Shown here one piece after another: positions 1 to 64,000 of a stretch of 64,000 nt of DNA. The notes below the pieces were generated by a model, which ran no database searches, was not told where the DNA came from, and saw only the letters and a list, made by a program, of their open reading frames with translations. A program made the position numbers and the translations under genes. Each line of letters begins with the position of its first letter. Position 1 is the stretch's first letter. Source of the DNA: Metabacillus halosaccharovorans (lineage in GTDB: Bacteria > Bacillota > Bacilli > Bacillales > Bacillaceae); NCBI RefSeq assembly GCF_002019635.1, contig NZ_KV917372.1:124001-188000 (forward strand), written 5' to 3'.

Positions 1-74
1 CTTCAGTATTTCGTACCTTTAAAATAGGTCCTATGGGTTCAACCAGTTAAAGAACTATTCTGTAATCAAGCATT

Positions 75-152
75 GATTTTCAACAATAAAGCACCATTTT
101 AAACAAGGATGCTCTCTTTTTCATTTATAGGGCCAGATTGTTTAATATAAGA
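75..152 (+). repeat. Dispersed intergenic repeat, complete A+B copy
   Basis: The A part (75-120) starts TTTTCAACAATAAAGCACC and ends in GGATGCTCTCTTTTT, an imperfect dyad with a T tract. The B part (125-152) is ATAGGGCCAGATTGTTTAAT followed by ATAAGA. Consensus read from the window's copies: A is ATCTTCARCAATCTAAGCGC, a loop with TTGAATAAG, then GGCGCTTTTTT; B is AACGGGGCAGGTTAGTTGAA then TAAGGA. This copy sits just before the DUF3953 pseudogene. Confidence 0.7.
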
Positions 153-241
153 TGAAAAATATATGTTAAATTTAGGAAGTTTTTAAGAAATGTACCTAAA
201 CTAAAAATCTAGAAAAGCTCAATAAGGAGAGAAGAGTATTT

Positions 242-473
242 TTGTTAAAGTAATTACGTTATGTATTATCACCAGCTGTTATTATAATAGCGGTTTATGG
301 ACTCATTACTAAGAATTATGATTTTCAATCTCTTATGATATTACTTTTGAGTTTATTAATGTTGGTAATGGGATTAGAAGAATTTAATAAGAAGAAAAAA
401 ACACTTGGCTAGTTACTTATAGATAGCTGTTTTCATATTTTCTTTATTTGTATCAATTCAAGGTTTTTTTTGA
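242..473 (+). pseudogene. DUF3953-like membrane protein, decayed
   Basis: A TTG start follows AAGGAGAG. Read through its lesions, the frame gives a two- to three-helix membrane protein (SPAVIIIAVYGLITKNYDF, then MLVMGLEEFNKKKKTLG, then AVFIFSLFVSIQGFF) that matches my memory of Bacillus DUF3953 proteins. Codon 4 is TAA, a TAG follows KKTLG, and a one-base shift is needed afterwards. A full-length product cannot be made. Function of the family is unknown. Confidence 0.6.
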
Positions 474-605
474 ATTAATAGGTGTGTTACTTACGAACTA
501 ATAAGTGTCTTTTATTATGTTGAGTCTGATCTATTTATTCAGAATAGTTAAAGTTGAACGATTAAGGGAGGTCCTTAATGATTATAAAGTTTAGGGGGGA
601 ACTGT

Positions 606-878
606 TTGTTAAATGAACATTTTAAAGGATTAAGTATTATTTCATCTTTATTAGTAATATCAGGATTAATTCTGATGTTTTCAAGTATTTCTTTTGCAAC
701 TGCTATAGGGGATTCTTGGGTTCTTAATCAAGAAGATGGTGTCGCTGATACAAGCCGTTACAACATGATTGTTGAGACTTATATAAATAACTTTGTAATT
801 ACTGGAAGCATACTGTTTAGTGCAGGTCTATTAATAGCTATATTTACATACTTTACATCCGTGCTATTTGGAAAATAG
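606..878 (+). CDS. Small two-helix membrane protein
   Basis: Ninety residues from a TTG start, placed by the purine-rich site TTAGGGGGGA six bases upstream. Residues about 10-33 (IISSLLVISGLILMFSSISF) and 64-86 (FVITGSILFSAGLLIAIF) are membrane segments. They flank a polar loop with GDSWVLNQEDGVADTSRYN, expected outside the membrane if the N terminus is inside. I do not recognise the family. It stands alone between decayed genes, and an intact frame with a good ribosome site is the main argument that it is still expressed. Confidence 0.55.
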   Translation: MLNEHFKGLSIISSLLVISGLILMFSSISFATAIGDSWVLNQEDGVADTSRYNMIVETYINNFVITGSILFSAGLLIAIFTYFTSVLFGK

Positions 879-969
879 AAAAACAACAATATCTTCTAAT
901 TGTTCTTTAATAATCAGGCTAGTTTTCTGAATGGAAAGGGATTTTTAAAAGGGAATCAAGGGAGGTACA

Positions 970-1177
970 ATGGGCTTATTTTTTTAAAAAAACCAGCAGT
1001 CAAAGCAAGGCTCAAAAAACATTCATAAATTTATTTATTTTATTAATAGTATTAAATTTAATAAATATCTTTTTGTTATATTTGGCTGGGTTAAGTACAA
1101 TGACCATTTATTTATATGTTGTATTTATAATATTTTTCATAAGGGAACTTATGAAGAGAAAATACAATAATGGGTAA
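970..1177 (+). pseudogene. Small membrane protein, frameshifted
   Basis: ATG 970 follows GGGAGGTACA, but the frame stops after MGLFF in a T7/A7 run. Reading past two homopolymer shifts (that run and an A6 run near 1017) restores KNQQSKQGSK, then FINLFILLIVLNLINIFLL and IYLYVVFIIFFIRELMKRK, a two-helix membrane protein ending at TAA 1175-1177. Both lesions are single-base changes in homopolymers, so sequencing error is an alternative to real decay. No family recognised. Confidence 0.5.
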
Positions 1178-1196
1178 AGTTCAGGAATTTTTTAAG

Positions 1197-1245
1197 AATC
1201 CTCAGCAATCTAAGCGCTTATCTTGTGTAAAAGATAGGCTTTTTG
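1197..1245 (+). repeat. Dispersed repeat, A part
   Basis: CCTCAGCAATCTAAGCGCTT followed by ATCTTGTGTAAAAGATAGGCTTTTT (shown in pieces): the A motif with a weaker 3' arm and a T tract. It lies 20 bases after the preceding pseudogene, where a terminator would be expected. Confidence 0.65.
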
Positions 1246-1339
1246 GGATTGTTAAGAGTTACACTTAAAGTAACAGAGTTTAGTTCAAGATGGAGTGATA
1301 CAATAATTAAAAAAGTTAATGAGTGAGGTTAATTTGAGT

Positions 1340-1700
1340 ATGGAAGAAATTTAGGGAAGATGGGAACCAGTTCAGAGTTTTCCGAAGAGAATTTATTAAT
1401 AGAGTCTAATTGATAATAATAATGGTCTAACTTTACTATTTGAAACAGGGGATGAACTTATAGAAACGCCGATGAAGGAGTTTTGTATAGACATTATGCG
1501 ATTTAGATAAGGAGTATGGGGTTCAATTTTATAGTAATTGGTCACTTTTCAGAGTGAAAAATTCTTCTTATCTTAATTGGTTTAAGAAAGAGGATTGTGG
1601 GAAGTGGGATTACCAATATGATGTGAAGCACTATGTATTTATGACATCCGATGATGTTGTTGAAGTTTTATCAAACTATTCACCATCAATTAGACTTTAA
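1340..1700 (+). pseudogene. Unrecognised soluble protein, multiply broken
   Basis: From ATG 1340 the frame reads MEEI, stop, GRWEPVQSFPKRIY, two stops, then SLIDNNNGLTLLFETGDEL. A frame change near 1475-1500 leads into DKEYGVQFYSNWSLFRVK, KKEDCGKWDYQYDVKHYVF and MTSDDVVEVLSNYSPSIRL before TAA 1698-1700. The pieces keep a natural composition and order and so describe a protein of about 118 residues. Family and function are unknown to me. Confidence 0.5.
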
Positions 1701-1991
1701 AGTGCAGATGAGTTCTTATTTACTATAGAATGCGTTTCATGAATAATGAAATGTGTCTTTAACTTAGATGCTTTGTTGACTTTTAACTAAAAGCAGATGA
1801 TTTAGCAACCTATTTTCTGGGCGTTTAACTTGGACGACCAATTGCCAACAAAATCCTATAAAGTATAATATGAGAGTGAAAATACAGCAGAAGAACTCCT
1901 TCATATTATTTTATAAGTGTCACCAGTCCCTTTTATAGTTGAAAAATTTCAGTTAAATAGTAAGTCGAACTTCTTAACAGGAGGAAGAAAG
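1701..1991. other. Intergenic, nothing recognised
   Basis: No coding frame or clear repeat. A short inverted pair GCGTTTCAT / ATGAAATGTGTC near 1731-1757 resembles the hairpin at 12702-12742 but has no T tract. The reading frame open from 1917 continues into yqxD but has no ribosome site there. Confidence 0.4.
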
Positions 1992-2432
1992 ATGAAAATT
2001 TATGTGGATGCAGATGCTTGTCCGGTGAAAGATATTATTATTTCTGAAGCAAGGAATTTAGAAATCCCGGTTATCCTTGTTACAAGCTTTTCTCATTTTT
2101 CTAATGCAGAACAGCCAACAGGAGTGGAAACCATTTATGTTGATTCTGGAGCAGATGCTGCAGATTATCGGATTGTGAAGTTGGTAGAAAAAGGAGATAT
2201 TATTGTGACGCAAGATTATGGTCTTGCGTCGCTAGGTTTAGCAAAAGGAATTATCGTCCTCCACCATACGGGATTCAGTTATACAAATGAAAATATTGAC
2301 CAATTATTACAAACACGTTATTTAAGTGCAATGACTCGAAAAAGCGGACAGCGAACAAAAGGACCAAAGCCTTTTACAGCAGAAGACCGGGAGCAATTTA
2401 GGGATCTATTTAAACAGGTTATTTCAAGTTGA
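1992..2432 (+). CDS. yqxD: YaiI/YqxD family protein (DUF188)
   Basis: A 146-residue protein. The start at 1992 is chosen for the ribosome site AGGAGGAAGAAAG; a GTG 75 bases upstream lacks one. The N terminus [13 protein letters not shown] is the family signature, with clustered acidic residues typical of PIN-like metal sites; [18 protein letters not shown] and the C-terminal [13 protein letters not shown] motif are also characteristic. The family is widespread in bacteria, cytosolic, and lacks a firm biochemical function; a nuclease-like role is often inferred from the fold. It is probably cotranscribed with the small gene 44 bases downstream. Confidence 0.93.
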
Positions 2433-2475
2433 AAAATTAGGCTAAACTCAGAGATTCAGAAAGGAGTTAAATATT

Positions 2476-2667
2476 TTGAAGTACATAAAATCGCAAATGC
2501 AACAACTAATTAAGGAAAATAAAGAACTGCATACCCGCTTTAAAGAACTGAAGTCAGAAATGGGACTTGAAAAAAACAATGCCCTCAAGGCCTTGTACCA
2601 TTCAGAAGTTGCCGATGGAGGAAAGTACCAGGTAGCTTACCAAGCACTTGATCAGCCTAAAAAGTAA
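2476..2667 (+). CDS. Short helical protein
   Basis: Sixty-three residues from a TTG start eight bases after GAAAGGAG. The first half (MKYIKSQMQQLIKENKELHT and on to about residue 35) is rich in K, E, L and Q with heptad-like spacing and likely forms a coiled coil; the rest, YHSEVADGGKYQVAYQALDQ, is polar. No membrane segment or cysteine. It follows yqxD by 44 bases on the same strand and shares the terminator at 2739-2776. I do not recognise it. Confidence 0.55.
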   Translation: MKYIKSQMQQLIKENKELHTRFKELKSEMGLEKNNALKALYHSEVADGGKYQVAYQALDQPKK

Positions 2668-2738
2668 ATTCTTTTCTATTGTTTATTCTTACTAAAAGTT
2701 TGTTATAAATGTTGGATCGTTATAAGTGAATTAAGTTA

Positions 2739-2776
2739 AAGGGGTGCTTATCTTTAAGAAGGATAAGTCCCTTTTT
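2739..2776 (+). terminator. Rho-independent terminator
   Basis: AAGGGG-TG-CTTATC, loop TTTAAGAAG, GATAAG-T-CCC, then TTTTTT. It closes the yqxD unit. The arm wording (AAGAAGGAT) echoes the middle part of the composite repeats at 8178 and 8352. Confidence 0.75.
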
Positions 2777-2889
2777 TGAGGAAGTTATTAAGCTAATGGG
2801 CAGAATCTCAAAGAAGAATATTCAATTTCTTAATAGAATAGTGATTATGGTTAGCTGAGTTTAGTTAAGAAGAGAAAGGTGAAATGAGA

Positions 2890-3061
2890 ATGGACAAATT
2901 AAGATTTATGGGTAAAAGATAGGTTAAATCCAATTAAGGAAACACTATCAGATGTTATTCATTCTTGTATGATGGAAGTACTTGAATTTCCTTCGGATAA
3001 AAGATTTCAGCGTTTTTTTCTATATAAATTACAAGATTATATGAAAAGAGGGAACAAATGA
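2890..3061 (+). pseudogene. Tautomerase-family protein, truncated and frameshifted
   Basis: MDKLRFMGKR then stop. Inserting one G at 2910 gives YGVKDRLNPIKETLSDVIHS and CMMEVLEFPSDKRFQRFF, the N-terminal half of 4-oxalocrotonate-tautomerase-like proteins of Bacillus. It then runs out of family similarity after FFLYKLQDY and ends at the start of the next gene. The C-terminal half is missing. Confidence 0.6.
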
Positions 3062-3456
3062 AAACCAATTGGCTTTTGAGTAGTAGTGCGGTTGTGATGG
3101 GGTTTTTAGGGTTAGCAGGAACCTTTCTTCCCGAAGAAATTTCAAACATTTTAGGGATAGATCCTTTACCAATAACTAAGGTTATAATGCAAATCATTGG
3201 AGGACTATATTTAGGGTTTGCTATGTTAAACTGGTTCACACGTTCTGCCCGGACCGGTGGTATCTATAACAGACCTGTCGTATTGGGAAATCTGATTCAT
3301 TTCATCGTTGTCTTTTTTGCTCTAATCCGCCAGTTGACGGAGCAATTTAACTTCATATTCGTTATTTTGATATTCATATATTTTGTATTTTCCGTATGTT
3401 TCATATTTGTTATGCGCTCGAATCCTTTTACTAACGATGTAAAGAAGTCTGTATAG
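3058..3456 (+). CDS. Four-helix integral membrane protein
   Basis: A 132-residue protein; ATG 3058 follows AGAGGGAACA. Predicted helices lie at about 5-25 (LLSSSAVVMGFLGLAGTFL), 40-60 (VIMQIIGGLYLGFAMLNWF), 73-92 (LGNLIHFIVVFFALIRQL) and 99-120 (FIFVILIFIYFVFSVCFIF). The GGLYLGFAMLNW stretch is reminiscent of small DoxX-like or DUF4345-like membrane proteins, but I would not assign it. It overlaps the stop of the tautomerase remnant upstream and is followed by a repeat-rich gap. Confidence 0.7.
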   Translation: MKTNWLLSSSAVVMGFLGLAGTFLPEEISNILGIDPLPITKVIMQIIGGLYLGFAMLNWFTRSARTGGIYNRPVVLGNLIHFIVVFFALIRQLTEQFNFIFVILIFIYFVFSVCFIFVMRSNPFTNDVKKSV

Positions 3457-3652
3457 CTAAAAAAACCCAATAATTTGAGTGAACAAGAAATTTATACTGA
3501 CGGTGGTCGCTATTTAAGGTATGAACTGGTTTACACCTTCCGCACAGAATCTACTCTGCTTCCTTAATTAAAATACATTGTTTCACAATCTTATATAAAC
3601 TAGTTTTGATTGGAAGTCCTAATTCCATAAAATAGTAACGTTAGTTGAATAA

Positions 3653-3686
3653 CAATCTTCAGCAATAAAGCGCGATTGTTGAAGAT
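3653..3686 (+). repeat. Dispersed repeat, A motif as a closed inverted repeat
   Basis: AATCTTCAGCAATAAAGCGC followed by GATTGTTGAAGATCT. Here the A start motif and its own reverse complement (ATTGTTGAAGAT) face each other around AAAGCGCG, unlike other copies where the dyad is the GCGC arm. Confidence 0.6.
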
Positions 3687-3730
3687 CTAATTTCACGTAA
3701 TGCCTTCCTAGTTGGATATAATAATAAACA

Positions 3731-3832
3731 GTTTTGAAGAGAGGGAGGAAACTCCCTATTATTCTTAAAGTCTTAACTTCGTGTAAAATATCTAATAAAT
3801 AACTCAATTAAATTTGAGTAATTAAAACGTCT
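3731..3832 (+). repeat. R2 repeat, copy 1
   Basis: About 100 bases shared with 15706-15807: GGGAGGAAACTCCCTATTAT then TCTT, about 10 variable bases, AACTTCGTGTAAAATATC, an AT-rich stretch, then AAAACGTC. GGGAG-GAAA-CTCCC is a perfect tetraloop hairpin. No coding frame. Possibly the end of a lost insertion element. Confidence 0.65.
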
Positions 3833-3870
3833 TAAATCCTTGAAAATACTGGAGTTAAGACGTTTTTTTA
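3824..3870 (+). terminator. Strong hairpin with T tract
   Basis: AAAACGTCTTAA, an 18-base loop, TTAAGACGTTTTTTTA. Perfect ten-pair stem followed by T7. It overlaps the end of R2 copy 1; copy 2 has only the left arm. Confidence 0.7.
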
Positions 3871-4323
3871 TTTGATCAGGAACTAAAAGATAAGTGTTAT
3901 TAACACGTCTTGTATATGAAACACTATTATTTTCACTTTTATCCATATCTCTTTCTTCATCAATCGGGCCAGTTTTGTTGAGGAAGAGTTGCTGATTTTA
4001 CTATTTAATTAGAAGGTAAATTAATTTAAGATTAATCGTGGTGAACCGTATCATAAATAGAGGCATAAGCAAGAAGTATCATTTGATTCAGAGGAGAATC
4101 CTTGTGTTAATTTCACTAATTATCACAGCTGTGGCCATCTTCGTAAAAAAGACCTAGGCAAGGTGCAGGCCAAACCAATGAAGAATGTGCTTTGTACAGT
4201 CTATAGAGCAAGGTTATCGCTATTGTGAAGACAAATTGGACAAGTCTTCGACTCGGAAATCTCCATGTTTTCAGTTACTTCGCTTTCCTTCTCCAATGAA
4301 GAGGACCTCAAGTCAGTTCTTGG
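3871..4323. other. Gene-free stretch with one B repeat
   Basis: A B-type repeat lies at 3962-3990 (ATCGGGCCAGTTTTGTTGAG then GAAGAG). A GTG at 4104 after GAGGAGAATCCTT opens only a 17-residue hydrophobic peptide (MLISLIITAVAIFVKKT), possibly a gene remnant. Otherwise nothing recognised. Confidence 0.4.
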
Positions 4324-4800
4324 TCATTTAGTCGCTTCGGGCTTTTTCAACACTTTGTCCTGCCACAGTTGATACAGATAGATGGTAAACGCAAAACCGA
4401 CCATCATAGCAACAATAGCTATTGTAGACAAAGTCGATTCACTCGAAACAAGCCCTATCCGTTGCCATATCGGGTAAACGATGTACATAAATAACCCGTC
4501 CAAAAGTATATTGACAGTCAAATACATCCAAAATTTCCCGAAAGTAAAGCTGAATACCCAGATAACTATAACTAAATATGCTCCATACACCCAAGGAACC
4601 GGGACGACTTTATCCCACCCGAATAGACTGGAACCTGTCTCTTTCCACCATCCGTAATGGTAAGCAGCTTGATATGCCAAGGTATGAATAACGGTCATAA
4701 ATAGAGCTACTGGCATGTACCTGCGTATAGTATTCATTTTCAATAAAAACAAGGACGCCCAAGGCAATATCAAGAGGGACCAGAGAATAATCTGTTTCAT
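4324..4800 (-). CDS. CBO0543-type membrane protein
   Basis: About 158 residues from MKQIILWSLL, preceded by GGGGTATTTATGAC; an in-frame ATG at 4818 has no ribosome site. The protein has four to five helices (IILWSLLILPWASLFLL, MPVALFMTVIHTLAYQAAY, VYGAYLVIVIWVFSFTFG, TIAIVAMMVGFAFTIYLYQ). The motifs PWVYGAYLVIVIWVF and FWMYLTVNILLDGLFMY fit the CBO0543 family of Firmicute membrane proteins, whose function is unknown. A second, decayed member of the same group lies just upstream on the same strand at 5072-5454. Confidence 0.75.
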   Translation of the reverse strand: MKQIILWSLLILPWASLFLLKMNTIRRYMPVALFMTVIHTLAYQAAYHYGWWKETGSSLFGWDKVVPVPWVYGAYLVIVIWVFSFTFGKFWMYLTVNILLDGLFMYIVYPIWQRIGLVSSESTLSTIAIVAMMVGFAFTIYLYQLWQDKVLKKPEATK

Positions 4801-5071
4801 GTCATAAATACCCCACATTTGTTTTATGTGTAGTGTTACTCGCGGTTCATATATTTATTCGATTTATCTGATAAATGTAACTGAAACACCGACTTGGTTA
4901 AGCAGAATAACATTCATTAACAATGTATACAATCAAGCATAACCAACAAAAACGAATGTCAATCCTTCTTGAACGACAAGGGGGATGATGTAGGGTACTT
5001 CCTGTAATGAACCTTATAGAAACTAAGAGATTAAATAAAGGTTTCTAATATCTTGTTAATATAGCCTATAT

Positions 5072-5454
5072 TTATGACTCTTTTCGTATTAACCTTAAAT
5101 GCCAAGGTAACCAAAAACCAAAAACAATATTAAATACAGGGATAGATATGCCATCCTTTTAACTTCATGTATCCAACTTGAACAAGCATCCATTCAGATA
5201 AGGAGGACAAAAGTGTAAAGAGAGTAACATATATCCATTTCTTTTCCTGTTTTAAATGGTTGAGAAAGATAACAGCATAACAAGATGGGATGACACCATA
5301 ACTTATCAAATCACCAATTCCTTCTTGCATTGGTTTACGACCCAGATCAAAAACATCAAAGTAATTTAGATAAAGAACATATCTATTATTAATGCTACAT
5401 AACCAACCATAAACCTTTTGCTAATAAATCTAAGTTTTATATAAATTTTTCCAT
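5072..5454 (-). pseudogene. CBO0543-type membrane protein, three frameshifts
   Basis: On the minus strand AAAGGAGACACATC precedes ATG 5454: MEKFI, shift, KLRFISKRFMVGYVALIID then MFFI, shift, YFDVFDLGRKPMQEGIGDLI then SYGVIPSCYAVIFLNHLKQE, EWMLVQVGYMKLKGW, shift, IPVFNIVFGFWLPWHLRLI and a stop at 5072-5074. All pieces are in order and together make a full-length family member, so the gene died recently. Only 66 residues (5130-5330) remain open in one frame. Confidence 0.8.
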
Positions 5455-5703
5455 GATGTGTCTCCTTTAAGATTGTTTACCGAAATCTAAAAATCAATTA
5501 CTATTATTTGTTAATTTTTAATTGGATATACTCATAAGCCTTAAATCCATTTGTACTTCCTAAAAGAAGATTTATGTTTATTCCGCAAACAGGAGATATT
5601 GATTACAACAAGATAAAAAATTATGTTAAAATCAGGAAGGAATTGGAAAGGGAGAATCTTGAATTTACATAGTAAATATAGAGGTTTTTAAAAGGAGACA
5701 TGT

Positions 5704-5963
5704 ATGAACAAAGATAAAATAAAATTGTACTTTTTTTAATATTGGGAGGTATTGGCTTAGCTTTAGTTGGTTTAGGCGGTGTGATGTTTATTGAGATTGA
5801 TAATATGAAGGGATACCTTACCGTTATAGGTGGATTCTTAATTACAATTGGCTATATTGAATATTTGGAACGAAGAGCAGGAATAAGCAAAAAAATAATA
5901 TGGGTTAGAGCAATAGTTTCCATTATGCTATTTGCAGTTTTGGCCTTCGTTTTATTTTTCTAA
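5704..5963 (+). pseudogene. Small membrane protein with a T7 frameshift
   Basis: ATG 5704 after AAAAGGAGACATGT starts MNKDKIKLYFF and stops at TAA in a run of seven T. With eight T the frame continues LILGGIGLALVGLGGVMF, GYLTVIGGFLITIGYIEYL, ERRAGISKK and WVRAIVSIMLFAVLAFVLF, a three-helix protein of about 86 residues. The downstream part alone is open from TTG 5742. It could be a real mutation, a sequencing error or slippage-dependent expression. Family not recognised. Confidence 0.6.
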
Positions 5964-6008
5964 TCATAACGTTGATTGTTGCTTAAAATATTCAAAAGGT
6001 TATAATAT

Positions 6009-6046
6009 CAAGCTTCAAGCGCTTTTGTTGAATAAAGGTTCGTCAT
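6009..6046 (+). repeat. Degenerate A repeat
   Basis: AAGCTTCAAGCGCTTTTGTT then GAATAAAGG: the A motif with the CAATCTAA section lost. Confidence 0.4.
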
Positions 6047-6162
6047 ATAATTGAATAATTGATGAAAATTGCGAAGTAAAAGAAGTTCTTAAAAATAAAC
6101 TCCTATATATTTTTATTAGGGAAACGAGTCGATATTAAAATGATAGAAAAGCGAAGGGGAAC

Positions 6163-6442
6163 CTGAACTTTCTACTCATTATCAGTACTATACCTTTTTT
6201 CATTTTCATCTGTGTGGTTATGTTTGGGATAAATGAATATAAAACGAACTCCACAACAGAAAAACGGGTTGAAAATATGTCCGACAGTGTACGTGGTTGA
6301 TGATTTAATAAGCATGTATGATTTAGGAGGAATGACTTAAAGTGAAGTTATGAGATTACTAGGTCCACCAATTGAGACAGAATATTTTAAAAGTGAAGAA
6401 AATATTGTTTATTATCTTGGAAATGAAAGAAAAAATAAATAA
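6163..6442 (+). pseudogene. Membrane-anchored protein with a GGMT..EV..LLGPP motif
   Basis: After AAGGGGAAC the frame reads FLLIISTIPFFIFICVVMF (one helix) and KTNSTTEKRVENMSDSV. A shift then gives VDDLISMYDLGGMT, an in-frame TAA, and SEVMRLLGPPIETEYFKSEE then NIVYYLGNERKNK. The second half resembles short proteins with an SmpA/OmlA-like fold (M..G.T..EV..LLG.P), common as orphan lipoproteins or anchored proteins in Bacillus. One shift and one stop make it non-functional; the presumed start codon is CTG, so the start may be damaged too. Confidence 0.6.
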
Positions 6443-6543
6443 ATGGGGAGTTTGTGTATGAATAAGAGTAGTTATTCTTTTTGAAGTAACGATTGCAAGA
6501 GTTTTACAAAGGTTTGCTGCGGCAACTGCTTTCTTTATTGCCT

Positions 6544-6572
6544 TTAACGGGGCAGTTTAGTGAAATAAGGAA
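6544..6572 (+). repeat. Dispersed repeat, B part
   Basis: TTAACGGGGCAGTTTAGTGA then AATAAGGAA: close to the B consensus. The preceding GGCAACTGC...TTGCC may be the remains of its A part. Confidence 0.65.
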
Positions 6573-6665
6573 GATAATGACTTTACTAAGAAGAAACTTG
6601 TTAAATATAGATTAAGAACAAATATCTATAAGGGATTAGTGTTGCATAATTAGTGAGGTGGCGGA

Positions 6666-7202
6666 ATGATATATTTAGAAGATAATAATTTAATTATTCG
6701 TTCCATGGTGAAAAATGATATAGAAAGATTTTTTGATGCTTTCAGAGAACAGAATTGGTATAAACCAATTGAATTATTCAATACCTACTATAACCAGCAG
6801 GAAAACACAGATATGTCAGTGATAATTGCTGAGGTCAATAATGAAGTTGCTGGCTATGTTACATTAGTACCTAATGCAAATGTAGGTCCTTTCGCATCAA
6901 GAAACATTCCTGAAATTGTTGACTTAAATGTACTCATAAAATTTCAACGAAATGGTATTGGCAACAAAATAATGGACGCTGCAGAATCTTTGGCAAGCAT
7001 GGGAAATGATTATCTATCTCTATCTGTAGGATTACATTCTGGTTATGGCTCTGCTCAAAGAATGTATGTGAAAAGGGGTTATATTCCAGACGGTACTGGG
7101 GTTTGGTATAAAAATAAACAATTAGAACAGTACGCTAAATGTGAAAATGATGATGATTTGACCCTATATTTTTTTAAAAGACTTAAACAAAAGAAAAATT
7201 AA
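6666..7202 (+). CDS. GNAT family N-acetyltransferase
   Basis: A 178-residue cytosolic acyltransferase; ATG 6666 follows GTGAGGTGGCGGA. The N terminus IIRSMVKNDIERFFDAF is the usual beta1-alpha1; SVIIAEVNNEVAGYVTLVP is beta2-beta3; DLNVLIKFQRNGIGNKIMDA holds the acetyl-CoA pyrophosphate-binding motif A (Q/RxxGxG/A). SAQRMYVKRGYIPDGTGVWY is motif B with the common MYxKRGY wording. It should transfer an acyl group from acyl-CoA to an amine; the substrate cannot be read from sequence. It is a single gene, followed by a terminator at 7226 and a B repeat. Confidence 0.92.
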   Translation: MIYLEDNNLIIRSMVKNDIERFFDAFREQNWYKPIELFNTYYNQQENTDMSVIIAEVNNEVAGYVTLVPNANVGPFASRNIPEIVDLNVLIKFQRNGIGNKIMDAAESLASMGNDYLSLSVGLHSGYGSAQRMYVKRGYIPDGTGVWYKNKQLEQYAKCENDDDLTLYFFKRLKQKKN

Positions 7203-7225
7203 CAATTACATTAAGAACTATGGTT

Positions 7226-7257
7226 GCGATACTTCAATTGAAAAATATCGCTTTTTT
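7226..7257 (+). terminator. Rho-independent terminator of the GNAT gene
   Basis: GCGATA, loop ACTTCAATTGAAAA, TATCGC, TTTTTTATTT. It occupies the position of the A part in front of the B repeat at 7262. Confidence 0.8.
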
Positions 7258-7261
7258 ATTT

Positions 7262-7291
7262 AACTATAGGGGCAGGTTAGTTGAATAAGAA
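7262..7291 (+). repeat. Dispersed repeat, B part (near consensus)
   Basis: AACTATAGGGGCAGGTTAGT then TGAATAAGAA. The cleanest B copy in the window. Confidence 0.75.
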
Positions 7292-7411
7292 ATAGACTTT
7301 TTGTTAAATAGGGTATACAATTACGCTTAAGGGAACGTATGTTCCTTAGGGTGAGATTGCTTCTGATGTGTAAAAAATAAACTATAAAATTTATGATTGG
7401 AGTGATATTGG

Positions 7412-8044
7412 ATGCAAACAAAAAAAGTCTTTCTATATGTATTTAATACAATGTCGGACTGGGAATATGGATATTTAATTTCTGAACTAAACTCAGGAAG
7501 ATATTTCAAAAAAGATTTAGTACCTTTAAAAGTAATTACAGTAGGAGCTAATAAAGAAATGATTACTACTATGGGAGGACTAAGCATAAAACCAGATATT
7601 TCCCTTGATGAATGTACTCTTGAGAGTAAAGACCTTTTAATTTTACCAGGAGGAACTACTTGGAATGAAGAAATTCATCAACCTATCTTGGAAAGAATTG
7701 GACAAGCTTTAAAGCTTGGCACTATTGTTGCTGCAATTTGTGGTGCAATTGAGGCCCTTGCGAATATGGGATACTTAGATACTAGAAAGCATACAAGTAA
7801 TAATTTAGAATACACTAAAATGGTATGTCCTAACTATAAAGGAGAAAAGTTCTATGAGGTGGGATCTGCGGTATCTGATGCGAATTTAGTTACTGCATCA
7901 GGAATAGCTCCTCTGGAATTTGCGATGGAAGTACTAAAAAAATTAGATGTATTTGCACCAGATACATTAGATTCTTGGTATAGCCTAAATAAGACTCATA
8001 AACCTGAATACTTCTTCCAGTTAATGAACTCAATGAATAAATGA
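7412..8044 (+). CDS. DJ-1/PfpI family (type 1 glutamine amidotransferase-like) protein
   Basis: A 210-residue cytosolic protein; ATG 7412 follows GGAGTGATATTGG. VFLYVFNTMSDWEYGYLISE at the N terminus, LLILPGGTTWNE, and the nucleophile elbow TIVAAICGAIEALANMGYL with the reactive cysteine place it in the DJ-1/PfpI superfamily. A His follows soon after (TRKHTSNN), as in family members with a Cys-His pair. Relatives act as glyoxalases, chaperone-like deglycases, proteases or regulators, and no specific activity can be assigned. Alone between repeat-bearing gaps. Confidence 0.9.
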   Translation: MQTKKVFLYVFNTMSDWEYGYLISELNSGRYFKKDLVPLKVITVGANKEMITTMGGLSIKPDISLDECTLESKDLLILPGGTTWNEEIHQPILERIGQALKLGTIVAAICGAIEALANMGYLDTRKHTSNNLEYTKMVCPNYKGEKFYEVGSAVSDANLVTASGIAPLEFAMEVLKKLDVFAPDTLDSWYSLNKTHKPEYFFQLMNSMNK

Positions 8045-8177
8045 GTTAAAATATCAAATGGCATTTTTATTTTTTGAAATAATCTCCATACTTTGTACGA
8101 TATCAAAGTATAATTTTTTACACATAATCAAAGTTTTTAGATAAGTTAACAGAGGTTGTTGATAATTGTAAACTATC

Positions 8178-8263
8178 GGGGGTGTTGATCCAAGCTGGAT
8201 TTAATGCCCTTTTATGTTGAACTCCTTATTGTAGAAACGGGGCAGGTTAGCATAATAAGGATT
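8178..8263 (+). repeat. Composite repeat: hairpin segment plus B
   Basis: GGGGGTGTTGATCCAAGCTG then GATTTAATGCCCTTTTATGT, followed by the B part GAAACGGGGCAGGTTAGCAT then AATAAGGA at 8233-8263. The first half matches 8380-8430 and 17694-17730 (GATCC, AAG, GGATTTAATGCC). Confidence 0.6.
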
Positions 8264-8351
8264 ATGGTTTTTCAAGGTAAAGTTATTAGGGATTAAAAAT
8301 ATTTTATACATAGGGGATGAGTTTTTGAAAGTTCATTACTATATTGCTTCA

Positions 8352-8470
8352 AGCACATCCTCAACAATCTAAGCGCAAGTGTTGAAAAGGGAGGCATTTA
8401 TCCAAGAAGGATTGATGCCTCTTTTTGTTGAATTTCATTTTTGAAGGGAAGCGGTTTACTTGAAGAAGGA
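8352..8470 (+). repeat. Longest composite repeat: A, terminator segment, B
   Basis: A: CATCCTCAACAATCTAAGCG then CAAGTGTTGAA. Middle: GGGAGGCATTTATCC, AAGAA, GGATTGATGCCTCTTTTT, a perfect hairpin with T tract. B: GAAGGGAAGCGGTTTACTTG then AAGAAGGA. All three parts lie between two gene ends, so the unit reads as a gene-boundary module. Confidence 0.65.
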
Positions 8471-8503
8471 AATAGAAACTCTATTTGAGAGAGGTAGAAT
8501 TGT

Positions 8504-8951
8504 AATGAATACGCGTAACGTTATTGAAAATGATTATCTTAAAGTTATAGCTGTTATTAATGATTGGTGGGGAGGGAGGGAAATGACACATTTGTTGCCC
8601 CGATTATTTTTTGAGCATTTTCAATCAACTAGTTTTATAGTTGAAGATGAGAACAATAGCTTACTGGCCTTTCTTATTGGGTTTGTATCTCAAACACATC
8701 CAAACGAAGCCTATATACATTGTGTTGGCGTTAATCCTGAAGTTAGGAATGAAGGATTAGGAGGAGAACTATATAATTTATTTTTCTCAACAGTTCGTAA
8801 TTTAGGCTGCAATACAGTGAAATGTATAACTTCTCCTGTTAACGAGGGTTCGGTTGCATATCACAAATCACTGGGTTTTACTGTTACTGTAGGAACTGAT
8901 TATGCAGGTAAAGGACAGGATCGTATTTTATTTTTAAAATATATAGGTTAA
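8504..8951 (+). CDS. GNAT family N-acetyltransferase
   Basis: About 149 residues from ATG 8504 (MNTRNVIENDYLKVIAVIND), preceded by GAGAGAGGTAGAATTGTA. A longer reading from TTG 8460 would begin inside the B repeat and is unlikely. Domains: beta2-3 SFIVEDENNSLLAFLIGFV; motif A YIHCVGVNPEVRNEGLGGEL (normally QxxGxG, here RNEGLG); motif B GSVAYHKSLGFTV. VINDWWGGREMTHLLPRLFF is characteristic of a Bacillus subgroup. The substrate is unknown. Single gene. Confidence 0.9.
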
Positions 8952-9008
8952 TGTTTTAATCATTATATAAATTGACTTTATGCAACTATTTTGTGAGTTA
9001 ATATCATA

Positions 9009-9040
9009 GTGATCTTCAGCAAAATCAGCTAATAGTTGTC
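9009..9040 (+). repeat. Degenerate A repeat
   Basis: AGTGATCTTCAGCAAAATCA then GCTAATAGTTG. Only the first half of the A motif is preserved; no terminator arm. Confidence 0.45.
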
Positions 9041-9157
9041 AACATTGCTTCGTTCTACTCCGAGTACCGTTATATTAAAACTAAAAAAAAGTTCAACCAG
9101 TAAAACCTGGTTAAACTTATATTACGTACAAGCGCAAGAGTTGAAGAAGTAAGTGGG

Positions 9158-9385
9158 TTGCAGAGGCAGCCTTTTTCTTATTTTTCTTTAACTTGGGAAA
9201 GACCTAATGTGGATATTTTGTCTGATATGGATCATTGCACTTCTAGAGGTAGAAGAGCTAATCTTAATATGCTTAATACGATTACACCTAAAGCTGACTT
9301 CGTGGTTGATGGTACATTACAAGTTGTAGATATTGTAGATAATATTTTGGATAGTTTAAAAAATCCTTTTAAGCCTGGCAAGTAA
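9158..9385 (+). CDS. Unrecognised short protein, possibly a gene fragment
   Basis: Seventy-five residues from a TTG with no convincing ribosome site (AAGTAAGTGGG is six bases upstream). The second half, RRANLNMLNTITPKADFVVD then GTLQVVDIVDNILDSLKNPF, looks like genuine protein; the first part is irregular. No membrane segment or known motif. It may be the C-terminal remnant of a larger protein. An A repeat with terminator follows immediately at 9398, supporting a real gene end at 9385. Confidence 0.35.
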   Translation: MQRQPFSYFSLTWERPNVDILSDMDHCTSRGRRANLNMLNTITPKADFVVDGTLQVVDIVDNILDSLKNPFKPGK

Positions 9386-9397
9386 ATATGAAATACC

Positions 9398-9447
9398 GAT
9401 TTTCAGCAATCTAAGCGCCATTCTTGAATAAGAGGGCGTCTTTTTTT
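9398..9447 (+). repeat. Dispersed repeat, A part (near consensus)
   Basis: GATTTTCAGCAATCTAAGCG then CCATTCTTGAATAAGAGGGC and GTCTTTTTTT. The arms GCGCC and GGGCGT with T7 would also act as a terminator. Confidence 0.75.
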
Positions 9448-9548
9448 ACAGAAAAAAGGTTGAGTTAAACTTTTTGTTTTGAAATAATTGGTAATATACA
9501 ACTAGTCATCTATGATTAAAAGGTGATGAACTATATAGGGGTGATTGT

Positions 9549-9749
9549 TTGAATAAGATTGCTGCAATAGGTAAATGGCTTGGGATACTTTCTTTAATAT
9601 TGATTGTACTTTGATTTAATTTTATCCTCTCCTTCTTCTATTACTTAAAGTTAGGAGATAAACGAGCTATTAAACAGACTAAATTAGCAGCAGTCTTCTG
9701 CCTTTCTCTTAGTTTGTTAGTTCCAGCAATATATAGTTTATTTAAATAA
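9549..9749 (+). pseudogene. 67-codon membrane protein frame with internal TGA
   Basis: TTG 9549 after TAGGGGTGATTG gives MNKIAAIGKWLGILSLILIV, then L, TGA, then FNFILSFFYYLKLGDKRAIK, QTKLAAVFCLSLSLLVPAIY, SLFK and TAA. Both sides of the TGA stay in one frame and form two helices around a basic loop, so a single point mutation (for example TGG or CGA to TGA) is the simplest reading. Family not recognised. Confidence 0.5.
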
Positions 9750-9897
9750 CGAGATGATGAATTATATATCTTTTTAGTTGAGATCTTCGAACTGCTCAAG
9801 AATAACAAACCCTTATTAGGTTTAAAGAACATATACTGGAATACATATAAAATGAAAATAATGGATAAAAGCTACGATAATGTTATGGAGGTGTACT

Positions 9898-10371
9898 TTG
9901 GATAAAAAACTGAAAAGATTTATTAGTTACTTATTTTTCACTACTATTCTGCTTATAATAATTTTTCTAGGATTAAGATACCAATCTATTTTATATACAA
10001 TTAGTAAAGAAAATTATGATTTATTCCCTTATCTCCGATTTAAAGCCATTTTCCCACTATTTTTAGGTGTATTTATAGCAATTCCACATATTTTCAAAGC
10101 CATCTTCAAGACTGGAGAATGGTATATTAATTGGATTAGACTTGTTGTGTTGAGTTTCCCATTTTTGTATGCATCTGTTGTACCAGTATTGTATTTAACA
10201 GGAATAATTAATATGAGTTTCCCTTTTTTATCTTATATTATGGGTGGGTATTTTGGGAATGAAGCATCAACCACATTCGAAACAATAAATGGGATAATTG
10301 CAGGCTATGTTGTTTTTACAAGCATAGATAAAAAAGTTCAAAGAAAAGATAAATTAGTGTTGAATGAGTAA
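9898..10371 (+). CDS. Integral membrane protein, four helices
   Basis: About 157 residues from TTG 9898 (MDKKLKRFISYLFFTTILLI), placed by ATGGAGGTGTAC. Helices: FISYLFFTTILLIIIFLGL, IFPLFLGVFIAIPHIFKAIF, LVVLSFPFLYASVVPVLYL, and a weaker one in TINGIIAGYVVFTSI. The charged ends face the cytoplasm. No catalytic or transport motif is visible and I do not recognise the family. Followed after 55 bases by an A repeat. Confidence 0.7.
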   Translation: MDKKLKRFISYLFFTTILLIIIFLGLRYQSILYTISKENYDLFPYLRFKAIFPLFLGVFIAIPHIFKAIFKTGEWYINWIRLVVLSFPFLYASVVPVLYLTGIINMSFPFLSYIMGGYFGNEASTTFETINGIIAGYVVFTSIDKKVQRKDKLVLNE

Positions 10372-10426
10372 AATTTACCAAATAAAATCACTTGTTCACC
10401 AGTTGATTATAATAGTTTAATCACAA

Positions 10427-10475
10427 GATCTTCAGCAATCTGAGCGCGAATGTTTAATAACATTTGCGTCTTTTT
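10427..10475 (+). repeat. Dispersed repeat, A part
   Basis: GATCTTCAGCAATCTGAGCG then CGAATGTTTAATAACATTTG and CGTCTTTTT. The arms GCGAATGTT and AACATTTGCG pair well, so it should terminate the membrane-protein gene. Confidence 0.75.
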
Positions 10476-10536
10476 ATGTAAAAGGTTAGGAGAAGGAGTT
10501 TCATTAAGTAAAAGAGAAGTTTTCATAAGAATCATA

Positions 10537-11105
10537 ATGTCGATCAAAATTATTCCGATTATGTGGGGTACAAAAAAGCGTTTAATAAAAGACCTTGTAG
10601 AGCAAGAAATTCATACTGTTCAAAAGATATTTGAACAGGGAAGTTATGTATCACAGTGGGATGGTCGTGGTGTGGATAAAAAATACGTATATCGTTGTTT
10701 TACAGATGGAGACTTACCACCTAATGGAATAAAAGATAATGATAAAATTCAGACTATACGGATTCAGGGTAATAATGATGTTGTAGGGCTATTAACTACC
10801 TATCAAGATTATCCGAACCCAAAGACAATGTATATAACAAATTTATATATTGATCTTGAATATTAAAAACTAGGATATAGGCAAGAGGTTATAAATGAAT
10901 TGTTACGTATATTAAACAAAATGAATATGATGAAGTAGGTGCAAATGTTGCAATGAAAAATTGGTATGCTCTTAGATTTTGGGCAAAACTTGGTCTTAAT
11001 AAAATAAATGAGGTTTTTGAAGATAAAGAACACTCTTCTGATAATTATGCTGATGTTGAATTAATAATGGAGCTATCGAAAAGTAGAGCAACTTCAGTTT
11101 GTTAA
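10537..11105 (+). pseudogene. GNAT acetyltransferase, stop plus frameshift
   Basis: From ATG 10537: IIPIMWGTKKRLIKDLVEQE, TVQKIFEQGSYVSQWDGRGV, DDVVGLLTTYQDYPN-like beta strands (NNDVVGLLTTYQDYP) and YITNLYIDLEY. Then TAA where a Gln codon is expected, KLGYRQEVINELLRI (motif A, GYxQE), a one-base shift in an A run, and NEYDEVGANVAMKNWYALRF then WAKLGLNKI (motif B) to TAA 11103-11105. In-order fragments of one Bacillus acetyltransferase of about 190 residues. The frame open from TTG 10450 starts within the preceding repeat and is not a real start. Confidence 0.75.
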
Positions 11106-11120
11106 AATTAGTTCCATGTC

Positions 11121-11170
11121 GTTCTTCAACAATATAAGCGCCTTTCCGGAATAAGGTGAGGTGCTTATTT
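11121..11170 (+). repeat. Dispersed repeat, A part
   Basis: GTTCTTCAACAATATAAGCG then CCTTTCCGGAATAAGGTGAG and GTGCTTATTT. It directly follows the GNAT pseudogene stop. Confidence 0.75.
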
Positions 11171-11322
11171 CCAATAAGCGAATAAATTTTAGAATAACAA
11201 GGATTAAGGATATGTTAAAGTTAGGAAGATGTTGTAAAGATATACTTTAACGAACAGACAGCTTCGTTGAAGTTGATTTAATATTAGATACATAATTCTT
11301 AGTGGGTGAGGAGTTCATTTTA

Positions 11323-11886
11323 ATGAATAATATTCGTAAAATAGAAGCTATATTTTTAGACCGTGATGGAACAATTGGTGGTGATGATACTGTACACTAT
11401 CCAGGAACATTTGAATTATTTTTTCATTCTCAAGAATTAATAAACAAATTAAGGGAAGATGGAATTAAAGTTTTCTCATTTACAAATCAACCAGGAATAT
11501 CTGGAGGAAAAGCAACTCTACAAGATTTTATTGAAGAACTTACCACATTTGGCTTCGATGATACTTTTATTTGTCCACATAGTCACAATGAAGGTTGTAT
11601 TTGTAGGAAGCCTAACATAGGAATGCTTACCGAGGGTGCAGTAAAATATAAACTAGACCTAGAAAATTGTGTTGTTATAGGTGACAGATGGAGTGATATG
11701 TTAGCTGCTTCTAGAGCTAATTGTATTAAAATACTTGTGAAAACAGGTGCAGGTCATTCAGCAATAAATGAACACTATGACAAAATTAAAGATATAGACA
11801 TTGAATATGTCGCTGAGAATATTAAGGTAGCAATAGATTGGCTTTATTGCCAATTCGATATTATGGGTTCATCTTTTTCGCCTTGA
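11323..11886 (+). CDS. HAD-IIIA phosphatase, GmhB/HisB-N-like
   Basis: About 187 residues. ATG 11323 (MNNIRKIEAIFLDRDGTIGG) is spaced correctly from GTGAGGAG; a GTG 21 bases upstream is an alternative. Motif I IFLDRDGT supplies the two catalytic aspartates. Motif II is FSFTNQPGIS (usually TNQSGI), and CPHSHNEGCICRKPN carries the Cys/His zinc loop plus the motif III lysine. Motif IV is VIGDRWSDM. Family members dephosphorylate small sugar or histidinol phosphates, and an orphan gene gives no substrate clue. The last residues run up to the next A repeat. Confidence 0.9.
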   Translation: MNNIRKIEAIFLDRDGTIGGDDTVHYPGTFELFFHSQELINKLREDGIKVFSFTNQPGISGGKATLQDFIEELTTFGFDDTFICPHSHNEGCICRKPNIGMLTEGAVKYKLDLENCVVIGDRWSDMLAASRANCIKILVKTGAGHSAINEHYDKIKDIDIEYVAENIKVAIDWLYCQFDIMGSSFSP

Positions 11887-11905
11887 GATAGTCAGATGCT
11901 TTAGA

Positions 11906-11957
11906 TATCTTCAACAAACTAAGCGCCTTTCTGGAATAAGGGAAGGTGCTTCTTTAA
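11906..11957 (+). repeat. Dispersed repeat, A part
   Basis: ATATCTTCAACAAACTAAGC then GCCTTTCTGGAATAAGGGAA and GGTGCTTCTTT. Arms AAGCGCCTTTC and GGGAAGGTGCTT. Confidence 0.75.
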
Positions 11958-12091
11958 GATTAACACCCAGATTTTTTGAAATTTATTCAAGATTCATTTG
12001 ACATTAACGTAGCGTAATACTCTAACTATTTTAATATGGAGAGGTAAATTGAGTGTGTAATACATATGAATTTATTGAAACGAGGAAGAAG

Positions 12092-12433
12092 ATGAGGAAA
12101 TATTTATGTTTTTTGCTTTTTTGCATATTTTTCTTAAATGGTTGTAGCAATAATTTGCCTACCTATCAATCAGAGGAAAATTTCAAGTCCGTAGATATTG
12201 ATGGTACTGAATATTCTCTACATAAATTAAGTTACGATGGAAAAACATATATCTCTGAGCCAGAACAGTATACTAATCCTGATTATTATGAAGGATTAGA
12301 ACTTGGAAAACAAATAGGGAAAACGGATGACGATATGCAAATTTATAAAATTGAAAATGATAATAAACGAGTGGTATTGAAGGGTTTTATGTTTCCAGAG
12401 ACATTTTATAAATTAGATAATGGCATAAACTAA
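12092..12433 (+). CDS. Small lipoprotein
   Basis: About 113 residues from ATG 12092 (MRKYLCFLLFCIFFLNGCSN), after CGAGGAAGAAG. The N-terminal 17 residues are a lipoprotein signal peptide with lipobox LNGC, so the mature protein should be lipid-anchored on the outer face of the membrane. The exported part has KSVDIDGTEYSLHKLSYDGK and DDDMQIYKIENDNKRVVLKG, beta-rich with no known motif. A start 39 bases upstream would put 13 polar residues before the signal and is less likely. Terminated by the hairpin at 12463. Confidence 0.8.
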   Translation: MRKYLCFLLFCIFFLNGCSNNLPTYQSEENFKSVDIDGTEYSLHKLSYDGKTYISEPEQYTNPDYYEGLELGKQIGKTDDDMQIYKIENDNKRVVLKGFMFPETFYKLDNGIN

Positions 12434-12462
12434 ACCTATCTGTTTATTTTGTTATTAAGGTA

Positions 12463-12500
12463 AAGGGAAATCTTATAGGGGTTTCCCTTCACTTTATCTA
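12463..12500 (+). terminator. Rho-independent terminator of the lipoprotein gene
   Basis: AAGGGAAA, loop TCTTATAGGGG, TTTCCCTT, then CACTTTATCT: a strong stem with a weak T tract. Confidence 0.65.
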
Positions 12501-12755
12501 GTTATCAATATTAAACTTTAACAACAGCCTATTATTAAGTTACTATTACAGGTTTGAAATATTATCAAGGATAATATAAATGGTTAATCAACAATCTAGC
12601 GCGTTTGACGTACAACTTTAAGCCTGATAATTGCTATTATTTTACGGGAAAATACCTTGGGGAGGAAGGAGTAATACGCCTGATTCTTTTTGTAGTGTTT
12701 TAAGACACATTTCATTGAAGAGAAATGTGTCTTTCTTTTAGTGAAAAATATATTT
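12501..12755. other. Gap before the ECF operon
   Basis: No gene. A degenerate A repeat is at 12586-12612 (ATCAACAATCTAGCGCGTTT). A hairpin with T tract lies at 12702-12742: AAGACACATTTC, ATTGAAGA, GAAATGTGTCTTTCTTTT. It is a good terminator, although no gene ends nearby. Confidence 0.5.
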
Positions 12756-12784
12756 TTGACAGTTAAGTACTATTTGAGTTAAAT
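12756..12784 (+). promoter_or_regulatory. Promoter candidate for the sigma/anti-sigma pair
   Basis: TTGACA, 17 bases, TTAAAT, about 85 bases before the sigma-factor start. The -35 box is perfect for the housekeeping sigma; the -10 matches TATAAT at four of six positions. Confidence 0.5.
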
Positions 12785-12868
12785 ATTTTTAAAAAAATAA
12801 AATTACTCAAGCCAAAAGTTGAGGTTATTTGTCTAATAAATGTAAAACAAAAGAAAGGGGAATTTTGT

Positions 12869-13387
12869 TTGAACATACGCTTGGTTAAAAAAGCTCAAAA
12901 AGGGGATGACAAAGCCTTCTTGGAACTTTATCAGAATTTTGAAGAAGAAATCTATCGGACAGCTTATATTTATGTAAAAAATAAGGATGACGCTCTTGAT
13001 GTAGTTCAAGATGTTGCATATCAATCATTTAAAAAGATAAATTCGTTGAAAAATCCTGAGTATTTCAAAACATGGCTTATAAGAATTACGATTAATTGTT
13101 CAATTAATGTAATTAGAAGAAACAAAAAGGTAATACCATTAAATCCTAATTATGAGACTTTGTTAGGTAAAGAAGAAGAATCCTTGCCTTTATTATCATT
13201 ACAAGAATTAATGGGAATTCTTCAAGAGGATGAGAAGAGTGTTATACTATTAAGGTTTTATCATGATCGTACAATAAAGGAAATCTCAGATATATTAGAT
13301 ATACCTTTAGGAACTGCTAAAACTATTTTATATCGTGCATTAAATAAACTGCGTAAAAATTTAAAGGAGGTAGGTGGTTTTGAATAA
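12869..13387 (+). CDS. ECF RNA polymerase sigma factor (SigV/SigM-like)
   Basis: A 172-residue sigma-70 family protein; TTG 12869 follows AAAGGGGAATTTTG. Region 2 covers about residues 10-75, with FLELYQNFEEEIYRTAYIYV and ALDVVQDVAYQSFKKI (core binding and -10 recognition). Region 4 covers about 110-165 (ILLRFYHDRTIKEISDILDI, then PLGTAKTILYRALNKLRK, the helix-turn-helix for the -35). It should direct polymerase to stress promoters, usually including its own. The stop overlaps the next gene, which encodes its probable anti-sigma factor. Confidence 0.93.
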   Translation: MNIRLVKKAQKGDDKAFLELYQNFEEEIYRTAYIYVKNKDDALDVVQDVAYQSFKKINSLKNPEYFKTWLIRITINCSINVIRRNKKVIPLNPNYETLLGKEEESLPLLSLQELMGILQEDEKSVILLRFYHDRTIKEISDILDIPLGTAKTILYRALNKLRKNLKEVGGFE

Positions 13388-14066
13388 TCATTTAAAACAA
13401 GAATTAGCAAATATAGAAATACCAGCAGAACTTCACGAAAGAAGTAGTTTAGGTGTGAAACAAGCAAAGTTAGAAATGAAAGGTAAGTTAAAAACTTACA
13501 TGAGAAAACGTTTAGTTGCTGGAGTTTTTGCGGCTTCTCTACTCATTCCAACTGGAGCTTGGGCTTTCCAAACAATTCTTGCGGATGAGTTTTATGGTTC
13601 ATTTGAAAATATTAAAAAACATATATCAAGTGCTACTATGGAAGGTTATTTGCTTTTGGATGCAAAATTATCGCAGGCTAGAGGAGAGTTAGAAAAAGAT
13701 GAATACCTACATTTTAAAGACTTACTAACTGAAATTACTACTTCTAAACTTGAATACGGTAATGAGTATGGATATATAGATTACTCTCAAATCCCTATTT
13801 CAGACCTAAACGACATTAGGAACGCATTATATAACATTCAACCATATTTTGATATATTAAACGGTCAAAAATTAAGTGAAGAGGTTTTGTCAGCTACTGA
13901 ATATGATAATTATATAGATGCTTTAATGACATACGAACAAATAATGGCACAAAGTGGTATGAAAAACTCTGATGAAATAGATAAGATTCCAGTGAACTTA
14001 AGGGGAGAGTTCGCAAAAGCTGAATCTTTTATTATTTATGTTAATGATAAGCAACTTCAAAATTAA
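13380..14066 (+). CDS. Membrane-anchored anti-sigma factor with DUF3600-like domain
   Basis: About 228 residues. TTG 13380 (MNNHLKQELANIEIP) lies nine bases after AAAGGAGG; GTG 13374 is too close to that site. The cytoplasmic N-terminal 45 residues (IPAELHERSSLGVKQAK) should hold the sigma factor. One helix spans about 46-64 (RLVAGVFAASLLIPTGAWAF), followed by an external domain with AKLSQARGELEKDEYLHFKD and ITTSKLEYGNEYGYIDYSQI. The layout and wording fit Bacillus proteins described as ECF sigma negative effectors with DUF3600. It overlaps the sigma gene by eight bases, so translation is coupled. Confidence 0.85.
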   Translation: MNNHLKQELANIEIPAELHERSSLGVKQAKLEMKGKLKTYMRKRLVAGVFAASLLIPTGAWAFQTILADEFYGSFENIKKHISSATMEGYLLLDAKLSQARGELEKDEYLHFKDLLTEITTSKLEYGNEYGYIDYSQIPISDLNDIRNALYNIQPYFDILNGQKLSEEVLSATEYDNYIDALMTYEQIMAQSGMKNSDEIDKIPVNLRGEFAKAESFIIYVNDKQLQN

Positions 14067-14090
14067 GAGAGTAGTTAACATTGTTTATAT

Positions 14091-14141
14091 TTTTAGCAAT
14101 CAGGCGTAATTTTGATAAAGATGTGCGCCTATTTCTTTTTT
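14091..14141 (+). repeat. Dispersed repeat, A part, overlapping a minus-strand gene end
   Basis: TTTTAGCAATCAGGCGTAAT then TTTGATAAAGATGTGCGCCT and ATTTCTTTTTT. It terminates the anti-sigma gene and, on the other strand, encodes the stop and last lysines of the small protein at 14129-14230. Confidence 0.65.
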
Positions 14142-14230
14142 AACTGTTTAATCACTATAAATAAAATACCTATTAATGCTGCAATAATTAAAGTAAATAA
14201 AAGTATTCCTGCAGGATTCCACATTGACAT
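14129..14230 (-). CDS. Single-helix mini membrane protein (33 residues)
   Basis: ATG 14230 follows GAGAGGTGGAGTTTAT, a strong ribosome site. The product is MSMWNPAGILLFTLIIAALI then GILFIVIKQLKKK: one membrane helix with a basic C-terminal tail. Such small proteins are easily missed. It converges on the sigma/anti-sigma operon and its last codons lie inside the A repeat, so the poly-lysine end is repeat-derived. Function unknown. Confidence 0.6.
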   Translation of the reverse strand: MSMWNPAGILLFTLIIAALIGILFIVIKQLKKK

Positions 14231-14363
14231 ATAAACTCCACCTCTCATTATAATGTTATTACAAAACACCTTTCATTTAAGATAATTCTATCACATACAA
14301 TTACTATGTTTCTCATGAAATTTCTAAGTAATTTTAATTATAAATAAGCTAATATTTTGAATC

Positions 14364-14445
14364 GTGATCTTCAGCAATAATGCGCGATTCCAGAGAAATT
14401 CACGCTCATTTTTTATTAAAGGGCCATTTTCTTGAAAATAGAGAA
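14364..14445 (+). repeat. Dispersed repeat, complete A+B copy
   Basis: A: GTGATCTTCAGCAATAATGC then GCGATTCCAGAGAAATTCAC and GCTCATTTTTT. B: TTAAAGGGCCATTTTCTTGA then AAATAGAGAAGGA. Same part order and spacing as the copy at 75-152. Confidence 0.75.
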
Positions 14446-14557
14446 GGAATTATTTGTAAGTAAATCGAAGTTAATTCAGAAGATGTTATTTAGTTTTGCA
14501 TTAGGTCGCTACTCAACATTATGGAGGAAGAAAATTATAAAGAAAGTTGGAGATCTA

Positions 14558-15088
14558 TTGGATTCAAAAGAGATATTGAAGCAGTTCGAACATGTGGCTA
14601 AATACTATATTGAAGAGTTAAGTAAATATTCGTTAGATGAGTTTACGAGGAAGCCTTCTGAGAGTGAATGGTCTTTAGGACAAATGTACAATCATTTAAT
14701 AAAGGGCACTCTCTATCTTCATTTGAAAGCCATTGAGCAATGTGCTAATGCTAATGCTAATGCTTCCGATGGTGGTAATAAAACAGAAATAGGCGAATTG
14801 ATTTTCAAAGAAGGAACGTTTCCTCCAATCAGAGTAAAAGGTCCAGATACACCGGATTTTACACCACTTAATCCTACAGGAAAAAAAGAAGTAAAGGAAG
14901 GACTGCTTCAAATCATTGAGAAAATGCGGGAGATAGAAAGAAAGCTCTCTGACATTCCTGCCAGCCAGAAAGTTCAGCACCGGGCAATGGGACATTTAAA
15001 TGCCGAGGAATATTTTCAGCTAATCGAGATGCATTTCCGGCACCACTTACGTCAAAAAGAGCGTATTGATCAATTTCTTTTAAAGTAA
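14558..15088 (+). CDS. DinB superfamily protein
   Basis: About 176 residues from TTG 14558 (MDSKEILKQFEHVAKYYIEE), preceded by TTGGAGATCTA. The frame is open back to TTG 14432 inside the B repeat, but those 42 residues are not DinB-like. KPSESEWSLGQMYNHLI is the first metal-ligand helix of the DinB/DUF664 four-helix bundle and LNAEEYFQLIEMHFRHHLRQ the last, giving the usual His triad. Bacillus DinB proteins are thiol-dependent metal enzymes or stress proteins of mostly unknown substrate. A DinB paralogue follows 57 bases downstream, so the two are probably cotranscribed. A near-perfect tandem AATGCT run (NANANA) lies at 14742-14765. Confidence 0.85.
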   Translation: MDSKEILKQFEHVAKYYIEELSKYSLDEFTRKPSESEWSLGQMYNHLIKGTLYLHLKAIEQCANANANASDGGNKTEIGELIFKEGTFPPIRVKGPDTPDFTPLNPTGKKEVKEGLLQIIEKMREIERKLSDIPASQKVQHRAMGHLNAEEYFQLIEMHFRHHLRQKERIDQFLLK

Positions 15089-15145
15089 GAAAGCAATCGT
15101 ACTAATAACTTTTCTTAATTTTAAAAATCAGAGTGGAGTGAGCTA

Positions 15146-15652
15146 ATGGAAAATAATCGCGCAAAGAAAATGTACGATTACCACGTTTGGGCTAACCAAA
15201 AAATGATCCAACACTTAAAGCAACTACCTAATAGGGTTTTTAATGACACAGTTAATAGTGTTTTCTCATCAATCTCAGATGTGCTAATTCACCTATATGC
15301 AACAGACATTACTTGGTTGGAGACGATGAAAGGAAGTAGTTTCCACGATACTGTTAGAGAAGTTGAACGTCGAAAGTCAGAAACATCAAGAGCGTCTTTA
15401 GATGAACTCGAAGTGGTCTATGATTCGCTTTCAAAGGAATATTACAGCTTTTTTGCAGAGCAGAAGGATCCAGAGCGAATCATCATTACAGAGCACCCTC
15501 AATATGGTCGCTGGGAGTTCATACTTGCCGATCTAATTCACCATGTAGTGAATCATGGAACCTACCATCGTGGAAATGTGACAGCGATGCTGCGTCAACA
15601 GGGTGAACGAGGCGTACCTACTGATTATGTATATTTTCTTTTTGAATGTTAG
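15146..15652 (+). CDS. DinB family protein
   Basis: A 168-residue protein; ATG 15146 follows AGTGGAGTGAGCTA. MYDYHVWANQKMIQHLKQLP is the DinB opening, SSISDVLIHLYATDITWLET carries the first His, and HHVVNHGTYHRGNVTAMLRQ the HxxxHRGxV C-terminal ligands, so the metal triad is complete. It belongs to a different DinB subgroup from the upstream neighbour. Cytosolic; the substrate is unknown, and relatives include mycothiol- or bacillithiol-dependent transferases. No terminator is obvious directly after it. Confidence 0.92.
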   Translation: MENNRAKKMYDYHVWANQKMIQHLKQLPNRVFNDTVNSVFSSISDVLIHLYATDITWLETMKGSSFHDTVREVERRKSETSRASLDELEVVYDSLSKEYYSFFAEQKDPERIIITEHPQYGRWEFILADLIHHVVNHGTYHRGNVTAMLRQQGERGVPTDYVYFLFEC

Positions 15653-15705
15653 CGTTTTGTGATTATGCCAGAAAACGGCCCCTTTGTTTAATAAGCCGTT
15701 TATAT

Positions 15706-15807
15706 AGTTCTTTTGGAAGAAGGGAGGAAACTCCCTATTATTCTTGATGTTTGAACTTCGTGTAAAATATCAAATAACACAACTGAAAATGAGTAGATAA
15801 AACGTCA
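15706..15807 (+). repeat. R2 repeat, copy 2
   Basis: Shares GGGAGGAAACTCCCTATTAT, TCTT, AACTTCGTGTAAAATATC and AAAACGTC with 3731-3832, same strand, 12 kb apart. Just before it, 15668-15703 (AAAACGGCCCCTTTGTTTAA then TAAGCCGTTT) is a hairpin resembling a B repeat. The rest of 15653-16064 holds no gene. Confidence 0.65.
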
Positions 15808-16064
15808 GAGGGCTTTTCAGGAACATTGTTCAGTATGGATTACCCGAACTTACACTTTTGTCATATCCTTATATTTTTATGTGTTTATCAGTTATATTAG
15901 GGAAAAGGGAAATCAGCACTGAGATTACATATTAAGCACGGAGAATAAAACTAAAAAAGAAAGGTAGTTTTAATTAGTGATGTAAGTTGATGATTTTTAT
16001 GTAATAATTGTTTTGTGAAATGTAAATTTTGCAATTTTCATACATAGTGAAAGTAGGGATCATA

Positions 16065-16505
16065 ATGGCAACGGGAACACATACAGTAGAAATTCCAGTA
16101 GATGTACAAGCAGTTTGGGATTATGTCAGTGATCTTGAAAAATGGGCAACGTCAGTACCAGCCTATAAAGAACATGAAATTATTAATGACAAGCAATCTA
16201 TTTGGACATTTGAAGGTAAAGTGAAAGGTATTAAAAAAACAATAAAAGCACAGGTAGATATTACCGAATGGAATGAACCTTCAAATATAAAGTTTGAACT
16301 AAAAGGTTTAACTGATAATTTCACAGGAAGCGGTCATTTTACTGCAGAAGATATGAATGGTAAAACAACCATGACTTGTACTGTAAACGTACATGCAGGT
16401 GGAATATCGGGTGCTGTGATAACACCAATTATTAAATGGGCTGTTCCAAAAGTAGCATCTCGTTTAACGGAATCGATTGCACGTAAAATTGCAGTATTCT
16501 CATAG
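16065..16505 (+). CDS. CoxG-like SRPBCC family protein
   Basis: 146 residues from ATG 16065 (MATGTHTVEIPVDVQAVWDY), preceded by AGTAGGGATCATA; a start 36 bases upstream has no ribosome site. The sequence follows the START/Bet v1 helix-grip fold: VWDYVSDLEKWATSVPAYKE, IWTFEGKVKGIKKTIKAQVD, FTGSGHFTAEDMNGKTTMTC, and a C-terminal helix SRLTESIARKIAVFS. CoxG-family (DUF1857/SRPBCC) proteins bind hydrophobic ligands; some are membrane-associated partners of CO dehydrogenase, but no cox genes are nearby. Terminated by the bidirectional hairpin at 16571. Confidence 0.85.
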   Translation: MATGTHTVEIPVDVQAVWDYVSDLEKWATSVPAYKEHEIINDKQSIWTFEGKVKGIKKTIKAQVDITEWNEPSNIKFELKGLTDNFTGSGHFTAEDMNGKTTMTCTVNVHAGGISGAVITPIIKWAVPKVASRLTESIARKIAVFS

Positions 16506-16570
16506 TTTTCAATGAGTTGTAGCTACCATCTCGGAAGTGAAAAAAGTGTTTAGAGGATAGGATGTTGTCC

Positions 16571-16592
16571 AAAAAGGATGGCCTCCTTTTTT
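16571..16592. terminator. Bidirectional terminator
   Basis: AAAAAGGA, loop TGGCC, TCCTTTTTT. T tracts on both strands let it end the CoxG-like gene and the minus-strand RNA at 16656-16851. Confidence 0.75.
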
Positions 16593-16655
16593 ACTACCCC
16601 ACAAATGGCCGCTTATTGACAAAAGGAAGAATTTTTTAAAAAATCCATTTGGAAA

Positions 16656-16851
16656 TGCCTCTGACGGGATTCGAACCCGCACTCCTTTCGTAAGCATAGG
16701 CTAGGGAAAGAACACGCTTCCCTACGGAATTTCACCGACAGGAGTTCCACCTGACTCAGCTAATTTGCTTTTCGGTGCTTCTGAAACCCTTGCCTTGCGA
16801 CCCGTTCCTACAATGTTTTACGGCGCTCTTCCCTTCTAGAGCTACAGAGGC
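16656..16851 (-). ncRNA. tRNA-like RNA with about 124 nt in place of the anticodon loop
   Basis: On the minus strand the 5' end GCCTCTG (16845-16851) pairs perfectly with CAGAGGC, followed by A (16656-16663). GCTC/GAGC form a D arm (16825-16842), GCGGG-TTCGAAT-CCCGT a T arm (16664-16680), and CGTAA/TTACG (16818-16822 with 16689-16693) an anticodon-type stem. Inside that stem lie 124 nt with their own nested helices: GCA..GGC/GCC..TGC, CACCGA/TCGGTG, CAGG/CCTG and TAGGGAA/TTCCCTA (16702-16724). No T33 or ordinary seven-base loop can be formed, the group I consensus is not visible, and it is too short and has no tag frame for tmRNA. No CCA is encoded. It could be an intron-bearing tRNA, a decayed tRNA or a new RNA class. 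Confidence 0.6.
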
Positions 16852-16865
16852 TTAGTTATCTTAAT

Positions 16866-16871
16866 ATTATA
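16866..16871 (-). promoter_or_regulatory. -10 box of the tRNA-like RNA
   Basis: TATAAT on the minus strand, 14 bases before the first acceptor-stem base. No clear -35 box; the upstream sequence is AT-rich. Confidence 0.45.
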
Positions 16872-17029
16872 CGATCAAAATTAATTAATGAAATACTTTA
16901 TTTTAAAAACAAAACTTTCCCTAACGAACGTGTTTAAGATTATCCAGCTGCCTTTCTGTTGATTTTCTTCTTGGACAATATTAAAAGAGAGAGTTTCTAT
17001 ATTTCCATTGGAAGAGGGTATGAAAAAAT

Positions 17030-17518
17030 ATGGAAATTAAAATCGCGATAGATACGGACATTCCTGTTGTTTACAATCTCATGTTAGAAGCGTTTGAAGA
17101 ATATCGAACCTTTGATGTTCCTTCCAGTGCCTTAAATGAATCATTAGAAGCGTTACAAAAAGCTGTAAAGAGTAATTTGGAGGAAGCTTTACTATGCTCA
17201 ATTAATGGGGTTTCGGTTGGTTCATGTAGATTTACAATGAAAGAGGATACTCTATATTTTTCACGGTTATCGGTGACACCATTAGCAAGAGGAAAAGGAA
17301 TAGCGAAAGCAGTGTTATTGTGGCTTGAAAAATATGCTTACAACCATTCAATAGGAAAAATTGAATGCCGTGTCCGAGTGTCCCTACCTAAAAATATTAG
17401 TTTGTACAAGTCACTGGGCTATTCTATAACGAAAGAGGAAGCTGTGACCAACCCTAATGGCATTTTAGTGAACACTGTTGTAATGGAAAAAACTTTGATA
17501 AACAGTGTACCTCTATAA
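17030..17518 (+). CDS. GNAT family N-acetyltransferase
   Basis: A 162-residue protein; ATG 17030 follows GAAGAGGGTATGAAAAAT. IKIAIDTDIPVVYNLMLEAF (beta1-alpha1), LCSINGVSVGSCRFTMKED (beta2-3), FSRLSVTPLARGKGIAKAVL (motif A; RGKGIA is a clean acyl-CoA site), and SLPKNISLYKSLGYSITKEE (motif B). ALNESLEALQKAV marks a subgroup common in Bacillus. The substrate is unknown. Divergent from the tRNA-like RNA, with no gene in the 170 bases between. Confidence 0.93.
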   Translation: MEIKIAIDTDIPVVYNLMLEAFEEYRTFDVPSSALNESLEALQKAVKSNLEEALLCSINGVSVGSCRFTMKEDTLYFSRLSVTPLARGKGIAKAVLLWLEKYAYNHSIGKIECRVRVSLPKNISLYKSLGYSITKEEAVTNPNGILVNTVVMEKTLINSVPL

Positions 17519-17772
17519 ATGAAATCGTTTTTTGCCATTGCGTTAGAGGGTGCTTTAATCAATAGAGTCTTTAACAATCCAGCATTTTTGAAGGGGAACT
17601 AAACTCTGGTACTATCATTTTCACTTCTTCTGAAAACGGGCCAACGTGAAAAAGCCAGCCAAACATTTATCTGGATCTGTTAGTTCGACGCACTGATCCC
17701 AGAAGGAATTAATGCTTTTTTAGTTGAATATTATAAATGATTCATAAAGCTTTAAGAAAACAGGTGTTTTTT

Positions 17773-18255
17773 GTGAAACGAAGTGTAAAGGTATTATTAG
17801 CTGTTCCATTTGTCTTTGTTACGATATGTATTTTGTTTTTGTTTTACGTTTTTGTTGGTCAAAAGTATATTTATGCTAAAAAATATGCAAATGAACTCTT
17901 AGAATTTAAATTGCCGGAACAAACAGAAGTCATAGAACAAGATTTTGATTACGGAGTTCTCTATGGAGGTGGTCCTTGGGGAAGCGGAGGTTATCCAACT
18001 GTTGTTGCATACAAAAAGATAGTAACTAAATTGAGTGAAAAAGAAATATATAAACACTACCAGTCAAAAGAATTTGAAATATATTTCAATGGTACAGAAG
18101 AGTTAAAAAGAAACAGTAGTAATCAAATTTGGTACGAAGGAATAATGAAAGACAAAGATAGTCTGAGTATAGAACAAAATAATGAAGAACCAATTGAAGT
18201 TATTATTCAATATAGAACTGAATTTAGTTATCCACTTTTTATTGATTTATATTAA
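17773..18255 (+). CDS. Membrane-anchored protein of unknown function
   Basis: About 160 residues from GTG 17773 (MKRSVKVLLAVPFVFVTICI), with ACAGGTG nearby; the frame opens 36 bases earlier at ATG 17737. One N-terminal helix (residues 6-30) ends in GQKYIYAKKYANELLEFKLP, so the rest is outside. The exported part contains VLYGGGPWGSGGYPTVVAYK and KLSEKEIYKHYQSKEFEIYF. The GGGPWGSGGYP loop and following lines resemble small Bacillus secreted-domain proteins I cannot name. Its upstream region carries a degenerate composite repeat (17694-17730). Confidence 0.65.
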   Translation: MKRSVKVLLAVPFVFVTICILFLFYVFVGQKYIYAKKYANELLEFKLPEQTEVIEQDFDYGVLYGGGPWGSGGYPTVVAYKKIVTKLSEKEIYKHYQSKEFEIYFNGTEELKRNSSNQIWYEGIMKDKDSLSIEQNNEEPIEVIIQYRTEFSYPLFIDLY

Positions 18256-18348
18256 TCTAAAGTGTAATTTCTCATTTTTACTGTTATTTTGATTTAACCT
18301 TATAGGAATTCTAACTGTTAAGAAAAAGTAAGAAGAGGTGGACCTAAC

Positions 18349-19368
18349 ATGAAGTTTGATAATAGTGGATTGAACCTCGAATTTTTTTCTCAGTTTATCG
18401 AAGAAAATTACCAAATTGGGAGAATAAGCTCTATTCGCTTTATACCAAAAGGGGAAGATGGGTACTGCTATTCAATTAAAACGGATCGTAATAATCATTA
18501 TTTTGTAAAGGCTCAGAAATCTAATGAGCACTTAGATCTCTTCAATTCGTTAAGAGCTGTTTCAGATTTAAGGTACAAATATAAAAAAGACTACGTTGTT
18601 GCACCAATCCAGACATCACAACAAAAAAGCATTGTTACGTTCGATAATATGTGGATTTCTTTGTATCCATTTATTCAGGGTACATCTTTGTATGAAACAA
18701 GTGAATTTACTAGCCACTTAGAGCAAATAGCAAAAACGTTGGCAGATTTTCATAATGTTAGTATTCACAATAACCAATTACCTAAAGAAACGTTTCAAAA
18801 TCCATTTGAGAAGAAAATTTTATATCTACTAAATGTAGCAGAAAAACAAGATTTTAGCTCAAATCTATGCAAGCGGAAAACAGCTTCATTGTTTATAAAA
18901 GAAAGAAAAGACATAGAGACTGCTCTTGAAAAAATGAGAACGGGCCAAAAAAAATTCTCACAAAGACAATTTAAACAAACGATCACTCATGGAGATCCTA
19001 ACTTTTCTAATATATTACGTGGTCCAAATGAGAAACTCTATTTTATTGATTGGGGAGAAATAGCGTTTGCTCCTGTTGAAAGAGACTTGATGTTTTTCCT
19101 AGAAGTTGATGGTAAACCATTAGATTTCGAACAATTCATTTCTACTTACTTGAATAATCGTCCTGACACGATTATTCATCCTGAAATAGTTGAGTTTTAT
19201 TTATATCGCTGGTGTTTACAAGAAATTGCAGATTATGGGTATCGTTTATTAGTTGAAAATAACGGAGTAGAAGAGGATGAGCATAGCTGGAAAGAGCTAC
19301 AACCTTATCTGCCAATCCCTCATCTTACTATGCATGACAGAATAAAAAATATTGTGAATTTCCTTTAA
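18349..19368 (+). CDS. Aminoglycoside phosphotransferase (APH)/choline-kinase-like protein
   Basis: A 339-residue kinase-fold protein; ATG 18349 after AAGAGGTGGACCTAAC. N lobe: IRFIPKGEDGYCYSIKTD is the glycine loop and HYFVKAQK carries the catalytic-lobe lysine. The hinge region is MWISLYPFIQGTSLYE. C lobe: THGDPNFSNILRG is the Brenner motif with catalytic Asp and Asn, and YFIDWGEIAFAPVERDLMFF the DxD/DW magnesium site. It phosphorylates a small hydroxyl substrate; resistance to an antibiotic is possible but unproven. It sits directly before a nucleotidyltransferase gene, the other common drug-modifying fold. Confidence 0.9.
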   Translation: MKFDNSGLNLEFFSQFIEENYQIGRISSIRFIPKGEDGYCYSIKTDRNNHYFVKAQKSNEHLDLFNSLRAVSDLRYKYKKDYVVAPIQTSQQKSIVTFDNMWISLYPFIQGTSLYETSEFTSHLEQIAKTLADFHNVSIHNNQLPKETFQNPFEKKILYLLNVAEKQDFSSNLCKRKTASLFIKERKDIETALEKMRTGQKKFSQRQFKQTITHGDPNFSNILRGPNEKLYFIDWGEIAFAPVERDLMFFLEVDGKPLDFEQFISTYLNNRPDTIIHPEIVEFYLYRWCLQEIADYGYRLLVENNGVEEDEHSWKELQPYLPIPHLTMHDRIKNIVNFL

Positions 19369-19447
19369 CTTGCTACTATATATAAACTTTTTACCATTCC
19401 CAAAGAAATATAGATTTAATCCAAATTAAGGAGCTGGTATAAAATGT

Positions 19448-20281
19448 GTGGGATTAGAAACTAAATTTAAAGAAAGAGACTTAGATATTCCAAAACATCG
19501 GCAAGAATTAATAGCAGCAATTGAGTTAGATTTAACAAATGATCGTAATGTCCTGGCTATTTTTTATGGAGGGTCAATCGGAAATCAAAACGCTGACCTA
19601 TACTCGGACATAGACCTTCGTATTGTGGTTAAAGATGAAGTGTTTGAGGAATACAGGATTAACAAAAAACAGAGAGCGAAGAATTGGGGTAATGTTTTAT
19701 TTTTTGAAGACTTTCCCTGGGCAACACATAGTATTGCTCATTATAATGCTTTTATAAAAGTAGATAATTTTTATTATAAAAACAAAGATATTAAACCGTC
19801 AGTATGGCTTCAAAATATTAAAATTGTAAAAGATTCTTCAGGATTGATAAATGACATATTGAAGGAATCATTAGCTTTATCTTACATTCCGACTGTTGAT
19901 GAAATAGAGATTTGGAGAACGAAATTTATTGCTTATATTCATGAAGCCTATCGAAGAGTAATGAGAAATGAAATTTATTATGCTCTACACTGTATAGATA
20001 ATGTAAGATTATCAATGACTACAGCTTGGTATATGGAAGCAGGAATACAACCTAATTCTTTTGGAGATTGGGCAAAACTAGAAGGAAAAAGAAGTAAACT
20101 GAATGACAGGCAATTATTTCTTTTAGCAGAATGGAATTGTAGTAGAAATGCAAATGACATACTAAAAGTAATGAAAAGTATAGTCCCTGAATTTATAAAA
20201 ATACATAAAAGTTTATGTCTAAAATATGGGGTAGATGAAAATCCAGAATGGGTAAAAGAAATTTTGAATTTGGTTATTTAA
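19448..20281 (+). CDS. Nucleotidyltransferase-fold protein (ANT/AadK-like)
   Basis: 277 residues. The catalytic signature FYGGSIGNQNADLYSDIDLR (GGS...D.DSDxDL type) with both metal-binding aspartates is intact, and a third Asp is probably in IKPSVWLQNIKIVKDSSGLI. The C-terminal part is helical (RKVMRNEIYYALHCIDNVRL-like). The family adenylylates small molecules or proteins. Start: AAGGAGCTGGT is best spaced for ATG 19444, but that ATG is out of frame and stops after six codons; GTG 19448 is the in-frame start. A four-base offset hints at an altered start. Confidence 0.82.
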   Translation: MGLETKFKERDLDIPKHRQELIAAIELDLTNDRNVLAIFYGGSIGNQNADLYSDIDLRIVVKDEVFEEYRINKKQRAKNWGNVLFFEDFPWATHSIAHYNAFIKVDNFYYKNKDIKPSVWLQNIKIVKDSSGLINDILKESLALSYIPTVDEIEIWRTKFIAYIHEAYRRVMRNEIYYALHCIDNVRLSMTTAWYMEAGIQPNSFGDWAKLEGKRSKLNDRQLFLLAEWNCSRNANDILKVMKSIVPEFIKIHKSLCLKYGVDENPEWVKEILNLVI

Positions 20282-20289
20282 TATATTAG

Positions 20290-20317
20290 AAGCATCCAAT
20301 AGCTGGGTGTTTTTTTG
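20290..20317 (+). terminator. Rho-independent terminator
   Basis: AGCATCCA, loop ATAGC, TGGGTGTT, then TTTTTTG. It ends the kinase/nucleotidyltransferase pair. Confidence 0.7.
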
Positions 20318-20485
20318 TTTTATTCATAAGCTAACAGGTGCATGAGTGAATTATAGACTAAATTCTGTATTTAAAGTACAAAGAAGTCCTGTTAAAAAAA
20401 TTTCCAATATTAGTATAAACTATTAATACCAAGTGATAAAATAAAATAAATGATTTAAAAAAATATTATAGTTACGGGGGGTTAA

Positions 20486-20914
20486 ATGATGTTAGATATT
20501 CAAAAAATTATGGAAGTTATTAGACATCGTTATCCATTTCTTTTAGTAGATAGAATTCTGGAATTAGAAGAAGGTAAAAGAGCAGTTGGGATAAAAAATG
20601 TGACTATGAATGAAGAATTTTTTAACGGAAACTTCCCTAATTATCCAGTTATGCCTGGTGTATTAATTGTAGAGGCTCTAGCCCAAGTAAGTGCAGTTGT
20701 GATGTTAACAAAAGAAGGAAATCAAGGAAGATTAGGGCTGTTAGCAGGTATAGATAAATGTCGATTTAAACAACAAGTGAAACCAGGAGACCAACTCCGT
20801 CTTGAGGTTGAAATCACTCGACTAAAAGGTCCTATTGGAAAAGGGAAAGGAACAGCTACAGTTGACGGAGAATTAGTTTGCGAAACAGAAATAATATTTG
20901 CGTTTGGTGATTAA
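20486..20914 (+). CDS. FabZ-like (3R)-hydroxyacyl-ACP dehydratase, catalytic His replaced
   Basis: A 142-residue hot-dog-fold protein after [32 protein letters not shown] and [20 protein letters not shown] are FabZ signatures; [20 protein letters not shown] follows the family. FabZ dehydrates beta-hydroxyacyl-ACP in fatty acid elongation with a His/Glu pair. The Glu (VEALAQ) is present, but the His of NGHFP is Asn here ([13 protein letters not shown]; codon AAC). It stands alone, not in the usual housekeeping fabZ context, so it is probably a divergent second copy with altered or lost activity. Confidence 0.85.
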
Positions 20915-21113
20915 AAGCCATTAATTCATAATTGGTTTTCAGATTGTTGGACAAAAGAGTATCTTACATAATTAACCCGTTAACTTTTCGTTTATGAAGA
21001 CAGATTTATAGAAATATCTTAAAGGACTTGGTGTTTTGTGAAAAAATTGCAAGTGAAATTAGGTTCTTAACGACTTCATCAAGTTCAAGCAAAATAAGGG
21101 AGAACGCAATAAT

Positions 21114-21479
21114 ATGGAAAACATATCAAATGTAGATAAACTGGAATCAATAAAATCCTTTCAATCGACAATCAGAAAACTCGAAAAAACCTTGGTTACG
21201 ATGACGCAGAAAGCTGCGAATACTAACTTAGTAAAGAAAAGACTTAAAGCCAGTTATATCGGCTTAGCTATACTGGAAAACGTTTGGAATCAAAAACCTC
21301 ATCAATACTCCCTGGAAGATGTAGCAGAAGCTCGCAATGTTCTTACTGGCTTATTTCCATCAATTGAGAACAGTTATGCGAAGTTAAAGGCAGGCAGTTC
21401 CCAAAGAACACTTTTAGAACGCAGAATTAAAGCGATGGAGCTAGCTGTTCAAGCGATTGACAATCTTTCCAAAGACTAA
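21114..21479 (+). CDS. Helical protein of unknown function
   Basis: A 121-residue soluble protein; ATG 21114 after AAGGGAGAACGCAATAAT. Nearly all helix: SIKSFQSTIRKLEKTLVTMT, KKRLKASYIGLAILENVWNQ, YSLEDVAEARNVLTGLFPSI, RTLLERRIKAMELAVQAIDN. Basic and Leu-rich, with no cysteines and no membrane segment. I do not recognise the family. A single gene, with 199 bases before and no clear terminator after. Confidence 0.75.
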   Translation: MENISNVDKLESIKSFQSTIRKLEKTLVTMTQKAANTNLVKKRLKASYIGLAILENVWNQKPHQYSLEDVAEARNVLTGLFPSIENSYAKLKAGSSQRTLLERRIKAMELAVQAIDNLSKD

Positions 21480-21653
21480 CTTATAGCTAAATAGAAATAG
21501 GGTAACAAGTAGCCTTCGCTTGTTCTAAAAGAATTAAGTTTTTTAACTGGATATTCATGTGAAAGTGTAATAAAAATGCACTTAAACGACAGTCAGGTTT
21601 GATCAATAAGGAGATACTCTGCTACCTACACAGAACAGGAGAATTGACCCCAC

Positions 21654-22124
21654 CTATTTAAGCAAGATCTTCTCTCCAAATTCATCAAATGCGGATTTAA
21701 AGTCAAATGCAAAAGGAGCTGGTCCATGTTGAATATAAAAGTCATATCTCTTGAAAGCCTCCTTCCATGAAACATCCGTTACTTTCTCCGTCCACCACAC
21801 CACATAATTTGGTTGTCTTGCTTGAAGAGAGTCAAACCACTTGTTCCTTTCACGTAAAGCGTTCATATGATGACCTGAATAAGTAAAACGGTATAAGGTT
21901 TGAAGATTTTTCCATACTGTTAGTGTGAGAATAGGGGGACCCTCTCCTTTGATTGCTTTCTCAGGGAAAAGGACTCTACTAGGTGAAAATTCTTTTATTA
22001 GATCCCCAGTTTTAGCAGCCTGTCGTATTACTTCGTTTCCGACCTCAAAAAATTCACGAGAGGCAGGATGTTCATATGAATGTTTTAACCTGCCCACTGT
22101 ATAAATGGCAACAAAAGCCATCAT
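21654..22124 (-). CDS. DUF3291 family protein
   Basis: A 156-residue protein on the minus strand, with GGAGGGATT before ATG 22124. MAFVAIYTVGRLKHSYEHPA then SREFFEVGNEVIRQAAKTGD is the DUF3291 opening (GRLKHPY..P..REF). ILTLTVWKNLQTLYRFTYSG, HMNALRERNKWF and YVVWWTEKVTDVSWKEAFKR follow the dimeric alpha/beta-barrel (monooxygenase-like) pattern of the family. Some related small proteins degrade or bind hydrophobic compounds, but no reaction is established. Convergent with the 21114 gene. Confidence 0.88.
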   Translation of the reverse strand: MMAFVAIYTVGRLKHSYEHPASREFFEVGNEVIRQAAKTGDLIKEFSPSRVLFPEKAIKGEGPPILTLTVWKNLQTLYRFTYSGHHMNALRERNKWFDSLQARQPNYVVWWTEKVTDVSWKEAFKRYDFYIQHGPAPFAFDFKSAFDEFGEKILLK

Positions 22125-22479
22125 AATCCCTCCATTTACTTTTTTTACCTACATATATTCTAGAATGACTAGATTAATTCATAATAGAACTTCGCAAGAC
22201 AAAAATATGATGTCATAAAGTCAGTACAGGCTACGTTATTGAGGATAATTGCGCTTTTCTAGTCCAAGGCTTCAAAATTAAAAAATAATCTAATCTAACC
22301 ATGATTCCAGAAGCTTTGAGCTAAGGTTATGTAATTGAATAATATGTTCAACTGTAATTGGAATATTATGTTATTATTGTTTTGGAATATTGGTTAAAAA
22401 TGCAATCTATTGAATCAGATCAGAATAAATGAATTTTTTATGGCGATATTGAAATAGATTGGTAAAGGGAGTGGCAAAA
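22125..22479. other. Intergenic, little recognised
   Basis: Only a faint trace of an A repeat at 22243-22268 (ATAATTGCGCTTTTCTAGTC). No coding frame or promoter I would trust. Confidence 0.35.
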
Positions 22480-22929
22480 ATGAAAAATATTTTTATTCAA
22501 TTGCATTCTGAGGAAATGTTAAACCGAATTGACAAATTAAGTCCAAATTCAAAACCACAATGGGGTACAATGGATGTTGCCCAAATGCTAGCACATTGCT
22601 CTGCCTTTCAAGACATTGCAATGGGACATTCTTTTCCAGCGAGAGGTTGGTTAGGGATATTAATAGGAAACTTTGTAAAACCAATCCTGTATAACGACAA
22701 GCCATTAGCCAAAAATATGTCCACAATTCCGACCATTTTGATTGAAGATGCAAAAGAATTTGAGACAGAGAAGGAAAAACTGAAACAAAAAATTATAACT
22801 TTCCAAAATAATGGTCCAAAGAAGTGTACGACACATCCTCATCCTTTTTTTGGTAAACTCACTTCCGAGCAGTGGGGGAAAGGAATATACAAGCACCTTG
22901 ACCATCATTTAAAACAGTTTGGAGTTTAG
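22480..22929 (+). CDS. DUF1569 (DinB-superfamily) protein
   Basis: 149 residues from ATG 22480 (MKNIFIQLHSEEMLNRIDKL), placed by AAAGGGAGTGGCAAAA. KPQWGTMDVAQMLAHCSAFQ carries the first His ligand, TTHPHPFFGKLTSEQWGKGI the conserved HPxFG.LT..EWg motif, and YKHLDHHLKQFGV the last His pair. DUF1569 proteins share the four-helix DinB bundle and are presumed metal-binding, function unknown. It is the third DinB-type gene of the window, in a separate unit. Confidence 0.88.
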   Translation: MKNIFIQLHSEEMLNRIDKLSPNSKPQWGTMDVAQMLAHCSAFQDIAMGHSFPARGWLGILIGNFVKPILYNDKPLAKNMSTIPTILIEDAKEFETEKEKLKQKIITFQNNGPKKCTTHPHPFFGKLTSEQWGKGIYKHLDHHLKQFGV

Positions 22930-23077
22930 TTAGTTTTTAGAAATATAAAGTAGGTGAATATATCTACCATCACTACGTTAAGATTATTAAGTTGACATGA
23001 ATTCCTTTTCCATACAATACTGTAATTAGAACCTTGTAATATGAGGTTACTCTAGATATTAGGGGAATAAATGATAA

Positions 23078-23863
23078 ATGGACAAGTTAAATATGCTGTT
23101 TCGTCATAGAATAGGTATCCCAGAAACTGAGAATGTGACCTTTGAACATTTGGACATTATTCTTGAAAAGACTGCTAGAACAATCCCTTTTGAAAATTTG
23201 TGTATCATAAATAAAAGGACAACTGATATTACAAAAGGGAATTTAGCAAATAAAATACTTAATCGAAACGGAGGTGGGCTGTGTTATGAGCTAAATTCTA
23301 TTTTTTATTTATTCTTAGTTGAAAATGGCTTCAATGCGAGCCTCCTTCGAGGTGTTACCTATGATCCTATCGTTCAACAGTGGAGTAAAACTGGAAGAAC
23401 ACATGTAATAATAATACTAACTTACAATAATCAACAATATTTGATCGATACTGGATTCGGAGGAAACTTACCATTAAAACCAGTGCCACTAATTGGGGAC
23501 ACAGTTAAATCGAGTAATGGTGAATTCAGAGTGGAAAAGGCCAACACTGAGTATGGTAATTACGTTTTCTATATGAAGTTAAAACATAAGCACGATGAGT
23601 GGAAGCTTGGTTATGCTTTTGATACCACAAAAGTAGTTATGGATCTCTCAGAACTTAATGAAGTACAAAACATAATAGTAGAGCATCCCGCATCTAGTTT
23701 TAATAAGAAACCATTAGTGACTAGACTAACAGAACGAGGAAACATCATTTTAACAGATACTTCGTTCACAGAATCGATCGATGGAAAAGTACAAAAAAAA
23801 GAAATTAACAACAATATGTTCAACGATCTTATTAAGGAAAAGTTCGGCATTGAAAGTCAATGA
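23078..23863 (+). CDS. Arylamine N-acetyltransferase (NAT)
   Basis: A 261-residue cytosolic enzyme that moves acetyl from acetyl-CoA to arylamines or hydrazines by a Cys-His-Asp ping-pong mechanism. IPFENLCIINKR and NRNGGGLCYELNSIFYLFLV contain the nucleophile (GGxCxELN), TGRTHVIIILTYNNQQYLID the His, and LIDTGFGGNLPLKP the Asp. Somewhat short at the C terminus compared with enteric NATs but typical for Bacillus. Single gene; it adds to the drug-modifying content of the region. Confidence 0.93.
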   Translation: MDKLNMLFRHRIGIPETENVTFEHLDIILEKTARTIPFENLCIINKRTTDITKGNLANKILNRNGGGLCYELNSIFYLFLVENGFNASLLRGVTYDPIVQQWSKTGRTHVIIILTYNNQQYLIDTGFGGNLPLKPVPLIGDTVKSSNGEFRVEKANTEYGNYVFYMKLKHKHDEWKLGYAFDTTKVVMDLSELNEVQNIIVEHPASSFNKKPLVTRLTERGNIILTDTSFTESIDGKVQKKEINNNMFNDLIKEKFGIESQ

Positions 23864-24167
23864 AACTCCCTTAAAATCTTTATTCACATATTTAAACGAT
23901 AGGGTACATTGTAAATCATGTAATTAAATTATTTACTAGTTTAATATACATATTCATACAATAGAAAGGATATGGTATATTACTATCCCCACTTAATAAA
24001 GACAACCACACTATCAATGTTTGACTTTATCTCCATAAGGGATTTCATTATTTCCGACTATTATAGTATCTGGACAAAAAATAAGTTCAAGTAGACTAAT
24101 CGTCATATCAGTGTATGCTTGCCTGATTGGCAAGCCAGATGTCTCTATATTTTATCAACATATAAAT
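23864..24167. other. Intergenic, nothing recognised
   Basis: AT-rich, no coding frame or family repeat. A short inverted pair GCTTGCCTGATTGGCAAGC at 24118-24136 is a perfect seven-pair hairpin without T tract. Confidence 0.35.
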
Positions 24168-24212
24168 AAAAAATAAGCCTGTTAGCATTGATGACTAACA
24201 GGCTTATTTTTG
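24168..24212. terminator. Strong terminator after yidC
   Basis: AAAAAATAAGCCTGTTAG, loop CATTGATGA, CTAACAGGCTTATTTTT. Perfect stem over 14 pairs with A and T tracts at the ends; works for the minus-strand yidC operon and could stop reads from either side. Confidence 0.9.
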
Positions 24213-24995
24213 CTATACGGTTTCTGATTTAACTGCATTGCTTGGTTTTGGCTTGTATAATCTCTTTCCTAACATGGACTGAAAAATTAAGAAAATTCCA
24301 CCGACTGCCCAGTAAAGAGGGAGTGCTGCCGGAGCATTTAGAGAGAACATCACGATCATAAGCGGAGATATGAGCCCCATAATTTTCATTTGAGATTGAT
24401 TTTGAGTAGGCATATTCGACATCGATACTTTAAATTGTACATAGTAAACAATCCCCGCAATTGCCGTAATCCAAATATCCGGCTGTCCTAGGCTGAACCA
24501 TAGGAACGAGTGTGTCGCAATTTCTTCTGAACCCCTGATTGCATAGTAAAACCCCATCAAGATCGGCATTTGAATAAGCATTGGAAGACAGCCGATAGAA
24601 AGTGGATTAACTCCGTGCTTTTTATATAATCCAACCATTTCCTGCTGTAGCTCTAGTTGTTTTTTCTGGTCTTTGGCAGCCTTAATCTTTTTCTGGATGT
24701 CATCCATTTCAGGCTTTAATAAGTCCATCTTTTCCTTCATTTGCTGTTGATTTTTATACTGTTTTAACATCAATGGCAACAAAATTAGTCGAATAATCAG
24801 TGTAATCAGTATGATTGACAATCCAAAGCTGCCATTAAATAAATTAGCGATACTATGAATGGCTGATCCAAATGGATGAACAAATACATTTTGAAAAAAA
24901 CCATCCCCATTTGAATTCTGTGCAGAACATGCAGAAAGTACAAAGGCAGATATCATCACTACAATCATAACAAAAAGGTTTTTAGTACGTTTCAT
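24213..24995 (-). CDS. yidC2: YidC/Oxa1 membrane protein insertase (YidC2/YqjG type)
   Basis: About 260 residues from ATG 24995 (MKRTKNLFVMIVVMISAFVL), set by ACTGGAGGAAGAAAG. Signal peptide with lipobox LSAC, so a lipoprotein insertase as in Gram-positives. Five helices follow: LSIILITLIIRLILLPLMLK holds the conserved groove Arg (LIIRLILLPL), then a coiled hairpin (QQMKEKMDLLKPEMDDIQKK), GCLPMLIQMPILMGFYYAIR, ITAIAGIVYYVQFKV, and SLNAPAALPLYWAVGGIFLI. It inserts membrane proteins with or without Sec. Directly downstream of a MifM-like leader, which marks it as the regulated paralogue; the constitutive copy (SpoIIIJ) is not in the window. Confidence 0.94.
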   Translation of the reverse strand: MKRTKNLFVMIVVMISAFVLSACSAQNSNGDGFFQNVFVHPFGSAIHSIANLFNGSFGLSIILITLIIRLILLPLMLKQYKNQQQMKEKMDLLKPEMDDIQKKIKAAKDQKKQLELQQEMVGLYKKHGVNPLSIGCLPMLIQMPILMGFYYAIRGSEEIATHSFLWFSLGQPDIWITAIAGIVYYVQFKVSMSNMPTQNQSQMKIMGLISPLMIVMFSLNAPAALPLYWAVGGIFLIFQSMLGKRLYKPKPSNAVKSETV

Positions 24996-25041
24996 CTTTC
25001 TTCCTCCAGTCATTTTTTAAAAATGAGTTTTAAGAGAAAGA
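24995..25041 (-). promoter_or_regulatory. Hairpin sequestering the yidC ribosome binding site
   Basis: In the transcript, UCUUUCU (25035-25041, last codons of the leader) pairs with AGAAAGA (24995-25001, between Shine-Dalgarno and AUG), and UCAUUUU/AAAAUGA (25010-25026) forms an inner hairpin. The Shine-Dalgarno GGAGG (25003-25007) lies within the structure. A ribosome stalled near the end of the leader would open it. Confidence 0.6.
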
Positions 25042-25317
25042 ATGAAAACCTTCAGAATCGTCACCTGAACTTTCTTTTCTGCGAATATATCTTGCAATCC
25101 AACCTAATAATGAGTTAGACATCCACTCATAAATCTGCAGAATAGAAGGTGTTGATAAAGTTATATTTACCTTTGAAGACGAGGCACATGCTGTTTCGAT
25201 AAAATCATATTCTACATGCCAAGTCCAAATATATTTAATCGTTAAGCTTAATAGAAAGCTAGCATATAATGTATATAAAGTGGAGATATTCAATAAATCC
25301 GAAATAATCTCGTACAA
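25030..25317 (-). CDS. mifM: MifM-like regulatory nascent chain
   Basis: Ninety-five residues, the length I recall for B. subtilis MifM. TTG 25317 follows TAGGGGTGAAAAT. An N-terminal helix (LNISTLYTLYASFLLSLTIK) provides the membrane-insertion sensor. The C terminus LLGWIARYIRRKESSGDDSE, then GFHSFS, aligns without gaps with the MifM arrest segment (WIRKVFRMNSPVNDEEDAG): Trp, Ile, the second Arg and an Asp are identical, acidic residues follow, and 23 residues run from Trp to the end in both. The stop lies 34 bases before yidC. Expected role: ribosome stalling relieved by productive membrane insertion. Recognition rests on remembered sequence plus position. Confidence 0.75.
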   Translation of the reverse strand: MYEIISDLLNISTLYTLYASFLLSLTIKYIWTWHVEYDFIETACASSSKVNITLSTPSILQIYEWMSNSLLGWIARYIRRKESSGDDSEGFHSFS

Positions 25318-25651
25318 ATTTTCACCCCTAAAAAGAACTGCTAAGAGAAGTATAATAAAAGATTAAGTGTAAAGCAATGGAATGAATAGCTAAAGAGGGA
25401 TGCTTAAATAAACAAAGGATCCAGTAATGACAAGGATTTTAGTTGGGGCAAGTTTCCTTTCCTTTTAGTCTTTTCTAAATGTCTTAGTTAGAAACCAGCA
25501 TTTATAATAAGCAAAACACTAGCTACACTTCGTAAAATTTCTAAATATGAATCAAACGTAGGACAAGATAGTGAATAAAAGTGAAACTTTTATCAAGTAA
25601 TACCGTAAGTATATGAAAGGAAACAGAGATATAAAAAAAGGATGGTTTTTT
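25318..25651. other. Divergent intergenic region upstream of the mifM leader
   Basis: Minus-strand promoter candidate: TTGCTT, 17 bases, TATACT (about 25354-25383), weak at -35. Nothing else recognised. Confidence 0.35.
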
Positions 25652-25882
25652 ATGCTATGGATTTACACACAAGATAAACAAAGATTGATAAAAGTAAATG
25701 AAGTCACTGTAAAAGGAAAGAAAATAGTAGGTGTTGTCAGAAATTCGACATATGAAGAGAATATTGATTTAGGGAAATACGAATCAAATGAAAGAGCTTC
25801 AGAAATCCTTCATAAAATATTTTTAGAAATTAAAGAATGCAGTAGTGCTGTATCTGTGGAATTCGCTATGCCCGAAAAGTAA
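25652..25882 (+). CDS. Small protein of unknown function
   Basis: Seventy-six residues from ATG 25652 (MLWIYTQDKQRLIKVNEVTV), near AAAAAGGATGG; a longer frame from ATG 25613 lacks a ribosome site. IYTQDKQRLIKVNEVTVKGK, LGKYESNERASEILHKIFLE, and a short strand at the end. The wording (W-I-x-S/T-Q-D ... LG.Y....RA.E.L..I) recalls small phage-type or Gram-positive proteins that appear as orphans. Cytosolic, no catalytic motif. Function unknown. Confidence 0.65.
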   Translation: MLWIYTQDKQRLIKVNEVTVKGKKIVGVVRNSTYEENIDLGKYESNERASEILHKIFLEIKECSSAVSVEFAMPEK

Positions 25883-25973
25883 TTCTGAACTTGTTCAAAA
25901 AACGAAGAACGAAAACTAATTAGACCTAGAGTAATTTAATTTCTTCATTTTACATTATTTCTATAAAAAATAT

Positions 25974-26021
25974 ATTCTTCAACAGTTTAGTGCTTATCTG
26001 GTCAAGGAAAAGCGTTTATTT
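25974..26021 (+). repeat. Dispersed repeat, A part
   Basis: TATTCTTCAACAGTTTAGTG then CTTATCTGGTCAAGGAAAAG and CGTTTATTTT. TATAGGACTTACTGAGTTGA after it (26025-26044) may be a worn B part. Confidence 0.6.
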
Positions 26022-26129
26022 TAAATATAGGACTTACTGAGTTGATGGAAAAAAGCGACATAAACAGTTCTAGTAAGTAAACTGTTTTTATAGCTGCATC
26101 ATCATTCTAAGGTTTGGTTTTTCCACTTT

Positions 26130-26282
26130 TCATTTTAAAAATCTATGACTCAGACTTAAAATGAAAAGACCTGCAAACGAACAAATAATATTGTAAAAGA
26201 TATGTGATTCATCGTAAAAAGCTAAAACGGCAAACGTAACGAGAGAGATTCCGATGGATGCAAATAAGCTTCTTGCTTTCAT
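26130..26282 (-). CDS. Two-helix small membrane protein
   Basis: Fifty residues from ATG 26282 (MKARSLFASIGISLVTFAVL), after GGGAGGTGTTTTT. Helices SLFASIGISLVTFAVLAF and YNIICSFAGLFILSLSHRF flank a short polar loop (YDESHIF). The frame is open 57 bases further upstream but without a ribosome site. Divergent from the GNAT gene at 26377 and convergent with 25652. Function unknown. Confidence 0.65.
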   Translation of the reverse strand: MKARSLFASIGISLVTFAVLAFYDESHIFYNIICSFAGLFILSLSHRFLK

Positions 26283-26376
26283 TAAAAACACCTCCCATAA
26301 AAAGGTATGTGGAGGAGTAACAATAAAACACAAAAACATTGCATTAAAATCAATAGCAAAGGAGCTTATCTAAAAG

Positions 26377-26877
26377 GTGATTACTTTAAGAAATGTTCAA
26401 ACTACAGATTTGGCACAGCTGTTACTTATTGAGAATGAAGGTTTTCCAATAGAAGAAGCTGCCACGAAAGAGGCATTTGTAGAGAGGATTCAGCTGATAC
26501 CTGATACCTTTATTGTGGCAGAAAAGGAAGGAATGATCCTTGGTTATATTAATGGTCCTATTATGAATCAACCATATATTACCGATGATCTTTTTGAGAA
26601 AATCAAGGAGAATCCGAAAAGAGGCGGATATCAGGGTATTTTAGGATTAGCTGTGTCCAAACAGGCAAGAAAAAAAGGGGTTGCTCAGATATTAATGAAG
26701 AAAATAGAAGAGCTTGTTTTAGATAATGAAAGAGAAGGAATTTCTTTAACATGTAAACAAGAATTAGTTTCTTTTTATGAAAAAATGGGGTTTGTTAATC
26801 ATGGCCTGTCTGAATCTCAACATGGTGGAGAACGGTGGTACAACTTGGTCAAATTAAGAGCGGCTTTGAACAGTTAA
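26377..26877 (+). CDS. GNAT family N-acetyltransferase
   Basis: 166 residues; GTG 26377 follows AAGGAGCTTATCTAAAAG. ITLRNVQTTDLAQLLLIENE (beta1), FIVAEKEGMILGYINGP (beta2-3), GILGLAVSKQARKKGVAQIL (motif A, RKKGVA) and SLTCKQELVSFYEKMGFVNH (motif B with the YEKxGF ending). NEGFPIEEAATKEAF with the substrate loop HGGERWYNL resembles AANAT-like amine acetyltransferases. It overlaps functionally with the NUDIX gene 24 bases downstream, and both are likely one transcript. Confidence 0.92.
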   Translation: MITLRNVQTTDLAQLLLIENEGFPIEEAATKEAFVERIQLIPDTFIVAEKEGMILGYINGPIMNQPYITDDLFEKIKENPKRGGYQGILGLAVSKQARKKGVAQILMKKIEELVLDNEREGISLTCKQELVSFYEKMGFVNHGLSESQHGGERWYNLVKLRAALNS

Positions 26878-26901
26878 TACTAAAATGGGGGAACTTTAAG
26901 T

Positions 26902-27339
26902 ATGAAACGAGTAGATGTCACATATGTTCTTCTCTTTGATGAGCAGGAGAAGAATGTATTAATGGTTAAAAATAAGGGAGACCACTTTTCTTATTATACT
27001 CTTCCTGGAGGAGCAGTTGAACCAGAAGAAACACTAGCAGAAGCAGCAATTCGTGAAGTAAAAGAAGAAACAGGCTTAGATGTGGAGATAGATGGTGTTT
27101 TTTCTGTAAGTGAAGCGTTTTTTGAAGAAAGAGGACATCACGCGATTTTCTTCACTTTTAGAGGGAAAATAATTGGTGGCGACATAAATATTTCAATGCC
27201 AGATGAAATCGAAGAAATTACATGGATGGATTCACAGGAAGCAGAAGAGTACATACACATAACCAATTCAAAGGGATTGATAAAAAGTAAATCCTCAGTA
27301 CCATATTTACTTAGAGAAAGAGTTATTCGAAAGTCTTGA
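26902..27339 (+). CDS. NUDIX hydrolase
   Basis: A 145-residue protein; ATG 26902 after GGGGGAACTTTAAGT. The NUDIX box is complete: GGAVEPEETLAEAAIREVKE then ETGLDV (Gx5Ex7REUxEExGU). It opens with VTYVLLFDEQEKNVLMVKNK and continues FFTFRGKIIGGDINIS and EIEEITWMDSQEAEEYI. The box coordinates magnesium for hydrolysis of nucleoside diphosphate-X compounds; the actual substrate (oxidised nucleotide, sugar or cofactor) is not indicated. Probably cotranscribed with the upstream GNAT gene. Confidence 0.94.
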   Translation: MKRVDVTYVLLFDEQEKNVLMVKNKGDHFSYYTLPGGAVEPEETLAEAAIREVKEETGLDVEIDGVFSVSEAFFEERGHHAIFFTFRGKIIGGDINISMPDEIEEITWMDSQEAEEYIHITNSKGLIKSKSSVPYLLRERVIRKS

Positions 27340-27503
27340 ATATTTTTGGCTTAACGAGTTTAAGCAATAGAGAGTTTATCTCAATTTTAACACCTTTACA
27401 AAGAGTTTGGATTTTCAATTAGCTTTTTGAAACTACAGAAAAAATTCATTAAATACCTTTTTATGGGGATAATACCAATAGTTATTAAACTGGAGGTATT
27501 TTT

Positions 27504-28511
27504 ATGGAAGATCATCATATTCGTTTAACTTCGTCTGAAGTAGGTGGTTTGTGGGCAAATTATATTGCTGATACCATGTTTGTATGTGTTTATAAGTATT
27601 ATTTAGCTAAAGCCGAAGATGAGGAAATCAAAAAAGTATTAATGCATGCTTTAGATTTAGCTCAACAGCATGTACGAGTTGTTAAGGAAATTTTTAAAGA
27701 AGAAGGTCATGCTATCCCTCTTGGGTTTACTGAAAATGATGTCAATGTGGATGCTCCTAGGCTGTTTTCAGATGAGTTCTTTTTATTCTATACAAAACAT
27801 ATGACAAAAGGGGCTCTAGTAACCTACGGTGCCGTTTTGCCAAATACATTCCGTAAGGACATTAGAGAACACTTTATGTCTTGCATTTCCTCTACAATGG
27901 AATTATTTAATGAGACAACAGATCTTCTTCTTACGAAGGGTCTGGAAGTTCGCTCACCTTATATTCCATATCTGCAAGAAGTAGATATGGTTGAAAGGCA
28001 ACACTTCCTAGCTGGGTGGTGGGGGAAACAAAGACCTCTAACAGCCCCGGAGATTACTCACCTTTATTCTAATATTCAAACTAATTATATGGGTACAGCG
28101 GTTATAACTGGTTTCGCTCAGGTTACGAATTTAAAGGAAATTAGAGATTATTTCAGAAGAGGTAAAGAGATAGCAATGAAACAAATTAAAGTATTTGGTG
28201 AATACTTACATGAAAATAATCTCCCTGTCCCTATAACCTGGGATCCACTAGTTCAAGACATAACAGAATCTCCTTTTTCTGATAAATTAATGCTATATCA
28301 AATTTCCATGATGTCTGCTGCTGGAATGGGAAACTATGGAACTGCCATATCTGCCAGTCCAAGACGTGATATTGGTGCAGATTATGTACGTTTACAAGGA
28401 GAGGTCGGACTTTACGCAGAGGACGGTTTAAATCTCCTAATTAAGCATGCTTGGATGGAAAGACCCCCTCATGCAGTCGACAGAGATGAGTTAATGAAGA
28501 AAAAAATATAG
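27504..28511 (+). CDS. DUF3231 family protein
   Basis: A 335-residue protein; ATG 27504 after CTGGAGGTATTTTT. Two similar helical halves: HHIRLTSSEVGGLWANYIAD then TMFVCVYKYYLAKAEDEEIK, and RPLTAPEITHLYSNIQTNYM then GTAVITGFAQVTNLKEIRDY. Each resembles a ferritin-like four-helix bundle, with EEGHAIPLGFTENDVN following the first and LHENNLPVPITWDPLVQDIT the second. DUF3231 is a Bacillales family often seen near sporulation or coat genes; its biochemistry is unknown. Single gene. Confidence 0.92.
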   Translation: MEDHHIRLTSSEVGGLWANYIADTMFVCVYKYYLAKAEDEEIKKVLMHALDLAQQHVRVVKEIFKEEGHAIPLGFTENDVNVDAPRLFSDEFFLFYTKHMTKGALVTYGAVLPNTFRKDIREHFMSCISSTMELFNETTDLLLTKGLEVRSPYIPYLQEVDMVERQHFLAGWWGKQRPLTAPEITHLYSNIQTNYMGTAVITGFAQVTNLKEIRDYFRRGKEIAMKQIKVFGEYLHENNLPVPITWDPLVQDITESPFSDKLMLYQISMMSAAGMGNYGTAISASPRRDIGADYVRLQGEVGLYAEDGLNLLIKHAWMERPPHAVDRDELMKKKI

Positions 28512-28625
28512 ATTTAAAATTGAGTATGACAATCATAGAAGTAACGAACTATAAAAATGTATGGTTTTGAATATTTCTCATATATGAAATCAAACAAAAA
28601 ATATTTTAAAAAGGGTCAAACAAAT

Positions 28626-29072
28626 GTGAATTCAAAAGAAAAATTGTTATGGAGTATAGCATTTCCAGGTTTCGGTCAATTACTTAACGGAAAGTATCTT
28701 AAAGGGATAATATTTATATTATTGGAAATTATCATCAATGTACAATCCCATTTTAATATGATTATTTATTTTAGTTTTAATGGGGATATAAGTAAAGCTA
28801 TTGAACATACCGAATACCAATGGCTCATGTTTTATCCTTGTGTTTATTTCTTTTCGATGTGGGATGCTTATAAGGATGCAGGTGGAGGCAGAGATCCTTA
28901 TTCCTATATTCCCTTTGTAGTGTGTGCGTTTTTTGTTACTGTTGGACTTATGTATTCAGCTAGAGTAAAGATATTTGGAATCAGTTTGGGAACAGTTTGG
29001 TTTCCGATGCTATGTGTAATTCCTGGGGTTTTTTTAGGGATTTTACTGAAAAAGATATTAAGAAATCTATAG
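28626..29072 (+). CDS. TM2-like multi-pass membrane protein
   Basis: About 148 residues from GTG 28626 (MNSKEKLLWSIAFPGFGQLL), near AAAAAGGGTC; the frame is open from ATG 28557, but that start lacks a ribosome site. SIAFPGFGQLLNGKYLKGII is the TM2/DUF5683-type opening (PGxGQ.y.Gk...G). Helices follow at IIFILLEIIINVQSHF, LMFYPCVYFFSMWDAY, FVVCAFFVTVGLMYSA and MLCVIPGVFLGILLK. WDAYKDAGGGRDPYSYIP is a cytoplasmic or external loop conserved in Bacillus relatives. Function unknown. Confidence 0.78.
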   Translation: MNSKEKLLWSIAFPGFGQLLNGKYLKGIIFILLEIIINVQSHFNMIIYFSFNGDISKAIEHTEYQWLMFYPCVYFFSMWDAYKDAGGGRDPYSYIPFVVCAFFVTVGLMYSARVKIFGISLGTVWFPMLCVIPGVFLGILLKKILRNL

Positions 29073-29225
29073 TGATCCTACCCCTATACTGTTAAAGTTA
29101 ATGTTCATAACGGGATCACGAACAAACATAAGTCTCTAGGTACAGCTATTCTAACATTCGGTGTTAATCCAGATTAATTAAGCAATAAATAGCAATTAAA
29201 TTAATCGAATCCAAACATAATAAAT

Positions 29226-29268
29226 AAAAAATGAGTAGATCACGTCAAACTTAATCTACTCATTTAAC
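29226..29268. terminator. Bidirectional terminator
   Basis: AAAAAATGAGTAGAT, loop CACGTCAAACTTA, ATCTACTCATTT. Twelve-pair stem with A-rich and T-rich sides. Confidence 0.75.
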
Positions 29269-29340
29269 ATTTCAAAAAAAGCTAACTTAATGAATAGGTA
29301 ATATAAAAATATTATTAAAGACTTTTGTTCTGGAGGATAT

Positions 29341-29796
29341 ATGGAGAAATATAGAGTAAAGCAGATAAATGATCTGTTTAGATATGATTTAAATAGTTTA
29401 ATAACGCGAAGCAAAGAGGAGGGTTTCCGTTTTATTGAAAGATTAGTAAATGATTATAAAAATGGGTCTAACACTTTTAACAATTCCGGCGAGGCACTGT
29501 TTGGTGTTTTTAACGAAAAAGAAGAACTAATTGCCATTGGTGGACTTAATATAGATCCTTTTTCTCAAAAACAATATATAGGTAGACTAAGAAGATTTTA
29601 CGTTATGAAAGAATATAGAAGAAATGGAATTGGAAGTCTGTTGATAAAAAAAATCATTAACGAAGCAGTAAAGTATTATAAAATTTTAGTTCTCCACACA
29701 GATACCAAACAAGCTGATCTTTTTTATTCCTCTCTTGGATTTTTAAAGGAAGACCTATATCCAAATTCAACTCACTATATAGCACTGAAAAACTAA
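29341..29796 (+). CDS. GNAT family N-acetyltransferase
   Basis: 151 residues; ATG 29341 after CTGGAGGATAT. EALFGVFNEKEELIAIGGLN (beta2-3), IGRLRRFYVMKEYRRNGIGS then LLIKKII (motif A with YRRNGIG), LVLHTDTKQADLFYSSLGFL (motif B). SKEEGFRFIERLVNDY marks a Bacillus/Lysinibacillus subgroup. The substrate is unknown; single gene after a terminator. Confidence 0.93.
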   Translation: MEKYRVKQINDLFRYDLNSLITRSKEEGFRFIERLVNDYKNGSNTFNNSGEALFGVFNEKEELIAIGGLNIDPFSQKQYIGRLRRFYVMKEYRRNGIGSLLIKKIINEAVKYYKILVLHTDTKQADLFYSSLGFLKEDLYPNSTHYIALKN

Positions 29797-29982
29797 AGTG
29801 TTATTAAACTAACCAAATATCAGTCTAGTAAAGAGATTTCACAATCGGATGTGAGTGTTGTAGATCTAATTTTCATTAATTTTAAACAAACTAACTAAAA
29901 CACTTATCACGTTTTTATCATATTTGAAAATTGACAGGAACGTTCATAGTATGATTTTTCTTTTGAATGGAGGAGTAAGGAA

Positions 29983-30471
29983 TTGAAGAAGACATTTTTG
30001 ATAACAATTTTCATTCTGGTCGTTCTATTAATTGGTATTTTTTCTTTTATAAAAATTAATCCTCCACTAGTTAGTGGAACAATTGCTTCATCAGGGGATT
30101 TAACATTCGTTGTTATAAGTATCGGAAATAAAGGTTTTAGTCATGTGAAAATTAACGACGTCCTAGTAAATAATAATGAAGAACCACAAGATAAAAAAAT
30201 TCAGTTGAGCAATCCGTTAAAAGGCTTCATTGTAGCTGATGATTTAGAAGGGGAGGCGAGGGAGTATGGCATTACGAATATTAAAGATGTAGTAATTGAG
30301 CCAAATACCTCTCCATCATCACAGTTAGATGAAGTTAATAACGGTACTGCTACTGAAGATGATAAAAGTTATGGTTTAACTGTTATCCATAACAAAGAGA
30401 TAAATATGGTGACTATAAACTATCGCTATTTGGGACTGTCTTTTGAAAAACGTGTACCTATTAATCAATAA
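29983..30471 (+). CDS. Membrane-anchored exported protein
   Basis: 162 residues; TTG 29983 after GGAGGAGTAAGGAA. One helix at the N terminus (FLITIFILVVLLIGIFSFI), then an external domain: SGTIASSGDLTFVVISIGNK, HVKINDVLVNNNEEPQ and INMVTINYRYLGLSFEKRVP, mostly beta strand. It has the look of small Ig-like Bacillus surface proteins, but I cannot name a family. An A repeat follows at 30500. Confidence 0.72.
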   Translation: MKKTFLITIFILVVLLIGIFSFIKINPPLVSGTIASSGDLTFVVISIGNKGFSHVKINDVLVNNNEEPQDKKIQLSNPLKGFIVADDLEGEAREYGITNIKDVVIEPNTSPSSQLDEVNNGTATEDDKSYGLTVIHNKEINMVTINYRYLGLSFEKRVPINQ

Positions 30472-30499
30472 ATTTTTGCTAGCCACATTTAAGGTAAAA

Positions 30500-30548
30500 T
30501 ATTCTTCAGCAATAGAGCACTTATCTTGAATAAGGAAATGCTTTTTTA
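30500..30548 (+). repeat. Dispersed repeat, A part
   Basis: ATATTCTTCAGCAATAGAGC then ACTTATCTTGAATAAGGAAA and TGCTTTTTT. Carries the full TTGAATAAGGA loop. Confidence 0.75.
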
Positions 30549-30603
30549 AATTTATAAAGGTCGGGATTTTATGGTGATATCAAGTGCAAAGGAGGTATAT
30601 TAT

Positions 30604-30858
30604 TTGGAATTGCAATTGTCTAAAAGTATAAATAAATACTTTTGGATCTTCTTTCCCTTAATATTTATTTTAAAAGGCTATTATCATATCTTTACCAGTT
30701 GGGAACTTCAATTTTATAGATTTAATGAACTTGAAGATTTTGGAACACTATTGTTTGTACTCGGCTTAAGTGCATGTGAGAGCGCTTTAATCATAGTCTT
30801 TTTATTATGGATATTGGAACTTCTAAAGAAAGTATTTATTAAACCGAACAGTAGGTAA
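30604..30858 (+). CDS. Two-helix membrane protein
   Basis: Eighty-four residues from TTG 30604 (MELQLSKSINKYFWIFFPLI), eight bases after AAAGGAGG; an upstream ATG has no such site. Helices at about 14-32 (FWIFFPLIFILKGYYHIF) and 50-72 (LLFVLGLSACESALIIVFLL), with a polar link ELQFYRFNELEDFGT and a basic tail. Not recognised. It shares a strand with, and lies about 95 bases before, the next GNAT gene. Confidence 0.65.
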   Translation: MELQLSKSINKYFWIFFPLIFILKGYYHIFTSWELQFYRFNELEDFGTLLFVLGLSACESALIIVFLLWILELLKKVFIKPNSR

Positions 30859-30952
30859 GGAAGTATTATTGTTTTGATAGGTGTAAGAAATTTCCATTTT
30901 ACGTGGAATATTAAAGCTGTACAAGGTAACGTTCTTAAAGGAGGAGATTTTT

Positions 30953-31426
30953 ATGTCGGGTATTCATTGTAACTTTATCCGAGCTTCGGAAAAGGATATT
31001 GACAGCATTATTAGTTTACGAATAGCACTTTTAAGAGAATTAGGTGAAATAAAATCTAGCCAAGAAGAACAACGGGTAATAGCTTCAACAAAAGAATATT
31101 TGCAGCAAGCTCTCTCTAATAATGAATTTATCTCCTATATTGCAAAGTGTAACGGAGAAACCGTAGGTGTCAGTGGAGTAGTTATCATTAAAAGACCTCC
31201 CTATTTAGAAAATTTAAATGGTTTGGAAGCATACATACTCAATATGTATACAATCCCTCAACATCGAGGTAGAGGGATTTCAAGGAAGTTGCTTGAGCTT
31301 TGTATTGATGAATGTAAGAATATTGGTGTAAAACGTGTATGGTTACATAGTTCCGAAAATGGAAAACATCTTTATCAAAAAGTGGGATTCACTCCTAAAA
31401 ATAATGAAATGGAATTGTTTATTTAA
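30953..31426 (+). CDS. GNAT family N-acetyltransferase
   Basis: 157 residues; ATG 30953 after AAAGGAGGAGATTTTT. HCNFIRASEKDIDSIISLRI (beta1), FISYIAKCNGETVGVSGVVI (beta2-3), AYILNMYTIPQHRGRGISRK (motif A, HRGRGIS), VKRVWLHSSENGKHLYQKVG (motif B with LHSSE and LYQKVGF). The combination resembles Bacillus GNATs acting on small amines. Substrate unknown. Confidence 0.94.
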   Translation: MSGIHCNFIRASEKDIDSIISLRIALLRELGEIKSSQEEQRVIASTKEYLQQALSNNEFISYIAKCNGETVGVSGVVIIKRPPYLENLNGLEAYILNMYTIPQHRGRGISRKLLELCIDECKNIGVKRVWLHSSENGKHLYQKVGFTPKNNEMELFI

Positions 31427-31826
31427 TATATTGATAGTTGTAACTACTTAAGTGGATAAATATTTAAGGACTAGACTTAGAGAGCAGCTGTGGGAATAAA
31501 TCATCTTTAAATACTCTGATGCTGTTTTTTAAAAACAGCTGTTAGCCAATTTCCAGGTGAAAATTTTCGTGATAATAGGTGAGATATTTTCCAAAGAACG
31601 ATCACATTAAAACAAAATCTAGATATGTATCTATCATAATACAATTATGGTAAATGACATGCATAGGAATAGTGATTTTTTATGCTTTAAAACTTTAAAA
31701 AAAGACGAGTGGATAAAACTAAAATACCAATTAGAGGCTTATTGCCCTTTATTTTTAGACTAAAATGTAAAATTCGCGGAAAGAATAGGAGGTGTCTACA
31801 TAGCTTGAAAAAAGGTGGAATCATTT
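31427..31826. other. Gap before gerAB
   Basis: No gene recognised. A palindrome GCTGTTTTTTAAAAACAGC at 31521-31539 could be a terminator. AGGAGGTG at 31788-31795 precedes TTG 31805, which opens only a frame overlapping gerAB; it may be a leftover of an upstream ger gene, but no GerAA sequence could be read. Confidence 0.35.
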
Positions 31827-32930
31827 TTGATAGAAAACATAAAAATCTCACCACTTCAATTCGGATTATTAGTGGTTATTTTTACGATAGGCAGCTCTAT
31901 TCTCCTTACCCCTTCTGGACTAGCCAGTATAGCTAAACAGGATGCGTGGATAGCATCACTGTTCGGAATAGGAATATCAATGATTATCGTTATTTTATTT
32001 AGTATTTTAGCTAGACAATATCCGAGTTACAATTTTGCTGAGTACTGTGAAATAATATTGGGGAAATGGCTAGGTAAAATAATTGCTGTTTCATTTGTGT
32101 ATTTTTCTTTTGTTGGTGCATCGAGTTTATTATTTGATATGGGAAATTTTATGGTTACTCAAATAATGCCTGAAACTCCAATTGAAATATTTAATATTGT
32201 GTTTGCACTTGTGATTTTGTATGGATTGAGACTAGGAATAGAAGTAATAGCCAGAACTGTGGAAATATTTTTTCCCTGGATCGTTCTATTATTACTCCTC
32301 CTTGTTATCGCTGTTATTCCTCAGATAGAGATGACAAAATTCCAGCCTATTTTTGAGGCGGATTTAAAAACAGTTTTTCATGGTGCCATTGTATATGCCA
32401 GCATTGCTGGGATGCCTTGTGTAGTGTTTACTATGCTGATACCATTATTACATACCCAAAAAAAGGTTTGCAGGAATTTCGTAACTGGTAATATCCTTGG
32501 CGGAATAGTTATTACAGTTATTACATTAACTAGTATTGGTGTATTAGGTGCTGATACAACTTCACGTGTTGCATTTCCAAGTTATGTGTTAGCAAAGAAA
32601 ATCAGTTTGGCTGATTTTTTGGAAAGAATCGAAGTTATTGTTGCAATCATATGGTTTATAACCCTTTTCTTCAAAATAATCCTATATTTTTATGCAAGTA
32701 TTATAGGTACAGCTCAAATTTTAGGTTTAACCGATTATCGGCCTTTTTTATTTCCGTTTGGACTGCTCTTAGTTACTCATTCACTCTTTATGTATCCTAA
32801 TACAATTTACGAAGCTGAATTTAACAATAGGGTATGGGTGGCATTTGCTTTAACGATTGGGTTTCTTCTTCCAGTATTATTATTGGTGATTTCTATTTTG
32901 CGGAAGAAAATGAAAGCAATTTTAAAATAA
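31827..32930 (+). CDS. GerAB/YndE-type spore germination permease
   Basis: About 367 residues. TTG 31827 (MIENIKISPLQFGLLVVIFT) lies nine bases after AAAGGTGG; GTG 31815 overlaps that site. Ten helices of the amino acid-polyamine-organocation fold: ILLTPSGLASIAKQDAWIAS is the characteristic first pair, then YPSYNFAEYCEIILGKWLGK (GerAB signature), GLRLGIEVIARTVEIFFPWI, and late helices FITLFFKIILYFYASIIGTA. GerAB subunits sit in the inner spore membrane and bind germinants with GerAA and GerAC, neither of which is in the window, so this is an orphan. Its 3' end overlaps the minus-strand GNAT by 38 bases. Confidence 0.9.
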   Translation: MIENIKISPLQFGLLVVIFTIGSSILLTPSGLASIAKQDAWIASLFGIGISMIIVILFSILARQYPSYNFAEYCEIILGKWLGKIIAVSFVYFSFVGASSLLFDMGNFMVTQIMPETPIEIFNIVFALVILYGLRLGIEVIARTVEIFFPWIVLLLLLLVIAVIPQIEMTKFQPIFEADLKTVFHGAIVYASIAGMPCVVFTMLIPLLHTQKKVCRNFVTGNILGGIVITVITLTSIGVLGADTTSRVAFPSYVLAKKISLADFLERIEVIVAIIWFITLFFKIILYFYASIIGTAQILGLTDYRPFLFPFGLLLVTHSLFMYPNTIYEAEFNNRVWVAFALTIGFLLPVLLLVISILRKKMKAILK

Positions 32931-33408
32931 TAAATAATCTAGTCGGATATAAATAGTGTAAACCAATCTCTCTAGTAGATCGTTCTTTTAGCATTAAAAT
33001 GTGTGGAATTCCATCTTCCATAAATATGGGAGATGTGGTTTGATAGCCAAGTTTTTTATAAAAACCCTCTGCCTGTGTTTGTCCGTGTAATTTAACCTGC
33101 AATACTCCTTTTTCTTCCGCAATTTCTTCCAATGCTTTAATAATAATTTTACCTAGCCCAAATTTACGGTACGGCTTTAGGATACATATTCTTTCTAATT
33201 TTCCTGCACCATCGACAACTCTTATTCTTCCCGTTCCGACTGGCTGATCATTGTAATGAACTAAAATGTGCTCACAAAGTCCATTCAATGTATCAAATTG
33301 ATCAAATTCATCTTCTAGTGGTACGCATTGTTCCTCGACAAATACTTGTTTCCGAATAGTAAATACTGCCTTTAAATCTTCATTAAATATAACTCTTTTT
33401 ACAAACAT
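32893..33408 (-). CDS. GNAT acetyltransferase, YjcF/ElaA type, with extended tail
   Basis: 171 residues; ATG 33408 on the minus strand. VKRVIFNEDLKAVFTIRKQV then FVEEQCVPLEDEFDQFD is the YjcF opening, VGTGRIRVVDGAGKLERICI and PYRKFGLGKIIIKALEEIAE the acyl-CoA motif, and VKLHGQTQAEGFYKKLGYQT the C-terminal motif. Relatives end near residue 142 (GIPHILMLK); here about 26 more residues run into gerAB, suggesting loss of the original stop. Divergent from a MarR remnant across two palindromes that look like its operators. Confidence 0.9.
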   Translation of the reverse strand: MFVKRVIFNEDLKAVFTIRKQVFVEEQCVPLEDEFDQFDTLNGLCEHILVHYNDQPVGTGRIRVVDGAGKLERICILKPYRKFGLGKIIIKALEEIAEEKGVLQVKLHGQTQAEGFYKKLGYQTTSPIFMEDGIPHILMLKERSTREIGLHYLYPTRLFIILKLLSFSSAK

Positions 33409-33440
33409 TTTTTTTCAGTCCTTTTAGATTAATATAGTTA

Positions 33441-33462
33441 TTTTGTTGCAAATACAACAAAA
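33441..33462. promoter_or_regulatory. MarR-type operator candidate 1
   Basis: TTTTGTTG-CAAATA-CAACAAAA, a perfect eight-base inverted repeat between the divergent GNAT (minus) and MarR remnant (plus). Confidence 0.6.
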
Positions 33463-33487
33463 AATAAACTACATTTAATTTAAAACA

Positions 33488-33511
33488 TTTTTATTGTAAA
33501 TGCAACAAAAA
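33488..33511. promoter_or_regulatory. MarR-type operator candidate 2
   Basis: TTTTTATTG-TAAATG-CAACAAAAA, eight of nine arm positions paired, 20 bases before the MarR remnant start. Shares the TTG(C/T)AAAT(A/G)CAAC core with candidate 1. Confidence 0.6.
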
Positions 33512-33530
33512 TGAATGTATGGAGGTAATC

Positions 33531-33716
33531 ATGAGAGAAATTTTACGGGAAATTGGTATGATTCATAAAAAGAGAAAATGAACATTCCAATAATGTGGCT
33601 TTAGAGGGAGTTACTGATAATGAAGTGGAGACCATTTATCATTTACTCCAAAGAGTAAGGAAAATGTAGAAGTCGATTGGGAATTTGTTAAGAAAGGAAA
33701 CAAGAGAAATTATTGA
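33531..33716 (+). pseudogene. MarR-family regulator, internal deletion plus frameshift
   Basis: ATG 33531 after ATGGAGGTAATC. MREILREIGMI is the normal N terminus, then the whole winged-helix DNA-binding domain (about 90 residues) is missing and the frame jumps to KRENEHSNNVALEGVTDNEV then ETIYHLLQRVRK, the C-terminal dimerisation helix. A further lost base in AAAA before NVEVDWEFVKKGNKRNY breaks it again. No DNA binding is possible. Confidence 0.8.
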
Positions 33717-33736
33717 TTATTTAAGGGGGGCGACTA

Positions 33737-34071
<335 letters not shown>

Positions 34072-34082
34072 CTAGGTTTTAT

Positions 34083-34104
34083 AATTTGGTTGGTTAACCA
34101 AATT
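34083..34104. promoter_or_regulatory. TetR operator upstream of its own gene
   Basis: AATTTGGTT-GGTT-AACCAAATT: perfect nine-base arms, four-base centre, directly before the ribosome site of the TetR gene. Confidence 0.7.
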
Positions 34105-34117
34105 ATGGAGGTGGAAT

Positions 34118-34672
34118 ATGGGAAAGGAAGATAAGAAACAACGTATAATAGATGCTTCTTATAAGGTTTTCGCCAATAAGGGTTATAATAATGCATCAAT
34201 AAAGGATATTGCAAAAGAAGCTGATGTAACACCTGGACTCATTCACTATTATTTTAAAAATAAAGAAGAATTGTTATTTTCCGTTCAGAATTATGTTCAA
34301 GAGGGATATCATAACAAGTACACAGGGAAAGATGTGAATGATGTATCTCCATTTGACACATTACACGAGATAAAATCAAGGTCAGAAGAGGATCCTGAAT
34401 GGTACAGAATGCGTTATGAATTATATTCTTTAGGCTTAAAGAATAAGGATATTCAAAAAGAAGTAGCTTCAATTTTAAGCAATGGAAGAGAAAGCTTAAG
34501 TAAACCTTTACAGAAACTTAGTGAAGCGGAAAAAAATATTGAAGGAATAGCCAGTATTTTGTTAGCGTGTTTCGATGGTCTCGCATTGCAGAAAATGTTA
34601 GATAAAGATTTTAATATAGATGAAGCATATGAAGTGTTAGGGAAATTGGTCGAAATCTATTTGAATGAATAG
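34118..34672 (+). CDS. TetR/AcrR family transcriptional regulator
   Basis: 184 residues; ATG 34118 after ATGGAGGTGGAAT. The helix-turn-helix is at about 8-48: KKQRIIDASYKVFANKGYNN then ASIKDIAKEADVTPGLIHYY and FKNKEELL, the standard TetR pattern. The rest is a helical ligand/dimer domain (YRMRYELYSLGLKNKDIQKE, GIASILLACFDGLALQKMLD). A matched palindrome precedes its own gene and another precedes the beta-lactamase-like gene, so it should repress both until a ligand binds. Confidence 0.95.
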   Translation: MGKEDKKQRIIDASYKVFANKGYNNASIKDIAKEADVTPGLIHYYFKNKEELLFSVQNYVQEGYHNKYTGKDVNDVSPFDTLHEIKSRSEEDPEWYRMRYELYSLGLKNKDIQKEVASILSNGRESLSKPLQKLSEAEKNIEGIASILLACFDGLALQKMLDKDFNIDEAYEVLGKLVEIYLNE

Positions 34673-34690
34673 ATTTTTTATTAACGGACA

Positions 34691-34710
34691 AATTGGTTGG
34701 TTGACCAATT
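34691..34710. promoter_or_regulatory. TetR operator upstream of the hydrolase gene
   Basis: AATTGGT-TGGTTG-ACCAATT, related in sequence to the operator at 34083-34104, 46 bases before the next start. Confidence 0.65.
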
Positions 34711-34756
34711 AAAATGTATTCTTTACAAACTACATGTGAAAAAGGTGTGTTGAAAA

Positions 34757-36217
34757 ATGAAAAAAGTATTTCTATCTATAATGTTGTTTACATTGTTCGT
34801 TAGCCCTATCTCTGCAATCGCCATGAGTAACAATCAGGGAGAACTCATAAAAGAATTTATGGACAATGCTATCGAAGAATACAACATTCCAGGTGCATCA
34901 CTTGTCATTATTAAAGATGGAGATTTAGTTTTTCAAGAGAATTGGGGTGTTCAAAGCAATGGTTCTCCTGTAACAAATGATACGTTGTTTACATTAGGTT
35001 CTGTTAGTAAACCTTTAACAAGCCTTGGAATTATGATGTTAGTTCAGCAGAATATTATCGACCTTGATCAGGCAATTGATACGTATATACCATCATTTAC
35101 ATACAATCGAAATGGTCATGAACATAAAATCACAATTCGCCATCTTTTATCACATACAAGTGGTATTAGCTCTTATGAAGGCTTAAAAATAGCTGAGTTA
35201 AACCTAAGAGGAAAAGACGCCATAAATGATGCAGTTCAAAAGCTTAATAACGTAGAACTCAACCATGAGCCAGGTGAAGTGCACCAATACAGTGCAGCAA
35301 ACTACTTACTTTTAGGAAAGATTATTGAAAATGTCTCAAACCAATCTTTTACTGAGTTTTTGAATGACGAACTATTCTCCAAGCTGGGTATGAACCAGAC
35401 TGTCTCGAATTATAAAAGTGCCTCTGAACTAGGATATCAACCAGGATTTCAATCATGGTTTGGAAAGCCTATACAAAGTGAGAACATATATGATGATAGT
35501 GGGGCTCCATATGGATATATTTCTTCTACATCCAATGATATGTCTAAATATATACAATTTCTAATAAAGGGAGAAGGCTTATTATCTAAACAACACTTTG
35601 AAACGTACATTTCCCCCCAAGTTTCAAGAAAAGAAGATATGTATTATGGATTAGGCTGGAGAATTTCTACAAAAGAAAATGATTCTTATTTCTTCCATGG
35701 AGGAGAAACACCTGATTCACGATCTGAACTATTGGTTAACTCTGAAAAAAATTATGGTTTCATATTGCTGACGAATAAAAATAATATTTCTGAAGTGCTA
35801 CAAACAACTTATATGAAAGAAGGTATTAAAGCAATTATTGAAAACGGTAAGTTACCTGAAAGTCCAAAGGTAACTCATCAAATGCAATGGATGACATTAT
35901 TTGTGACGATCTTACTTGCGTTGTTGTCTGTATGGAATCTATTTGTCTTAAAGAGGAAAAGCACCGTACGAAATAAATTGTGGATTGTCGTTGGATTAAC
36001 GTCCATTATATGTTCAATTGCTTTAATCCCCGCGTTAACCTATATATTTGGTGCACCTTGGCATACCATTAACTATTATGCACCTGACACAGCTTTTTTA
36101 ATTAAATGTCTAGTTGGTGTATTAGCTTGTAATGGGTTTTTATTACTTTCTATTATTATCTTAAAAAAGAAAGATTTCTTAGAGAAAAGAATCCATGAAG
36201 ATGAAACTATTTCGTAA
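34757..36217 (+). CDS. Serine hydrolase of the class C beta-lactamase/PBP4* family, membrane-bound
   Basis: 486 residues; ATG 34757 after AAAAGGTGTGTTGAAAA. Signal peptide VFLSIMLFTLFVSPISAIA. The catalytic SxxK motif is in TLGSVSKPLTSLGIMMLVQQ, YxN in QYSAANYLLLGKIIE, and the third motif in FFHGGETPDSRSELLV (HxG). The protein ends in three helices (WMTLFVTILLALLSVWNLFV, LWIVVGLTSIICSIALIPAL, LIKCLVGVLACNGFLLLSII), so the catalytic domain is held on the outer face. Family members are esterases, D-amino-acid peptidases or beta-lactam-tolerant hydrolases. Control by the adjacent TetR is likely. Confidence 0.9.
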   Translation: MKKVFLSIMLFTLFVSPISAIAMSNNQGELIKEFMDNAIEEYNIPGASLVIIKDGDLVFQENWGVQSNGSPVTNDTLFTLGSVSKPLTSLGIMMLVQQNIIDLDQAIDTYIPSFTYNRNGHEHKITIRHLLSHTSGISSYEGLKIAELNLRGKDAINDAVQKLNNVELNHEPGEVHQYSAANYLLLGKIIENVSNQSFTEFLNDELFSKLGMNQTVSNYKSASELGYQPGFQSWFGKPIQSENIYDDSGAPYGYISSTSNDMSKYIQFLIKGEGLLSKQHFETYISPQVSRKEDMYYGLGWRISTKENDSYFFHGGETPDSRSELLVNSEKNYGFILLTNKNNISEVLQTTYMKEGIKAIIENGKLPESPKVTHQMQWMTLFVTILLALLSVWNLFVLKRKSTVRNKLWIVVGLTSIICSIALIPALTYIFGAPWHTINYYAPDTAFLIKCLVGVLACNGFLLLSIIILKKKDFLEKRIHEDETIS

Positions 36218-36585
36218 CAGATTGATCGTAAAGACGCTTATTAGATAAAATGTAACCAAAGAGAAGGTAATCAGTTGATTTTGCAGAATACTACTTCGTA
36301 TGTATCAGCAAATTTTCCGAAAGATGTGTTCATATTTGACATTTATCCAGAAGTTAGAAGGAGAAATTAAGGGTGCTTCTATTATATTATTAGTCTCAGA
36401 TATATTAATAAAAAACGGGAAATATCGTTTGTCCCTTTTATGAATTGAAGTATAGAGGTTAAGAGTGTAAGGTTAAATATTAGTTGTAACCCTCTAAATA
36501 TTTTTTGCAATTAACATAAGTCTTAATTTTTCGCCAATATTTCATTATTGTATGGTATTATGTAAAAAACTTCATAATTTTTTCT
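36218..36585. other. Gap upstream of the first cobalamin riboswitch
   Basis: No gene. The riboswitch promoter should lie near 36540-36570, where TATTAT occurs at 36556-36561 without a convincing -35. Confidence 0.4.
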
Positions 36586-36770
36586 ATAGGTGCTATCCTT
36601 CTTAAAGATAGATAGCTTAAAAGGGAAGTTTGGTGAAAATCCGACACGGTTCCCGCCACTGTAATTTTAGAGCAACTTGCATAATGTCACTGCTTTTTAT
36701 GAAAAAAGCGGGAAGGCGCAAGTAGTGTAGAAGATAAGTCAGGAGACCTGCCTATACGAACAACACTGAT
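36586..36770 (+). ncRNA. Cobalamin riboswitch 1
   Basis: Signature pieces in order: TTAAAAGGGAAGTTTGGTGA then AAATCCGACACGG, TTCCCGCCACTGTAA, GCGGGAAGGCGCAAG, and the B12 box AGTCAGGAGACCTGCCT at 36737-36753. It should bind adenosylcobalamin and turn off the transporter operon through the terminator at 36853. Confidence 0.95.
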
Positions 36771-36852
36771 AGACCTACGGGAGATTAGGGAGGTGGCTAG
36801 TTTTGCTTATTAAATTTTGTGGATTTATAGACACAACCTGTGTATCTTTCTA

Positions 36853-36893
36853 AGGCATTTCTGACCTCTTAAGTCAGAAGTGCTTTTTATTTT
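36853..36893 (+). terminator. Riboswitch-controlled terminator
   Basis: GCATTTCTGAC, loop CTCTTAA, GTCAGAAGTGC, then TTTTTATTTT. Eleven-pair stem between riboswitch 1 and the transporter start, the expected expression platform. Confidence 0.85.
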
Positions 36894-36963
36894 GGTTTAT
36901 TTAACCTACGTGCACAAAAGTAAACAGCCCGTTGTAAACTATTTATTTTTAGGAGGAGAACAA

Positions 36964-38511
36964 TTGAAGAAAAGCTACAAAAGTTTGGCTACATGGTTTT
37001 TTATGGCATTATTCATAATTGCATTAGTAGGTTGCTCTGCTAAAGAGGAAAAACAAGTAGCTAATGAAAATAAAGAAGTGGGTGAAAAGACAGCTAGCTT
37101 AGCGTTTACTTGGAGTCCATCAAGCTTAGATCCACATAGTGAAGATAGTTGGGAGGTAATGCGATCAGGAACTGCGGAAACATTAATTAAATTAGATGAA
37201 GATTTAACACCAATACCATGGTTGGCAAAATCATGGGAGCAAGCAGACGATCGTACTTGGTTGTTCCATTTGCAAGAAAATGTAACATTTCATAACGGAA
37301 AAGTAATGGATGCAAAGGCTGTAAAGAATTCTTTACAACGTGCCATTGAAAAAAATCAAGGAACAAAAGATTTATTAAAAATTGAATCAATGGAAGTTGT
37401 ATCTGAAGCAGAGTTGAAAATTGAAACAACAGAAATCAATGCAGCTCTAATCTCAAATTTAGCAGCCCCAGGTACGATTGTCGTGGATGTAGATTCTCTA
37501 GATAAAGTGGATAGCTATCCTGCGTTTACAGGTGTATATATGATTAAACAATTCAACCAAGACGAATCTCTAATTGTAAATCGTTTTGAAGATTATTGGG
37601 GTGAAAAAGCAAAACTAGCTGAAGTAACGATTAAATTTATTGCTGACGGTAATACGCGTTTAATGGCTTTACAATCTGGAGATGTAGATGGTGCAACCGA
37701 TATTTCAGTTGACAATATTGAAGTTTTAGAAAAAAATGAAAAATTTGAGGTTTTAACAGCTAAATCATTACGTACACACTTAATGATGTACAACTTGGAA
37801 TCTCCAATATTTAAGCAACTAGCTATTCGAAAAGCTGTCGATTCATTAATTCCACGCCAAGACATTGTGGAAGCTGTTATGAAAGGTCAAGGAACTGAAG
37901 CAGTTGGTCCATTTTCATCAGTATTACCATTTGGACAATTAAATGAAACACAGGAGGACGTTTCTGTTGAACAGTTCATGCACCAAGATGGTTGGACAAA
38001 AGGCAAAGATGGGTTGTGGGAAAAAAACGGAAAAGTTTTTGAAGCCACTCTCTTATCATTCCCACAACGCCCTGAGCTAACTGTTATGGCAGAGGTTATC
38101 CAAAGCAAATTACTTGAACAAGGGATGAAAATAAACATTCGCCAAGTAGAAAATATTGATGAAACACTGGATAAGGAAGAATGGGATTTAGCAATGTATA
38201 GTATGCTTACAGCTCATACGGGTAGTCCAAATTTTTTCTTAGAGGTTTTCTATAAATCGGATAGTTCGTCAAACAAAAACCATTTTGCCTCACAACAAGT
38301 TGATAAAATGATCAATGAATTACACCAAACAACTGATACAGAAAAAAGTAATGCTTTAGCAATCCAAATTCAAGAGGAAATCGGAAAGGAAGTACCCCAT
38401 TCATATATTGTATATCCAAATACTGTATTTGCAGTGAACAAAAAATTGAAAGGCTTTGAGGCATTTTCAATTGAGTATTATTACAATAATGCTAATGTTG
38501 ACAAAGAATAA
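36964..38511 (+). CDS. Substrate-binding lipoprotein of a Nik/Opp-type ABC importer (probable cobalt)
   Basis: About 515 residues. TTG 36964 (MKKSYKSLATWFFMALFIIA) follows GGAGGAGAACAA; the frame is open 84 bases further, into the terminator. Lipobox LVGC anchors it outside. SBP family 5: FTWSPSSLDPHSEDSWEVMR, TPIPWLAKSWEQADDRTWLF, HNGKVMDAKAVKNSLQRAIE, PAFTGVYMIKQFNQDESLIV, and FYKSDSSSNKNHFASQQVDK near the end, closest in style to NikA/CntA. Four ABC subunits follow. The cobalamin riboswitch upstream argues for cobalt (or a cobalt complex) rather than nickel or peptide; that is inference. Confidence 0.88.
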   Translation: MKKSYKSLATWFFMALFIIALVGCSAKEEKQVANENKEVGEKTASLAFTWSPSSLDPHSEDSWEVMRSGTAETLIKLDEDLTPIPWLAKSWEQADDRTWLFHLQENVTFHNGKVMDAKAVKNSLQRAIEKNQGTKDLLKIESMEVVSEAELKIETTEINAALISNLAAPGTIVVDVDSLDKVDSYPAFTGVYMIKQFNQDESLIVNRFEDYWGEKAKLAEVTIKFIADGNTRLMALQSGDVDGATDISVDNIEVLEKNEKFEVLTAKSLRTHLMMYNLESPIFKQLAIRKAVDSLIPRQDIVEAVMKGQGTEAVGPFSSVLPFGQLNETQEDVSVEQFMHQDGWTKGKDGLWEKNGKVFEATLLSFPQRPELTVMAEVIQSKLLEQGMKINIRQVENIDETLDKEEWDLAMYSMLTAHTGSPNFFLEVFYKSDSSSNKNHFASQQVDKMINELHQTTDTEKSNALAIQIQEEIGKEVPHSYIVYPNTVFAVNKKLKGFEAFSIEYYYNNANVDKE

Positions 38512-38517
38512 TCGTAT

Positions 38518-39450
38518 ATGATGCAAAAATTTCTACTACAACATATTACTCAATTAGTTCTTGTTATTTTTTGTGTTGCGACGCTATCATTTTTATTGGT
38601 TAGAATTTCTCCTGGAGATCCAGCAACGATTATGTTAAAAGCCAATGGTGTTCCTGCTTCTGATGAAGCTATTTATGCACTAAAGAGTGAATTAGGCCTA
38701 ACAAATTCAATAGGCATTCAATATATTGAATGGTTACAGCAAATATTTACTGGGCAATGGGGCGAGTCATTTGTTTCAGAAAAACCGGTCATAAGTGAGT
38801 TGTTTGCAAGGTTACCAGCTACGTTAGAGCTTGCATTTGCAGGGCTTGTCATTATGCTATTAGTAACCTTGGTTTTAGGAATCTCTACGGCTGTTTATGA
38901 AAATGGAGTAGTGGATAAAATAGGCCGTGTTTTAGCACTCTTAGGTTCAGCAATACCTACATTTTGGTTAGGATTCCTATTTATGTATCTTTTCTCGGTT
39001 CATTTTGGATGGTTACCATCAATGGGAAGAAATAATTGGGAACATTTAATTTTACCAGCGACAACATTAGGTTTAAGCCTTGGGACAGTATATGCGCGGG
39101 TTTTGCGCATGCAGATGCTGGAAATGTTGCAGCAACCATTTGTTAAGGCATCTAGAGCAAGAGGAATATCAAAAAACAGGGTTTTAATCTTTCAAGTATT
39201 AAAGCATGCGCTATTACCAATTGTAACGATGATTGGTACAAGCTTTGCATATATGTTAGGCGGAAGTATCATTGTAGAAACAATTTTTTCATGGCCGGGT
39301 TTAGGTCGATATGTCATAGAATCTATTAATATGCGAGATTATCCTGTTATTCAAGGTTACGTTGTTTTTGCAGCTATCATATTTGTCGTCATTCATATAC
39401 TAGTAGATTTTATCTATTTACTCATTGATCCGCGTTTAAAAGTTCAATAG
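38518..39450 (+). CDS. ABC importer permease, NikB/OppB type
   Basis: 310 residues, six helices. ATG 38518 is six bases after the previous stop; no strong ribosome site, so translation may be coupled. LLVRISPGDPATIMLKANGV is the OppB-type external segment, LAFAGLVIMLLVTLVLGIST a core helix, and VKASRARGISKNRVLIFQVL then KHALLPIVTMIG the EAA-type cytoplasmic loop that contacts the ATPases. It forms the channel with the following subunit. Second gene of the riboswitch-controlled operon. Confidence 0.94.
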   Translation: MMQKFLLQHITQLVLVIFCVATLSFLLVRISPGDPATIMLKANGVPASDEAIYALKSELGLTNSIGIQYIEWLQQIFTGQWGESFVSEKPVISELFARLPATLELAFAGLVIMLLVTLVLGISTAVYENGVVDKIGRVLALLGSAIPTFWLGFLFMYLFSVHFGWLPSMGRNNWEHLILPATTLGLSLGTVYARVLRMQMLEMLQQPFVKASRARGISKNRVLIFQVLKHALLPIVTMIGTSFAYMLGGSIIVETIFSWPGLGRYVIESINMRDYPVIQGYVVFAAIIFVVIHILVDFIYLLIDPRLKVQ

Positions 39451-39460
39451 GAGGATGCAG

Positions 39461-40291
39461 ATGATGTGGAAGAGATTCAAGCAAGTAAATATAGGTTTGC
39501 TTGCAGGGTGTGGTATCCTAGTTTGTTTTTGTTTGGTAGGATTTTTTGCACCATGGATTGCACCTCATGATCCGATAGCCATAAATTTGGCTGCTAGATT
39601 ACAGTCTTCAAGTTGGGGTTATCCATTTGGAACAGATCATCTGGGGCGTTGTATCTTATCTCGTATTATTTTTGGTGTTCGAATAAGTATTACATCTGCT
39701 TTGATCATCATGTTCTTTACTATGTTAATTAGTGTTCCAATTGCGTTATTCACAGGTTATGTAAGAGGACGTACAGATCATTTTATCATGAGGATCATCG
39801 ATAGCACTTTAGCCATTCCGGATATTGTGCTAACGATTGCGATTGTAGGTTTATTAGGTCCTGGGTTAGTAAATATGCTGTTCGCCATTGTAGTCGTTCG
39901 TTGGGCAAGTTATGTTCGCTTCATTCGGAGTCTGGTTGTGAAAATATCTCAAGAAAATTATATTCTCTCAGCAAGAATGGCTGGAAATACTCATTTTCGT
40001 ATATTAAAACGTTACATACTTCCTCAAATAGGGATGCCTATCATGGTTTTTAGTGCTTTAGATATGGGTAAGATTGTTTTGAATATTGCCGGTCTTTCTT
40101 TTTTGGGATTAGGCACTCAGCCCCCCACACCTGATTGGGGTGCAATGCTAAATGATGCAATTAATTATTTCCAGACTTCTCCACATGTTATGTTCTTCCC
40201 GGGTTTATCTATTGTTTTATTTGTCCTCGCATGTCAGTTAGTTAGTGAAAAAATAGGGATAATGAATAGGACTGTAGGGAAGGAGGTATAA
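39461..40291 (+). CDS. ABC importer permease, NikC/OppC type
   Basis: About 276 residues; ATG 39461 or 39464 is spaced from AGGAGG (39449-39454), whereas ATG 39455 is too close. GFFAPWIAPHDPIAINLAAR then GYPFGTDHLGRCILSRIIFG is the OppC-family opening; LSARMAGNTHFRILKRYILP the EAA loop; FLGLGTQPPTPDWGAMLNDA a conserved late segment. Five to six helices. Partner of the NikB-type subunit, overlapping operon spacing of ten bases or less. Confidence 0.94.
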   Translation: MMWKRFKQVNIGLLAGCGILVCFCLVGFFAPWIAPHDPIAINLAARLQSSSWGYPFGTDHLGRCILSRIIFGVRISITSALIIMFFTMLISVPIALFTGYVRGRTDHFIMRIIDSTLAIPDIVLTIAIVGLLGPGLVNMLFAIVVVRWASYVRFIRSLVVKISQENYILSARMAGNTHFRILKRYILPQIGMPIMVFSALDMGKIVLNIAGLSFLGLGTQPPTPDWGAMLNDAINYFQTSPHVMFFPGLSIVLFVLACQLVSEKIGIMNRTVGKEV

Positions 40292-40292
40292 A

Positions 40293-41012
40293 ATGGAGGA
40301 AGGAAGCCCATTATTAAAGGTTGAGAATATAGAAGTTACATATAAACATAGACAGCAGCAAAAAGTGATTATTCAAGATGTATCTTTCATGTTATATCCA
40401 GGAGAAATTGTTGCAATGACTGGTAAAAGTGGTGCAGGTAAAAGTATCGTTTCGAATGCATTAGTTGGATTGCTAGACAAAGGGTTAAGTGTAACCAAAG
40501 GACAAATTATGTTTGAAGGGAAAAATATTGTTGAATTTAGTGAGCAGCAATTTGAAAATTTAAGAAAAGATAGTATTGCCATGATGATTCAACATTCATT
40601 AGACGGATTAGACCCGATTAGACTAGTAAAAAAGCAGATGTTAGAGACAATACGACAGAGAAAGCTAGGTACAAATCAAGAAGTTGAACAACAATTACAT
40701 CATTTGCTCACTCAAGTTGGTTTTTCCGAACCCGAACTAATTCTTCGTTCATATCCATTTGAGTTAAGCGGTGGAATGAGGCAGCGAGTATTATTGGCGA
40801 TGATCGTAAGTTTAAAGCCGAAAATATTAATTGCTGATGAACCAACAACTGCACTTGATATAGTAAATCGTGAAAAAGTATTAAGGTTATTAAAACAGTT
40901 ACAACGTAATCTAGGATTAACGGTACTTCTCATTTCACATGATGAAAACAGTATAAAAAAGTATGCGGATCGTGTCATTCATATGAATGAAGGAGGGGTA
41001 CTTTCATCATAA
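40293..41012 (+). CDS. ABC importer ATPase, NikD/OppD type
   Basis: 239 residues; ATG 40293 after GGAGGTATAAA. Walker A TGKSGAGKS, Q-loop MIQHSLDGLDP, signature LSGGMRQRVLLAM, Walker B ILIADEPTTALD, and switch His LLISHDENS are all present. Shorter at the C terminus than full OppD proteins and without the iron-sulfur extension. It powers import with the next gene, whose start overlaps its stop codon (TAATG). Confidence 0.95.
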   Translation: MEEGSPLLKVENIEVTYKHRQQQKVIIQDVSFMLYPGEIVAMTGKSGAGKSIVSNALVGLLDKGLSVTKGQIMFEGKNIVEFSEQQFENLRKDSIAMMIQHSLDGLDPIRLVKKQMLETIRQRKLGTNQEVEQQLHHLLTQVGFSEPELILRSYPFELSGGMRQRVLLAMIVSLKPKILIADEPTTALDIVNREKVLRLLKQLQRNLGLTVLLISHDENSIKKYADRVIHMNEGGVLSS

Positions 41013-41782
41013 TGTTAGAATTAAAACAAGTGACAAAAGTGTATCCTATTCGATTTCGAAGAGGGAAAAGTAAGAAAAAAATGGCCATTAACAATGTTAA
41101 CTTAACCATTTCAAAAGGTGAAAGCGTAGCGCTTGTAGGTGAGAGTGGAAGCGGAAAAAGTACCATTGCAAAATTAATAATGCGAATGGAGAAACAAACT
41201 TCCGGGCAAATTTTATGGAATGGACATAGCATTGACTCAAAACAATTAAAATTTAGTACATTCTATAAAAATATACAAATGGTATTGCAAGATTCTTCAT
41301 CGTCATTGCATCCTAAAATGCGTATTGAAGAGATCCTCTCAGAGCCTATTCGTAATTTTTTTCCAGAAAAAAAGAATTGGTATGAAGAATGTAAGAAACT
41401 ATTGGATGTAGTTGGCTTGGACTCGTCATTTTTGAAGTATTTTCCTAATCAATTAAGTGGTGGGCAAAAACAACGTATATGTATAGCAAAAGCTTTAGCC
41501 GTTAAGCCAAAACTCATTATTTTGGATGAATCTATCGCTAGCTTAGATCGTCCTTCTCAAGAGTCAATTCTAGAAATTTTGAGATTGTTTCAACTACAAA
41601 ACGGAACAAGTTATCTATTTATCACCCATGATTTACAGTCCACTAAACAACTATGTAAACGTATAGAAGTAATGCATCAAGGGGAAATCGTAGAGACTAT
41701 TACACATTGGGAACGCGGGCAGCTAAAGCACCCATATTCACAATTACTTTTTGATACCATGAGCCAATATAATGAAGCATGA
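41012..41782 (+). CDS. ABC importer ATPase, NikE/OppF type
   Basis: 256 residues. ATG 41012 shares one base with the NikD stop. Walker A GESGSGKST, Q-loop MVLQDSSSSLHPKM, signature LSGGQKQRICIAKAL, Walker B LIILDESIASLD, switch His LFITHDLQST. The usual DEP after Walker B is DES here, a mild oddity, but the catalytic Glu is kept. YPIRFRRGKSKKKMAINNVN at the start and the short C terminus (LKHPYSQLLFDTM) fit OppF/NikE. Last gene of the operon. Confidence 0.94.
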   Translation: MLELKQVTKVYPIRFRRGKSKKKMAINNVNLTISKGESVALVGESGSGKSTIAKLIMRMEKQTSGQILWNGHSIDSKQLKFSTFYKNIQMVLQDSSSSLHPKMRIEEILSEPIRNFFPEKKNWYEECKKLLDVVGLDSSFLKYFPNQLSGGQKQRICIAKALAVKPKLIILDESIASLDRPSQESILEILRLFQLQNGTSYLFITHDLQSTKQLCKRIEVMHQGEIVETITHWERGQLKHPYSQLLFDTMSQYNEA

Positions 41783-41895
41783 TATCAACTTAAAAAGGTA
41801 TTTTCTACATAAGCTTTTATTATATTTACAAAAAATAGTATATTAACTTACGAGATTGTATGTTATATTAATAAAAAATTTAATAATGAATTTAA

Positions 41896-42062
41896 ATAAG
41901 TGCTCACAAATGTGAGGTAAAAGGGAAACTAGTGAAAGTCTGGTACTGCCCCCGCAACTGTAAGAGCTGATGAAATTACAATACCACTGAGATATCGGGA
42001 AGGTGTAAGAGTAAAAAGAAGCTTAAGTCAGGAAACCTGCTTATTTAAACGACACTTGCTTT
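41896..42062 (+). ncRNA. Cobalamin riboswitch 2
   Basis: AGGTAAAAGGGAAACTAGTG, AAAGTCTGGTACTGCCCCCG then CAACTGTAAGAGC, TATCGGGAAGGTGTAAGAG, and the B12 box AGTCAGGAAACCTGCTT at 42026-42042. It precedes the corrin biosynthesis operon and should repress it when adenosylcobalamin is abundant. Confidence 0.95.
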
Positions 42063-42143
42063 TCGGAGGGAGAAGTATAGGCGGGACAATGTTACCTATT
42101 GTTTTTGTGTTTTTAGTATGCTTTTTTTATATTGCTATTTCAC

Positions 42144-42184
42144 ATGCCTGTATTCCTTTTAAAAGGAGTGCAGGCATTTTTTAT
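42144..42184 (+). terminator. Riboswitch-controlled terminator of the cob operon
   Basis: ATGCCTGTATTCCTTTT AAAAGGAGTGCAGGCAT then TTTTTTATTT, 15 bases before cbiH60. A long stem with one mismatch patch; the expected off-switch for riboswitch 2. Confidence 0.85.
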
Positions 42185-42198
42185 TTGGAGGTAAGTCT

Positions 42199-43821
42199 AT
42201 GAATAAGGGGAAAATTTTTGTTGTTGGCTTTGGTCCTGGTGATCGTGATCATATTACAAATCGAGCTGTAGTTGCGTTGCAGCAAAGTGACTGTATCATC
42301 GGCTATAAAACATACGTAGAGTTAATTGAACATCTGGTAACAGCAAAATCCATTGTAAGTACAGGTATGACAGAAGAAGTGTCACGTGCACAGGATGCAG
42401 TAAAGAAAGCGGAAGCAGGGCAAATTGTCTCAGTCATTTCCAGTGGAGATTCAGGTGTTTATGGTATGGCTGGATTAGTGTATGAAGTGCTGATTGAGAA
42501 GGGCTGGACTGAAAAAGAAGGAATTGAGATAGAAATTGTTCCGGGAATTTCCGCCATTAATTCTTGTGCGAGTTTATTAGGTGCGCCCGTCATGCATGAC
42601 TCATGCACGATCAGTCTAAGTGATCATTTAACACCTTGGACTGTAATAGAAAAGCGAATTGAAGCAGCTGCGATGGCGGATTTTGTTATAGCTTTATATA
42701 ATCCGAAAAGCGGTCGACGGACACGCCAAATAGTAGAGGCACAACATATTCTATTAAAATATCGTTCTCCAGAAACACCTGTAGGGCTTGTGAAAAGTGC
42801 CTATCGTGAAAATCAAAATGTTGTGCTGACAACCCTGGATGAAATGCTGGAACATGATATCGGAATGCTGACAACGGTAATAATTGGGAACTGTTCTACT
42901 TTCTTTTATGACAATAAAATCATTACCCCTAGAGGTTATCAGCGTAAATATACGTTAGGGGAGGAAAAGCAAAGTTTAAAACCGCATCAGCGTTTGAAAA
43001 AGGAAGCCGAGCCATGGGCATTAAATCAAGAAACAGGGGAAGCGCAAGGTGGTTATGAACAAATTGAAAGGAAAAAACAAGAAGTTAGCTCATTAGATTT
43101 AGCCTTAAAGGCTTTATCATTGGTGTCAAAATCGGAAATAGAACCGCCGCAATTAGTTCAGCAGACGATCGAAGATATATTTGAATTCGCTGTTTCACCT
43201 GGTGTTGCCAATAAATTTATTACCCCAAAGCAAATGAGCGTATTGGCAGAAACCATTGGCGAGACAGGCACCATGGAATATACACCAGATCATCGTTTTT
43301 TACTAAAAGTTCCAACAGATAAGCCCGAATCGATTGTGAAAAAACTTGAACAAAATGATTTACTTGTCATGCCTGTCGGAGATGTTTTAAATCTAAAAGC
43401 TTGTGATTTTTGCTACGGTGAAAAAGCTGAATCTATTCCATATGCAGAAGAAATATCATCGAAACTGGGAGGATTGAAGCTTCCAAAAGAATTACATATT
43501 GGTTTCAACGGTTGTGGGATGGCCTGTTATCGGGCTGTATTCGATGATATCGGGATTGTTTACCGCAAGAAGAAATTTGATTTATTTATTGGCGCTAAGC
43601 CGGTTGGCCGAACAGCACATGCTGCACAGCCAGTAGCAGAAGGAATTGAGCCAGATCAACTGCTGCCATTATTAACGAAATTGATAGAAGAATACAAACA
43701 AAATGCACATCCAAATGAACGCCTTTTTAAATATTTTAAACGTGTGAAAAGAATTCAGTATTTTAACTATCAGGATATGAGCTCCAAAATTGAAGTCGAG
43801 CCGGCACCATGTGGAGATTAG
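42199..43821 (+). CDS. cbiH60: CbiH60: cobalt-factor III C17-methyltransferase with Fe-S domain
   Basis: 540 residues; ATG 42199 after TTGGAGGTAAGTCT. Residues 1-245 are the tetrapyrrole methylase CbiH/CobJ (VVGFGPGDRDHITNRAVVAL, IEIVPGISAINSCASLLGAP, FVIALYNPKSGRRTRQ): SAM methylates C17 and the ring contracts. A linker of about 70 residues leads to a ferredoxin/sulfite-reductase-like domain with ACDFC and FNGCGMAC cysteines for a 4Fe-4S cluster. This is the long CbiH60 form described from B. megaterium. Unlike that operon, no cbiW precedes it. First gene of the operon. Confidence 0.95.
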   Translation: MNKGKIFVVGFGPGDRDHITNRAVVALQQSDCIIGYKTYVELIEHLVTAKSIVSTGMTEEVSRAQDAVKKAEAGQIVSVISSGDSGVYGMAGLVYEVLIEKGWTEKEGIEIEIVPGISAINSCASLLGAPVMHDSCTISLSDHLTPWTVIEKRIEAAAMADFVIALYNPKSGRRTRQIVEAQHILLKYRSPETPVGLVKSAYRENQNVVLTTLDEMLEHDIGMLTTVIIGNCSTFFYDNKIITPRGYQRKYTLGEEKQSLKPHQRLKKEAEPWALNQETGEAQGGYEQIERKKQEVSSLDLALKALSLVSKSEIEPPQLVQQTIEDIFEFAVSPGVANKFITPKQMSVLAETIGETGTMEYTPDHRFLLKVPTDKPESIVKKLEQNDLLVMPVGDVLNLKACDFCYGEKAESIPYAEEISSKLGGLKLPKELHIGFNGCGMACYRAVFDDIGIVYRKKKFDLFIGAKPVGRTAHAAQPVAEGIEPDQLLPLLTKLIEEYKQNAHPNERLFKYFKRVKRIQYFNYQDMSSKIEVEPAPCGD

Positions 43822-43830
43822 GAGGAACAC

Positions 43831-44607
43831 ATGATTTTATTCTTAGCAGGCACAAGTGATGCGAGAGCATTAGCCATTCAATTGCAAAATCAAGGCTATC
43901 CTTTATTAGCAACAGTTGTCACAGAATCTGCAGCTGAAAGCTTACATGCACGCAATATTCCTTATCAAGTCGGGCGCTTATCTGTTGATGACATGATGGA
44001 AATGATTCAGAAGCAAAAAATGACCTGTGTCATCGATGCCAGCCATCCGTATGCGGAAGAAGCGTCGAAAACCGCAATGGCAGCAGCACTAGCATGTGAA
44101 ATTCCCTATATTCGTTATGAAAGACCAGAAGAACAATTTATTTCTCCACTCATTACAGAAGTTGAAAGTTATGAAGAAGCAGCAAAATTAGCTCAATATC
44201 ATAAAGGAACGATCATGCTGACAACAGGCAGCAAAACATTGGAAATATTCGCTGAATATTTAATACGCGATGAAATCCGCCTTATATGCAGAATGCTCCC
44301 AAATGTAGGAAACATGGAAAAATGCAATCGTTTAGGTATAAAACAAAAAGACATTATTGCGATACAAGGACCATTTTCTGAATCTTTAAATAAAGCATTA
44401 TGTGAGCAATACAATGTGACGCTGATGATTACAAAGGAAAGCGGCAAAGTCGGATCTGTAGATGAAAAAATGGCAGCTGCTCTGCAATTAGGGATTCCTG
44501 TTATTTTAATCAAACGTCCTGCGATTAAATATGAAAATTTTTGTACTTCTTTTGAAGAAGTAACTCAATTATTGGGAGGTTTTATTCTTGGCAAACACAA
44601 ACTTTAA
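43831..44607 (+). CDS. cbiJ: Cobalt-precorrin-6A reductase
   Basis: 258 residues; ATG 43831 follows TTAGGAGGAACAC, nine bases after cbiH60. MILFLAGTSDARALAIQLQN is the NAD(P)H-binding opening, TCVIDASHPYAEEASKTAMA the family signature (DASHPYA), and IAIQGPFSESLNKALCEQYN, TLMITKESGKVGSVDEKM the second-domain motif (TKxSG..GG/GS). It reduces the C18=C19 bond of cobalt-precorrin-6A. It overlaps cbiC by 20 bases. Confidence 0.95.
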   Translation: MILFLAGTSDARALAIQLQNQGYPLLATVVTESAAESLHARNIPYQVGRLSVDDMMEMIQKQKMTCVIDASHPYAEEASKTAMAAALACEIPYIRYERPEEQFISPLITEVESYEEAAKLAQYHKGTIMLTTGSKTLEIFAEYLIRDEIRLICRMLPNVGNMEKCNRLGIKQKDIIAIQGPFSESLNKALCEQYNVTLMITKESGKVGSVDEKMAAALQLGIPVILIKRPAIKYENFCTSFEEVTQLLGGFILGKHKL

Positions 44608-45262
44608 TACCAAATTTATTCCTGTAACAGTAGATCCAGACAAAATTTATGATTACAGCTTTTCCATTATCAAAGAAGAAATGGGCGAACATCCATTTAC
44701 AGATGAGCAATGGTTAGTTGTTCGGCGTGTCATTCACGCTTCGGCAGATTTTGAGTTAGGCCGTAGTATGATTTTTACATCGGATGCAATTAAGGCAGGG
44801 ATTCAATCCATTTTAGCGGGTCGTCATGTAGTGGCAGATGTTCAAATGATTGAAAGTGGTTCAGGTCGTAAGAGATTCCAAAAGCATGGAGGGGACTTGC
44901 ATTGTTATATTGCGGATGATGATGTCTCAAAGGAAGCAAAGGCTCAAGGAACAACACGGGCTATTATTTCTATGCAAAAAGCAACGCGTTTACATCAAGG
45001 AGGAATTTATGCCATTGGCAATGCACCAACCGCGTTGCTGGAGTTAATTCGTTTAATAAAAGACGGAGTGGCAAAACCGGATTTAATTATTGGAATGCCC
45101 GTCGGGTTTGTATCAGCAGCAGAGTCGAAAGAGGAGTTAGCTGTGCTCGAAGGAATTCCATTTATTACGAACAAAGGGAGAAAGGGTGGCAGTACAGTGA
45201 CAGTCGCTGCACTTAATGCCATTTCGATTATGGCGGATGAACGAGCAAAAGAAACGAAATAA
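44588..45262 (+). CDS. cbiC: Cobalt-precorrin-8 methylmutase
   Basis: 224 residues; TTG 44588 after GGGAGGTTTTATTC, inside the end of cbiJ. RVIHASADFELGRSMIF carries the catalytic His; CYIADDDVSKEAKAQGTTRA then IISMQKATRL, IYAIGNAPTALLELIRLIKD and LIIGMPVGFVSAAESKE are all family signatures. It moves the C11 methyl to C12, giving cobyrinate. Translationally coupled on both sides. Confidence 0.96.
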   Translation: MANTNFNTKFIPVTVDPDKIYDYSFSIIKEEMGEHPFTDEQWLVVRRVIHASADFELGRSMIFTSDAIKAGIQSILAGRHVVADVQMIESGSGRKRFQKHGGDLHCYIADDDVSKEAKAQGTTRAIISMQKATRLHQGGIYAIGNAPTALLELIRLIKDGVAKPDLIIGMPVGFVSAAESKEELAVLEGIPFITNKGRKGGSTVTVAALNAISIMADERAKETK

Positions 45263-46373
45263 AAAAGATCCTTCCCAAATGCGTCACGGCTACACGACAG
45301 GAGCTTGTGCAACAGCGATGACAAAGGCAGCACTGCAAGCTCTTGTCGTTGGAAAGGTACCAGAAGAAGTCACGATTTATTTACCGGTTGGTCAGTATGC
45401 AACATTTAAAGTAACAGCATATGAAGTGTTAGATAACAGGGTAATGTGTGAAACGATCAAAGATGCAGGTGATGATCCTGATGCAACACATCAAGCTCGA
45501 ATTCAGAGTACTGTTTGTTATTCAGAAGAAAAAGGCATTCATTTAGATGGCGGGATTGGTGTAGGGAGAGTGACAAAAGCTGGACTGCCTGTACCAGTTG
45601 GCCAAGCAGCGATAAACCCTGTACCTCGTAAAATGATAAATGGTGTTGTAAAAGAAGCAATAGAAAGATATAAATTGGATTGCGGAATTGAAGTGGTCAT
45701 TTCTGTACCTGACGGTGAAGAGATTGCTGAAAAAACATTGAATGGGCGTTTAGGCATTATAGGAGGAATTTCAATATTAGGTACGCGGGGAACAGTGGTA
45801 CCATTTTCAAGTTCTGCTTATATGGCAAGTATTGTACAAGCGGTCAATGTAGCAAAAGAAGCAGGATGTGAGCATTTAGTTATTACAACAGGTGGACGCA
45901 GTGAAAAATATGCTATGCAGCAGTATCCTCACTTACCAGAAGAAGCATTTATTGAAATGGGCGATTTTGTCGGTTTTACATTAAAAAATATTGCGAGGAA
46001 GAAAATTCCGAGAGTCTCGTTAGTAGGGATGATGGGGAAGTTCTCAAAAGTTGCCCAAGGCGTTATGATGGTTCACTCAAAAAGCGCTCCGATAAGCTTT
46101 GAGTTTCTAGCAGGCATTGCCAATAAAGTGGGTGTTAATGAGGAGACGCAGCGAGAAATTTTACAGGCGAATACGGCTTCACAGGTTGGTGAAATGCTTA
46201 AGGGAAACGAAGCATTCTTTGCAACACTTTGCAAAAACTGCTGCTATTATGCACTGAATCATATGAATACTGACATGATCGTGTCGACAACCTTGTATGC
46301 CATGAATGGAGATTGTTTAGGAAAGGCTGAGAACATTGATGAATTGGATGAAGATGATTGGTATAGGGGATAA
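45237..46373 (+). CDS. cbiD: Cobalt-precorrin-5B C1-methyltransferase
   Basis: About 378 residues from ATG 45237 ([20 protein letters not shown]); an in-frame upstream GTG-like start is less likely. [20 protein letters not shown] is the CbiD opening, [20 protein letters not shown] and [20 protein letters not shown] then [10 protein letters not shown] the conserved core. It methylates C1 at the ring-contraction stage with SAM. It overlaps cbiC by 26 bases and cbiET by 26 bases. Confidence 0.95.
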
Positions 46374-47544
46374 TGGCGCGGAAGGATTGCTCCCCCAATA
46401 TGTTGAGTGGATCAATGAATGTGATGTATTAGTAGGCGGAGAGCGTCATTTATCATTTTTCCCGGAATTTAAAAAAGAGAAAAAAGTAATCAAAGGTGGT
46501 TTAACAGCGTTAATAGTCGAATTGGAGCAAGAAACACGGAATGTCGTTATTTTAGTGTCCGGTGATCCACTGTTTTATGGGCTTGGCAGTTTACTTGCAA
46601 AAAAGCTTCCAATAAAAATTTATCCATATACCAGCTCAATACAGCTCGCTTTTTCTAAAATGCAGGAAAGCTGGCAGGATGCGTATATTGTTAGCTTGCA
46701 TGGCCGCACCATTAAAGGATTTGCGCAAAAAATTGATGGGCGTAAAAAAGTTGCCGTTTTAACAGATAAAACAAATTCCCCTAATGAAATCGCATCATAT
46801 TTAAAGCGTTTTGGTATGACAGAATATGATGCCTTTGTTGCTGAAAATTTACAAGGTGAGAAGGAGCGCTGCCGCTTTTTCGATTTAGACGAAATGGAAC
46901 AAAGCTCCTTTTCTCCATTGAATATTGTGATCTTAAAACAGCGCACAACGGTTGAACGCGCTTCTCTTGGAATTCCGGATGATGCTTTTCTTCAAAGGAA
47001 GCCAGATAAAGGACTCATTACGAAAAGAGAAATCCGTACACTTTGTCTGCAGGAGTTAGGACTTAAAGAGAATAGCATTGTTTGGGATATAGGAACCTGC
47101 ACAGGTTCAGTTGCGATTGAAGCAGCAAAAATAGCTCGGGAAGGTGCTGTGTATGCAATTGAAAAAAATGAAGGTGACCTTGAAAACTGTCTTCAAAATC
47201 AACTAAAACATCGTACAGATTTTGTTGCAGTGCTGGGGAAAGCACCTGACCGTCTGGATGAATTTCCAGACCCACATGCGATTTTTATTGGCGGTAACGG
47301 TGGAAATATGGAGCATTTATTACAAACATGTATTTCACGCTTACAGTCAAATGGACGCCTTGTTATGAATATTGCAACGATCGAAAATCTGGCAGAAGCG
47401 TTGCAACATCTAAAAATATTAGGATGTGAAGTAACGATATTACAAGCACAACTTTCAAAAAGTAAGCCAATCTTACATTTAACACGTTTTGAACCATTAA
47501 ATCCAATCTATATAGTGACAGCAAAGAAAGGAAAAGAAGAATGA
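46348..47544 (+). CDS. cbiET: CbiE/CbiT fusion: cobalt-precorrin-7 C5- and C15-methyltransferase, decarboxylating
   Basis: About 398 residues from ATG 46348 ([20 protein letters not shown]). Residues 1-200 are CbiE ([51 protein letters not shown]) and 210-398 CbiT with the Rossmann SAM site [20 protein letters not shown] and [18 protein letters not shown]. The fusion couples methylation at C5 and C15 and loss of the C12 acetate carboxyl, as in CobL and in the B. megaterium operon. Overlaps cbiL by four bases (ATGA). Confidence 0.94.
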
Positions 47545-48245
47545 AAATAGGAACTTTATTTGGATTAGGTGTTGGGCCGGGAGATCCAGAATTAATAACA
47601 GTTAAAGCATTTCGCAGATTGCAGGAAAGCCCGGTCATCGCTTATCCCAAAAAATTAAAGGGCAGTAAATCTTATGCCCATCGTATTGTTGAAGTATATA
47701 TTAATCCAGCGGAAAAAGAGATGCTTGGCTTGGTATTCCCCATGACAAAAGATGAGGATACCCTCCGTACTGAGTGGACGAAATCTGTGGAAGCAATTTA
47801 TGGCTATTTAGCACAAGGAAAAGATGTAGCTTTTGTAACAGAAGGGGACCCTATGCTGTTCAGCACATTTATTCATTTAATGAACCTTATGAAATCGATG
47901 TACCCTGATGTTCCAATTGAAACGGTAGCAGGAATTTCTTCATTTAATGGTTCTGTTAATCGTTTAGGGATTGCATTGGCTGATGGTGATGATTATGTTG
48001 CTATGATTCCTGCTACGGAGGATATGGAAGAAATGCGCCGAGTGATTGAAACTCACGATGGGATCGTCTTTATCAAAGTAGCAAAAGTATTAGACGCAAT
48101 GCTCAATCTATTAGAGGAAATGAATTTATTAGAAAAAGCACATGTGGTTACAAAAGTTACATCTGACGAAGAGGTTATTTGGAAGATCAATGAGCTTCAG
48201 GGTTCAGAATTAAATTACTTGTCATGTATGGTGGTGCGCAAATAA
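47541..48245 (+). CDS. cbiL: Cobalt-factor II C20-methyltransferase
   Basis: 234 residues; ATG 47541 within the cbiET stop. [20 protein letters not shown] is the methylase P-loop-like opening, [20 protein letters not shown] the second loop, [20 protein letters not shown] the third, and [20 protein letters not shown] the end. It adds the C20 methyl using SAM in the first step after cobalt insertion. Stop and next start overlap (TAATG). Confidence 0.96.
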
Positions 48246-49027
48246 TGAAGAAAATTTGGATTATCGGTGCAGGTCCGGGAGATCCGGATTTAATTACGGT
48301 GAAAGGCTTAAAGCTATTAAAAGAAGCGGATGTTGTGATGTATACCGATTCACTTGTAAGTGAAACGTTAGTAGCGGAAGCGAAGGAGTCAGCTGAAATA
48401 ATCCGCACAGCAGGGATGCATCTGCAGGAAATGGTGGATTGTATCGTCGATCGTGTTCATGCAGGCAAAAAGGTTGTTCGTTTACATACAGGAGACCCCG
48501 CGATGTACGGGGCAACGATGGAGCAAGTAGCATTACTGAAGCAGTATGAGATTAGCTATGAAGTTGTGCCAGGTGTAAGTTCTGTTTTTGCATCTGCAGC
48601 AGCTGTTGGGGCAGAACTGACGATTCCAGATTTAACCCAAACTCTTATTTTAACACGTGCTGAAGGACGAACACCTGTGCCTGAGCGTGAAAAATTACAA
48701 TCACTTGCAGGCCATCACTGTACGATTGCCATGTTTTTAAGTGCGACATTAACAAAGAAAATTACCAAAGAACTGCAGGCTGCAGGATGGGCAGACGATA
48801 CACCAGTTGCTGTTGTGCAGCGTGCTTCGTGGCCTGATCAAAAAATTGTGCGGACAACACTTGCTGAATTAGATGAGGCAATGCGTGTGAATGGCATACG
48901 CAAACATGCGATGATTCTGGCAGGCTGGGCATTAGACCCGCATATCCATGAGAAAAATTATCGTTCGAAGCTATATGATAAAACCTTTACTCATGGGTTC
49001 CGCAAAGGTGTGAAGGAAAATGATTAG
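48245..49027 (+). CDS. cbiF: Cobalt-precorrin-4 C11-methyltransferase
   Basis: 260 residues from ATG 48245 ([20 protein letters not shown]). VVMYTDSLVSETLVAEAKES, VVRLHTGDPAMYGATMEQVA, EVVPGVSSVFASAAAVGAEL, LTQTLILTRAEGRTPVPERE match CbiF/CobM throughout, including the long LTRAEGRTPVP loop. It methylates C11 with SAM. Overlaps cbiG by eight bases. Confidence 0.96.
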   Translation: MKKIWIIGAGPGDPDLITVKGLKLLKEADVVMYTDSLVSETLVAEAKESAEIIRTAGMHLQEMVDCIVDRVHAGKKVVRLHTGDPAMYGATMEQVALLKQYEISYEVVPGVSSVFASAAAVGAELTIPDLTQTLILTRAEGRTPVPEREKLQSLAGHHCTIAMFLSATLTKKITKELQAAGWADDTPVAVVQRASWPDQKIVRTTLAELDEAMRVNGIRKHAMILAGWALDPHIHEKNYRSKLYDKTFTHGFRKGVKEND

Positions 49028-50153
49028 TTTATGTGAAGGTGAAATTCCTGTAATTGTAAAGCGAAAACCATATGCACTCGTCGCCATCACGAAACATGGA
49101 GTGGCACATGCAAGAAGCTACGCTGAAAAATTCCCGTATGCGGACCTGTATTATATGAAGAAATTCGAGCAGGGCGACGAAGACATGCGTCAAATTCAGT
49201 TATTTGATGGAACGGTCCGCTTATTATTGCCCGCTTTGTTCCAGCAATATAAAGGCATCATTTGCATCATTTCCCTCGGTGCTGTCGTACGCATGATTGC
49301 CCCGCTTTTAATAGATAAAAAGAAAGATCCTGCAGTGTTAGTAGTGGATGATAAAGGTCAATATGTCATCAGCGTATTATCGGGTCATATTGGAGGTGCC
49401 AATGCCTTAACACATGAATTAGCCCATGCGATCGGTGCTGTACCCGTCATTACAACCGCATCAGATGTTCAAAAAACGATTCCTGTTGATTTATTTGGCG
49501 CCCAATTTGGGTGGATATGGGATAGTGAAGAAAAGCTAACACCTGTTAGTGCATCGGTAGTTAATGAAGAGCATGTTGCGATCGTGCAGGAAACAGGAGA
49601 AAAAAATTGGTGGATGTACAAATGCTCAATGCCTGAAAATTTAATTATTTATCCAACGATCGAAGAAGCAATCAAAGCTAAGCCGCAAGCTGCACTGCTT
49701 ATTACAGATCGATTAATTGAGGCACATGAAGAGGTACTGCTTGAGAACGGAGTTATCTATCGACCTAAATCAATTGTACTAGGTATAGGCTGTAATCGTG
49801 GTACAACAATGGAAGAGATTGAACTAGTCATAGATGAAACATTATCAGAACTTTGTTTAAGTAAAAAAAGTGTCAAAGCAATTGCGACCATCGATTTAAA
49901 GAAAAACGAAACAGGTCTGCTTGAATTAACAGCTAAACATAACTGGCCGTTTGTCACTTACACACCAGATCAGCTAAATGAAATTCCGATGCAAAACCCA
50001 TCGGAAACAGTCTTTAAATATACAGGTGCGTATGGGGTCAGTGAGCCCGCTGCATTGCGGTATGCGAATGCGAAAGAGTTACTGCTGGAGAAAAAGAAAA
50101 GTGGAAATGTGACGATATCCATTGCACGTGTCAATTTTGAGGAGGTAATATGA
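49020..50153 (+). CDS. cbiG: Cobalt-precorrin-5A hydrolase
   Basis: 377 residues; ATG 49020 inside the end of cbiF. The middle domain has CIISLGAVVRMIAPLLIDKK, KDPAVLVVDDKGQYVISVLS then GHIGGANALTHELAHAIGAV, and the C-terminal CobE-like domain SIVLGIGCNRGTTMEEIELV and GAYGVSEPAALRYANAKELL. It opens the ring-A delta-lactone and releases acetaldehyde. The N-terminal domain (KRKPYALVAITKHGVAHARS) is normal. Overlaps cbiA by four bases. Confidence 0.94.
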   Translation: MISLCEGEIPVIVKRKPYALVAITKHGVAHARSYAEKFPYADLYYMKKFEQGDEDMRQIQLFDGTVRLLLPALFQQYKGIICIISLGAVVRMIAPLLIDKKKDPAVLVVDDKGQYVISVLSGHIGGANALTHELAHAIGAVPVITTASDVQKTIPVDLFGAQFGWIWDSEEKLTPVSASVVNEEHVAIVQETGEKNWWMYKCSMPENLIIYPTIEEAIKAKPQAALLITDRLIEAHEEVLLENGVIYRPKSIVLGIGCNRGTTMEEIELVIDETLSELCLSKKSVKAIATIDLKKNETGLLELTAKHNWPFVTYTPDQLNEIPMQNPSETVFKYTGAYGVSEPAALRYANAKELLLEKKKSGNVTISIARVNFEEVI

Positions 50154-51538
50154 TGAATCGGTTTGTTCTAGCCGGCACTGGAAGCGGTGTTGGAAAAACT
50201 ACGTTCACAATCGGCATCATGAGCGCTCTTATGAAGCGAGGTTTAATCGTTCAGGGCTTTAAATGCGGTCCAGATTATATTGACCCAACCTATCATACTG
50301 CTGTTACACAACGACCTTCTCGTAATATTGATAGTTTCATGATGTCACATGAAACAGTTCGCGCCATTGTCGCAAGAGCGAGCAAAGATGCAGATGCAGC
50401 TATTATTGAAGGAGTCATGGGCTTTTATGATGGCAAATCGCCATTAACAAATGAAGGATCTGCTGCTCACATTAGTGAGATTACAAATAGCCCCGTCATT
50501 TTAATTATCAATGCTGCTAGTATGGCTAGAAGTGCGGCTGCCATCGTCAAAGGGTTTCAAATGTTAGATGGAAATTCAACTATTGTTGGTGTAATTGCCA
50601 ATCAATTAGGAAGTAAAAATCATTTTGATATTGTCAAAGCAGCGATTGAAAAAGAATGTGGAATTCCTGTCATTGGTTATTTGCCAAAAGGAGCTATACC
50701 GATGATGCCGAGCCGTCATCTAGGGTTAGTGCCAGCCATTGAACGAGGCGATTTAGATTCCTATTTTGATAGACTCTCAGAAGCAATTGAAGAAACAGTG
50801 GATATTGAACAACTGCTGGAAATTACGAAAACACAATCATTAGAAGTCTCTCCATCTATTTTTGATATAAAGCCGCGAAGACAAGAAGTACATATTGCAG
50901 TTGCAAAGGATGCCGCTTTTAACTTCTATTATGAAGAAAACTTAGAATTACTCCGTGCATATGGTGCCACATTGCATTACTTCTCTCCATTACAAAATGA
51001 GGAAGTTCCAGAACAAGCGCAGGGGCTGTATTTCGGCGGGGGTTTCCCGGAAGAGTTTGCTAAAATCTTGGCGGAAAATGAAGAAACTATGCAATCAATA
51101 AGAGCAGCGCTTAAGCGAGGATTGCCAACATTAGCGGAGTGCGGGGGTTTTATGTATTTAACAGAGGAAATTGTGAATCGTCAAGGACAGGTATTCCCGA
51201 TGGTCGGGATTATTCCAGGACGTGTGCGGATGCAGGATAAATTAGCGGCACTTGGCTACCGGGAAATTACAGGTGTTCCGGGTAACTTTCTAATTAATGA
51301 AGAGGAGCAGGCAAAAGGGCATGAGTTCCATTACTCAACATACGAAGGGAAGCATACATCACCTGCTTATTTTAGTAAAGGCCGTTTTCGTGCTCATCAG
51401 GAAGGATATCTACATAAAAATATTGTTGCTGGATATACACACTTTCATTTTGCTTCAAATCCACAGATTGTGAAAAATTGGCTGACAGCATGTTTGGAGG
51501 TAAACAATGAATTATTTCCCACTATTAATGAATATTGA
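50150..51538 (+). CDS. cbiA: Cobyrinic acid a,c-diamide synthase
   Basis: 462 residues; ATG 50150 after GAGGAGGTAAT. The N-terminal ATPase has P-loop LAGTGSGVGKTTFTIGIMSA, GFKCGPDYIDPTYHTAVTQR and IIEGVMGFYDGK; the C-terminal class I glutaminase has AECGGFMYLTEEIV (nucleophile Cys) and GYTHFHFASNP (His). It amidates the a and c carboxylates with glutamine and ATP, ending the part of the pathway encoded here. Its 3' end overlaps the start of sirC by 32 bases. Confidence 0.96.
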   Translation: MMNRFVLAGTGSGVGKTTFTIGIMSALMKRGLIVQGFKCGPDYIDPTYHTAVTQRPSRNIDSFMMSHETVRAIVARASKDADAAIIEGVMGFYDGKSPLTNEGSAAHISEITNSPVILIINAASMARSAAAIVKGFQMLDGNSTIVGVIANQLGSKNHFDIVKAAIEKECGIPVIGYLPKGAIPMMPSRHLGLVPAIERGDLDSYFDRLSEAIEETVDIEQLLEITKTQSLEVSPSIFDIKPRRQEVHIAVAKDAAFNFYYEENLELLRAYGATLHYFSPLQNEEVPEQAQGLYFGGGFPEEFAKILAENEETMQSIRAALKRGLPTLAECGGFMYLTEEIVNRQGQVFPMVGIIPGRVRMQDKLAALGYREITGVPGNFLINEEEQAKGHEFHYSTYEGKHTSPAYFSKGRFRAHQEGYLHKNIVAGYTHFHFASNPQIVKNWLTACLEVNNELFPTINEY

Positions 51539-52136
51539 CTATAAAAAGGTTGTTGTTGTCGGGGGAGGACAAGTAGCACGTCAAAAGGTGGAAGCACTGA
51601 TGCCAACAAATGCGTTGGTGACGGTGATAAGCCCAGCGGTAACCGAAAAATTACATCACTATATTAAAGAAGGACATGTGACATGGAAAGAAAAAGCATT
51701 TGATCCTGCAGACTTAGATGATGCAGCACTGATTTTCGCCGTAACAAATGACGAAGAGGTAAACACTGCCGTGGAAGAAGCGGCCCAGCATTGGCAATTA
51801 CTCAGCCGTGCCGATGCTAAAGGGCGTATTGATTTCATCAATCCAGCAGTCGTTCGCCGCGGTGATTTCGTTTTGACTGTATCAACGTCTGGAGCAAGTC
51901 CAGGTCTGACACGCCAAGTAAAGTCGGATTTAGAAGAGCAATTTGGAGGACATTACGCTCAGTATGTTTCTTTTTTAAAGGAAGCACGTCAGCGAGTTTT
52001 ACAAGTGTTTACGGGGGATACGAAAAAACAGCTATTAGCAGAGCTCCTGGATCCACAGTTATTACAGTGGATGGAGCAAGGTGAAAAACAAAAATGTGAA
52101 GCGTGGCTGCAACAGCGAATAGGAGAAAAACGGTGA
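51507..52136 (+). CDS. sirC: Precorrin-2 dehydrogenase (SirC / CysG N-domain type)
   Basis: 209 residues; ATG 51507 after TTGGAGGTAAACA. VVVVGGGQVARQKVEALMPT is the NAD site, ALIFAVTNDEEVNTAVEEAA and RADAKGRIDFINPAVVRRGD then FVLTVSTSGASPGLTRQVKS the family core. It oxidises precorrin-2 to sirohydrochlorin, the substrate for CbiX. As I recall it, the B. megaterium cobI operon goes straight from cbiA to cysG(A), so sirC at this place is a local difference. Overlaps the next gene by four bases. Confidence 0.94.
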   Translation: MNYFPLLMNIDYKKVVVVGGGQVARQKVEALMPTNALVTVISPAVTEKLHHYIKEGHVTWKEKAFDPADLDDAALIFAVTNDEEVNTAVEEAAQHWQLLSRADAKGRIDFINPAVVRRGDFVLTVSTSGASPGLTRQVKSDLEEQFGGHYAQYVSFLKEARQRVLQVFTGDTKKQLLAELLDPQLLQWMEQGEKQKCEAWLQQRIGEKR

Positions 52137-52894
52137 GTGGATTTGTATATATTGTAGGAGCTGGTCCTGGTGACCCAAAACTTTTGACGATTCGTGGATT
52201 AGAGTGCATTCAGCTAGCAGATGTGATTTTATATGACCGTCTGGTGAATGTTGAATTATTAAAACATGCGAAAGCAGACGCCGAGCTGATATATTGTGGA
52301 AAAGAACCTGGCAAGCATGGACTGATTCAAGATGAAATTCATCGTGTACTAGTGGAACAAGCTTGTCTTGACAAGCAGGTTCTCCGCTTAAAAGGCGGTG
52401 ACCCATTTGTGTTTGGACGTGGGGCAGAAGAAGCCGCGATTTTACGGCAAGCGGATATTCCATTTGAAATCGTGCCAGGTATTACAGCTGGGATTGCGGC
52501 GCCTGCTTATGCGGGGATTCCTGTCACACATCGTGATCATGCAGCAAGCTTTACGATCGTTACAGGTCATGGCCGACCAGAAAAGGAGCAGGATTTTTTA
52601 AATTGGTCCGCGCTTGCTCAAATTGATACGGTGGCCTTTTATATGAGCATCGGCAATATCTCACATATTACGAAAAGCTTAATAACCTATGGCAAAAGTG
52701 AAACAACCCCTGTAGCCGTAATTGAATGGGGAACAACCAAAAATCAGCGTACGATTACAGGCAATCTCTCCACGATTTCACAAGATATTCAAATACATCG
52801 TATCACTAATCCAGCCATGATTTTAGTTGGCGAAGTGGTTCGTGTACGAGATCAAATTACCTGGTTTATAGAAAAGGAGCATGAATTATGTTAG
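52133..52894 (+). CDS. cysGA: Uroporphyrinogen-III C-methyltransferase
   Basis: 253 residues from GTG 52133 (MSGFVYIVGAGPGDPKLLTI), after AGGAGAAAAAC; an upstream in-frame start would overlap sirC further. VYIVGAGPGDPKLLTIRGLE, VILYDRLVNVELLKHAKADA, RLKGGDPFVFGRGAEEAAIL, EIVPGITAGIAAPAYAGIPV then THRDHAASFTIVTGH are full SUMT signatures. It makes precorrin-2 with two SAM, the entry step to siroheme and cobalamin. Also called CobA or SumT. Confidence 0.96.
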   Translation: MSGFVYIVGAGPGDPKLLTIRGLECIQLADVILYDRLVNVELLKHAKADAELIYCGKEPGKHGLIQDEIHRVLVEQACLDKQVLRLKGGDPFVFGRGAEEAAILRQADIPFEIVPGITAGIAAPAYAGIPVTHRDHAASFTIVTGHGRPEKEQDFLNWSALAQIDTVAFYMSIGNISHITKSLITYGKSETTPVAVIEWGTTKNQRTITGNLSTISQDIQIHRITNPAMILVGEVVRVRDQITWFIEKEHELC

Positions 52895-53442
52895 ATGCAT
52901 TAAAAAATCGCCGCGCGATTCGCCAATTTAAAACGTGCGAAGTGGAACGTGACAAAATCGAGACATTACTAGAAGCAGCAACGTATGCACCAAATGACCG
53001 TATGCGTGAGCCGTGGCATTTCTACGTATTACAGGGAGACAGCTTAAAACGTTATGAGCATGTGGCACTTGATTATTTACAAAAACGTTTTCCAACAAAA
53101 CCACATTTAGTGGAAAGCTCGATGGAAGCCATCACAAAAACTCCGCTTGTCATTGTGGTGACATCTGCCATTGTTGATCGCGATGAAGGTGCAACAAAAG
53201 ATAATACCTTTGCAGTCAGCAGTGCGATTATGTCGATGTGGTTAATGGCCGAACAACTGGGTTTAGGAATGGTATGGCGTACACGCGGTGTAGGCTTAGT
53301 TCATGATACAGCTTTACATCATTTTGTTGGTGCATCAGATGAGGAGCAATTAATCGGGACGTTATGTATTGGGTATCCTGCAGAAGAAATTACTACCGAA
53401 AAAAAGCGTACACCATTTGCAGAAAAAACAACTTGGTTATAA
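52888..53442 (+). CDS. cbiY: Nitroreductase-family flavoprotein, CbiY position
   Basis: 184 residues; ATG 52888 after AAAAGGAGCATGAATT. LDALKNRRAIRQFKTCEVER, LLEAATYAPNDRMREPWHFY and VSSAIMSMWLMAEQLGLGMV then WRTRG follow the FMN-dependent nitroreductase fold. In the B. megaterium operon a gene of this type, cbiY, follows cysG(A); its exact role is not settled (a reduction step is presumed). It is not BluB by its motifs as far as I can see. Symbol given by position and family. Confidence 0.8.
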   Translation: MLDALKNRRAIRQFKTCEVERDKIETLLEAATYAPNDRMREPWHFYVLQGDSLKRYEHVALDYLQKRFPTKPHLVESSMEAITKTPLVIVVTSAIVDRDEGATKDNTFAVSSAIMSMWLMAEQLGLGMVWRTRGVGLVHDTALHHFVGASDEEQLIGTLCIGYPAEEITTEKKRTPFAEKTTWL

Positions 53443-53682
53443 GAGTGGTTGGAATGGTAGCAAGACAGGTGATGCTTTTAGCATATAAAGGCAACCGGAA
53501 TAGGAATACAGAAGATATCTTAACAAGGGAAAAGCTAGGCAAAAGAAACTGCGTCGTGACGTGATCAGAATATGGGCAAGAGAAACTTGGGAAGCGTCAA
53601 TCATTGCAGCCTTATACATCAGCTGCTGTTGAAAACACCAAAAGTATTGTCCAATTTGTTGTGAAAAAAGAGGAGAAATTCA
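53443..53682. other. Gap within the cob operon, possible gene remnant
   Basis: 240 bases between otherwise tightly packed genes. A 46-codon open stretch ends GKRQSLQPYTSAAVENTKSI then VQFVVKKEEKFNDKTIPFAT in another frame, overlapping the next start, and GTG 53447 opens 39 codons. Both have plausible composition but no recognisable family. No riboswitch pieces. Confidence 0.4.
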
Positions 53683-54513
53683 ATGATAAAACAATCCCTT
53701 TTGCAACTTGATTTTGAAAAGCTGTGGAAAGAAGGAATGTTAGACTGGCATGGAAAAATGCCAGAAAGAATGATTGATGATGAGATGGAAGAAGCATTTT
53801 GGGCTCAGTCCATGAAGAAAAAAACATATAAGCAAATTGATGGGTATGCAAAAAAAATATACGAAAAAATAAAACAGCATATTCCGCAAAATTCAACTTG
53901 TATCGAAATTGGTCCGGGATGGGGCAACTATACTTTCCAACTCCATCAAGATGTAAAACGGTTAACGTTGGTGGATGGTTCTGAAAGTGTGCTGACTTAT
54001 TTAAAACAATACTTTGAAAACGATGCGAATGTTCAGTTCGTTCATAGTAAATGGGAAGAAGAGCAACTTGAGGAACATGATGTTGTTATGGGGGTGAACT
54101 GTTTTTATCGTATGTATGAAATGAATGCGGCGCTGAAAAAAATGAACAAGCTTGCCAAAAAACGCGCCATCATTGGTTTAACAACAGGACCTATACAGCC
54201 CCATTACGTACAATTAGATGAGCAGTTCGGCTATGATATTAAATACCCTCGCCGTGATTATATTACCATCGTCAATATGCTTTATCAGTTAGGAATTTAT
54301 GCAAATTGTGAAATGCTCAAGCTGGAGCGTGAGTATCGTTATGAGACAATGCAACAATTATATGTAGCACAAAGCAAAAAAATCTTATCAACTAGGTTTG
54401 ATATGGCACATGTAAAAGAATCACTCAAACGCTTTATAGTAATGGAGGATGGCCAGTATGTTTACCGTTATCCATTCTATGCTGCGATTATTAGTTGGGA
54501 GCCTGTGAGGTAA
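53683..54513 (+). CDS. Class I SAM-dependent methyltransferase within the cob operon
   Basis: 276 residues; ATG 53683 after GAGGAGAAATTCA. LDFEKLWKEGMLDWHGKMPE then EAFWAQSMKKKTYKQIDGYA is an N-terminal cap; CIEIGPGWGNYTFQLHQDVK is motif I, RLTLVDGSESVLTYLKQYF motif II, HDVVMGVNCFYRMYEMNAAL the motif IV region. The opening LW..G...W...M...W....YD/YK resembles methyltransferases I remember next to metal or corrinoid transport genes in anaerobes. It is unlike the CbiE/F/H/L methylases and is not needed for known corrin methylations. Placed between cbiY and cbiX. Confidence 0.8.
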   Translation: MIKQSLLQLDFEKLWKEGMLDWHGKMPERMIDDEMEEAFWAQSMKKKTYKQIDGYAKKIYEKIKQHIPQNSTCIEIGPGWGNYTFQLHQDVKRLTLVDGSESVLTYLKQYFENDANVQFVHSKWEEEQLEEHDVVMGVNCFYRMYEMNAALKKMNKLAKKRAIIGLTTGPIQPHYVQLDEQFGYDIKYPRRDYITIVNMLYQLGIYANCEMLKLEREYRYETMQQLYVAQSKKILSTRFDMAHVKESLKRFIVMEDGQYVYRYPFYAAIISWEPVR

Positions 54514-54583
54514 AATGACTAAGTTTCTTTTTGCCATTATTAATATGTGGACAAGATGATGGAAGAGGGGGAAATCACACTTT

Positions 54584-55783
54584 ATGACAACCTGGAATTT
54601 AACGCAAATGCAGCGTCACATACTCATTTGCAATGGGGCAACCTGTATGGGAGCAGGAGCCGAGGCGGTAACGCAGCAAATTCGAGACGAAATTCGGAAA
54701 AACCGTTTAGATGAGGATATTCATACATCGCGGACACGATGTAACGGGCGCTGTAAAGATAAATGCGTCGTAATTGATTACCCAATAGGGACATGGTATT
54801 CGGTTCAACATGAAGAAACTGCACGTGGTATTGTGCATGAAGAAGTTAAAGAAGATGCTATCATTTATTCAATGGAGCAAGGTGTGCGGAAACGTGGCGA
54901 AGACCGCATAAAAGGAATTGAAAAATACAAGAAAGATAATGCACCGATGAAAAAAGCTGTATTATTTGTTGGACACGGCAGCAGACTGGAGGCAGGAAAT
55001 GTAGAGGTTCGCGAATTTGTCGGGCAAATGAAAGAATACATTGATCCAGCCTTTTTAGTAGAAACATGTTTTTTAGAGTTTGCATCACCAAATATAGAAG
55101 ATGGAATTCAGTTGTGTATTGAAAAAGGTGCAGATGAAATCCATGTCATTCCAATCATTCTATTACATGCAGGACACTCAAAACTGCACATTCCTGCAGA
55201 AATTGAACATGCGAAAGAACATTTCCCAGATGTTCGATTTACATATGGCCAAACGATAGGTGTTCATGAGGAAGTGTTTGAAATTTTGAAAACAAGACTT
55301 ATTGAAGCAGGTTTTGATGTGGATCAAAAGCATGAGGACACGGCCATTTTATTAATTGGGCGAGGTGGCAGCGATCCATATGCTAATGGTGATTTTTATA
55401 AAATCAGCAGGTTATTGTGGGAGAAATTACATGTACCTATAGTTGAAAGTGCCTTTATGGGGGTAACGACGCCAACTGTGCAGGATGGGATAGAACGATG
55501 CATTAAATTAGGCGCAAAAAAAATTATCATGCTGCCATATTTTTTATTTACAGGAATTTTAATGGAAAGAATGTATAAAATGGCCGAACAGTTTAAGGAA
55601 ACTTATCCGTATATAACAATTGATATTGCACAGTATTTTGGCTATCACCCAAAATTAAGAACGGTACTGTTGGAACGTATGAATCAGGCCATAAACGGTA
55701 CTTCCACTGGAAATAAAGATTTAGAAAATTTCCGTAAATATGCGGAAGATCATGGGTATGAGCATCATCATCACCATAATTAG
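54584..55783 (+). CDS. cbiX: Sirohydrochlorin cobaltochelatase with N-terminal ferredoxin-like domain and His tail
   Basis: 399 residues; ATG 54584 after GAAGAGGGGGAAATCACACTTT. Residues 10-75 (RHILICNGATCMGAGAEAVT, TRCNGRCKDKCVVIDYPIGT) are a thioredoxin-like [2Fe-2S] ferredoxin domain with four cysteines. From about 120, MKKAVLFVGHGSRLEAGNVE and IILLHAGHSKLHIPAEIEHA form the first CbiX half with metal-binding His, and AILLIGRGGSDPYANG and IMLPYFLFTGILMERMYKMA the second. The end EDHGYEHHHHHN is His-rich, as in B. megaterium CbiX. It inserts cobalt into sirohydrochlorin. The ferredoxin part may replace a free CbiW-like protein. Confidence 0.92.
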   Translation: MTTWNLTQMQRHILICNGATCMGAGAEAVTQQIRDEIRKNRLDEDIHTSRTRCNGRCKDKCVVIDYPIGTWYSVQHEETARGIVHEEVKEDAIIYSMEQGVRKRGEDRIKGIEKYKKDNAPMKKAVLFVGHGSRLEAGNVEVREFVGQMKEYIDPAFLVETCFLEFASPNIEDGIQLCIEKGADEIHVIPIILLHAGHSKLHIPAEIEHAKEHFPDVRFTYGQTIGVHEEVFEILKTRLIEAGFDVDQKHEDTAILLIGRGGSDPYANGDFYKISRLLWEKLHVPIVESAFMGVTTPTVQDGIERCIKLGAKKIIMLPYFLFTGILMERMYKMAEQFKETYPYITIDIAQYFGYHPKLRTVLLERMNQAINGTSTGNKDLENFRKYAEDHGYEHHHHHN

Positions 55784-55792
55784 AGGAAGGCC

Positions 55793-55826
55793 AACCGGAT
55801 TTGATTTTAATCCGGTTTTTCTTTGT
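55793..55826 (+). terminator. Terminator of the cob operon
   Basis: AACCGGATT, loop TGATTTT, AATCCGGTT, then TTTCTTTG, ten bases after the cbiX stop. Confidence 0.85.
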
Positions 55827-55955
55827 TAATAAAAGTGCAAGTATGGTAACAAGTTCATTTAACGTAGTATATGACCCATGACAAGACATATCGGGGGAGT
55901 CAATGGTGCACTGGGAAGGGCAGAAATTATATCAAAAAATGTAAGGAGTACAAAG

Positions 55956-56057
55956 ATGATGGCTAGGCTCTTAAAATGTAGTTATACCAACTTGGATGTC
56001 TGCAAAAGTGTCGTCATAACGGAATCTTTTCCGACTATTCACTCGGAACAAATATAA
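55956..56057 (+). CDS. Possible 33-residue small protein
   Basis: ATG 55956 is spaced well from GTAAGGAGTACAAAG. MMARLLKCSYTNLDVCKSVV then ITESFPTIHSEQI. No membrane segment or known motif. Supported only by its ribosome site; the remaining 55827-56244 shows nothing else. Confidence 0.25.
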   Translation: MMARLLKCSYTNLDVCKSVVITESFPTIHSEQI

Positions 56058-56244
56058 ATTGAAGTGGTTTTTTGGGATCATGAGTTATATCTTTTTACGA
56101 AATGTTCTAGGATACATTTTGAATGGTAACTAAACATATCCCATCGGTTCTTAATTTTCCAAAACGACGAAATAATCTCTGAATGATTACTCATAAATTA
56201 CATATGCATGAATTAGCAACTACATATAAAAAGAGGTGGCTTTT

Positions 56245-57312
56245 ATGAGTAATTCTCATCAACATGAAGTAAGACCATACCTGACGACAAAGACGTTAGT
56301 TCCTGAAAACCAGGAAACACCTATCCATTTTATTAATGGCGATATAGTTAGTAATAGACTGTTTTATAGAAGAAATCATTTTCCTTATCCAAGATTTGCG
56401 TCTTCCTTTTATTTTCTGCCAATTGAGGGGCTAGTGCATAAACCAAAAGTTTTTTCTTTACAACAAATTTACTCATTGCCATCTAAAACGATAAAAGTGG
56501 TTTTAGAATGTTCTGGTGATAAGCGTGAGTTATTTAACCCAAAAGTGTATGGAGAGCAATGGGGACAAGGTGCGATAAGCCAAGGAATTTGGAAAGGTGT
56601 ACCTTTAAGATCCTTATTGGCGTACACAGGATTACTTGATACTGCCAAAGAAATTGTTTTTGAGGGGCATGATTATGGAGAAAGACCTGATTCTAGCCAA
56701 CTGTATCGTTTTTCAAGAAGTTTACCTATAGAAAAAGCCCTTGATCCCGATACCATTATTGCGTATGAATATAATAATCAACCGATCCCCTTCAAGCATG
56801 GTTTTCCGCTTAGGTTAATTGTTCCTGGATGGTATGCAATGGCATCTGTCAAATGGGTTAAAAAAATAATAGTGATTGATAAGGAATTTAAAGGACCTTT
56901 TCAAGCAGATGATTATGTTTACTTTCCGAACAAAGAGAACGATAGTGGAAAATTCCCTGTTACGACGAACAATGTTAACTCAACGATAAAATATCCTTTA
57001 AATAGGAAATTACTGCATTCAGGGGTGTATGAAATTACTGGCATTGCTTGGACAGGTAATGGTCATATTGCAAAGGTGGAAATTAGTTTTGATGGAGGTC
57101 AAACTTGGGATACATGTCAACTAACTTCTTCATCCGAGAAATATGCTTGGGTTTGTTGGAGTTATAAATGGGAGACACTTAAAAAAGGCGAATATACTAT
57201 ACTATCCAAAGCGACTGATTCTAAAGGAAATGTTCAACCATCAGAGCCGATGTGGAACAGAAAAGGTTATGGTTACAACGCCATAGATAGGATAAAAGTT
57301 AAGATTGAATAA
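56245..57312 (+). CDS. Sulfite oxidase-family molybdopterin protein
   Basis: About 355 residues from ATG 56245 (MSNSHQHEVRPYLTTKTLVP), after AAGAGGTGGCTTTT. FINGDIVSNRLFYRRNHFPY then PRF, FYFLPIEGLVHKPKVFSLQQ, and VVLECSGDKRELFNPK with the molybdenum-ligand Cys; WKGVPLRSLLAYTGL, GEQWGQGAISQGIWKG, GFPLRLIVPGWYAMASVKWV then KKI complete the oxidoreductase domain. KVEISFDGGQTWDTCQLTSS belongs to the C-terminal dimerisation domain. No signal peptide, so cytosolic. Substrate not shown; closest in style to Bacillus YuiH-type proteins. Confidence 0.92.
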   Translation: MSNSHQHEVRPYLTTKTLVPENQETPIHFINGDIVSNRLFYRRNHFPYPRFASSFYFLPIEGLVHKPKVFSLQQIYSLPSKTIKVVLECSGDKRELFNPKVYGEQWGQGAISQGIWKGVPLRSLLAYTGLLDTAKEIVFEGHDYGERPDSSQLYRFSRSLPIEKALDPDTIIAYEYNNQPIPFKHGFPLRLIVPGWYAMASVKWVKKIIVIDKEFKGPFQADDYVYFPNKENDSGKFPVTTNNVNSTIKYPLNRKLLHSGVYEITGIAWTGNGHIAKVEISFDGGQTWDTCQLTSSSEKYAWVCWSYKWETLKKGEYTILSKATDSKGNVQPSEPMWNRKGYGYNAIDRIKVKIE

Positions 57313-57386
57313 CACACATGTTTCACCTATTAATATTGAGTTTAAAAAAGATTACATACAAAAAAGATTGTATATTGTTAATCCTA

Positions 57387-57418
57387 AACTAACACGGCAG
57401 GTTATTTGAAGAAGGATT
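57387..57418 (+). repeat. Dispersed repeat, B part
   Basis: TAAACTAACACGGCAGGTTA then TTTGAAGAAGGA: the B motif, 70 bases before the GrpB gene. Shows the family also flanks the right side of the cob operon. Confidence 0.65.
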
Positions 57419-57487
57419 ATTTTAAGTAAATGATGAATTTAGTAGGGTAAAAACATAGAAGTTAAAAAGGAAAGAAGTGCCTTATGT

Positions 57488-58012
57488 ATGAGAAAAACCG
57501 AAATTGTCCCTTGGACAAAAAAATGGGAAGAATCTTACAGGAAAGAAGAGAAATTACTTAATGAAATCTTCATAAATGAATTGGTAGATATTTTTCATAT
57601 TGGAAGTACCTCTGTACCAGCAATTGGTTATGCAAAACCAATAATTGATATTTTAATAATTGTTAAAAATATTGAAAATATTGATGAATACAATGATAAA
57701 ATGCAAACTTTTGGATATGAACCTAGAGGTGAAAACGGTATTTCGGGAAGAAGATACTTTCCTAAAGGTAAAGATAAACGAACACACCATGTACATATTT
57801 ATCAAATTGGTAACGAGAATATTGATAAACATTTAAGTTTTAAAAACTACTTATTGAATCACCCCGAAGAAGCAAAAAAATATGGAGAGTTAAAAATTGA
57901 ATTAGCTATTAGGTTCAAGGATCATACACATCAATATCAAAAAGGAAAAGAAGCATTTGTTAATGAGCTTGTTGAAAAATCTCTCCGATGGAGGAACGAG
58001 AATAACAAGTAA
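57488..58012 (+). CDS. GrpB family protein (nucleotidyltransferase fold)
   Basis: 174 residues; ATG 57488 (MRKTEIVPWTKKWEESYRKE) after AAGGAAAGAAGTGCCTT; an ATG four bases earlier is out of frame. DIFHIGSTSVPAIGYAKPII then DILIIV is the GrpB signature (HIGSTSVPGI..KPIIDI), with the paired Asp of the nucleotidyltransferase fold, and THHVHIYQIGNENIDKHLSF then KNYLLNHPEEAKKYGELK the second conserved block. The family is widespread and largely uncharacterised; in some proteins it is fused to CoaE. Cytosolic, single gene. Confidence 0.94.
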   Translation: MRKTEIVPWTKKWEESYRKEEKLLNEIFINELVDIFHIGSTSVPAIGYAKPIIDILIIVKNIENIDEYNDKMQTFGYEPRGENGISGRRYFPKGKDKRTHHVHIYQIGNENIDKHLSFKNYLLNHPEEAKKYGELKIELAIRFKDHTHQYQKGKEAFVNELVEKSLRWRNENNK

Positions 58013-58105
58013 TTATTTTGTAGGGATCGATAGATTAGTTTCAACTATTATTTAATTGTATGTGGTAATGTTTAATCGAAGGGTTGTTATATTTCAGAGT
58101 GTTCA

Positions 58106-58140
58106 GGCTGTCGGTAAAGTTCCGACAGCCATTCTTGTGT
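58106..58140 (+). terminator. Hairpin, probable terminator
   Basis: GGCTGTCGG, loop TAAAGTT, CCGACAGCC, then ATTCTTGTGT: a perfect nine-pair stem with a weak T tract. Confidence 0.6.
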
Positions 58141-58272
58141 CTAATTTAAGTATGCATATTTTATTCGGAAAATTATTTTCTAATGAAATGAAATTATTTT
58201 ATTGATGAACTCGTTATAATAGATGAGATTTAAAAGCGAGAGATGCACATGGAGTATAGTCAGGAGGACAAA

Positions 58273-58836
58273 ATGGAAGAGGAAATCCAATGGATTCAAG
58301 AAGTGCTATCCGGCAATAAAGATGCCTACGCACACATTATTAATAAATATAAAAATCAGTTATATGCCACAATTTTACGAATGACAAAAAATCCACAGGA
58401 TGCACAAGACTTAGTACAAGAAGCATTTATCAAAGTATATCACCAGTTGGGTAAATATGATGGAAAAGGATCGTTTTCCAGTTGGATTTATCGGGTGGCG
58501 ATCAACCATTGTATGGATGAGTTTCGAAAAAAACGTTATAAAATGAAGCAAGTAGAAATAAATGAAGAAAAAGTTGTGAATCCTAATAACCCGGAAATCA
58601 TTTTCTTGAAAAATGAGAAAAATAGACAGATAGAACGATTAATTGCAACTTTACCAGAAGATGAGCGTTTAATTATTCTCTTACGTTATGTAAATGAACT
58701 AAGCTATATCGAAATAAGTGAGCTTGTCGATCTCCCTCTTTCAAACGTTCGTAATAAACTTCATCGGGCTAAGAAAAAAATGAGAGATACCGTAAAATGT
58801 GGAGGAGGCTATTTTCATGAACTGTCCAACGGGTGA
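58273..58836 (+). CDS. ECF RNA polymerase sigma factor (SigW/SigM type)
   Basis: 187 residues. ATG 58273 (MEEEIQWIQEVLSGNKDAYA) is chosen because CAGGAGGACAAA lies just before it; the frame is open 30 bases upstream. Region 2: INKYKNQLYATILRMTKNPQ then DAQDLVQEAFIKVYHQLGKY and SSWIYRVAINHCMDEFRKKR. Region 4: LPEDERLIILLRYVNELSYI then EISELVDLPLSNVRNKLHRA. A TATAAT at 58215-58220 may be its -10. It overlaps the downstream anti-sigma gene by 20 bases. Confidence 0.95.
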   Translation: MEEEIQWIQEVLSGNKDAYAHIINKYKNQLYATILRMTKNPQDAQDLVQEAFIKVYHQLGKYDGKGSFSSWIYRVAINHCMDEFRKKRYKMKQVEINEEKVVNPNNPEIIFLKNEKNRQIERLIATLPEDERLIILLRYVNELSYIEISELVDLPLSNVRNKLHRAKKKMRDTVKCGGGYFHELSNG

Positions 58837-60442
58837 TAAACTTTCACAGTATGTTGATAATCTACTAATTGAACAAGAACATGTTGATATACGCACTCAT
58901 TTAAAAAGCTGTGAAGATTGTATGCATGTAGTCAATGCTTTCACGGAGGAACAACAATTTTTAAAAGAAACTTTACAAACTCCAACTTTAGCTGATGATT
59001 TTGCTTCTTTAGTCCTCAACGAATTGGAGTCTTATGGTCAGACAGCTGTCCGTAAAAAGAGGAGTCCTTGGAAGCGTATGACGCTTGTCGCTGCTGGAAC
59101 TGTATTAGTGATTGGGTTAGGAACAACACTACACCCTAGCTTTGCACAGTGGATAGGTGGCCTTTTCTCAACAGAGCAAGTGGATGAAGGTTTAAGAATG
59201 GCATCTGATGCAGGGTTAGTAAAACGAATCAATCAAGAAGTAACAGATAAAGGGATTACCTTAAAAGTGGAAGATGTTTTTGCCGATTCTTCCCGGGTGG
59301 CGTTATCCTATCAAATTTTAAATAAAAATGGACAATCACAAGATTCATATATTGAAATAACTGATTCGAAGAACAACATCATGGCAAGTGATCAAAATGG
59401 AAAAAAACTTGATGGATTAAGCATGGGTTGGTCAGAAGGAAGTGACTACGGGCTAATCGAATTTTCATTACGCGAACAAGAAGCATTGGAAAAGGTTACC
59501 GTAAATTTTGATTTAGTCGAGCTAAACGGAATTAAAGGTAACTGGGAGTTAGAGTTTCCTGTTGATTTAAAAGAGAGTCTTAAAAACACAACTACTCTCT
59601 CATTAAATGATGCAAAAACAAGCCTGCATGGTGTAACCATTAACATGAAGGAAGTTCGCTTTGCACCTTCCTCTAATGAATTATTGTATGAAACATCTTT
59701 TGTAAAAGAAGAACAAGTTAGAATAGAAGAAAAAATAAAGCAGCTTGAAGAGAAATTTGGTGTAGAAAGCACAGACTCCTTTACTAACTTTGGATCAGCC
59801 ATTCAATATCATATTGAGAATGACAAAAATCAGGCTATATATCACCATAACACCTTCTTTGAAGATAAAGGACACACTAGTGATTTAGGAATGCTACAAG
59901 GTACTGGCCAACAGATGGGTCAAATCGGTCATAATGCGTGGAATGAGTCATTTATCCCGCAAAAAGAGAATGCCAAATTGACCTTTGTGTTAGATGGGGT
60001 TATAAAAACAGTACCTTCGGATTTTTCCATTAAAATAAAACCAAACGAGTTGAGGAAAAAACCTGTCTCATTTGAATACGAGGGTAATTATATAACGATT
60101 AAAAAGGCGAAAAAACAAAGTATGTATTCGCTACGTAAATCTCTAATCCCAATTAAAAAGGAAACGATGTTTAAAATTGAAATGGAAGGCGGCAAAGAAG
60201 CTCCGTCTTCAGATCTTGGAGCTTGGGTTATAGTGGATGACAAAGGAAAAAAATATTTCACTTATCCTAGCGGTTCCATTTTAGATGAAAAAGATGAGAA
60301 CGGCCGCTATAAGACAACTATTGATCTCATTTCATATGATTTGGATGAAATTCCTGAAGAACTAACCTTACATTTACTTTCCGTGACTCGGTATTATGAA
60401 GTTAAAGAGAAGTGGAAGGTTCCGTTATATTCATCAAATTGA
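58817..60442 (+). CDS. Zinc-finger anti-sigma factor with DUF4179-type extracellular domain
   Basis: About 541 residues from ATG 58817 (MNCPTGDKLSQYVDNLLIEQ), after GGAGGAGGCTATTTTC. IRTHLKSCEDCMHVVNAF is the ZAS motif (HxxxCxxC) that holds the sigma factor inside the cell. One helix at about 90-108 (MTLVAAGTVLVIGLGTTLHP) is followed by a large external domain, with GITLKVEDVFADSSRVALSY and LISYDLDEIPEELTLHLLSV typical of DUF4179/DUF5643 proteins. It would release the sigma factor on envelope stress, usually after regulated proteolysis. Operon with the sigma gene. Confidence 0.9.
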   Translation: MNCPTGDKLSQYVDNLLIEQEHVDIRTHLKSCEDCMHVVNAFTEEQQFLKETLQTPTLADDFASLVLNELESYGQTAVRKKRSPWKRMTLVAAGTVLVIGLGTTLHPSFAQWIGGLFSTEQVDEGLRMASDAGLVKRINQEVTDKGITLKVEDVFADSSRVALSYQILNKNGQSQDSYIEITDSKNNIMASDQNGKKLDGLSMGWSEGSDYGLIEFSLREQEALEKVTVNFDLVELNGIKGNWELEFPVDLKESLKNTTTLSLNDAKTSLHGVTINMKEVRFAPSSNELLYETSFVKEEQVRIEEKIKQLEEKFGVESTDSFTNFGSAIQYHIENDKNQAIYHHNTFFEDKGHTSDLGMLQGTGQQMGQIGHNAWNESFIPQKENAKLTFVLDGVIKTVPSDFSIKIKPNELRKKPVSFEYEGNYITIKKAKKQSMYSLRKSLIPIKKETMFKIEMEGGKEAPSSDLGAWVIVDDKGKKYFTYPSGSILDEKDENGRYKTTIDLISYDLDEIPEELTLHLLSVTRYYEVKEKWKVPLYSSN

Positions 60443-60463
60443 GACCCTCACCATGATGAGCTA

Positions 60464-60502
60464 AATTTCACCCTCAAGAGTTAAGTTCTTGAGGGTGAAA
60501 TT
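60464..60502. terminator. Long perfect hairpin after the anti-sigma gene
   Basis: AATTTCACCCTCAAGA, loop GTTAAGT, TCTTGAGGGTGAAATT: 16 perfect pairs, no T tract on the plus strand. Probable terminator or 3' processing barrier. Confidence 0.65.
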
Positions 60503-60642
60503 ATATACTACTTATGTATATGGCGCTAATAGCTTACTGGGAATTTTTCCGCTATAAGTGTTTCTACATAATATAGAACGTAACTGTTTTGTTCTACAAA
60601 CTAGCAGATTGCTGCATACTTAATACACAAACGACCAGGTTG

Positions 60643-61098
60643 ATGAACTACAATATTATAGAGCATTTGGATATATTGTGGAATGAAGTATCTGAAAGAA
60701 TAAGTGACGATCATATTAATAGTGCGAAAATTTTTTATGATGAGGAAGATTTATTTTACAATAGATTGTTTGCAAATAGTTCTTGTTGTTTAAAGGATTA
60801 TAGGGGAATTTATAAGGCATTTAAAGTCTGGTGGAGCAGTTTCGCAGGGCAGTTTTCTATAGAAAGATCTATTGACGAAAAAAGTCATGGATTATATGAA
60901 GAACTGAAAAGTTCACTATCCCAAAAAGGAATTATTCCAAAAAAAGAATTAAGTATTTGCTTAGTTTATGATGATTGTTTGTTATTTGATTTAGAGGTAA
61001 CTTCTTATTTTGCTATTATTCCTATAAAAAATTTTTATGTTAATTATAATGATGTGGTTCACAACTTGGTGGCGCATATTGCTGAAGATAAAAATTAA
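60643..61098 (+). CDS. Soluble protein of unknown function
   Basis: About 151 residues from ATG 60643 (MNYNIIEHLDILWNEVSERI), near CCAGGTTG; the frame is open 54 bases upstream. Asp/Glu-rich with aromatic patches: FYDEEDLFYNRLFANSSCCL, AFKVWWSSFAGQFSIERSID, ICLVYDDCLLFDLEVTSYFA, IPIKNFYVNYNDVVHNLVAH. No membrane segment, no known motif. The size and orphan nature are similar to immunity-type proteins, but nothing confirms that. Confidence 0.65.
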   Translation: MNYNIIEHLDILWNEVSERISDDHINSAKIFYDEEDLFYNRLFANSSCCLKDYRGIYKAFKVWWSSFAGQFSIERSIDEKSHGLYEELKSSLSQKGIIPKKELSICLVYDDCLLFDLEVTSYFAIIPIKNFYVNYNDVVHNLVAHIAEDKN

Positions 61099-61203
61099 AA
61101 TTGCTTTGATATTGTGAAGTATTGTACTTAACGTATTGAAAACAAAAGGCTTATTACTCAATACACCGAATTTATAGATAAAATTGACTGAGGGTGAACG
61201 TTT

Positions 61204-62067
61204 TTGAGATACACAGATCGTTCTTTAAGGATTCTAAAATATGCAGAAATGGAAGCTGAAAGGACAACCAAGATTGTTTATCCAATTCATTTATTACTAG
61301 GGGTATTGCTCGAGAGGACAAGTGTGTGTGCTGAATTATATATTAATTATCCAAATCTTACTGAGATATTAAATAAAAGAGTAACGGGTATACAATTTGA
61401 TAAGGATGATAAAGGATTTAATTATGAACCTTTTACACTAAATATTTCTCAAACCACGAAAAGAGTATTAGCGTACGCAGAGGATCAAATGAAGCGTTTC
61501 AAACAAATTTATTTAAATGAAGGACATATAGTGGACGCCATATTTAAAGTTAATGACAGGTTAACGAGAGCAATAATTGATGGATTGGATGTCTCTCGTA
61601 TTCTTGAAATTGTGTCTCTGCCGAGAGATATGATCGTTTCTTTAAAAGATTATTCGTTTCCTTCCATTCCCAAAAGTAGAATAACATTTAGAAAGGCAAA
61701 CCAAAAGGATGCTCCTTCCTTGAAAACCTTTGTAGAAAAGGAATTTGGAAATGGATGGCTAGATTCAATTGAAAACGGATTTTCACAAGAAAATATTCCA
61801 ATTTTTATAGCTCTAGATAGGCAAGAGATTATTGGATTCGCTTGCTTTGATGTAGTTAGAAGAAAAAAAGGAATATTCGGTCCAATGGGTACATCTTTAT
61901 CAAATAGAATGCAAGGAATAGGATATACTCTACTTCATTATTGTTTAGGTGAGATAAAGGAAATTGGATATGAATATGCTGTTATTGGTGAAGCAGGGCC
62001 TCTTGAGTTTTATGAAAAAGCTTGCAATGCTGTTGTTATCCCAAAAAAGTTCACTGATCATCGATAG
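61204..62067 (+). CDS. Clp N-domain fused to a GNAT acetyltransferase
   Basis: 287 residues; TTG 61204 after GAGGGTGAACGTT. Residues 1-145 carry two Clp_N repeats: TDRSLRILKYAEMEAERTTK then YPIHLLLGVLLE, and ISQTTKRVLAYAEDQMKRFK then YLNEGHIVDAIFK, as in ClpC. Residues 155-287 are GNAT (RITFRKANQKDAPSLKTFVE, FIALDRQEIIGFACFDVV, GPMGTSLSNRMQGIGYTLLH for motif A, and GPLEFYEKACNAV). ClpC N-domains bind adaptor or phosphoarginine proteins, so the fusion suggests an acetyltransferase aimed at protein targets or stress signals. No AAA+ module. Confidence 0.9.
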   Translation: MRYTDRSLRILKYAEMEAERTTKIVYPIHLLLGVLLERTSVCAELYINYPNLTEILNKRVTGIQFDKDDKGFNYEPFTLNISQTTKRVLAYAEDQMKRFKQIYLNEGHIVDAIFKVNDRLTRAIIDGLDVSRILEIVSLPRDMIVSLKDYSFPSIPKSRITFRKANQKDAPSLKTFVEKEFGNGWLDSIENGFSQENIPIFIALDRQEIIGFACFDVVRRKKGIFGPMGTSLSNRMQGIGYTLLHYCLGEIKEIGYEYAVIGEAGPLEFYEKACNAVVIPKKFTDHR

Positions 62068-62193
62068 AGCGCGTTAAAAAATGAACGAGCCTTTTTATGG
62101 AAGGATATCAAATAATAGAACTGTTACATTAGAATAACGGGTTAAATATCCTATAGTTAGTATTTGGGCTTAGGGTGAATACAATAATTCACA

Positions 62194-62240
62194 ATTCAGA
62201 AATCAAACGCTAATCTTGAATAAGAATTATTTGATTGCTG
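62194..62240 (+). repeat. Degenerate A repeat
   Basis: CAATTCAGAAATCAAACGCT then AATCTTGAATAAGAATTATT: the TTGAATAAG loop is preserved and the arms are worn. Confidence 0.5.
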
Positions 62241-62340
62241 CGGAGGCTTTATTTCTATATAGGTTTCAGCTTAAGAGGCTATTGAGTGAATTAATGATTT
62301 CAATTACGTAAATTATTTTCAAATTTATCAGGGGGAAATG

Positions 62341-62499
62341 ATGAAGAATTTATTATTAGCAATTTTGGGTGCAATAGTTACTTGGTTTGTAATAAGTTTT
62401 TTTACACATGATTTAGAGTTTAATTATTTGGTTCCGCTTATCATAGGTATTGTAATTGGTTATGGTATTGGAAAAAGAGATAATGCGCCCACACATTGA
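62341..62499 (+). CDS. Two-helix mini membrane protein (52 residues)
   Basis: ATG 62341 after CAGGGGGAAATG. MKNLLLAILGAIVTWFVISF then FTHDLEFNY, VPLIIGIVIGYGIGKRDNAP and TH. Two short helices with a polar turn, typical of small uncharacterised Bacillus membrane proteins. The strong GGGGG site and intact frame support it. Followed 170 bases later by a GNAT gene. Confidence 0.65.
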   Translation: MKNLLLAILGAIVTWFVISFFTHDLEFNYLVPLIIGIVIGYGIGKRDNAPTH

Positions 62500-62668
62500 A
62501 TTTTTTCAGTTATTAACCGTGAAATTTAACAGATTTGTGAAGAACACTTAGAAAGGGAAAGAGGATTGTTAAGGATTTCACTAAAACTAATAAGCAGTGT
62601 AGTGAAAGGAGGAAAAGAGCTTCAATATATAGAAATATCATAATCTTGGTGAGTAAGGAGAGGTATAA

Positions 62669-63067
62669 ATGAATGATAAAGTAATAATAAATATACCAAT
62701 AAATACTAATGAAGTACCAGAATTAAGAGAGCTTGTTGGTTGGAGTAGACGAGACGAAGATTTCCCGACATTGTTTGAACGTTGTAATTTCTGGGCAGGG
62801 GTTAGAGACGAAAATGATAAACTGATTGCCTTTGGTTATGTTTGTGGTATGGGCTTAGAACATGGTTATCTGGAAGATATTATCGTTCATCCTTCTTATC
62901 AGGGGCAAGGAATTGGTGCTGCGTTAGTAAAGGAATTATTGCGTAAATCCAAACGTTTTGGATTAGGAATTGTAACGGTATCATACGAGCAGAACAAAAC
63001 TAACTTTTATAATGCATGTGGCTTTACACCTGGTTCAGGAGGAGTTTGGCGATCATATACTGAATAA
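62669..63067 (+). CDS. GNAT family N-acetyltransferase (short)
   Basis: 132 residues; ATG 62669 after AAGGAGAGGTATAA. FWAGVRDENDKLIAFGYVCG (beta2-3), YLEDIIVHPSYQGQGIGAAL (motif A, QGQGIG), SYEQNKTNFYNACGFTPGSG (motif B, FY..CGF). The N-terminal beta1-alpha1 is in REDFPTLFERCNF-like sequence (RRDEDFPTLFERCNF). One of the smallest GNATs here but complete in the core. Substrate unknown. An A repeat follows. Confidence 0.92.
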   Translation: MNDKVIINIPINTNEVPELRELVGWSRRDEDFPTLFERCNFWAGVRDENDKLIAFGYVCGMGLEHGYLEDIIVHPSYQGQGIGAALVKELLRKSKRFGLGIVTVSYEQNKTNFYNACGFTPGSGGVWRSYTE

Positions 63068-63089
63068 TTCCTTCAACTAACGGACACTT

Positions 63090-63141
63090 TTCTTCAATCT
63101 TATTCAATCGAACGCCATTCTGGAACAAGGTTGTGCGCATT
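63090..63141 (+). repeat. Dispersed repeat, A part
   Basis: TTCTTCAATCTTATTCAATC then GAACGCCATTCTGGAACAAG and GTTGTGCGCATT. It sits between convergent genes (GNAT plus, WYL minus). Confidence 0.65.
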
Positions 63142-63188
63142 AATCATTTAAAAGGAAAATTATAGTATCCAGACACTTGAAGGCATCC

Positions 63189-64000
63189 TTAACTTTTATA
63201 CATAGTTAAAATCTCTTCAGCTTGTTTTCGTAATCCATCTATTAATTCCATTGGTTCTATTATTCGTGCATGACGTCCAAGTCTTAAAAATAGGGGTGTT
63301 ATAAAACCAAGTTCACCTTTATCAATGATTGTATCAATGTATCCAGTTCCATCTTCTTCTGTGACAACAAAACCCTCAAAATAAGGAACACTTTTACATT
63401 GACGTACACCCTCCATTGTTAAGTGTACATGTAACCGGATAGGTTTTTTTACTTCATGGAAGTCGAACCATTCTTCTAAACTCAGGAATTCAGCTTCACT
63501 TTTTTCGTTTGAAATGATTGAAAGAATACGATCTACTCGTAAAAGTAAAATTTTTTTCTTATCATAATCGTAAGCAGGCAAATACCATAAACCATCATGT
63601 GCATATACACCGATTGGTCGAATGTGTTTTTCCCTCATTCCTGTTTTGGATTCATATTGAATATGTACATCTCTATTCCCAATAGAATACTCTAACATTT
63701 CATTTAATAATGGCGAATCAATTGTTCGCTTAGGGTTCCAAAATGCAATATGTGAACGTATTTTATCTACTCTTGTTTTTGCTTCACTTTGAAGTGAGTT
63801 ATATAATTTATGTTCAACCGAGGTAATCTCAGCATCAAATGGCAAACTGCGATAATATTTTAGCGATTGAAAAGAGAAGAAGATTGAAACAGCTTCTTCT
63901 TCAGTAAATAAAATAGGGGGAAGAAAAGAATTTGTTAATACGGTATAACCCCCATTCCGTCCTTGTTCAGCATAAATCGGCAATCCTATATCACATAAAT
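63189..64000 (-). CDS. YafY/WYL-domain transcriptional regulator, 5' end outside the window
   Basis: The visible 264-plus residues begin within the DeoR-type HTH tail (IGLPIYAEQGRNGGYTVLTN) and the frame stays open to base 64000, so the DNA-binding helices are beyond the edge. The WYL domain spans about residues 100-180: VHIQYESKTGMREKHIRPIG then VYAHDGLWYLPAYDYDKKKI and LLLRVDRILSI. The WCX-like C terminus ends HARIIEPMELIDGLRKQAEE. Such proteins sense ligands, often nucleotides or oligonucleotides, and usually control neighbouring genes. Confidence 0.92.
   Translation of the reverse strand, partial: LCDIGLPIYAEQGRNGGYTVLTNSFLPPILFTEEEAVSIFFSFQSLKYYRSLPFDAEITSVEHKLYNSLQSEAKTRVDKIRSHIAFWNPKRTIDSPLLNEMLEYSIGNRDVHIQYESKTGMREKHIRPIGVYAHDGLWYLPAYDYDKKKILLLRVDRILSIISNEKSEAEFLSLEEWFDFHEVKKPIRLHVHLTMEGVRQCKSVPYFEGFVVTEEDGTGYIDTIIDKGELGFITPLFLRLGRHARIIEPMELIDGLRKQAEEILTMYKS

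Follow-up and report, generated by a model that had tools for sequence, protein, structure and literature searches.

Transfer RNAs of the Ser, Leu and Tyr type carry long variable arms, in the region where the extra arm of the RNA described here also sits. In the YrlA RNAs, a tRNA-like part has been proposed to recruit an effector for Ro, and Y RNAs reportedly lie near Ro60 genes in many bacteria and phages. We know of no function for the stable RNAs of the T4 tRNA cluster. In Bacillus cereus, the available part of one report describes tRNA-Other, a non-decoding tRNA-like RNA beside a genomic island, seen as a 74-bp RT-PCR product with a Trp anticodon within a longer transcript (PMC3399842). 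Phage tRNA arrays have been surveyed (PMC6409571), and the accessible portions of that survey and of PMC8632094 do not mention the present RNA. The plasmid ncRNAs named in the accessible text of PMC9484302 are rli28, ratA, the NiCo riboswitch and the fluoride riboswitch, none of which is this RNA. A prior description was not found in the open-licence PMC literature, and a description elsewhere is possible.

The RNA gene and its covarying structure

The stretch of DNA that was analyzed (the window) comprises 64,000 nt of a contig of Metabacillus halosaccharovorans (NZ_KV917372.1, positions 124,001 to 188,000). The RNA gene occupies 16656–16851 on its minus strand (196 nt), from G1 at 16851 to the equivalent of discriminator A73 at 16656, and is present as a single copy in its own genome. 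An alignment of 29 copies with their flanks, read in part and by eye and including one decayed copy (L023), placed the limits of homology between distant copies at both ends of the RNA. As the preliminary description of the locus had proposed, the acceptor stem is formed by GCCTCTG (16845–16851) and CAGAGGC (16657–16663), followed by A. All acceptor pairs hold in 54 copies (100% of cells paired), with compensatory change at 3 of the 7 pairs. The D arm, GCTC-TAGAAGGGAA-GAGC (16825–16842, 99.5% of cells paired), and the T arm, GCGGG-TTCGAAT-CCCGT (16664–16680, 99.3% paired), were also read correctly in that description, as was a TATAAT box at 16866–16871 that ends 14 nt upstream of G1.

The box recurs upstream of the homologues. 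An exact TATAAT was found 12–26 nt upstream in 39 of 55 copies, versus 1 of 55 in each of two intervals further up; with 5 of 6 matching bases the counts were 47 versus 9 and 17. A strict two-box scan of the minus strand called no promoter, a good -35 element being absent. The terminator previously placed downstream was not called either by a strict scan of this strand, on which visual inspection shows weak hairpins with T-runs.

Directly after the D arm comes H3, an anticodon-type hairpin (CCGT...ACGG, 16802–16823) whose loop starts with AAAAC. Two of its four pairs show two-sided changes, one of them in 19 of the 54 copies, and the loop sequence AAAACA is invariant. The 124-nt insert had been thought to replace the anticodon loop; it actually follows the anticodon-type arm and precedes the T arm, occupying the variable region, where a long arm is followed by a small hairpin. 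The long arm is closed by P4 (16787–16798 with 16694–16706), which is 98.1% paired with compensatory change at 3 of 11 pairs and which in phage relatives occupies the same place with another sequence. Inside P4 lie the two sides of a conserved core, AGAAGCACCGAA (16771–16782), common to the phage relatives, and GTAGGGAAGCGTGTT (16711–16725), found in them as GTAGGGAAGCGNGTT. Three hairpins follow within the arm: P5 (AGC...GCT, 16758–16769), whose pairs do not vary in the 54 copies and hence are uninformative on pairing; P6 (16737–16755, 7-nt loop TGGAACT), with compensatory change at 3 of 6 pairs and missing from 6 of the 54 copies; and P7 (GG-TGAAATT-CC, 16726–16736), which has the same loop type as P6 and is 99.1% paired. 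The small variable-region hairpin, C-GAAA-G (16685–16690), has its closing pair changed on both sides in 6 of 54 copies; its GAAA loop is of the GNRA type.

The loops of P6 and P7 follow a common pattern, GG-TGNAANT-CC, similar to the segment GGUGcaAauCC in the consensus of the cobalamin riboswitch. Two cobalamin riboswitches lie elsewhere in the window, on the plus strand (36571–36769 and 41881–42058, at 121.4 and 115.8 bits).

Over the 54 copies, 99.2% of 2283 cells in this revised structure are paired, and 12 of its 43 pairs show two-sided compensatory change (92 such cells), the copies being mutually related so that the pair counts are not independent events. These changes fall in the acceptor stem, H3, P4, P6 and the variable-region hairpin, and none was found in the D arm, T arm, P5 or P7. 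None of 500 shuffled controls attained the observed values, and sliding the structure by 1–3 columns left only 37–50% of cells paired. The decayed copy L023, a Listeria plasmid copy with an altered 3' end (L041) and exact duplicates were left out of this alignment. Folded as a single sequence, the RNA stood out only modestly (z -1.86), with 9 of 200 shuffles reaching an equally good fold, and for the window copy the covarying structure is not the minimum-energy fold (-66.3 kcal/mol free versus -56.8 kcal/mol when enforced). The revised structure therefore rests on covariation, since energy folding alone prefers another fold. An alternative pairing, AAGCGTG/TATGCTT, was dropped, as its bases overlap P4 and it breaks in some copies when read by eye.

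The covariance check on homologues upheld one part of the preliminary description and not another: compensatory changes exist, but three of the four helices drawn inside the insert lack them. The U-A pair of the proposed closing stem CGTAA/TTACG is broken in 35 of 54 copies without compensation, and its 5' strand pairs locally as CCGK/MCGG, within which lies the pair changed on both sides in 19 copies. In CACCGA/TCGGTG the last pair fails in 20 of the 47 copies that have residues at this place, with no two-sided pair in the helix, and TAGGGAA/TTCCCTA is paired in 80.5% of cells, again with compensation absent. Only CAGG/CCTG holds, with one pair changed on both sides. Taken whole, the earlier structure is 93.0% paired on the 54-copy alignment; its four two-sided pairs come from the acceptor stem (3) and CAGG/CCTG (1), both of which belong to the revised structure too. 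The suggested ACTCCT/AGGAGT pairing overlaps P6, which six copies lack. A decayed tRNA had been among the options offered, but the structure is maintained by compensatory change across the 54 copies. The feature is real and looks like an intact RNA gene rather than a decayed tRNA.

RNase Z favours U after the discriminator, and RNase P has a preference at position -1. In 48 of 55 distinct copies a T follows the discriminator, versus 34% T in the downstream 60-nt flanks, and of the seven exceptions L070 and L071 are out of register by one. At position -1, C or T occurs in 46 of 55 copies (C in 30), versus 15% C in the upstream 60-nt flanks. An encoded CCA follows the discriminator in 6 of 24 relatives whose ends were found (L114, L151, L180, L204, L232, L262). 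Acceptor, D and T arms are thus found together with tRNA-type end signals, and the bases at -1 and +74, the -10 box and the encoded CCA in some relatives would fit an RNA that is matured like a tRNA. The discriminator itself is A in 32 copies, T in 21 and C in 2 (the C by misregister), and this A/T variation argues against one fixed aminoacylation identity.

Distribution in Bacillales, plasmids and phages

BLASTN counts, which take in the own genome and fragments, gave matches in 39 of 397 genomes of the order and 17 of 136 genera (34 near-full, 5 fragments only), in 28 of 80 genomes of the family (21 near-full, 7 fragments only), in 10 of 21 genomes of the genus (7 near-full) and in 26 of 100 relatives. 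Full copies are mostly 84–96% identical. Among 72,556 plasmid records, 18 matched, 13 of them over at least 80% of the query, and the carriers were Listeria, Cytobacillus, Bacillus, Peribacillus and Priestia. The window copy as BLASTN query found no match among 50,697 phage records at that sensitivity; in the viral collection, two contigs carry the window-type RNA, one phage-like as judged from its reading frames alone (L042) and one with genes in common with Listeria plasmids (L043).

Flanks are common to copies in close relatives and not to distant copies. Across 49 loci, no neighbour protein family occurred in more than 4 loci, excepting reading frames over the RNA itself (reading frames of at least 80 codons, largest 40 clusters considered). 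Without common flanks among distant copies or a neighbour family, the RNA is therefore a lone gene, kept at its site in some species groups and moved or lost elsewhere. Sequence comparison shows the Bacillales RNA as a stand-alone unit of chromosomes, plasmids and a phage-like contig, in most cases preceded by TATAAT. Genomes with fragments only and copies without P6 indicate that loss of the RNA, or of P6, is tolerated.

Two loci call for separate mention. In another genome of the genus (L110, G019), a truncated copy lies beside a gene related to the window neighbour at 16029–16505, and the RNA site may be old within the genus. In a further genome (L103, G020:C36), a partial copy (26304–26376, query 122–196) lies 2.1 kb upstream of a full copy (28418–28614) on the same strand; the pair might follow the insertion of an element into the 3' part.

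A covariance model built from the 54 copies was searched against wider samples. In the class sample it recovered four members outside the order (G462, G774, G461, G592), two at 216 and 235 bits, one at 99 and one at 68, the last being an apparently decayed copy (G592). Hits of any kind were obtained in 220 of 398 genomes of the class and 206 of 398 of the phylum. Besides high-scoring family members and one fragment, the matches listed were mostly tRNA-sized, at about 22–34 bits (few alignments were inspected, two tRNA alignments among them), and no further family-level match appeared among those listed for the phylum. Since the model also picks up tRNA-sized matches at these scores, the frame of the RNA is tRNA-like. 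The 99-bit relative (L114), from another family of the class, comes last in a run of tRNA-Glu, tRNA-Ile and tRNA-Trp. Adjoining this divergent relative, ARAGORN reports a tRNA-Ile(tat) of unusual length (96 nt, L114 1798–1893, minus strand).

Scanning viral contigs for the core motif GTAGGGAAGCGNGTT returned at least 120 stretches, of which 79 of 120 were scored with the covariance model. Seven loci (L180, L159, L210, L187, L211, L150, L153) reached 51–137 bits. Three others (L162, L151, L204) scored 38, 34 and 25 bits, near or within the tRNA background, yet the core is present in them, and L229, L232, L233, L252, L257 and L264–L267 were assigned by motif and layout only. A two-part motif picked out 14 contigs and its looser form 16, to which a long-gap version added 2. 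These viral contigs are metagenomic and reach 433 kb. Searching with L159 gave matches in 34 phage records. In 23 of them, all Streptomyces phages, the match spans most of the RNA or its central part; the remaining 11 match in short pieces only. Throughout the RNA, L159 and phage Comrade are identical. Another query added four more Streptomyces phages, and one of these, Satis, was read and has the layout.

Comrade, Alone3, Kela and Satis carry no annotation for the RNA, and 21 of the 23 Streptomyces phage records leave the matching stretch blank, the other two having a hypothetical protein there. Such arrays have been surveyed before, yet the RNA remains unannotated in them. In Alone3, Kela and Satis it sits in a slot between annotated tRNA genes, and in Comrade it is flanked by two protein genes, rather than by neighbouring tRNAs, within a region rich in tRNAs. 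Of the 19 family contigs, 18 have a tRNA no more than 3 kb away, versus 10 of 103 controls that contain the bare motif, and 113 of 113 tRNAs in family contigs are on the strand of the RNA versus 0 of 63 in controls; the 19 were picked by motif and layout, and L187/L266, L159/L210 and L150/L252 are close relatives and so not independent. As far as these records go, relatives of the RNA thus reside in tRNA-rich regions and arrays of phages. Alone3 and Comrade also encode an RNA ligase in the same region, and Comrade a polynucleotide kinase and a tmRNA besides; such genes would be expected where tRNAs are under attack.

Ends of tRNA type were located by script in 24 of the 28 loci given to it; these 24 include two Bacilli copies (L262, L263) and the 99-bit relative. 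L271 and L272 lack the exact core pattern, L115 and L233 lack tRNA ends, and L263 is cut by a contig end. Acceptor pairing in the 24 is true by construction, as the script selected sequences with at least 6 pairs. The H3 loop usually reads (A)AAACGGA in the phages, AAAC or AAAAC occurs in the loop of 22 of all 24 sequences (exceptions L151 and L211), and the phage core consists of GCACCGAA and GUAGGGAAGCGNGUU enclosing a variable hairpin. Pairing of P4 in anchored windows reached a score of at least 5 in 13 of 18 cognate pairs versus 49 of 306 non-cognate pairs (0 of 2000 permutations); this replaced an earlier test with loose windows (20 of 24 versus 195 of 552). One core position, read by eye, is G-C in most phages, C-G in L114 and L180, A-C in L264 and U-U in most Bacillales, and such variation of a pair across phage and Bacillales copies is suggestive only. 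Plasmid mobility and the unannotated phage relatives point to an as yet unrecognised family of tRNA-mimicking RNAs, one that is small and conserved, with culturable hosts and phages in which the role of non-tRNA RNAs of phage tRNA arrays could be tested.

Possible roles of the RNA

The option of a tRNA-like RNA, one of those offered at the outset, survives, and on the sequence evidence it is very probable that the RNA is a tRNA mimic. It has no anticodon loop or reading frame and, in Bacillales, no linked gene; it has a CCA-type end, and relatives have tRNA genes as neighbours. These features together suggest a tRNA mimic acting in trans. Our preferred reading, which we consider rather probable, is that of a mobile, CCA-ended, non-decoding tRNA mimic; its action in trans without decoding we regard, on balance, as probable. 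A short transcript would be cut at the tRNA ends by RNase P and RNase Z, and CCA, added or encoded, would then give a stable CCA-ended RNA that tRNA-binding host factors could accept. The H3 loop would read no codon, the conserved core of the long arm may bind a partner, and the RNA would act in trans for its carrier element. The leading proposal for its role is that, while a phage infects or a plasmid resides, it serves as a decoy or adaptor among the factors that act on tRNAs; this is weakly held and should be taken as tentative.

Association with Ro60 would offer another role. Here the RNA would be a Y RNA whose long arm binds a Ro60-like (TROVE) protein of the phage and whose tRNA-like part recruits an effector. 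A Ro-like protein is encoded in 90 of 50,697 phage records, among them ten RNA-bearing Streptomyces phage records, and in Alone3 it matches Pfam TROVE with an E-value of 6.4e-14. A Ro-like gene follows about 45 nt after the end of the RNA in both L150 and L252, and about 320 nt after it in L153. A TROVE protein that is adjacent or in the same array suggests a Y-RNA role in several phages. Nevertheless, TROVE is absent from all 100 Bacillales relatives, own genome included, 26 of which match the RNA. The Comrade/Gilson/Moab group (17 RNA-bearing records) is absent from the best 60 of the 90 records matching the Ro-like protein, which include all 13 Streptomyces records. Conversely, the Ro-bearing phages BRock, Atuin, VanLee and Frankenweenie are without the exact core motif, and Alone3, GiJojo and Kela have separate YrlA-like RNAs, below the Rfam cut-off, upstream of Ro. 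We therefore consider unlikely a Y RNA of this kind, which unlike YrlA would keep the usual tRNA topology and leave its CCA end free. The decoy or adaptor is kept in preference because TROVE is missing in Bacillales, 17 RNA-bearing phages fall outside the Ro list, the YrlA-like RNAs are separate and four Ro-bearing phages lack the exact core.

The YrlA model RF02553 gave no match over its gathering score in 10 records, and in Alone3, Comrade, Kela and GiJojo no listed YrlA match overlaps the RNA. In Alone3, the YrlA-like permuted RNA upstream of the Ro-like gene lies at 10582–10696 (L280 1501–1615; 33.8 bits against a cut-off of 69), and a second weak YrlA match at 10963–11023 overlaps an annotated tRNA-Ser(gct).

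The arm could also be a ribozyme or a small-molecule sensor, the tRNA frame serving only for stability and processing. Its core strands are unusually conserved while P4 varies and yet stays paired, which would favour this. However, no ribozyme or riboswitch family matches, and a linked gene is absent from the 49 loci; we judge such a function rather improbable.

A tRNA interrupted by an intron had been proposed as well, and would make the arm a small self-splicing or enzyme-removed intron, with a spliced product that decodes. ARAGORN in intron mode does report a tRNA-Ile(tat) with a 117-nt intron, the RNA occupies a slot between tRNAs in some arrays, and the core is conserved in the manner of a catalytic site. 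But the stem of the intron model is the one broken in 35 of 54 copies, and the tRNA-Ile(tat) reading was rejected as this stem fails in homologues. The anticodon-type arm is complete without splicing, and no 7-nt anticodon loop with U33 and an anticodon was found (U33 by eye; AAAC or AAAAC at the loop start in 22 of 24 sequences). H3 being already complete, with no usable anticodon in its loop, excising the rest would therefore yield no decoding tRNA. ARAGORN at default settings found no tRNA or tmRNA in the window, and the Rfam comparison that had been called for gave no family match for the RNA at gathering score, group I and II introns included, in line with the earlier statement that it is neither a tmRNA nor a known intron. 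Relaxed thresholds added nothing convincing (E 0.13 or worse), and the Comrade relative scored 19.1 bits with the tRNA model RF00005, against a cut-off of 29. In addition, the tRNAs in the first 22 kb of Alone3 cover 19 amino acids, Cys missing, whereas Comrade, which also has the RNA, has tRNA-Cys; no single missing isotype therefore explains both. An intron-bearing tRNA is thus very unlikely.

That the RNA derives from a tRNA, is dead or decaying and has spread only passively, as a site of integration (attachment), would account for fragments in several genomes and for the partial copy 2.1 kb from a full one, but is hardly credible given the compensatory change, the -10 box and end signals retained in 54–55 copies, and a core strictly conserved across phage and bacterial copies.

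Comparison with known RNAs

The non-decoding tRNA mimic that we favor shares features with several described RNAs. Like tmRNA, it has tRNA-like ends that enclose a structured insert; it differs from tmRNA in its normal D arm and in that a tag reading frame is not evident, loop lengths differing by 1–2 nt between copies. ARAGORN with -m found nothing, the Rfam tmRNA match covers only 15 nt at 8.5 bits, and Comrade has its own annotated tmRNA besides the RNA. T4 rnaC (species 1 RNA) is likewise a stable non-tRNA RNA in a phage tRNA cluster, with the T arm GGGTTCGAATCCC, but no core motif was seen in its sequence, which scores only 11.1 bits with the family model. In T4 rnaC (L277 1409–1547, minus strand), the tRNA-type T arm is accompanied by long predicted helices. 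The tRNA-Other of B. cereus is set apart by its description, as far as that text was available, since the window RNA is not a 74-nt pseudo-tRNA with a Trp anticodon (PMC3399842).

The position of the extra arm is shared with the tRNAs of the Ser, Leu and Tyr type, from which the window RNA differs by an arm that is far longer, by its conserved internal core and by the lack of a decoding loop. YrlA (RF02553) has, like the window RNA, a tRNA-like domain with D and T arms, and the same phage records contain sub-threshold YrlA-like matches close to the Ro-like genes. In the Rfam alignment, however, YrlA is permuted (T arm, closed acceptor hairpin, D arm) and so is without a free acceptor end, whereas the ends of the window RNA are those of its acceptor stem. 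By sequence and covariation, the window RNA consists of a tRNA frame (acceptor, D, anticodon-type and T arms) with a long variable-region arm that holds a conserved internal-loop core. There is a real, if slightly less than even, chance that it stands for a new class, in which an unpermuted, CCA-ended tRNA frame carries a conserved RNA domain in its variable region, and which is common to Actinobacteria phages, metagenomic viral contigs and Bacillales mobile elements and takes part in conflicts over tRNAs between a host and its phage or plasmid. Such an RNA would be a new design alongside the few known natural tRNA mimics.
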